A program made the position numbers and the translations under genes. From positions 1 through 22,991 of IMG/VR virus record IMGVR_UViG_3300000837_000003: DNA of 22,991 nt; one strand, given 5' to 3'. Each line of letters opens with the position of its first letter. Position 1 is the first letter of the stretch. Source of the DNA: a virus. Below the pieces are notes generated by a model. It saw nothing but the letters and a program-made list of their open reading frames with translations. It was not told the origin of the DNA and ran no database searches. Shown here one piece after another: positions 1 to 22,991 of the stretch.

Positions 1-193
1 GTTGATTTTGAGTAGTCGTGGCGGCCGGATTTTCTAAAACTGATGTGCCTTGACCGTTGGGAAGTTGTTGTTGCAGCGGCGGTTGATTTTGGCCCTGTTG
101 AGGCATAAAGTTTTGAGGGGCCGGCCCTTGAGGATTGTTAGTAGAAGAAGAACCACCAGAAAAAATTGAACTAATGCCTTCGAAAAAGCCCAT
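1..193 (-). CDS. Gln/Pro-rich virion-associated protein, N-terminal part (partial)
   Basis: This leftward ORF starts at 193 and runs off the left edge, so only about 64 residues are visible. The ATG follows a clear AGGAG-type ribosome binding site at a 5-7 nt spacing, which fixes the start. The protein begins MGFFEGISSIFSGG and continues into a low-complexity stretch rich in Gln, Pro, Asn and Ser with no recognisable domain. It lies just downstream of the portal and a 76-aa protein; the start codon is 1 nt from the stop of the latter. In tailed phages this place often holds scaffold, protease or other head-assembly genes, so a morphogenesis role is a reasonable inference. The visible sequence does not prove it. 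Confidence 0.7.
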   Translation of the reverse strand, partial: MGFFEGISSIFSGGSSSTNNPQGPAPQNFMPQQGQNQPPLQQQLPNGQGTSVLENPAATTTQNQ

Positions 194-194
194 T

Positions 195-425
195 TTAGTC
201 TCCTATGAGGGTTGAAAGAACCTCAATCTTACCCTTAAGGTAAGCCTCATTTTGAATGAAGTCTTGTAAATGTTCTGGGTCTACCTTAAGGGCAAGACGA
301 TCATTAATTGCTTCTGTTCGAAGATTTTTTAAATAAGCTAATTGAATATCTGTAAAACGAGAAGCTATAGCAGTTTCCTCTAAGGATAAATTGAATTGCT
401 CAAATCTAGAAGGCATTAGGTCCAT
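195..425 (-). CDS. small conserved-looking protein downstream of portal
   Basis: A 76-aa protein, mostly helical in appearance, acidic and free of membrane segments. It has a central stretch DIQLAYLKNLRTEAINDRLAL and a C-terminal stretch FIQNEAYLKGKIEVLSTL. Small proteins of this style (a helix, then a hydrophobic-heptad tail with a Y-x-K-G-K-like motif) often sit next to portal genes in phages; their role is unknown to me. It begins 6 nt after the portal stop, and its stop lies 1 nt before the next start, so it is clearly part of the head operon. A second in-frame ATG three codons in (MPSRF...) is an alternative start. An AAGG element lies about 11 nt before the first ATG. Confidence 0.75.
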   Translation of the reverse strand: MDLMPSRFEQFNLSLEETAIASRFTDIQLAYLKNLRTEAINDRLALKVDPEHLQDFIQNEAYLKGKIEVLSTLIGD

Positions 426-431
426 AAAAGT

Positions 432-2372
432 TTAACCTTGAACAGCTTGAAGTGGCGGCGGGAGAGCACGATTTGCAACATTTTGACCAGCAGTTTCAGC
501 AGCTGCACTCTTGCCTGCAACTGATGCTTGAGCATTGATCATTTCTTGTTGTCGGGCTTGCACTTCTTGTTGATTGAGTTCAAAAGGTTTCAGATCAAGA
601 TTCTTCAAACTCATTAGATAGCTGAACATCTTAGGAACATTGTAGCCCATTTGTAGTTGTGGAACTGCTTGTACAGTTTGAAGTGCCATAATTAGTGTTT
701 GAGGATCAACAATCTTGTCTACTGGAATCAGTCCATCTGCAACCTTAAATTGAAGGGCCATTTGTCTCAGAGCAACTGGATCATAGTTGTAACTTTTGTT
801 GTCGACCGCATGATAGATTTCTCCTGCCGGCTGATATTGAAGAATGTTTAGTTTAATAATTTCTTTAATTGGTGTCATTGTTTGATCTTCAATAAACTGT
901 GCAGTCATTCTTTGTCTTCCACTTGAATGACCCATGATTTCATCAAATTCTTGCAGCGTTTTGTTGCCTTTAACAAATTGACCTTGTTGAGCTTGATTTT
1001 GCCCAGAAACGAAATTGGCAAATTGCATCATTTCTCTGGCATCTTGGACAAAAGATGAAGATTGTTCATCTCGGAAGGGGATTGGGAAATAAGCTTCCTG
1101 TAAAGGTTTTCCGTATGCTGCACTACGAACCGGAATTTTTGCAGATGGATTATCTGAATTAATATCTGCTTCTCGAACTCTTGAAGGATCATATAGACCG
1201 CGGTCTGAGACAGACCTCCTCTTCGCAGCGAGCCTAGCATTCCAGAGAGCAGATGCTGTGTCCTGTAGAGGGATGAGTCTAGAAGCAAAGCTTTTCGTTT
1301 GGTAATCAAGACCATCTTCAATTGGTTGTCCAAAAATAATTGGTAAGAAGTCATGGGCATTTGTAAGCCGCTCCCAATAGACCAAAACTTGGTCGTTAAC
1401 GGTAATGAATTTCCAAATTTGCGGGGTATTTTTGGCTGGAACATTCATGTTAAAGTCTGAAGGTATAATTCGACAATATCTAACTATCACTTCATAAATA
1501 TTTTTGTATTCAATTGTTTGTTGATTCTGACCACGAGCCCACTTCATCCAATCCATGCCTTGCACAATACTTTGATTGTTAATCAGTGCATTGAAGTTTA
1601 TTTGTGGTATATAGTAGCGATTCATTGTTGAAAGAGAGGATTGAAAAGCTTCTTTGTGATTTGTAGAATTTTCTAATTCCATCAGGTATTTCTTTAGCGC
1701 AATTCTAGAGAAGAGTTCTACATAGCCAACAAATTCTGCTTTTGAGTGTTGTTCGGCTGGAGCTACTCGAATGTCAAAGAAAGTATTGTAGAGATCCATC
1801 CTCTTTATCTTATTTCCTTCCCAAATTACTTGGGTTGCTTCTGCCTTGAGACCAGAAGAAGAGACTGCTGAGGAAATGTCATAGGTTTTGGTGCGGCACC
1901 AGTCAACTTCTAGTGCGTGCAGATTGTATTTAAGGCCATCACGAAAGAACATCATGAATTCGCGAATCCAAGCTCCTTTTTTGGCTTGAGAATCTATGAT
2001 GGCTTCAAAAGCTTTGGCCGGCTCTTGATTATCTGGGTCGGCGACAAGTGCAAAGATTGGATTTCCACTGAGAAAAACACTAGTCAAGTATGCGAGTTGT
2101 GTTTCTACTTGCGGCTCAACAATTGGAACTACCAAATCTTGAATTCTTCTTTTATCTCCAAGTGCATTGGCACCCCTGGCAAGCAAACTTTCTTGAACTC
2201 TCTGGTTTTCTCGGTAGTATTCAATATCTATTGAAGCTAGTGCATTGCGAATGTCAAAAGTATCTCGAGAAAATTCTACTGTCTGCTTGCAGAAATCAAG
2301 AATAGCCTGTTGTGTATCTGGAGAGAAGAAGATGAAGGAAGTTCCAGAAGGATTTGGAGTCTTGGCAGCCAT
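432..2372 (-). CDS. portal protein (head-tail connector)
   Basis: A 646-aa protein, within the normal size range of phage portal proteins, encoded directly after the large terminase with a 29-nt gap. Portals form the dodecameric ring through which the terminase pumps DNA. Supporting features are the size and position, and a long region alternating helical and beta character. An acidic N-terminal third contains the WEGNKIKRMDLYNTFFDIRVAP segment typical of portal families. The C-terminus is Gln/Ala-rich (about residues 595-646), as often seen in the portal barrel or tail. No catalytic motif is expected. The start at 2372 has only a weak ribosome binding site, so initiation may depend on coupling to the terminase gene. 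I rate the assignment good from synteny and sequence style; it was not checked by profile search. Confidence 0.85.
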   Translation of the reverse strand: MAAKTPNPSGTSFIFFSPDTQQAILDFCKQTVEFSRDTFDIRNALASIDIEYYRENQRVQESLLARGANALGDKRRIQDLVVPIVEPQVETQLAYLTSVFLSGNPIFALVADPDNQEPAKAFEAIIDSQAKKGAWIREFMMFFRDGLKYNLHALEVDWCRTKTYDISSAVSSSGLKAEATQVIWEGNKIKRMDLYNTFFDIRVAPAEQHSKAEFVGYVELFSRIALKKYLMELENSTNHKEAFQSSLSTMNRYYIPQINFNALINNQSIVQGMDWMKWARGQNQQTIEYKNIYEVIVRYCRIIPSDFNMNVPAKNTPQIWKFITVNDQVLVYWERLTNAHDFLPIIFGQPIEDGLDYQTKSFASRLIPLQDTASALWNARLAAKRRSVSDRGLYDPSRVREADINSDNPSAKIPVRSAAYGKPLQEAYFPIPFRDEQSSSFVQDAREMMQFANFVSGQNQAQQGQFVKGNKTLQEFDEIMGHSSGRQRMTAQFIEDQTMTPIKEIIKLNILQYQPAGEIYHAVDNKSYNYDPVALRQMALQFKVADGLIPVDKIVDPQTLIMALQTVQAVPQLQMGYNVPKMFSYLMSLKNLDLKPFELNQQEVQARQQEMINAQASVAGKSAAAETAGQNVANRALPPPLQAVQG

Positions 2373-2401
2373 TTTCTGAGTCTCTTGAGAGAAGAGAAAA
2401 G

Positions 2402-4039
2402 CTAGAAGGCAGAGTTGAAAGAAACAACGGAAGCCGAGTCGGTCTCAATTCCTTCTACTGAAAGAGGCAAAACTGCAAGTGCGGCATATTGAGATTTTAT
2501 ATCGGCGGCGTAGGCAAGATTGTCTAAAATATTATCTACATTGTTTGTTTTGTGGGGTTTGAATTGTGTTGCTTCCCAGATTATATCCGTGTTGAGCGCG
2601 GCCCGCCAAAAGATTTCACCTTTGAGGGCACTTTTAAAGAGAGTCAAGATTCTACTATTTTTAGTCCTCATGCCAGGATAAAGTTCTACAAATTGTATGC
2701 CTTCAATCTTTACTTCGTTGCAAACATGTTGAAACCAAAAGACAAGAGAAGATTGGTAGGAGACAGATTCAACAGCAATTAGAAAACAGCCTTTTTTGAG
2801 TGCCATAGTCAGAGCGGTTTTGATTGTTGCCAGAGGACTGAAAGAGCCTCTTTCCATTTCTACAGCTACTGGCCATTCTTCATAGATTTCATAGTAGATA
2901 ATTGTTGTGTCATCTGCTGAAAGCTTGTCTGTAGCTACGTCAATAATTATAAAACTTGAATGAGGGCAGTCTGCTTCTTCATACGGATTGGCGGGAAGCT
3001 TGGTTGTGTCAAAGACAGAAGTTATGCCAGCTTCGTCATCATTCATTATCTCAGCGAAGAAGGCTTCTGGAGTCCCCATAGCCATATCTTCTCTGAGTTC
3101 TTCCATCAATTCTTCTTTAGATCGTAGTTCAGGCCAAAGAGCAGTTCCATCTACAAGAATTCCAGCAACAATGATACTTTTCCAAGTGCTATTCTTCTTG
3201 AGAAGTTTAAGAATAGAGCCAGGAAAAGAGAACATGTTACCTATATAGAGAGAAATGCAGCCATGAGGAGATTTACTTTTGAGAAGAGTTGCTACCATCC
3301 AACCGAGAAGAGCCTTGCTTTGTGTTGGAGATTCTGCATTTTCTCGAGCTTGCATATCATCCATCAGAATTATATCTGGCCGCTCATTCTTTAAGTTGAG
3401 ACCGCGTGGATCTCCACCACTACCTAGAGCAGCTAGTATGATTGATCTTCCCTGAAAAGAGAACTTTTTAAGATCTGTTCTATCTAATTCTATAGCTATC
3501 TTCCAATCTCCAAAGAGAATTGAAATATTGTCTTCTGAAAGCATGTCACAGATATCTGCAAGAATGTTTTCTGCTTTTTGACTATTGGAACCTACTATCA
3601 GAATAAACTTCTTGCCAGAGAAGAGAATACAGTATAAGATGAACAGCTTAACTAGAGTGGTTTTAGCGTGTCCGCGAGGCCAGCCAATAGCTAGTTTGGG
3701 AAATTTTTCTTCTATCTCGGGCTGATCTTTTTCTGTTCCTGCAAGCATATCTAGAAGAATCTTCCAGACAGCTAAATGCAGAGGCGGGAAGAAAAGAGTA
3801 AAGACTGTTGGCATTACAAGACCAGCAAAGAAATTCAAGTCATCTTTGCAAAGCCGAACAACTTCTTCTCTATTGAAGCCAGCAATTGTTGTATTTTCTA
3901 CTCTTCCTTTTTCTTCTAGCTGCTCATCTTTTAGAGAGTGATCTAATCCTCTTGGTCTATCTCCATACCAACCTTTGCCAGCAACAAACTGAGTATTATG
4001 CCCTCCAGCAGATATTCCAGGACCAACTCCAGTAGCCAT
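2402..4039 (-). CDS. terL: large terminase subunit (TerL)
   Basis: A 545-aa DNA-packaging motor with ATPase and nuclease domains. The N-terminal ATPase shows a Walker A-like motif, GWPRGHAKTT (residues 119-128), and a Walker B motif, IILMDD (223-228). The C-terminal RNase H-like nuclease has candidate acidic residues D367 (FIIIDVATD), E424 (LIAVES) and D503 or D506 (VDNILDNLAYA), the usual three-part pattern. Length and domain order fit the TerL family. The enzyme would dock on the portal encoded immediately downstream and cut concatemeric DNA. Upstream lie a putative small subunit and a small overlapping ORF ending 5 nt before this start. The Walker A has R-G-H-A-K-T-T instead of the P-loop GxGKT, a form common in terminases. 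This is the most secure call in the left arm. Confidence 0.95.
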   Translation of the reverse strand: MATGVGPGISAGGHNTQFVAGKGWYGDRPRGLDHSLKDEQLEEKGRVENTTIAGFNREEVVRLCKDDLNFFAGLVMPTVFTLFFPPLHLAVWKILLDMLAGTEKDQPEIEEKFPKLAIGWPRGHAKTTLVKLFILYCILFSGKKFILIVGSNSQKAENILADICDMLSEDNISILFGDWKIAIELDRTDLKKFSFQGRSIILAALGSGGDPRGLNLKNERPDIILMDDMQARENAESPTQSKALLGWMVATLLKSKSPHGCISLYIGNMFSFPGSILKLLKKNSTWKSIIVAGILVDGTALWPELRSKEELMEELREDMAMGTPEAFFAEIMNDDEAGITSVFDTTKLPANPYEEADCPHSSFIIIDVATDKLSADDTTIIYYEIYEEWPVAVEMERGSFSPLATIKTALTMALKKGCFLIAVESVSYQSSLVFWFQHVCNEVKIEGIQFVELYPGMRTKNSRILTLFKSALKGEIFWRAALNTDIIWEATQFKPHKTNNVDNILDNLAYAADIKSQYAALAVLPLSVEGIETDSASVVSFNSAF

Positions 4040-4044
4040 AGTTT

Positions 4045-4254
4045 TTAGAGTTTAGAAGTCTTAGAAATTTTTAAGTCTGGAAGAAGAGAAGTCAGCAGAG
4101 CGCGGGCCGCAGTATCACTATTCAAACGGAATCTGTTTTTAGACGTGCTCTGGGCTGATTGTTTTCCGTTGGATTCTTTGATCTTTTGTGGAGGGCGGGG
4201 AAGCTGATTTTTCATCTGCGCAGCTAGAAACTTGTGAAAAGTCGGGAGAGGCAT
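4045..4254 (-). CDS. small basic ORF overlapping the small terminase gene
   Basis: A 69-aa ORF in a different frame from the gene upstream. Its first 116 nt overlap the 3' end of the 217-aa gene and the rest fills the gap before TerL. It is rich in Lys, Gln, Ser and Pro and ends in RFRLNSDTAARALLTSLLPDLK, which reads like a genuine amphipathic helix. A GAAGAG element lies before the ATG. In this frame a TGA stands two codons upstream of the ATG, so it cannot simply extend upstream. Two readings are possible: a separate, translationally coupled small protein, or the product of a frameshift late in the small terminase gene. I have no family match. Confidence 0.5.
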   Translation of the reverse strand: MPLPTFHKFLAAQMKNQLPRPPQKIKESNGKQSAQSTSKNRFRLNSDTAARALLTSLLPDLKISKTSKL

Positions 4255-4792
4255 TTGTCAGCTCTTCTATTTCTAAAGTTTGAGAAGAAGAAGAAAGAGA
4301 AGAAGAAGAAAGTTCTTTCATCAAGGCAATTGATGGCATTCCAGCTAAAGATCTTTCAACTCCATCTGCTGTCTGCGAGATTCCAATAACTTCATTTGTC
4401 TTACTCAGACTGTAGGTTGAAATTAGTCGAGAGGGGAGTTGAAGATTGACAATTACAGTTGGGGCTGTTTGTAGATTTTGACCACTAGAAGCAACAGAAG
4501 TTCTTCTCTTCAAACTATTTATCTTTGTAAGAGCTTCAAGAACTTCTCTTGGCCGCAGCATCATTGGAACTAGATGCTCTAGTTTTTCAATCAGCTTATT
4601 CTCTAGAGAGTCTAGGCGAGAATCCCAATCTGAATCTTCTAGAATCTCAGAGCAGCGAAGCTCTGCAACTTCTGTAGCAAAGCTCTCTTCTGCCATCAGT
4701 TGACTGATATAAGAAGGGGTACAACCTACTGCTGAAGCTACAATAGCAGGGGAGATACCTTGGCCGAGAAGTTCTTTGATTCGCTCTTTCAT
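4139..4792 (-). CDS. terS: putative small terminase subunit / HTH DNA-binding protein
   Basis: A 217-aa protein starting MKERIKELLGQGISPAIVASAVGCTPSYISQLM, a clear helix-turn-helix (residues about 1-33) of the kind small terminase subunits use to recognise packaging sites. It is followed by a predicted helical, charged region (about 40-95: DSRLDSLENKLIEKLEHLVPMMLRPREVLEALTKINSLKRR), matching the oligomerisation core plus the conserved LKRR-type segment. The C-terminal third is Ser/Thr-rich and probably disordered (an SSSSLSSSS run near 170). It lies one short ORF upstream of TerL, the canonical place for TerS. The alternative is an unrelated HTH regulator, but position and length favour TerS. 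No strong ribosome binding site is visible. Confidence 0.7.
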   Translation of the reverse strand: MKERIKELLGQGISPAIVASAVGCTPSYISQLMAEESFATEVAELRCSEILEDSDWDSRLDSLENKLIEKLEHLVPMMLRPREVLEALTKINSLKRRTSVASSGQNLQTAPTVIVNLQLPSRLISTYSLSKTNEVIGISQTADGVERSLAGMPSIALMKELSSSSLSSSSQTLEIEELTNASPDFSQVSSCADEKSASPPSTKDQRIQRKTISPEHV

Positions 4793-4843
4793 AAGAAAGA
4801 AGTCCGTTGAAGATTGAGATGCGGGGCGCGCCAGCTAAAAGAT

Positions 4844-4990
4844 TTATTTGAGAGGGATAATCTTAGCAAGGGCCGCGCAGGCAAGACCAGCTGCAATCAA
4901 TCTGAGAGTCCAGTCAGCGAGTGGAGGCCAAGGAATAGCTGCAAGCAAGAAGAGAATAAAGCTGGCAACAAGAAGAATAGTTGAGATCAT
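4844..4990 (-). CDS. small two-helix membrane protein (48 aa)
   Basis: A 48-aa protein beginning MISTILLVASFILFLLAAIPW and ending in LIAAGLACAALAKIIPLK. It has two hydrophobic stretches (residues about 3-19 and 29-44) separated by a short PWPPLADWT turn, so a helical hairpin in the membrane is likely. A strong ribosome binding site (AAGGAG) stands about 6 nt before the ATG. The ATG overlaps the stop of the preceding 58-aa gene (ATGA), so the two are co-translated. Tiny two-segment membrane proteins beside packaging genes are sometimes holins or lysis accessories. No lysin is visible here, so that role is only an inference. Confidence 0.7.
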   Translation of the reverse strand: MISTILLVASFILFLLAAIPWPPLADWTLRLIAAGLACAALAKIIPLK

Positions 4991-5163
4991 TTAACTCTCC
5001 TTAGAGTTCTTTTACGAAGGAAATCTCTATACCTTTTGAGGGCTGCTTCTTTTTCTTTCTTCTTCTTGTTTCTATCTCGGGCCTGTAGCCAGTAGATAAG
5101 ACCGAGCCCCCAGCAGAGAAGAAGCCAGAATCCCAACATAAGAAATCCAATAGTCGGGTCCAT
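4987..5163 (-). CDS. small single-pass membrane protein with basic tail (58 aa)
   Basis: A 58-aa protein. Residues about 4-26 (TIGFLMLGFWLLLCWGLGLIYWL) form one transmembrane segment. It is followed by a very basic tail with a KKKKEKEAA stretch and a KRTLRR C-terminus, suggesting N-out/C-in topology. It overlaps the following 48-aa membrane protein by 4 nt (ATGA). The ATG has no good ribosome binding site. The pair resembles small lysis or membrane-remodelling cassettes, but neither protein has the length or periplasmic coiled coil of a spanin. The function is unknown. Confidence 0.6.
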   Translation of the reverse strand: MDPTIGFLMLGFWLLLCWGLGLIYWLQARDRNKKKKEKEAALKRYRDFLRKRTLRRVK

Positions 5164-5168
5164 AGCTT

Positions 5169-5411
5169 TTAGAGGCTCTCATAAGTTTGAACTGAATTTT
5201 TGTAGGTTGAGAGAAACTTGTTGTAGGGAAGGCCAGTTGAAATAATTCTTCCGTCAGAAGAAGAAGAGGGAGCGCCGCCCTTGGAAACTTTTATTGAGAA
5301 AAAGAGAAAAGACAGAAGGGCGGCCAGAGAGGATCTTCTATTCACTGGTGATAAATAATAGCAGGGGCGGGCAGAGAGGACAAACAAAAACACAATGGGG
5401 AATCTCTTCAA
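5169..5411 (-). CDS. possible small membrane/secreted ORF, non-ATG start
   Basis: An 80-aa reading frame that opens with TTG at 5411. An internal GTG at 5345 would give a 58-aa protein, VNRRSSLAALLSFLFFSI..., with a basic N-terminus followed by a hydrophobic segment like a signal anchor. The C-terminal part (SDGRIISTGLPYNKFLSTYKNSVQTYESL) reads like normal protein and ends 5 nt before the next gene. Neither start has a convincing ribosome binding site. The TTG start coincides with a recurrent intergenic sequence element (5392-5407), so the longer form may instead be untranslated leader. If real, it would be the first gene of the leftward operon. Confidence 0.35.
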   Translation of the reverse strand: MKRFPIVFLFVLSARPCYYLSPVNRRSSLAALLSFLFFSIKVSKGGAPSSSSDGRIISTGLPYNKFLSTYKNSVQTYESL

Positions 5412-5602
5412 CTCTCAAAAGAAGAAAAAAGAAAAAGAAAAGCAGAAGAAAGAAGAAGAAGAAAATCAGTAAGTTTTACCGGTTGGTTTTTTTAATTTGA
5501 AAAAAGTTTAGTAAATTTTGTTGAATTCTATGGGATACTGGCGAGTTGACTGATCCAAAAAGGTCTTTGCCCCCTCTCGACTACAATTTGTCTGATTCAT
5601 GT

Positions 5603-5656
5603 TGCTTACTACTGTTTGTTGTCTACAGATTGCAGCCTAGCTGTTGGTAGTAAGCA
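5603..5656. repeat. 10-bp perfect inverted repeat
   Basis: TGCTTACTAC (5603-5612) and GTAGTAAGCA (5647-5656) are perfect reverse complements separated by 34 nt. The spacing suits either a paired operator or a long stem-loop. No T-run follows on the + strand, so it is not a simple terminator. Confidence 0.7.
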
Positions 5657-5715
5657 GGAATAGTTCTGTCAGATAGAACTTAGGACTGACAGGCAGAACT
5701 AGCAAGACTGGCAGA

Positions 5716-5736
5716 ATGTGACAATCTACGTCACAT
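5716..5736. promoter_or_regulatory. operator-like palindrome ATGTGAC-N7-GTCACAT
   Basis: A 21-bp element with perfect 7-bp arms and a 7-nt spacer. The half-site extended by two bases, ACGTCACAT, occurs at 5728-5736 and again at 5772-5780, 44 bp away. The geometry is that of a dimeric repressor or CRP-like binding site. No regulator gene is visible in the window except possibly the HTH protein at 4139-4792. Confidence 0.55.
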
Positions 5737-5911
5737 GCTAACCCGTTGATTTTAAACGAATCTGCCGAGAAACGTCACATTTCAGCTAGGATTGTCTCCA
5801 GTTGACGACACTAGCAAACTGACAGATCGAGCTAAGCCCTTGATTCTAAAGGATTTTCAGGTTTTGGGCTGCTGGCACGTCGTCTGCTTTGTGTGTAGTG
5901 TTTTTTTTCTT

Positions 5912-5940
5912 TTGATTTTAGGTTTGAACTTAACTAACTT
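5912..5940 (+). promoter_or_regulatory. weak sigma70-like promoter candidate for first rightward gene
   Basis: TTGATT (5912-5917), a 17-nt spacer, then TAACTT (5935-5940). Both boxes deviate from consensus. The predicted start near 5947 would produce a leader of about 115 nt containing the two hairpins at 5993-6040 ahead of the 6063 gene. Spacing and position support it; the weak boxes argue for caution. Confidence 0.3.
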
Positions 5941-5992
5941 CGACTTTAGTGGTCCGGAACCCAAGGGGAAAACTATCGGCTAGAACTCAGAG

Positions 5993-6040
5993 AACTAGCA
6001 CATTCGATTGAGTGAGCTAGTTTCCTGCGCCTAGCAGGAA
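5993..6040 (+). promoter_or_regulatory. tandem hairpins in 5' leader of the 246-aa gene
   Basis: Two stems lie back to back just upstream of the start codon. The first pairs AACTAGC (5993-5999) with GCTAGTT (6016-6022). The second pairs TTCCTGC (6022-6028) with GCAGGAA (6034-6040) around a 5-nt loop. GCTAG at 6016-6020 can alternatively pair with CTAGC at 6031-6035, which would break both stems. This is a leader with two mutually exclusive folds, or a pair of protein-binding hairpins protecting the mRNA 5' end. The second stem ends 22 nt before the first ATG. Confidence 0.5.
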
Positions 6041-6062
6041 TCAGAAAATCTAACTTCATAGG

Positions 6063-6803
6063 ATGATTGCAAACATCATGGCTACACTCATGGTTTTGAA
6101 AACTGGTAATTTCGTCGGTAAGACTGTCGCTGTTGCGGACAAGGACGGTTTTCGCGAAGTAGTTGGAGCGAATCAGATTCCGGGCTTCCGTTATTCTTTT
6201 GTCAGTTTCAAGGCAAAGAGCGGTCTGCAATCCTTCGCGGCACAGACTCCGGTAGTTTCGCTCAAGGATGTTTTGGCAACAGCCAAGGGAACAGAATTTG
6301 TCGAAGGATTGATCGCAGACTATCAAGATTCACTGGTGCGAAAGGTTGTTGAAGCAAAAGAACTCGGAAGCATTCTGCCGAGGATTGAATCAATCGAAGT
6401 AGACGGCACGACAGTCAATGATTTGAATGTCTCGGCAATGGTTGCAGACTACTTCGACACGACGAGAGATCGGAGCGGAATCACACGAGAGCAGGTTATG
6501 GAATGGGTCAAGAATGTTTGGACTGAAGCATTTGCGACTAGGCAGGTTGAACTCAATCCGCAGATTCCGACTGAACGAATCACGATGATGGTCACAGCCT
6601 ATTCCAGCTACTTCAAAGCTATCTGCGGACGTCAGAGCGGACTGGCAAAGGAAGTTCTAATTTCCTGCCGCCAAGTTCTTACAAAGCTAACTGAACTTGG
6701 CAAGCTTCCCGAAGATGATCCGATTACGGAGTATCTGATTGAAAAGATTGCAAGCTTCATGCAAGAAGGAAGCAAAGCACAAATTCTTGCGGACGCGGTC
6801 TAG
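6063..6803 (+). CDS. unknown 246-aa protein, first gene of right arm
   Basis: I do not recognise the family. The N-terminal 60 residues look beta-rich (MVLKTGNFVGKTVAVADKDG...YSFVSFKAK). The rest looks helical, with GITREQVMEWVKNVWTEAF (about 136-154) and a C-terminal helix ending QILADAV. No membrane segment or catalytic motif is visible. Start choice is open: the ATG at 6063 has AGG directly touching it, too close to act as a ribosome binding site. The ATG at 6078 (MATLMVLKTG...) follows a distant GGATGA. Base composition is visibly richer in G and C than the neighbours, with many GCG, CGG and CGA codons. Placed behind a structured leader and ahead of a strong hairpin, it is probably abundant. 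Its helical half resembles the protein at 12096-12725 in layout, possibly a distant paralogue. Confidence 0.85.
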   Translation: MIANIMATLMVLKTGNFVGKTVAVADKDGFREVVGANQIPGFRYSFVSFKAKSGLQSFAAQTPVVSLKDVLATAKGTEFVEGLIADYQDSLVRKVVEAKELGSILPRIESIEVDGTTVNDLNVSAMVADYFDTTRDRSGITREQVMEWVKNVWTEAFATRQVELNPQIPTERITMMVTAYSSYFKAICGRQSGLAKEVLISCRQVLTKLTELGKLPEDDPITEYLIEKIASFMQEGSKAQILADAV

Positions 6804-6820
6804 AAATTTCTAGCTAGATT

Positions 6821-6867
6821 CCAGACAAAGCCTATCAGTCTTAAAGGATTGGTAGGCTTTAGTCTGG
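6821..6867 (+). terminator. long hairpin after the 246-aa gene
   Basis: CCAGACAAAGCCTATC (6821-6836) pairs with GGTAGGCTTTAGTCTGG (6851-6867), giving about 16 pairs with one G-T and one bulged A around a 14-nt loop. No T-run follows, so it is at best an imperfect terminator and may be an mRNA-stabilising 3' structure. GTCTGGC (6862-6868) can instead pair with GCCAGA (6875-6880), forming a competing smaller hairpin that would open the base of the large one. Confidence 0.5.
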
Positions 6868-6902
6868 CAATTTCGCCAGAGCCTAGACAATCTCTAATTT
6901 CT

Positions 6903-7028
6903 ATGATCCTATCTCTTTGGTTTTTCTTTCTTTTGATTGTTCTCTTTTCGGCTCGCAACTATGGTTGGACTGCAACAGTCCTTTACTTTCTGATGACTGC
7001 CCTTTTGGTTACTGTTAGGAGTCTTTGA
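6903..7028 (+). CDS. 41-aa two-segment membrane protein
   Basis: A tiny ORF, MILSLWFFFLLIVLFSARNYGWTA, then TVLYFLMTALLVTVRSL. It contains two hydrophobic stretches (residues about 2-16 and 24-38) around an ARNYGW turn, so a membrane hairpin is likely. It ends 3 nt before the next start, and the AGGAG inside its last codons serves the next gene, which supports it being a translated upstream partner. It lacks a clear ribosome binding site of its own. The function is unknown. Confidence 0.5.
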   Translation: MILSLWFFFLLIVLFSARNYGWTATVLYFLMTALLVTVRSL

Positions 7029-7031
7029 CAA

Positions 7032-7229
7032 ATGAAAGTTAAAAAGCTTGGAATTGAATGGGGCGCTGCTTTCGAAGAAGCGCAACCAATTAAGATTACT
7101 TCTATGAACGGAGAAGATTCTATCATTGTTTATGAACGGGAAGGTTATGGACTAACAATTGATCTAGGGCATGTTAGCTTTAATGTTTCCGCTGGCAAAG
7201 ATGGAATAACTATTGATGTTAACAAGTAA
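7032..7229 (+). CDS. hypothetical 65-aa protein
   Basis: A small soluble protein with alternating beta character (KITSMNGEDSIIVYEREGYGLTIDLGHVSFNVSAGKDGITIDVNK), probably an all-beta fold. An AGGAG sequence lies 10 nt before the ATG. It follows the 41-aa membrane ORF by 3 nt and is closed by a GC-rich hairpin at 7242-7275. I recognise no family. Confidence 0.65.
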   Translation: MKVKKLGIEWGAAFEEAQPIKITSMNGEDSIIVYEREGYGLTIDLGHVSFNVSAGKDGITIDVNK

Positions 7230-7241
7230 AAGTTAGAGGTT

Positions 7242-7288
7242 AGTGTGCCCTAGCAAATTGGGGCCGGGGCACACTTGACAACTGTCAA
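7242..7288 (+). terminator. hairpin pair followed by pyrimidine tract
   Basis: AGTGTGCCC (7242-7250) pairs perfectly with GGGCACACT (7267-7275) over a 16-nt loop. Directly after it TTGACA (7275-7280) faces TGTCAA (7283-7288). A 38-nt C/T tract (about 7289-7326, only one A) follows and leads to the next gene. The arrangement could be a terminator with a mixed C/U tail. The TTGACA/TGTCAA dyad resembles the half-sites seen at 8591-8625. Confidence 0.45.
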
Positions 7289-7341
7289 CTTCTCTTTCTA
7301 CTTCTTTCTTCTTTCTTCTTTCTTCTATAGAGAATTTCTAA

Positions 7342-7584
7342 ATGCCAAACTTTTCTACTATCACTCCCTACAACTTCAGAGCTATTGATTGTGGAAGGAA
7401 TGTTGTTGAAGCTCCAGTTTCTTCTCTTTACATGGACTTGCAATTGTTTCTTGCTCTAGCTAGTTTTAAGTCTGATGCAGAGTATTGTTTGGATGCTCCA
7501 GACAGAATTCCAGCAGGTTATAGTTTTTGGGGAAAGATTTCTGGTAAAAGCTTACAAGGAACTTGCAAGAGGGATGAGGACTGA
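7342..7584 (+). CDS. hypothetical 80-aa protein
   Basis: A small soluble protein, MPNFSTITPYNFRAIDCGRN..., with a short hydrophobic helix (LYMDLQLFLALASF, about 29-42). The C-terminus is Cys/Lys/Asp-rich (GTCKRDED). No family is recognised. The start is preceded by AGAGAATTTCTAAATG, a context very like the one before the DHH gene (AGGGAATTCTCTAAATG at 17503-17520), suggesting a shared initiation signal rather than a strong AGGAGG. It stands alone between a pyrimidine-rich leader and the large inverted-repeat region. Confidence 0.6.
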   Translation: MPNFSTITPYNFRAIDCGRNVVEAPVSSLYMDLQLFLALASFKSDAEYCLDAPDRIPAGYSFWGKISGKSLQGTCKRDED

Positions 7585-7603
7585 AAAGATTTAAATACAG
7601 AGA

Positions 7604-7652
7604 TTCCCCATTGTATGACATTGTGTCATATTGTGGTGCTTTGTGCCCTTGT
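7604..7652 (+). repeat. left arm of 49-bp imperfect inverted repeat
   Basis: Three perfect blocks, TTCCCCATTGTAT (7604-7616), ATTGTGG (7630-7636) and TTGTGCCCTTGT (7641-7652), match the reverse complement of 7946-7994 with identical spacing; I count 38 of 49 positions identical. The arm also contains a private palindrome TATGACA-TTG-TGTCATA (7614-7630). Its outer part, AGAGATTCCCCATTGT (7601-7616), recurs on the opposite strand at 5392-5407. Confidence 0.85.
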
Positions 7653-7657
7653 GCAGA

Positions 7658-7683
7658 GGGGGTGGCCTGTCCTCTGGCCCCCC
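7658..7683 (+). terminator. G/C-rich hairpin, possible terminator of the 80-aa gene
   Basis: GGGG-t-GGCC (7659-7667) pairs with GGCC-CCCC (7676-7683) around an 8-nt loop, with one bulged T. The tail is TTTCTGTTTCTG, a broken T-run. It could terminate rightward transcription from 7342-7584, or be part of the inverted-repeat structure, since the right arm is also followed inward by a C-rich stretch on its own strand. Confidence 0.4.
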
Positions 7684-7945
7684 TTTCTGTTTCTGTCCGT
7701 AACTACTAATCTCTCTAATTCTCTCTAGATTAGTCTTTCCATCCTCTAGATTAGTCTATACCCCCCTATATTTAAAAAAATTTGTAAATATAAAAGTTAC
7801 AGGTTAGTAAACACTAACTAGTAAGTTTCCTATTTATAGACCCGTGGCTATTATCGGTAGATTCCAGACTGATAGATTTAGTGGATTGAGGGATGAAACC
7901 ACTAAAATTGAGTTGGGGGGCTGAGGGAGAGGGGAGGGGTGTTGA

Positions 7946-7994
7946 ACAAGGGCACAACATGCCACAATGGTACACTCAGTAATACAATGGGGAA
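7946..7994 (-). repeat. right arm of 49-bp imperfect inverted repeat
   Basis: The blocks ACAAGGGCACAA (7946-7957), CCACAAT (7962-7968) and ATACAATGGGGAA (7982-7994) are the reverse complements of the left-arm blocks, with the same 4-nt and 13-nt gaps. The outer ends of the two arms enclose 391 bp. The arm ends 34 nt before the SprT-like start codon, so it could act on that gene's promoter. Confidence 0.85.
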
Positions 7995-8028
7995 GATTGA
8001 CAAGACTCAAAACTTTTAGGAGAAAAAA

Positions 8029-8565
8029 ATGAAAGATTTTGAATACGCTGCGCTTCAAGAAATAGGCAGATGCAAAGCAATCTTTTTGAAAGAGATAGCA
8101 GAAGAAGAGATGCAATTCTTTCCAGAAGAAGTTGAAGTTAAATGGAATTGCAAAGGAACTGCAGCAGGTTGGGCACACTATCCTTCTTTGATTAGACTCA
8201 ACAAGATTTATGCAGAACAAGAAGGAGAAAGCTATCTAAAGACTGTTGCTCACGAATTTGCACATATCTGTTGCTATTTTTGTAGGGATAGAAGGATAGC
8301 TTTCAAAGGACAAACAGATTACAGTAGTCATGGTTTTGTCTGGCAAGAGATTTTTAGAAGCTTCGGATTCAATCCTGACAGAACCCATAGCTATGATGTA
8401 GAAGAAATCAAAAGCGAGGCAAATTATATAGTTTATCAGTGCAGATGCCCGGGCCGACTTTGGCAAATTAGCCCGCGTATGCAGACTCAAATGAACAGAG
8501 GTAGAAGATATAAATGTCAACGCTGCGGCGCACTCCTCAGTCTTATTCTTCCAGACGAAATCTGA
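8029..8565 (+). CDS. SprT-like zinc metalloprotease
   Basis: A 178-aa protein with a gluzincin active site HEFAH (residues 75-79; H75 and H79 bind zinc, E76 is catalytic). A third histidine ligand candidate is H101 in SSHGFVWQEIF. The C-terminus carries a zinc ribbon with cysteines at 138, 140, 163 and 166. This is the domain order of SprT/Spartan proteins, the eukaryotic members of which cut DNA-protein crosslinks. Many phages carry small homologues of unknown target. The start is firm: AGGAG lies 7 nt before the ATG. It stands alone, between the inverted-repeat region and a hairpin at 8591-8625. A role in clearing proteins from replicating phage DNA is an inference. Confidence 0.85.
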   Translation: MKDFEYAALQEIGRCKAIFLKEIAEEEMQFFPEEVEVKWNCKGTAAGWAHYPSLIRLNKIYAEQEGESYLKTVAHEFAHICCYFCRDRRIAFKGQTDYSSHGFVWQEIFRSFGFNPDRTHSYDVEEIKSEANYIVYQCRCPGRLWQISPRMQTQMNRGRRYKCQRCGALLSLILPDEI

Positions 8566-8590
8566 AAGACTTTGCTAAAGAAAACAGGAC

Positions 8591-8642
8591 TTGACAGTCT
8601 ATCTAGACTTGTGATAGGCTGTCAATTGTCTCAATCTTTTTT
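8591..8642 (+). terminator. 13-bp hairpin with delayed T-run; also a -35-like box
   Basis: TTGACAGTCTATC (8591-8603) pairs with GATAGGCTGTCAA (8613-8625), 13 pairs with one G-T, around a 9-nt loop. A six-T run begins about 11 nt later, too far for a classic terminator. The left arm starts with TTGACA, and TAGGCT follows at an 18-nt spacing (8615-8620), so the same DNA could be a promoter with an operator dyad for the 8667 operon. Both readings are kept open. Confidence 0.4.
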
Positions 8643-8666
8643 CAAAAACTAGAGGAATCTAAAATC

Positions 8667-9089
8667 ATGAACTATCATCAACCTATCTTCAAAAAGCACC
8701 AAAAGATTCAAGTTCTCGAAATTGGAAAGCTACAAATCTCAACTCCACAAGGAGTTTTCATCTTTGAACCTTATTTCTTTGGAAACGAAATGCCGGCAGT
8801 TACGGTAAAAATTCGAGCAAACAATCTTCCTGCGAAAGTTGACTATCTCAGCTTCACTTCTTATCTAGAAACAATGCAAGTTGAACTTCGAACGACTATG
8901 GATGCTAGAAGCTTCAGTGCAAGTACACTTGTATCTATCTACAATCTGATAAAGAAAGCGAATGAAATGATTGGAGAAAATCTTGAGCTTCTAAAGGAAA
9001 TCAATCCTTGGAATCTTGATCTTCTAAAGGGTCTTGAAAATCCTAATCTTGATCCTAATCTTAATCTTGAGAAGAAAGAAAAAGAATGA
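8667..9089 (+). CDS. hypothetical 140-aa protein
   Basis: The N-terminal two thirds look beta-rich (IQVLEIGKLQISTPQGVFIFEPYFFGNEMPAVTVKIRANN). A helical segment follows (ASTLVSIYNLIKKANEMIGENLELLKEIN), and a low-complexity Asn/Leu/Asp tail contains short repeats (LENPNLDPNLNLE) before a Lys/Glu end. An AGAGGAA element precedes the ATG. It overlaps the next gene by 4 nt (ATGA), so the two are translationally coupled. It is the first gene of the operon that includes the SF1 helicase. No family is recognised. Confidence 0.75.
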   Translation: MNYHQPIFKKHQKIQVLEIGKLQISTPQGVFIFEPYFFGNEMPAVTVKIRANNLPAKVDYLSFTSYLETMQVELRTTMDARSFSASTLVSIYNLIKKANEMIGENLELLKEINPWNLDLLKGLENPNLDPNLNLEKKEKE

Positions 9090-10078
9090 ATGTCATCTGT
9101 CCAATCTCAGGAGAACCTCTGATAAAGTCTGACTTTTTTCTCGGACTAGATTATGCAGAAGTTCATCCAATCTTTCGAATTCCTCGTTCAAAGCTAATCA
9201 GTGCTGACTTTGTTCATAGATTTTCTAAAGCAGTTGAAACTAGAGAAAAGAGACTCTACTATCTAGCTACAATCAACAGCACAGATTTAGTAGAGTTTAA
9301 GACTGTTGCAAAGCCTAGCTTGAAGTTGATGGAACAAACCTTTCTTCAAGCAATTCAAATAGCAGGTTGGCTAGACTTTGCTTCCTTCAAATTGGGAAAA
9401 GATCTCAGCTTTCCTCAATACATAGTTAGAAAAGAAAATGAAGAGATGGATACAATCATCCATTGGCTTTCTTCTCTTGAAAAGATCAGAACAGACTTCT
9501 TGAAGAAGGATTTAGACAGGGAGAGAAGCCGAATTCTTCTTCTTGAACAAGAGAGACTTCAGAAAGAATTAAATAGTGCAAAGCTAAAAGATAGAGCTTT
9601 TACACCAGTTCTAGCTAAATGGGCGCTAGAAATGGCAGACTTAGAAGATCATCCCAAGGCTTCTCGCTTTTTAAAGATTCTTTGCACAGAATTGTCAAAA
9701 GCTTGGAGTCTTTCAAGAGATGATCTTTTAGAATTGAAAGAGCTTCTAACAGATGAACTTTCGCCAAATCATCCGACAGCTTCTAGTGTCTTCGGTCAAT
9801 TGAATATGTTGATCGCACAACAGAAGAAAGGATTCACAGATATTCTTCTGATTCTTGAAGAGCCAGAAGGAGAAATTCTTCCGGGAGAACCAACTCTTAA
9901 AAGGAAAGAAGTTGGCTCAGAAGTCTATGCCGAAATCTATAAAAATGAATACGGGCATATGAATGAGCCAAAACCAGAACAGTTTGAAAAGAAATGGCAA
10001 TATGAAGTAGCTAAATGCAGATGGGATTTGGCGCATAAAAAACCAGACAGCCCAAGCAGTTTAAGCGAGAGAGTTTAG
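9086..10078 (+). CDS. unknown 330-aa protein upstream of helicase
   Basis: I do not recognise a named family. The protein starts CPISGEPLIKSDFFLGLDYAEVHPIFRIPRSKL. It then has a helical region with LATINSTDLVEF (about 60-71), a charged predicted coiled coil (about 135-168: LDRERSRILLLEQERLQKELNSAKLKD), and more helices to a Lys/Glu/Pro-rich C-terminus. The style, an N-terminal CPISGxPL with LGLxYxxxHPIFxLP and a NSTDLVEF segment, reminds me of uncharacterised proteins in other phage replication regions. It is coupled by ATGA to the preceding gene and lies 18 nt before the SF1 helicase. A role as a replication accessory factor or loader is plausible but unproven. Confidence 0.75.
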   Translation: MNVICPISGEPLIKSDFFLGLDYAEVHPIFRIPRSKLISADFVHRFSKAVETREKRLYYLATINSTDLVEFKTVAKPSLKLMEQTFLQAIQIAGWLDFASFKLGKDLSFPQYIVRKENEEMDTIIHWLSSLEKIRTDFLKKDLDRERSRILLLEQERLQKELNSAKLKDRAFTPVLAKWALEMADLEDHPKASRFLKILCTELSKAWSLSRDDLLELKELLTDELSPNHPTASSVFGQLNMLIAQQKKGFTDILLILEEPEGEILPGEPTLKRKEVGSEVYAEIYKNEYGHMNEPKPEQFEKKWQYEVAKCRWDLAHKKPDSPSSLSERV

Positions 10079-10096
10079 AAAGAAAAGAGAAAAGAA

Positions 10097-11959
10097 ATGG
10101 CCCCTACTACTACAGCACAAAGGTTGGCAAATGAAGCTAAAATTCGAGCAATCGTTGAAGCAGCTAAACAGAGAGCGCAAGCTGCAATCCTTCAGTCTCA
10201 GAGTTCTAGGAACAACAATTCTAGAGAGACAGCCCAACAACCTTCTTCAAGGACAGAAGAAAAAGTTGATGCTTCTTTTCCTGAGAACGAGATTGCCCGT
10301 TTCGAAACAGATGGGAACTTTGGCTTCATATCAAGCAGAAAAAAAGAAGAAGAAGAAAGAGGAATTCCAGAGAGAAGGATTCAGCAGCCTTTGGAGAGAA
10401 ACAATAGCTCTGAGAGAACATTTGTCTGGAACCAAAGACAATCTGACGCCATAGCTTTAGCTTTGACAGGAAAAAGCTTTTGTCTGATTGGTGCTGCCGG
10501 CACAGGTAAAACTACAGTCACGCGGCATTTAATTTCTAAGCTTCAACAGGCAGGAAAAGTTGGCCCGCTGACATCTGGAACAAAAATGCTTCAAGTTGGT
10601 CAACCAGGAATTGTTGTTCTCAGTTATACAAACAGAGCAGTAGCAAACATAAAGAAAGGATTGCCAGACAACATTCCTTGTATGACTATTCACAAGCTTC
10701 TAGAATTTGCACCAGAGTTCTATGAAGTTAAAGGCCCAGAGGGAGAGATGATTAAAACTATGCGCTTTGAACCACATAGAAATAGATTTAATCCGCTTCC
10801 CTTTTCTCTAAAAACTATAGTTATAGAAGAAAGCAGTATGTGTTCAACTGAACTCTTTTCTCAGTTGATAGACGCTTTGCCGCATGAAGTTCAGTTTATC
10901 TTTCTAGGAGATATTCAACAGCTTCCACCAGTTTACGGAAAAGCTATCCTCGGATTTAAGCTGATTGAACTTCCAACAATTGAGCTAGATGAAGTTTACA
11001 GACAGGCTCTTGAAAGTCCAATTCTTGCTTTTGCTTGGAAGATTCTAGAAGGAAAACCGCTTTCAATTGCTGAAATAGATAAGTTTACAAAAGAAGGAAA
11101 GTTTAAAGTCAGACCGTGGAAGAAGAAATTGTCTGCCGATGATGCACTTCATGTTATGACTCTTCTTTTAGCTCAGATGATTGATGCAGGTCCATCTGAA
11201 TACAATCCAGAAGAAGATATGATTTTAATTCCCTTCAATAAAACTTTTGGTACTTTGGAAGTTAATAGATTTATTGCCAACAAACTTGGAAAGCTGAGAC
11301 AGGCAGAAGTATTTGAAGTCATTGCCGGCTTTCAGAAACATTACTTCGCTGTAGGAGATAAAGTTCTTGTGCAGAAGCAAGAAGCAATCATTGAGAAGAT
11401 TTCAGTCAATGCTCAATATGTTGGGCGGGCTCCTTTGGCTCCTTCAAAGAATCTAAACAGGTGGGGCTTTTACGAACTACAATCTGGGCAAAAGAAGATA
11501 GAAGAATCAACTATGAGCATGGAAGATGTTGATCTTCTTCTTGCAGCAGCTTCAGCGGATAGTGGAGAAATAGATGAAAGAAAGAATCAAGGAAGTCACA
11601 TTCTTCATTGCCGCTTTTTAGAATCTGATGAAGAATGTGAAGTACAAACTACGGGAGAGTATCAAGATTGTCTATTCTCTTACGCCTTAACAGTTCACAA
11701 AGCACAAGGCTCAGAATGGAAAAGAGTTTTGCTTATCCTTCATCAAAGTCATGCAACAATGATCAACAGAGAACTTCTCTACACAGCTGTAACAAGAGCA
11801 AAAGAAAGTCTTTACATAATCTGTGAACCTGAACATTTTCAGAAAGGAATCCTTAGACAGAGGATTAAAGGAAATACTCTTGCAGAAAAAGCAGAATTCT
11901 TCAAAGGAAAACTGGAAGAACTTTTGGAAAATGGGAATGGAAAAGCAACAGTTTCATAA
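10097..11959 (+). CDS. SF1 DNA helicase (RecD/Dda/Pif1-like)
   Basis: A 620-aa protein. Residues 1-105 are low-complexity and polar (Gln/Arg/Glu-rich) and probably flexible. The helicase core follows: WNQRQSDAI Q-motif (111-119); Walker A GAAGTGKTT (132-140); motif Ia SYTNRAV (176-182); motif II VIEESSM (242-248); motif III GDIQQLPPVYG (271-281). A UvrD-like C-terminal motif comes next, with ALTVHKAQGSEW and motif VI TAVTRAKESL (563-572). This is the SF1B arrangement of 5'-3' helicases such as RecD2 and Dda. Motif II has Glu in place of the usual first Asp. It probably assists replication or recombination with the nuclease and ATPase encoded downstream. It is the last gene of its operon. Confidence 0.92.
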   Translation: MAPTTTAQRLANEAKIRAIVEAAKQRAQAAILQSQSSRNNNSRETAQQPSSRTEEKVDASFPENEIARFETDGNFGFISSRKKEEEERGIPERRIQQPLERNNSSERTFVWNQRQSDAIALALTGKSFCLIGAAGTGKTTVTRHLISKLQQAGKVGPLTSGTKMLQVGQPGIVVLSYTNRAVANIKKGLPDNIPCMTIHKLLEFAPEFYEVKGPEGEMIKTMRFEPHRNRFNPLPFSLKTIVIEESSMCSTELFSQLIDALPHEVQFIFLGDIQQLPPVYGKAILGFKLIELPTIELDEVYRQALESPILAFAWKILEGKPLSIAEIDKFTKEGKFKVRPWKKKLSADDALHVMTLLLAQMIDAGPSEYNPEEDMILIPFNKTFGTLEVNRFIANKLGKLRQAEVFEVIAGFQKHYFAVGDKVLVQKQEAIIEKISVNAQYVGRAPLAPSKNLNRWGFYELQSGQKKIEESTMSMEDVDLLLAAASADSGEIDERKNQGSHILHCRFLESDEECEVQTTGEYQDCLFSYALTVHKAQGSEWKRVLLILHQSHATMINRELLYTAVTRAKESLYIICEPEHFQKGILRQRIKGNTLAEKAEFFKGKLEELLENGNGKATVS

Positions 11960-11999
11960 GCTGGTGAAGCGAAAAGAAAGAAATAGCTGAAAACAGTGC

Positions 12000-12028
12000 T
12001 TGACAGGCCAGAGTGGATTGCGTAGACT
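12000..12028 (+). promoter_or_regulatory. sigma70-like promoter candidate for the 209-aa gene
   Basis: TTGACA (12000-12005), a 17-nt spacer and TAGACT (12023-12028): a perfect -35 box, ideal spacing, and a -10 box matching at four of six positions. It lies in the gap after the helicase gene, about 70 nt before the start of the 209-aa gene. The spacer and -10 box overlap a 10-bp inverted repeat (12011-12048), so a DNA-binding protein or RNA structure there could regulate it. Confidence 0.5.
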
Positions 12029-12048
12029 GCAAACTCCCCAATCCACTC
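12011..12048 (+). repeat. 10-bp perfect inverted repeat in leader of the 209-aa gene
   Basis: GAGTGGATTG (12011-12020) and CAATCCACTC (12039-12048) are perfect complements around an 18-nt loop. GGGG (12049-12052) follows the stem at once and could compete for the CCCC at 12036-12039. If transcription begins upstream, this is an mRNA leader hairpin; if at the promoter above, it is an operator spanning the promoter. Confidence 0.6.
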
Positions 12049-12095
12049 GGGGTCCAAAGACTCTAGTTCTTTCTCCTCTTAAAGGAAAATGCAAA

Positions 12096-12725
12096 ATGCA
12101 AACCTCCGATCTGACTTTTAACTTCAAGGCAGTCAAGCAACGCGATGAAAAAGGTGAGCCAATTAAGAATGAAAAAGGGGAATATGTAACGACTAAAGAT
12201 GACCCGATTGTTGTAAAAGTCCCCAAGCTGGAAGTTACAGACATTCAAGGGATTATTGAGAAGAATGATGAGAAGCAAGTTAAACTTCTTCTCGAAGCTG
12301 TCAATGGAATTATTGAAAACCAAGCAAAGCAGATGATTGATGAAGACCGTGCAGCTGCAAGAGAAAACGGTCTTAATTTTGACAATCTCACTTGGGAATA
12401 CATTGCTAACATTCCCCCAGCAACTAGAAGGGGTGCTGCAATTTCTGAAGAGACTTGGGAGAACTTCATTAAGGATTATACTTCTGTCATGAAGCATCAT
12501 GGAAAGACAGAAGAGCAAGCTGAGATGGGAGCAAAGATTCTGTCGAAGCGCTTCTATCAAGTTAAGACTAACAAACCTGTTGTGCAAGCTCTTCAAAACA
12601 ATCTGAAGCTTTGGTTTGCAAATACAAGTCAGGCAGAAGACCTTCAGGAAGTTTATGAAAACCTGATGAGCAAAGCGGAACAGCTTTTGGCTGCTGACGC
12701 TGAAGCAATTCTGGCAGCAATCTAG
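12096..12725 (+). CDS. unknown 209-aa protein, possible paralogue of the 6063 gene
   Basis: The start at 12096 (MQTSDLTFNFKAV...) was chosen because AAAGGA lies about 10 nt upstream and the longer frame would cross the promoter and leader hairpin. The N-terminal 45 residues are beta-like and charged (a KNEKGEYVTTKDDPIVVKVPKL region). The rest is helical, with ISEETWENFIKDYTSVMKHH (about 117-136), KPVVQALQNNLKLWF and a final helix ENLMSKAEQLLAADAEAILAAI. The order of segments, and the C-terminal pattern E-x-L-x-x-K ... A-x-I-L-A, resemble the protein at 6063-6803. It is a single-gene transcription unit with its own promoter candidate and a strong inverted repeat downstream, suggesting substantial expression. 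No known function. Confidence 0.85.
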   Translation: MQTSDLTFNFKAVKQRDEKGEPIKNEKGEYVTTKDDPIVVKVPKLEVTDIQGIIEKNDEKQVKLLLEAVNGIIENQAKQMIDEDRAAARENGLNFDNLTWEYIANIPPATRRGAAISEETWENFIKDYTSVMKHHGKTEEQAEMGAKILSKRFYQVKTNKPVVQALQNNLKLWFANTSQAEDLQEVYENLMSKAEQLLAADAEAILAAI

Positions 12726-12736
12726 AAAACTTTCTT

Positions 12737-12813
12737 TGGAAGATTCTCAGACCCGTAAGTGTTCATAGTCAGGCTGGCCGCGAGCCTAAGTGTTCACTTC
12801 TGAGAATCTTCCA
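12737..12813 (+). repeat. 15-bp perfect inverted repeat enclosing 10-nt direct repeats
   Basis: TGGAAGATTCTCAGA (12737-12751) and TCTGAGAATCTTCCA (12799-12813) are perfect complements separated by 47 nt. Inside are two exact copies of TAAGTGTTCA (12756-12765 and 12787-12796) and a small stem AGGCT/AGCCT (12771-12775 and 12783-12787). A C/T-rich tract of about 27 nt follows. It may terminate the 209-aa transcript, stabilise its 3' end, or bind a protein at the repeated decamers. Confidence 0.75.
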
Positions 12814-12869
12814 CCCTCTTTCTCTTTCTTTTCTCTTTCTAAAAATAAAATCAAAACAGCAGAAAACAA

Positions 12870-12943
12870 GGTTCCTATCAGATTGGATTACCTTCTCGAA
12901 GAAGCACAGCCCACGGCAAAAGATAGGAACCCGTGGGCTTTTT
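12870..12943 (+). ncRNA. candidate structured RNA / attenuator with interleaved stems
   Basis: Stem A pairs GGTTCCTATC (12870-12879) with GATAGGAACC (12922-12931). Stem B pairs AGCCCACGG (12908-12916) with CCGTGGGCT (12931-12939). Their order is A, B, A', B', so the stems interleave, as in a pseudoknot, or exclude each other. A small hairpin CTTCT-CGA-AGAAG (12892-12904) sits in the first loop. Stem B followed by TTTTTCTTTTT is a good intrinsic terminator. The whole lies in an intergenic gap 38 nt before the next ATG. It could be a small RNA with its own terminator or an attenuator controlling the 12978 operon. A 63-aa frame across it looks like chance. Confidence 0.5.
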
Positions 12944-12950
12944 CTTTTTC
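12908..12950 (+). terminator. intrinsic terminator (stem B)
   Basis: A 9-bp perfect stem AGCCCACGG/CCGTGGGCT with a 14-base span between 12917 and 12930 is followed immediately by TTTTTCTTTTTC. The stability and T-run placement are typical. Formation of the competing upstream stem A would place the terminator's left arm in its loop, which could modulate termination. Confidence 0.7.
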
Positions 12951-12977
12951 CTCGATCAACCTTGCAGAAGAACTGCT

Positions 12978-13367
12978 ATGACCAACAGGTCTTCAGATTC
13001 CGAAATCTCTTTAGTTGAAAGAGTAATGCACGTTCTCTTCAAAGGAGATTCTGTTCGCCTTACTTTTCCTTCCAAAGCAGAAGCAGAATATTTTAGACAG
13101 AGACTCTACAAATACAAGAAGAGTCAAGACAAGATAATGGAAACCCTTCTCGGAGAGCAGAAAAAGATTCTCCGAGTTTTCAAGAAGATGGAGGTTGTCA
13201 ATGGAAATGTCTTTGTCTGCGAAATGCGGTTAGTAGATGAAGATCCAAGAGTTAAAGATTGGAGTGGAGTAAAATTTGAAATTCTTCCTTCTTCGATCGA
13301 CTTTGATCTTGAACAAGAAGGAGAAATAGATGGAACAAACAGCAGCGCTTCTTCTCAGAAGATATGA
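12978..13367 (+). CDS. hypothetical 129-aa protein
   Basis: The start MTNRSSDSEISLVERVMHVLF at 12978 was chosen over an earlier ATG at 12933, which lies inside the terminator hairpin; AGAAG precedes it by 7 nt. The protein has an N-terminal helix, then RLTFPSKAEAEYFRQRLYKYKKSQDKIMETLL (about 30-61), then a beta-rich half ending in an acidic, Ser-rich tail. The first half reads like a small nucleic-acid-binding fold, but I recognise no family. It overlaps the next gene by 38 nt and opens a run of overlapping small genes ahead of the recombination module. Confidence 0.7.
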   Translation: MTNRSSDSEISLVERVMHVLFKGDSVRLTFPSKAEAEYFRQRLYKYKKSQDKIMETLLGEQKKILRVFKKMEVVNGNVFVCEMRLVDEDPRVKDWSGVKFEILPSSIDFDLEQEGEIDGTNSSASSQKI

Positions 13368-13575
13368 ACAAATCTGGATTGCTCTGAAAGAAAGAGGAAA
13401 GATTTCTGTTGTCTGCCCATCTGAAATGCACAATCGTTTGATTAAAGCAGTTTTCAAAGAGAAAGATAAAGATTTAGAAGGTAGAAAGAAGTGGAGAATG
13501 GAAGCAACTAGATTTGAACAGGAAGATAGAGTCTGTTTTAAATTGCGGAAGAAAGTTAATCTCCTTGATCTGTGA
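13330..13575 (+). CDS. hypothetical 81-aa basic protein
   Basis: AAGGAG lies about 8 nt before the ATG, supporting this start inside the previous gene. The protein is small, Lys/Arg/Glu-rich and probably alpha/beta: RRYEQIWIALKERGKISVVCPSEMHNRLIKAVFKEKDKD, then RVCFKLRKKVNLLDL. By composition it could bind nucleic acid. Its N-terminal half vaguely echoes the middle of the preceding protein (a short helix, a beta strand, then a polar helix). No family is recognised. Confidence 0.65.
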   Translation: MEQTAALLLRRYEQIWIALKERGKISVVCPSEMHNRLIKAVFKEKDKDLEGRKKWRMEATRFEQEDRVCFKLRKKVNLLDL

Positions 13576-13585
13576 AAGATGGAAA

Positions 13586-13855
13586 ATGCAAACAGAGAAA
13601 GAAATTGAAAGCAGGTATAAACAGTTAATGAATGATATTGCTCATATCTTTGATACTCATCTTAATCCCGATTTAGACAACAAGCAAGTAGGATTTGTTA
13701 TTCTTATGTTTGACTTTAACAAACCTGAGAATATCAGCAGAGAAAAACGAATGAATTATATCAGTAATTCTAAACGAGAAGATATTATTGTTGCTCTTAA
13801 AGAATTAGTTGCTAACTTTGAAGGAAGAATGCAAGAGGACTATCATGACAACTGA
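13586..13855 (+). CDS. conserved-looking phage protein, 89 aa
   Basis: The start at 13586 (MQTEKEIESRYKQLMNDIAHIF) lies 10 nt after the previous stop and is preceded by GGAAA. The sequence VGFVILMFDFNKPENISREKRMNYISNSKREDIIVALKELVANFEG matches a pattern I associate with uncharacterised phage and bacterial proteins: a hydrophobic strand, then MNYISNxxRxDhhxALKEhhxxFEG. The role is unknown to me. It overlaps the following gene by 11 nt. Confidence 0.7.
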   Translation: MQTEKEIESRYKQLMNDIAHIFDTHLNPDLDNKQVGFVILMFDFNKPENISREKRMNYISNSKREDIIVALKELVANFEGRMQEDYHDN

Positions 13856-14180
13856 TTTTTCAAGTTTGCTGGATACAGAATTCAAAAGCGCAGTGCCCGC
13901 CCCTTCAGAAGTTCTACCTGTCGAAACAAATCTACCATTTGAAATCGTTGAGAAGTTAGAGAAGCTGAAGGCCGATCTCTTTTCTCAAAATCCCAATTAT
14001 GTTAACGCTCTGGCCTTTCTGCAAAAAGAAACAGCCCTGCATCCAGAATATGTCTATGCCCTTTCTGATGAACAAATTCTTTTGATGGTTCAAGGATATG
14101 AGCGATATACAAATATCTCAATCAAAGTTGGAAAGCTTTCAAAAAAATCAGGCTCTCTTCTCGACGCAAACTCCGTCTAA
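13845..14180 (+). CDS. hypothetical 111-aa protein
   Basis: The start at 13845 (MTTDFSSLLDTEF) has AGAGGA about 6 nt upstream, better than the earlier in-frame start. A disordered N-terminus (residues 1-30, Pro/Ser/Glu) precedes helices, including FEIVEKLEKLKADLF and EQILLMVQGYERYTNISI. The C-terminus GKLSKKSGSLLDANSV is polar. It overlaps the preceding gene and a third-frame ORF that was not accepted as a gene. No family is recognised. Confidence 0.7.
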   Translation: MTTDFSSLLDTEFKSAVPAPSEVLPVETNLPFEIVEKLEKLKADLFSQNPNYVNALAFLQKETALHPEYVYALSDEQILLMVQGYERYTNISIKVGKLSKKSGSLLDANSV

Positions 14181-14218
14181 GAGAATTGAAGCAGCCAGCC
14201 GAACTCTTCTTTGGAACT

Positions 14219-14419
14219 ATGGTCAAGCTCTCTGGAATCCGTTTCAAGTCTTTCGTATCTGTTCCAATCTCTTTGGAAGCAGAAGCGAGCTTGCTAGACT
14301 TCCTTCAATCAGAAATCTTCCAGTCGGTTTCTCTTTCTCTTTCTTTTCCAAAACCGTCTCAAGACAAGAAGGCTTCCATCTATTCTTTCAAGGAGAAGAA
14401 GAAGATTTCTTCTCTCTAG
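14219..14419 (+). CDS. possible small protein (66 aa), ambiguous region
   Basis: The frame beginning MVKLSGIRFKSFVSVPISLEAEASLLDFL contains Lys and Glu at levels like the neighbouring genes and reads as strand-helix. It is Ser-rich and ends in a basic KEKKKISSL tail. A TTG at 14186 could extend it upstream. Only a GGA stands before the ATG. A competing frame (14098-14652, 184 aa) covers the same DNA but is very Phe-rich and nearly free of Lys, so I prefer this one. The 132 nt from 14420 to the nuclease start then have no assigned gene. Confidence 0.45.
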   Translation: MVKLSGIRFKSFVSVPISLEAEASLLDFLQSEIFQSVSLSLSFPKPSQDKKASIYSFKEKKKISSL

Positions 14420-14551
14420 AAGCAGGACCAAAACTCAACTGGCTCTACAATTTCTGTCAAGCTCAAGAATTTCTCTTTGGCTTTTCTGATTGGGAAATCC
14501 TTTCAATCTTTCTTCGGCTTAAAAGCATTCAAGATAGAGGAATTTTCAAAT

Positions 14552-15520
14552 ATGATCCAAACAGATTGCCCTTCGCTCTGCGAGAAGGACATTCACAAAC
14601 AGCTTCTTCGACTGATTTCCTACAGCGGAAGATCGACATTTCATCTGTGTGAAAGAAGATTTCAACTAGACAAGTTGAGAGTCTTTCAAGGAGGAAAGGA
14701 AGAGTCAGTTGACTTCTCCTTCGGCGCGGCCCTTGGAACTGGTGCTCAAATGCTTTGGCTTTTTTCTGACTTGAACAAGGCCAAAATTCATGCCGCAGCT
14801 GCATGGAAAGTTGGCTTTGCTGAAGAGAAAGAAAAAAGTAAGAAGTCGCTTCCCTATCTTTTTCAAGCTCTTGACAAATACTATGAGATTTACAAGATTC
14901 AGAAAGAAGATTGGGAGTTAGCAGAAATCAATGGAGTTCCAGCTGTTGAATACTCTATGCAGATTGAACTTCCAGGTGGTTTCGTTTACCGCGCTTTTGT
15001 AGATTTTATTCTCAAAAACAAAGAAACTGGAGAGCTGAAACTCAATGAAATGAAGAGCGATGGAGGCTTTCTAAAGACTGAAGCTCGATACAAGAACAGT
15101 GATCAGTCAACTAGCTATGCTCTTCTTCTCGACCACATAGCGCCAGATCAAAATCATTTTTGGGTAGACTATCCAGTTTACTACAGTGCAAGTCAGGAAT
15201 GGGAAATTTATAGCTTTGCTAAAGGATTGATGGAAAAAGCTCGTTGGCTAAAAACGTTGATGAGAGATATCAAGGCGATGAGAGAGTGTGAAGAAGAAAA
15301 TTATTGGCCCATGAGAGGACAATCTTGTTTTGCCTACAATAGACCTTGTCAATATTTTGAAGCTTGCAATCTTAAAGATGAATTCTTGATTTCTTCTCCA
15401 AAGATTCTCAGCCAAAAGTTAGAAGAGGAAGAGACGCAAGATTGGAAGTTCAAAGTTGATCTTGAAACAGTTTTGAAAAATTATTTAGGAATAGAAGGAT
15501 TAGAAAATGAAACTGTCTAA
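14552..15520 (+). CDS. PD-(D/E)XK nuclease, Cas4/RecB-like with Fe-S cysteines
   Basis: A 322-aa nuclease of the Cas4/AddB type. The start MIQTDCPSLC at 14552 has AGAGGA about 11 nt upstream; an ATG at 14477 would add 25 atypical residues. Visible parts are the N-terminal LISYSGRSTFHLCERRFQLD (a cysteine at 33), D151 in FVDFIL, and E166-M-K168 in LNEMKSDGG. A QSTSYALLL motif follows (about 185-193), then a C-terminal cluster C259, C266 and C272 (SCFAYNRPCQYFEAC). The four cysteines fit a 4Fe-4S site. It probably resects DNA ends for the Sak4-like recombinase, whose gene overlaps it by 14 nt. Confidence 0.85.
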   Translation: MIQTDCPSLCEKDIHKQLLRLISYSGRSTFHLCERRFQLDKLRVFQGGKEESVDFSFGAALGTGAQMLWLFSDLNKAKIHAAAAWKVGFAEEKEKSKKSLPYLFQALDKYYEIYKIQKEDWELAEINGVPAVEYSMQIELPGGFVYRAFVDFILKNKETGELKLNEMKSDGGFLKTEARYKNSDQSTSYALLLDHIAPDQNHFWVDYPVYYSASQEWEIYSFAKGLMEKARWLKTLMRDIKAMRECEEENYWPMRGQSCFAYNRPCQYFEACNLKDEFLISSPKILSQKLEEEETQDWKFKVDLETVLKNYLGIEGLENETV

Positions 15521-16364
15521 CTATCAGCCAAGCAAAGCCAAACATGTTCTTATTTTTGGTCCGCCGAAGAGTGGTAAAACTAAATTGGCTGGACTACTTG
15601 CAACTCATGGCCTCAAGCTATTGTGGTTTGACTTGGAGAGTGGAAGCAATACTCTTAAACAACTTCCAGTTGAAGCCCAAGAGCGAATTGAACTTATCAA
15701 AATTCCAGATACGAAAGAATTTCCAATTGCCGCAGAAACAATGCTCAAGGTTTTTAAAGGTGGTAGAGTTAAAATTTGTTACACACACGGAAAGGTCGAT
15801 TGTTCAATCTGCAAAACAAAAGCGCCGGAAGATTTTACAGAACTTGCACTCAACTTTCTCCAAACAGATGAAGTAGTAGTTCTTGATTCAATGACTCAGC
15901 TTTCAAACAGCTTTATGAATCATATTGGTAAAGATAAAGATGATACTTGGAAGCCAGAATGGGAACACTACAGAACTCAAGGAGCAATGTTGGATAGAGT
16001 TCTCTGTCAGATTCAGAATGCTTCTTTCAATGTCATAGTAATTACTCATGAATCTGCAATTGAAATGGAAGATGGGAAAGAGAAGCTGATTCCAGTTGCA
16101 GGAACTAGAAATTTCAGTAGAAATACAGCAAAATATTTCGATGAAGTTGTCTATTGTGAAGTCAAAAATAGAAGACATATAGCAGCTTCTAGTACTCTTT
16201 ATCAACAGAATATTTTAACTGGTAGTCGTACTGGAGCCGAACTTGAAAAAGATCAAGTGCCCGACCTTATTAAAATCTTTCGGCCAGAAGGAGAAAAGAC
16301 TGACAGCCAAGCCACTCAACTTCTCAAGTCAGTTGCCTCTATCTCCCAAAACCCGAAAACCTAG
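15507..16364 (+). CDS. RecA-like ATPase, Sak4-type recombination protein
   Basis: A 285-aa protein with Walker A GPPKSGKT (18-25), FDLESGSNTL (41-50) after the second strand, Walker B VVVLDS (123-128) and VITHES (178-183). This is the minimal RecA core of the Sak4 or AAA_24 family, phage single-strand annealing/recombination proteins that usually work with an SSB. It has an inserted CYTHGKVDCSIC segment with C91, H94, C99 and C102, a possible zinc knuckle. The gene overlaps the nuclease upstream and is followed two genes later by a putative ssDNA-binding protein, which fits a recombination module. A DnaB- or KaiC-like role cannot be excluded. Confidence 0.85.
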   Translation: MKLSNYQPSKAKHVLIFGPPKSGKTKLAGLLATHGLKLLWFDLESGSNTLKQLPVEAQERIELIKIPDTKEFPIAAETMLKVFKGGRVKICYTHGKVDCSICKTKAPEDFTELALNFLQTDEVVVLDSMTQLSNSFMNHIGKDKDDTWKPEWEHYRTQGAMLDRVLCQIQNASFNVIVITHESAIEMEDGKEKLIPVAGTRNFSRNTAKYFDEVVYCEVKNRRHIAASSTLYQQNILTGSRTGAELEKDQVPDLIKIFRPEGEKTDSQATQLLKSVASISQNPKT

Positions 16365-16405
16365 AGTCTGGATTACCTTTACACCGCTCTTCTAAAAAGA
16401 TTGAG

Positions 16406-16729
16406 ATGAAAGAGGAATCAATTTTTCAAGAAGCAGAAAGAATAATCTATGGAGATAGAGAACAGACTTACGGAAAACCAGACAAAAACCTGCTGACTAT
16501 CGCTAATTATTGGAATATTCACATAAAAGCCAAATATGGAACCTCAGTGGGGTTGACAGCAGAAGACGTTTGTGTTATGATGGCTCTCCTCAAACTCGCG
16601 AGAGAAGCAAACAAACACGGTCGAGATAACCTAGTAGATATGATTGGTTATGTTGGACTAATTCAACGAGTTTTGGATAGTCAAAATGCCCCCGATCCTC
16701 AAAATCAGAATCACCAGTGTCCCGGATAA
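16406..16729 (+). CDS. DUF6378 family protein
   Basis: A 107-aa protein matching the DUF6378 pattern from memory: AERIIYGDREQTYGKPDKNLLTIANYWN, then GLTAEDVCVMMALLKLAREANKHGRDNLVDMIGYVGLI. The KxAREAxKHxRDNLVDxxGY block resembles the all-alpha NTP pyrophosphohydrolase (MazG-like) fold, so a nucleotide-related role is possible, but the biochemical function is not established. The gene overlaps the following one by 44 nt. No strong ribosome binding site is visible. Confidence 0.8.
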   Translation: MKEESIFQEAERIIYGDREQTYGKPDKNLLTIANYWNIHIKAKYGTSVGLTAEDVCVMMALLKLAREANKHGRDNLVDMIGYVGLIQRVLDSQNAPDPQNQNHQCPG

Positions 16730-16946
16730 AGGCTTCATTTTAGAATTTAGAGATAGCCTTGGAAATTATGACATGGAAGTTTTCACAAATGCTCCATCAC
16801 AAGAGCGATTTCTTCTTGAGGCTATTTGTGACAAACTTAATCTTTTTCCAGACAGAAAGGAAGGTGAACTCCTCAGTCTACCTGTAGTAATAGCTGCTAT
16901 CAGTAATCTCCCTCTTTCTCTAAACGAAAAGCCTGAAGGAAACTAA
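16686..16946 (+). CDS. hypothetical 86-aa protein
   Basis: Begins MPPILKIRITSVPDKGFILEFRDSLGNYDMEVFTNAPSQERFLLEAICDKLN: a beta-rich N-terminus followed by helices, with a hydrophobic strand LSLPVVIAAISNLPL. It overlaps the DUF6378 gene by 44 nt and ends 2 nt before the ssDNA-binding candidate, so it sits in the recombination operon. No family is recognised. Confidence 0.65.
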   Translation: MPPILKIRITSVPDKGFILEFRDSLGNYDMEVFTNAPSQERFLLEAICDKLNLFPDRKEGELLSLPVVIAAISNLPLSLNEKPEGN

Positions 16947-16948
16947 AG

Positions 16949-17413
16949 ATGTCTCTCTTTGATGCGATGCTTGACCAAGATCTGACAGAGATTGCAGATC
17001 TTCCTACTTACGAAGTTCCTCCCAAAGGTATTTATAAACTGCTAGTTTTCAAAGTTGAGCAGAAGGAAGTTGAAGTTCAAAACAAAGATAAGCAGAAGAT
17101 TCAAGCTCCAGTGATTCAATTTGACTGGAAGGTTGTTGAGCCGCTTGAACTTGTCAATCCTGAGGAAGCGGAATCAATCAAGCCAGACACTCAATTCTCA
17201 GAAAGCTATTTCTTCCACAACGATCCAGAGAAGACAAAAGCTGCTCTCAAAGATAGCTTTAAAGAAGTAGCTTCTTCTTTGGGAATAAAGAACCTCAAAC
17301 AGCTAGTTGAGCAGCTTCAAGGGCTGGAAGTAATTGGAAATGTGAAGCATCGGGTTGACAAGAATGATAAGGAAAAGATTTATGCTCAGGTGAGAGATAT
17401 TCGTCTGACCTGA
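16949..17413 (+). CDS. putative ssDNA-binding / Sak4-associated protein
   Basis: A 154-aa protein, MSLFDAMLDQDLTEIADLPTYEVPPKGIYKLLVFKVEQKEVEVQNK. The rest alternates beta strands (VIQFDWKVVEP, FSESYFFHND) with a helical segment and ends with GLEVIGNVKHRVDKNDKEKIYAQVRDI. This beta-barrel-like layout and its position beside the Sak4-like ATPase match a group of phage proteins thought to be OB-fold ssDNA binders. There is no acidic C-terminal tail of the E. coli SSB kind. GAAGGA precedes the ATG by about 9 nt. It is the last gene before the strong terminator. Confidence 0.6.
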   Translation: MSLFDAMLDQDLTEIADLPTYEVPPKGIYKLLVFKVEQKEVEVQNKDKQKIQAPVIQFDWKVVEPLELVNPEEAESIKPDTQFSESYFFHNDPEKTKAALKDSFKEVASSLGIKNLKQLVEQLQGLEVIGNVKHRVDKNDKEKIYAQVRDIRLT

Positions 17414-17441
17414 AGATGACTGTTTTCTGCTAGTTTTCTAG

Positions 17442-17476
17442 AAGCCCCAAGAACTTCGGTTCTCTGGGGCTTTTTT
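17442..17476 (+). terminator. strong intrinsic terminator with UUCG loop
   Basis: AAGCCCC (17442-17448) pairs with GGGGCTT (17466-17472), topped by AGAAC/GTTCT closing a C(TTCG)G tetraloop (17454-17459), with a run of six T at 17471-17476. One base is bulged on the right side. It ends the recombination operon and indicates host-type RNA polymerase use. Confidence 0.93.
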
Positions 17477-17517
17477 GCTTTCTTCTTTCGGTAAAAGTTA
17501 CATAGGGAATTCTCTAA

Positions 17518-18531
17518 ATGGTCTCAGAAATAGGCAAGCTAGCTTGTTTTTACCATCATCCATGCAATGATGGATTTGCCTCTTTTAAAATCCTGTCAGA
17601 TTTTTGGAAGGATAGAAGTCTTTTTGTTCTCGGTCTTCCAGCTAGCTATAACAACACAGATGAACAATTTGAAGAACAGCTGGCGCTTCTAGAAATAGAA
17701 AAGATTCAGACAATCTATGTTCTTGACTTCAGCTTTTCTTCAGAAAGATGGCTCCGGCTTTTTGCTTTAGGAAAATCTATCATCTGGATAGATCATCACA
17801 AAAGTGCAATCGAGCTTTTTGATAAGATGGTTGAAGAAGGTAAAAGCTATTTCAAGTTAGCTGAAGAAACTGATGGGGAATTTGACTGCTTTCTTTCTAG
17901 AGACAACACAGCTAGTGGAGCAGCCCTTACTTGGGAATATCTACTTGAAGGCAAACTTGAACTTCCAGATTTCTATAAACAAATAGCTGACTGGGATCTT
18001 TGGAAAAAGACAGAAGAAACAGACATTCATCATGCTTTCCTCAGTCAATTTAGCTTTAACTTAGATGATTGGCAGACAGCAGCAACTCTTTGGCAAACAG
18101 AAAGAGAACTTGCTAGGGCTAGTGGAAAAGCTATTCTCAATAGAGACAATCAAAACTGCCGAGCAATTCAAAGTGCTGCAATCTTTGGAACCTACTCGAA
18201 CAATCTTATAAAAGATCCAGAATTTATGAAGATTGCTGTTTGCAATGTTCCTTGGATGTATCAATCAACAGTTGGCAACAATCTAGTAGAGGCAGACTCC
18301 AGCCTTCATTTTGCTGTCCTCTGGTTCATGAATAAACATAAGCAGATCAATGTATCTTTTAGAAGTAGAGGAGATAAATTTGATTGTTCAAAGATTGCAA
18401 AAATCTGGGGTGGCGGTGGACACAAGAATGCAGCGGGCTGCAACATGGGAAGATATGAATTCCTTTCAGAATTTGCCAGCCTGACTTTTGAAAAACAAAA
18501 TCCAAGGATCAAGAATGAGCAAAACTCCTGA
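17518..18531 (+). CDS. DHH/DHHA1 family phosphoesterase
   Basis: A 337-aa protein. The DHH domain shows motif I YHHPCNDGFAS (12-22), motif II VLDFS (68-72), motif III DHHKS (92-96) with the name-giving triad, and an acidic position near IADWD (156-160). The C-terminal DHHA1 domain has GGGGHKNAAG (298-307), used for nucleotide or ssDNA substrate binding. The nearest functional relatives are NrnA-type oligoribonucleases and RecJ-like exonucleases; size and lack of extra domains favour the NrnA type. It opens the last operon just after the strong terminator, in an AGGGAATTCTCTAAATG start context like that at 7342. It overlaps the next gene by 17 nt. A nucleotide-recycling role is an inference. 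Confidence 0.88.
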   Translation: MVSEIGKLACFYHHPCNDGFASFKILSDFWKDRSLFVLGLPASYNNTDEQFEEQLALLEIEKIQTIYVLDFSFSSERWLRLFALGKSIIWIDHHKSAIELFDKMVEEGKSYFKLAEETDGEFDCFLSRDNTASGAALTWEYLLEGKLELPDFYKQIADWDLWKKTEETDIHHAFLSQFSFNLDDWQTAATLWQTERELARASGKAILNRDNQNCRAIQSAAIFGTYSNNLIKDPEFMKIAVCNVPWMYQSTVGNNLVEADSSLHFAVLWFMNKHKQINVSFRSRGDKFDCSKIAKIWGGGGHKNAAGCNMGRYEFLSEFASLTFEKQNPRIKNEQNS

Positions 18532-18883
18532 TCTGCCAGACATTCAAATCTGGGGTAAAAAGCTTTCAGAAACAGCTAAAGCTGTTCAAGTAGAAACATT
18601 CAATCCAACTAGAGTTGGAACTCATTGGTTTCCAATCAGTCAGATTAAGTCAATGCACTTCGGACCAGATGGCTCCGGCTTTCTGGTTGTTACTGACTGG
18701 ATCTGCTGGAAGAAAGGAATCAAAGAACAGCTTTCTCCTTCTCCTTCTCCTTCTCCTGCTGAAAAAGACAGCACAGAGCTTTTTGACAATCTACACAAAA
18801 AAAGAAGTTTTGATGATGAAGTAGAAGAAGCAAATAGAAGTCTTCAAGAAGTTGGCAAAAGAGGAAGGAGAGGTAAATGGTAG
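18515..18883 (+). CDS. hypothetical 122-aa protein with W-(F/I)-P-x-S-Q-(I/V) domain
   Basis: The start at 18515 (MSKTPDLPDIQIWGKKLSETAKAVQVET) has AAGGA about 7 nt upstream. Residues about 1-70 contain the pattern KAVQVE...HWFPISQIKSMHF...LVVTDWICWKKGI, a small beta domain seen in many uncharacterised phage proteins. A (TTCTCC)x4 tandem repeat encodes an SPSPSPSP linker (18733-18756), followed by a charged, basic tail ending GKRGRRGKW. Nucleic-acid binding is possible from the tail. It overlaps both neighbours. Confidence 0.7.
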   Translation: MSKTPDLPDIQIWGKKLSETAKAVQVETFNPTRVGTHWFPISQIKSMHFGPDGSGFLVVTDWICWKKGIKEQLSPSPSPSPAEKDSTELFDNLHKKRSFDDEVEEANRSLQEVGKRGRRGKW

Positions 18884-19095
18884 AAGAAAAAAGAAAACCT
18901 CCAGTGAGAGTTAACAGTACCTGTGCATTTCTGACAACAGAAGAAGAAACAGATAGACAGATTCTGCATGTGATGATAGATGGAAGAGAAGTAGATGAAA
19001 TAAGAATCAGATTTAAAAACCTCTCCCCCGCGCTTTCTGAAAAGATTAGTGCGATGGGCCTCGAAACTCCTTCCCTCAGACTGGTGATAAAATGA
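18877..19095 (+). CDS. hypothetical 72-aa protein
   Basis: GGAGAGG lies just before the ATG. The basic N-terminus (MVEEKRKPPVRVN) is followed by an alternating-strand segment (ILHVMIDGREVDEIRIRF) and a short helix. It overlaps the previous gene by 7 nt and the next by 4 nt (ATGA), so it is embedded in a coupled series. No family is recognised. Confidence 0.65.
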   Translation: MVEEKRKPPVRVNSTCAFLTTEEETDRQILHVMIDGREVDEIRIRFKNLSPALSEKISAMGLETPSLRLVIK

Positions 19096-19277
19096 AGATC
19101 CGCATGACTCTAATTTGTACTCGTGAATTTGAAATAAATCCAGAAAATTACCCAGAAGGAGCAACTGCTGAAGAGGTCATTGAAATAGATAAAGAAGGGA
19201 TCATAGAAGATCCTTTTAGCTTCATTGATTCAGCAGAGGTAAAAGTCGAAGTAACTGGAAAAATTGTCGAAGAGTAG
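19092..19277 (+). CDS. small conserved-looking protein (61 aa)
   Basis: A short acidic protein, MKIRMTLICTREFEINPENYPEGATAEEVIEIDKEGIIEDPFSFIDSAEVKVEVTGKIVEE. It is a beta strand, then the NPENYPEGATAEEhhxID motif, then a second strand. I associate this pattern with uncharacterised proteins of many phages; the function is unknown. The start is in an ATGA overlap with the upstream gene, and it ends 8 nt before DNA polymerase. Confidence 0.7.
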   Translation: MKIRMTLICTREFEINPENYPEGATAEEVIEIDKEGIIEDPFSFIDSAEVKVEVTGKIVEE

Positions 19278-19285
19278 TAAACAAA

Positions 19286-21577
19286 ATGAAAATTCTTTTT
19301 ATCTCAACATTCGAAGATCGCCCCTATCAAGGATTGTTCAAAGCTATTTGTCCTGGCCATCATCTTCTAACTTTTTCAACAGAAGGAGAAGAAACAATTC
19401 TTGGAGTTTTAGATAAAGTAGATGCAATCTTTGTCAACAATCCAGTCTTCATAAAAAGATTGACTGGAAAGACAAAATGCAGTTTAGATGATTATGTTGG
19501 CAGCCTTTGGCTGAGAAAAGACTTGAGAGGAGTAGAGAAACCAATTCTTGCTCTTCCGCCTCTCAAGCAGATTGTTTCAACCAAGCCTGGAAGCTTTCTC
19601 TTTAGAAGATATCTGACAAAGATTTTCAAACCAGAACTCTGGTTCAAACCGAACCCCTTCAGATGGAGACTGTGTGAAGATTCTATTTCTTGTTCTCGGG
19701 CTTTCAATCAATTTAGCAGCGCAGATCTTATTGCTATTGATATTGAAACAAGTCCAGGATCGGATTTGGAAAGACCAATTCATACGATCACTTGTGTTGC
19801 CTACTCGGGTATTTGGATTAACAAAACTTCTGGCAGTTTTTCTGTTGATACAATCGTTATTCCTCTTCATTCTATTGATGCTCTCGATTGGATTCGTAGA
19901 TTTAATCTTCTAGAAGCACCAAAGATATTTCAAAACGGAAAATATGATAACTTCTATTTCCTTCGCTTCGCTAGTCCTGTTAAGAATTGGCTCTTCGACA
20001 CAATGGAAGCGCATCACTGTTCATATGCTGAGCTTCCAAAAAATCTTGGCTATATTAGTAGCTTTTATTTAAGAGAAGTTAGTTTTTGGAAAGATGAAGG
20101 AAAGGGCGGCGACCTTCAAGACTTTTATCGCTACAACGCAAAAGATGCGTGGGCAACAGCCAATACTTTTTTAGCTTGGCTCGGAGAAGCTAAAGACTGG
20201 GCACTGAAGAACTATCTTTTAAAGTTCGGTCTTGTCTTTCCTTGTCTGGCTTGTGAAGTAGATGGACTCAAGATCAATCAATCTGCTCTTTCTGCTCTGC
20301 GAGAAGAACAAGATAAGATTCAAACAGACAGTTTAAGTCATTTGCGAAAACAGATTGGAGTCCCTCTCTTCAATCCTAGAAGTCCTAAGCAAGTTCTTGA
20401 TCTTCTTCACATGTTTGGCTGTCGAGAACTTGACTCAAGTGATGCAAAAAGTCTAGAAAAAGCAGCTGACAAACATCCACTCTTTAAGAGAATTATTGAT
20501 GAAATTACTTCCTATAGAGAATCATCTAAGCTCATTTCAACTTACTTGGATGCCAAACTGTGGGGTGGAAAATTACTCTATACTCTCAATCCAAGTGGAA
20601 CAGATACCGGAAGATTGGCTTCTAGAGAATCTCAACTCTGGTGTGGAACTCAACTCCAAAATCTTCCCAGCTATTTTAAGCGAGCCATATACGCTGAAGA
20701 AGGCTACTATCTGGGCGAAGGAGATTTTGAGCAAGCTGAATCTAGAACTACCGCCTACATTACAGGTGACGAAAATCTCATACGCGCAGTTGAATCCAAG
20801 TCAGATTTCCATTCGACCAATGCCAGCGCATTCTTTGGTATTCCATATGAAAAGATCTATGACGACTCTAGCAAGAGTACCTTAGATAAACCTCTCCGAG
20901 ATCTTGCTAAGAGAGTCAATCATGGTGCAAACTATAACATGATGGAAGATATGCTTCTTGCAACAATGGGAATGAAACGAGTTTTGGAAGCTAAAAAGCT
21001 TTTAGGGCTTCCAGCTTGGATGACTCCCAAACAAGTCTGTGGTCTTCTTTTGAAAAACTTTGACAAAACTTATCCAGTTGTCAGAGGAGATTATCAGACT
21101 TGGGTTAAAACAACAGTAAAACTAACTAAGCTTTTAACAAGTGCATTAGGATGGAGCAGATTTTGTTTTGGTGAGCCTTGGAAATCCAAACCCGATCTGA
21201 ATGCGTATGTTGCTCATGTTCCTCAGAACCTTTCTGTAGGAATTATTAATGAGGCTTTCAAAGATATTTATTGGAAGATTCAAGTTCCTTCCAATGGCGC
21301 ATTTAGACTCAAGGGACAGATTCATGATTCAATTCTTTTCGCATATAAGATTGGTAGAGATGATTTGGTTGCAGATGTTCTCTCCCTCTTGCAAAGACCT
21401 GTAAAGGTTAAAGATATTAAGGGAGTGGAACGGACTCTTCTAATTCCAGCAGCTATGAAAGGAAATGCTAGCTGCTGGGCCAATCTTGAAAAGTGGCCCT
21501 TCAAGAAGTCTGAGGACCAAAGAAAAGAATTGGATCAAAAAAATGCTCCTTCCCACTTATCTAAAGTATGCAGCTGA
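19286..21577 (+). CDS. polA: family A DNA polymerase with 3'-5' exonuclease
   Basis: A 763-aa replicative polymerase without a 5'-3' nuclease domain. The N-terminal 140 residues are of unknown fold. The proofreading domain shows Exo I AIDIET (D152, E154), Exo II FQNGKYDNF (N217, D221) and Exo III YNAKDAWAT (Y283, D287). Polymerase motif A is GEGDFEQAESR (D480, E485). Motif B is RDLAKRVNHGANY (R538, K542, Y550), and motif C is QIHDSILF (H680, D681). In motif B the position of E. coli Phe762, which contacts the incoming nucleotide sugar, is His546. In motif C Ser replaces the usual Glu. All catalytic aspartates are present. The gene overlaps the downstream helicase by 35 nt and is the probable phage replicase. 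Confidence 0.95.
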   Translation: MKILFISTFEDRPYQGLFKAICPGHHLLTFSTEGEETILGVLDKVDAIFVNNPVFIKRLTGKTKCSLDDYVGSLWLRKDLRGVEKPILALPPLKQIVSTKPGSFLFRRYLTKIFKPELWFKPNPFRWRLCEDSISCSRAFNQFSSADLIAIDIETSPGSDLERPIHTITCVAYSGIWINKTSGSFSVDTIVIPLHSIDALDWIRRFNLLEAPKIFQNGKYDNFYFLRFASPVKNWLFDTMEAHHCSYAELPKNLGYISSFYLREVSFWKDEGKGGDLQDFYRYNAKDAWATANTFLAWLGEAKDWALKNYLLKFGLVFPCLACEVDGLKINQSALSALREEQDKIQTDSLSHLRKQIGVPLFNPRSPKQVLDLLHMFGCRELDSSDAKSLEKAADKHPLFKRIIDEITSYRESSKLISTYLDAKLWGGKLLYTLNPSGTDTGRLASRESQLWCGTQLQNLPSYFKRAIYAEEGYYLGEGDFEQAESRTTAYITGDENLIRAVESKSDFHSTNASAFFGIPYEKIYDDSSKSTLDKPLRDLAKRVNHGANYNMMEDMLLATMGMKRVLEAKKLLGLPAWMTPKQVCGLLLKNFDKTYPVVRGDYQTWVKTTVKLTKLLTSALGWSRFCFGEPWKSKPDLNAYVAHVPQNLSVGIINEAFKDIYWKIQVPSNGAFRLKGQIHDSILFAYKIGRDDLVADVLSLLQRPVKVKDIKGVERTLLIPAAMKGNASCWANLEKWPFKKSEDQRKELDQKNAPSHLSKVCS

Positions 21578-22790
21578 AAACACTGAAGCACCAAAGCTGT
21601 TTCACACTTGGTGTATTATTTCAGGTGTTGCAGCACTGCTTGGAAAAAGATGCTGGTTTACCAGAGGACATTTCCGTGTCTATCCTAATCTATATGTTAT
21701 GTTGATAGGAGCGCCAGGAACTGGAAAAGGAACATCAATGAATATCCTTCAATCTCTTCTCTTAGAAAGCGGGTATGAAACCCTTGCTGCGGATAAGAGT
21801 AGCAAAGAGAAATTTCTTGTTGACTTACATGAAGGTTTTAACTACTCATCAGGAGAAGGGAGTGAAGGTAAGAATCTTTTCAATCTCTCTGACTTTTTGG
21901 AAGGACGGGAAGAGGGATCAGCAAGTGAAGTCTTGATTCTAGCAGAGGAATTTAATGACTTTCTCGGTGCAAATAACATTGAATTCATCAGTCTCCTTAC
22001 AAAACTCTGGAGCTTCTCAGGCACATATAGAAATAGACTTAAGAACTCAAAGTCAATTGCAATCTATGAACCTTGCGTTAATATTCTTGGCGGAAATACC
22101 ACTACAGGATTCGCCAGAGCATTCCCTCCAGAGATTATTGGACAGGGATTTCTTGCTAGACTGTTGCCAATCTATGGGGAATCAACTGGCAGAAAGATTA
22201 CATTCCCAACTCCACCAGATTCGTCGCTTAGAACACAGCTCTTGGAATTCTTCTTCAGACTGAGGATTGAAGTTAGAGGAGAGATGACTCTCTCTGGCCC
22301 GGCCGCTGCTCTTTTAGATCGAATAAATCAAAACTGGAAGCCTCTCAACGATCTAAGATTTAATGACTACTCAGCTAGAAGATTTACTCAACTAATCAAG
22401 CTATGTATTATCTATGCAGCAATGAGATTCTCAACTGAGATTTCAATAGAAGATATAACTACAGCCAATACAATTCTTCAAATGACAGAAGAAGGAATGC
22501 CTAAGGCAATTGGTGAATTTGGCAAAGCTAGAAATAGTGATGTGAGTAGTAAGATTATGGAAGCTCTCTATAGCACTCATAAGCCAATCACTACTCAAGA
22601 ACTCTGGAAACTCTGTTCTTCTGATCTAAATAGATTGAGTGAGTTGGCAGATGTTCTTTCTAGTCTTCACCATGCAGATAAAATTCAAACAGTTAGTGTT
22701 GGAAAGGAGAAAGGATGGTTGCCTAAACAGTTCGTTAGACAATATGAAGAAGGATTTGAAGACAAACAAATTCGAAAGACTCTACAGTGA
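21543..22790 (+). CDS. DUF3987-type replicative helicase/ATPase
   Basis: A 415-aa protein. The start MLLPTYLKYAAENTEAPKLFHTW at 21543 overlaps the polymerase stop region and is preferred over an ATG at 21465, because that segment lies in the polymerase C-terminus. Walker A is GAPGTGKGT (56-64) and the Walker B region VLILAEEF (about 130-137). ILGGNTTTGF acts like a sensor segment and GFLARLLPIYG is a possible arginine-finger region. The C-terminal quarter looks like a winged helix (ITTQELWKLCSSDLNRLSELADVLSSLHHADKIQTV). DUF3987 proteins stand in for replicative helicases in many phages and elements. The polymerase overlap supports a replisome role. Confidence 0.85.
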   Translation: MLLPTYLKYAAENTEAPKLFHTWCIISGVAALLGKRCWFTRGHFRVYPNLYVMLIGAPGTGKGTSMNILQSLLLESGYETLAADKSSKEKFLVDLHEGFNYSSGEGSEGKNLFNLSDFLEGREEGSASEVLILAEEFNDFLGANNIEFISLLTKLWSFSGTYRNRLKNSKSIAIYEPCVNILGGNTTTGFARAFPPEIIGQGFLARLLPIYGESTGRKITFPTPPDSSLRTQLLEFFFRLRIEVRGEMTLSGPAAALLDRINQNWKPLNDLRFNDYSARRFTQLIKLCIIYAAMRFSTEISIEDITTANTILQMTEEGMPKAIGEFGKARNSDVSSKIMEALYSTHKPITTQELWKLCSSDLNRLSELADVLSSLHHADKIQTVSVGKEKGWLPKQFVRQYEEGFEDKQIRKTLQ

Positions 22791-22991
22791 ACTCCCCGAA
22801 CTCTTCATCTTCAAAGATTGTAAATCTGAAACCAAAGATAGACAAAGACACACTTCGACCAATCCGAATTTGGATTCCAGCAGAGAGAATCAATATGAAG
22901 TGGGCAAATTACTCGAATGAAATAAAAGCCCACATGAGAGCACTGATTGAGGTAGACCAATCTAAGCCAGGAACCAGTTTAGAAATCTACA
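22787..22991 (+). CDS. unknown gene with GTG start, runs off the window
   Basis: A GTG at 22787 overlaps the previous stop (GTGA), and the frame stays open to the right edge, giving 68 visible residues. It reads VNSPNSSSSKIVNLKPKIDKDTLRPIRIWIPAERINMKWANYSNEIKAHMRALIEVD. The Ser/Lys-rich start is followed by a beta-like and helical segment with normal composition. It is preferred over a 93-aa frame on the same strand (22639-22920) whose real start would lie inside the helicase gene. The function is unknown; position suggests replication. Confidence 0.6.
   Translation, partial: MNSPNSSSSKIVNLKPKIDKDTLRPIRIWIPAERINMKWANYSNEIKAHMRALIEVDQSKPGTSLEIY

Follow-up and report, generated by a model that had tools for sequence, protein, structure and literature searches.

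Mirror-image arrays of short boxes around an AT-rich core in a podovirus family: a candidate replication origin and early operator

What is the role of a gene-free segment of a phage genome that is closed at both ends by an inverted repeat? The question is raised by positions 7604-7994 of a viral DNA of 22,991 nucleotides (IMG/VR record IMGVR_UViG_3300000837_000003, positions 1-22,991), the whole of which is referred to here as the window. The repeat most likely frames a control element of double-stranded DNA, and not an RNA gene or a transposon.

The inverted repeat and its surroundings

When the left arm of the repeat (7604-7652) is aligned with the reverse complement of the right arm (7946-7994), 38 of 49 positions agree, the count reported in a first-pass annotation of this DNA. 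The matching blocks that it described, of 13 nt (7604-7616), 7 nt (7630-7636) and 12 nt (7641-7652), are confirmed as well, with gaps of 13 and 4 nt that are equal in both arms. The arms can be extended to 7604-7655 and 7943-7994, where 40 of 52 positions match. No other inverted repeat in the window is as strong, and its score of 25.6 (ungapped scheme) compares with a best score of at most 17.0 across 80 block-shuffled relatives.

The repeat was also correctly described as enclosing a gene-free interval. It lies between two ORFs on the plus strand, at 7342-7584 and 8029-8565 (SprT-like), and contains no recognisable gene. Among 53 elements of this type (see below), stop-free stretches are not longer than in shuffled sequences (56 vs 58 aa). 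The features of the element and its neighborhood are as follows.

6063-6803, plus strand: ORF246, an uncharacterised member of the family fam225 (37.9 bits; E 1.7e-9 in the six-frame set)
7604-7655, plus strand: left arm, with an outer TTCCCCA followed by TTGTG-like boxes at 7611, 7621, 7631, 7641 and 7649
7653-7690, plus strand: GC-rich inner hairpin adjoining the left arm, a predicted fold with a 14-pair stem
7723-7757, plus strand: CTCTAGATTAGTCT, present twice in the left half, which is pyrimidine-rich
about 7767-7816, no strand assigned: AT-rich core (84% A+T over 50 nt), a candidate unwinding region
7913-7941, plus strand: purine/G-rich segment preceding the right arm
7943-7994, minus strand: right arm, the reverse complement of the left arm (40/52) in the same register, with boxes on the plus strand at 7953, 7963, 7973 and 7983
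7959-7988, plus strand: candidate sigma-70-like promoter within the right arm, ATGCCA-N18-TACAAT, weak (9/12), reading into the SprT-like and early genes
8029-8565, plus strand: SprT-like protein, the first gene past the element, as it also is in the related locus L161
9086-10078, plus strand: ORF330, a member of fam348, a conserved family between the element and the helicase gene

The TTGTG-like boxes of the left arm follow each other at spacings of 10, 10, 10 and 8. The skew switches within the element, from -0.29 in the left inner half to +0.43 in the right inner half.

Another gap, larger than this one, also lacks a convincing gene; it is located at 5164-6062, between the leftward structural genes and the rightward early genes. 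Inside this 900-bp gap, the 16 nt at 5392-5407 are identical to the outer end of the left arm (ACAATGGGGAATCTCT). As a third copy of the arm end this match was rejected, being at chance level (score 12.0 vs 12.4 for the null).

Recurrence and architecture of the element in related phages

The genes for TerL, the portal, DNA polymerase I, primase and a Dda-like helicase place the phage taxonomically. Judged from these sequences, it is a member of the podovirus family that contains Polaromonas phage Tiera, Aeromonas phage P5, EBPR podovirus 3 and the Pseudomonas PaP2/119X/PaMx group (Fredfastierviridae). The amino-acid identity to these named relatives is about 30-40% for TerL and the helicase, and 28-37% for the polymerase. 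The family has many members in environmental metagenomes, and no replication origin, initiator or lysis/persistence switch was found to be known for it.

An exact-pattern scan of viral contigs for the whole element gave no match. Direct DNA searches of phage and plasmid collections with the window element found nothing similar either, and relatives were therefore gathered through alignments of TerL and the helicase, giving 160 IMG/VR loci. In a scan confined to the 5 kb upstream of the helicase gene, 36 of the 54 loci with enough upstream sequence have an inverted repeat above the maximum of 324 shuffles; the other 18 do not pass this ungapped test. The position of the element is common to most of the relatives, 2-4 kb upstream of the gene for the Dda-like helicase.

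The 53 distinct elements are 257-510 bp in length (median 356), with arms of 21-83 nt. They were chosen by inverted-repeat score, and for this reason the identity of their arms is partly built in and cannot count as independent evidence. Evidence that does not depend on this selection comes from place, periodicity, composition, promoter and folding symmetry, and largely also from the register.

The arm sequences differ totally between phages, but within one phage the left and right arms correspond in the same register. Used as a single-sequence profile, the window element matches the loci L136 and L078 (E 6e-6) and, weakly, L161. The equivalent gap in L161 also precedes an SprT-like gene, and it has its own 45-nt terminal inverted repeat with an entirely different arm sequence. 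In 52 of the 53 loci, no copy of an arm is found elsewhere in the same locus. The sole locus with an extra copy nearby is L127, where the left-arm region occurs twice (L127:421-591 and 823-872). A universal sequence core was considered and rejected: a weak AT-rich/GGGG-or-CCCC motif is present in many elements, but it was not recovered in the window.

The arms consist of short sites in tandem, one every 8-10 bp, and are inverted relative to each other. The left arm has a period of 8 in 19 loci, of 10 in seven and of 9 in four, compared to none among shuffled arms. Examples of the repeated units in the left arms of relatives are TGCCAGAA, TTGACTAA and TCCTATTA, with three copies each, and GTAACCAT, with two. 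The identity of the arms is 0.75 in the true register, compared to 0.55 in the best period-shifted register.

The two sides of the element differ in their relation to transcription. A sigma-70-type promoter on the plus strand, directed towards the helicase gene, overlaps the right arm in 23 of the 53 elements, compared to one in shuffles. No promoter facing outwards is found on the left arm in any of the 53. The suggestion in the first-pass annotation of operators or promoters thus has support on the right, but its "pair of facing promoters" does not, since a counterpart directed the other way is absent from the left arm.

The A+T content is 77% at the center of the elements and about 62% in the flanks, and this AT-rich middle is rich in TA steps (0.124 vs 0.076 per nt). 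The GC skew changes at the core from -0.29 to +0.13, with the left side C-rich and the right side G-rich (p 2e-8). A change of at least 0.3 is present in 33 of the 53 elements, compared to 7% of random windows, and the mean change is +0.42 in the elements and 0.01 in random windows. The elements show no enrichment in DnaA boxes or IHF sites. In PaP2 and P5, though not in Tiera, the whole-genome GC skew reaches its minimum about 2 kb away from the element; this minimum is confounded by divergent transcription.

Among the cultured relatives, Tiera has an inverted repeat in a 780-bp gap, with a score (16.4) just under the shuffle maximum. In the PaP2 group the element is conserved, and its CCTTG-type boxes overlap a TACAAT promoter; its inverted repeat is weak (scores of 11.8-15.8, with null maxima of 10.8-12.8). 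Independent divergence of the two arms in relatives, which the first-pass annotation had named as counting against its proposal, is not seen family-wide, where the arms of one phage stay matched. It does occur within the close PaP2 group, where the right array gains a unit and substitutions without a mirror change on the left.

Candidate DNA-binding proteins

Two protein families encoded near the element were considered as binders of the arms. The first, fam225 (95 loci), adjoins the element in 44 of the 53 relatives, in either orientation. Its members often end in an acidic DDL-like tail, a feature that they share with further early proteins in L136 and L161. Neither Pfam nor PHROG gave a convincing assignment for this family, and a Foldseek search of the PDB with its predicted model (pLDDT 78) gave no match at E <= 0.001. 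A profile search in Tiera, P5, EBPR3 and PaP2 gave no match for fam225, a result that is little informative.

The second, fam135 (KYRPxLT...), is a family of small proteins encoded downstream of the element in 23 of the 53 relatives. The similarity of the arm motifs follows that of fam135, with partial Mantel correlations of 0.51 when fam225 is controlled, 0.46 for TerS and 0.39 for fam348 (each 0/2000 permutations), in a comparison of six families over 18-20 loci where the TGCCA and GACT clades carry much of the signal. In the reverse tests, with fam135 controlled, the correlations are 0.04 for fam225, 0.03 for TerS and 0.17 for fam348. As a binder of the arms fam225 was rejected, as its divergence does not track the arm motifs once fam135 is controlled.

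The fam135 proteins are predicted to be all-helical. Their best structural match (Z 3.6) is uninformative, and no DNA-binding fold is recognisable in them. No member of fam135 was detected in the window. Therefore, if fam135 is the binder in its relatives, the window phage uses a substitute.

Candidate functions of the element

Our preferred reading is that the element is an iteron-type replication origin, with the right array also controlling the early promoter, a reading that we hold to be evenly poised between right and wrong. Each arm would be an array of binding sites for a single DNA-binding protein specific to the phage, at a spacing of 8-10 bp, which is roughly a helix turn or a little under. 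The arrays face each other, and the protein would fill both. With the arrays held side by side, the roughly 290 bp of intervening DNA would loop, and the AT-rich, TA-step-rich core may then open and become the place where replication starts. The helicase, primase and DNA polymerase that the phage encodes downstream would take part in this replication. Because the right array lies over the early promoter, the same protein would also limit early transcription. The origin dyad proposed in the first-pass annotation is compatible with the inverted arrays, the AT-rich core and the skew switch; protein binding, bridging or looping of the arms, melting and the start of replication at the element are what we infer.

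The element shares several properties with the iteron-type origins of plasmids and episomal prophages (P1, R6K, lambda ori), namely arrays of short repeats (here presumably protein-bound), an adjacent AT-rich segment, overlap with a promoter and a gene-free position among early and replication genes. However, the sites of iteron-type origins are about 17-22 bp apart, compared to 8-10 bp here. Moreover, the phage element has an array on either side of the AT core, the two being mirror images in the same register, and there is no recognisable initiator. Origins that depend on a protein or on an RNA have been described for extrachromosomal mycobacteriophages (PMC7157519).

An origin also agrees with what is reported for a close relative of PaP2. 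Shea, which is 98.6% identical to PaP2, is reported to persist as a non-integrated episome with superinfection resistance and has no recognised lysogeny gene (PMC13348215), and such episomal persistence requires extrachromosomal replication. A candidate origin or operator, together with a candidate binding protein, would provide one short DNA target for the question of episomal persistence.

The nearest rival reading is that the element is an operator region and no origin, which we regard as possible though on balance unlikely. Two arrays of repressor or activator sites, bridged by DNA looping, would then switch the early promoter of the right arm, and the AT-rich middle would serve only as a flexible loop or an extra promoter. 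The restriction of the promoter overlap to the right arm agrees with this, as do the arm motifs, which diverge in the manner of immunity specificities and track a small early protein, and the superinfection resistance reported for the episomal relative of PaP2 (PMC13348215). On the other hand, an operator function does not by itself explain the AT peak, the excess of TA steps and the central skew switch, nor the finding that the arms occur nowhere else in the genome. The present data cannot separate an origin from a loop that is purely an operator.

Looped operators of the lambda type, the OL/OR pair with its repressor, are similar in having two multi-site arrays, one of them over an early promoter, with a specificity that varies between relatives. 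In the phage element, however, a promoter is present in one arm only, the arrays do not enclose a repressor gene, and the loop is 290 bp of AT-rich, gene-free DNA. The operators of MetJ and omega-type ribbon-helix-helix proteins consist of tandem 8-bp or 7-bp boxes. They resemble the arms as tandem short boxes about 8 bp apart over a promoter, but fam135, the family that tracks the arm motifs, is predicted to be all-helical and lacks the ribbon-helix-helix fold.

Neither iteron origins nor looped operators are new as such. What is new here, judging from the papers searched, is the combination of register-matched, mirror-image arrays of 8-10-bp boxes around an AT core, in a conserved place and with a sequence that turns over. 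No published description of the element was found in the literature searched, most subscription literature lying outside its scope.

An extension of the origin reading, which we put forward as a speculation and think rather doubtful, is that the element represents a distinct class of phage origin. Its mirror-image, register-matched arrays of 8-10-bp boxes would be bridged by a new family of small all-helical proteins (fam135 and unrelated substitutes), which would open the AT core and repress the early promoter at once. With the boxes and the protein changing in step, incompatibility or immunity groups would be defined by the element, which would also be the switch behind the non-integrated, episomal persistence reported for a PaP2-like phage. 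Fast paired divergence of the boxes and the protein would also offer a natural series on changes in DNA-binding specificity.

A large structured non-coding RNA of the ROOL/GOLLD kind, transcribed from the plus strand with the arms as its basal stem, is an attractive reading from the window alone. ROOL and GOLLD RNAs are likewise foldable, gene-free phage segments of several hundred nucleotides with closed ends, and the plus strand of the window element has a predicted folding energy of -158.5 kcal/mol (z -8), which ranks first among 226 windows; the fold includes 22 G-U pairs. The RNA reading was dropped after comparison with the 53 relatives, which show no strand bias, and we now consider it improbable. 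The plus strand is the more stable one in 21 of the 53 elements (p 0.11), and the mean z scores of the two strands are -6.7 and -7.0. A selected RNA would place its G-U pairs on one strand, so the equal folding of both strands makes a strand-specific structured RNA unlikely. In addition, an Rfam search, which covers described families, gave no match above threshold, the promoter is at the distal end and directed away from the element, and a stem does not need tandem boxes in its arms. The changes in the right array of the PaP2 group, unmirrored on the left, are expected of protein sites and not of base pairs.

A site for DNA packaging or for the genome ends, with the boxes bound by the small terminase, is no more credible. 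In its favor, terS is 2-3 kb away from the element, and PaP2, 119X and PaMx41 were deposited as records whose ends lie within the element. However, five related records continue uninterrupted across this point, and a genome terminus at the element is for this reason not established. The similarity of TerS, moreover, does not account for the arm motifs once fam135 is controlled. The MITE-like insertion suggested in the first-pass annotation would account for terminal inverted repeats around a gene-free segment, but it can be practically dismissed, given a fixed syntenic place in most relatives despite unrelated arms, no second genomic copy, nothing similar in the phage and plasmid collections, and neither a clear target-site duplication by eye nor presence or absence as a unit.

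The elements that we favor as origins also have an unusual content of some tetranucleotides. GATC is rare inside the 53 elements, with 11 occurrences compared to 51 expected from dinucleotide shuffles; nine of the elements carry one and the window element has none. It is not avoided genome-wide (ratio 0.97). The rarity possibly reflects escape from control of the Dam/SeqA type, and local composition may account for part of it. GTAC is also rare inside the elements (27 vs 91 expected), and strongly so in the window (11 vs 82 expected). In the pooled relatives (L006 and L011-L170), AGCT (1.94x) and TGCA (1.69x) are over-represented, and TCGA (0.48x), CCGG and GGCC (both about 0.6x) are under-represented.
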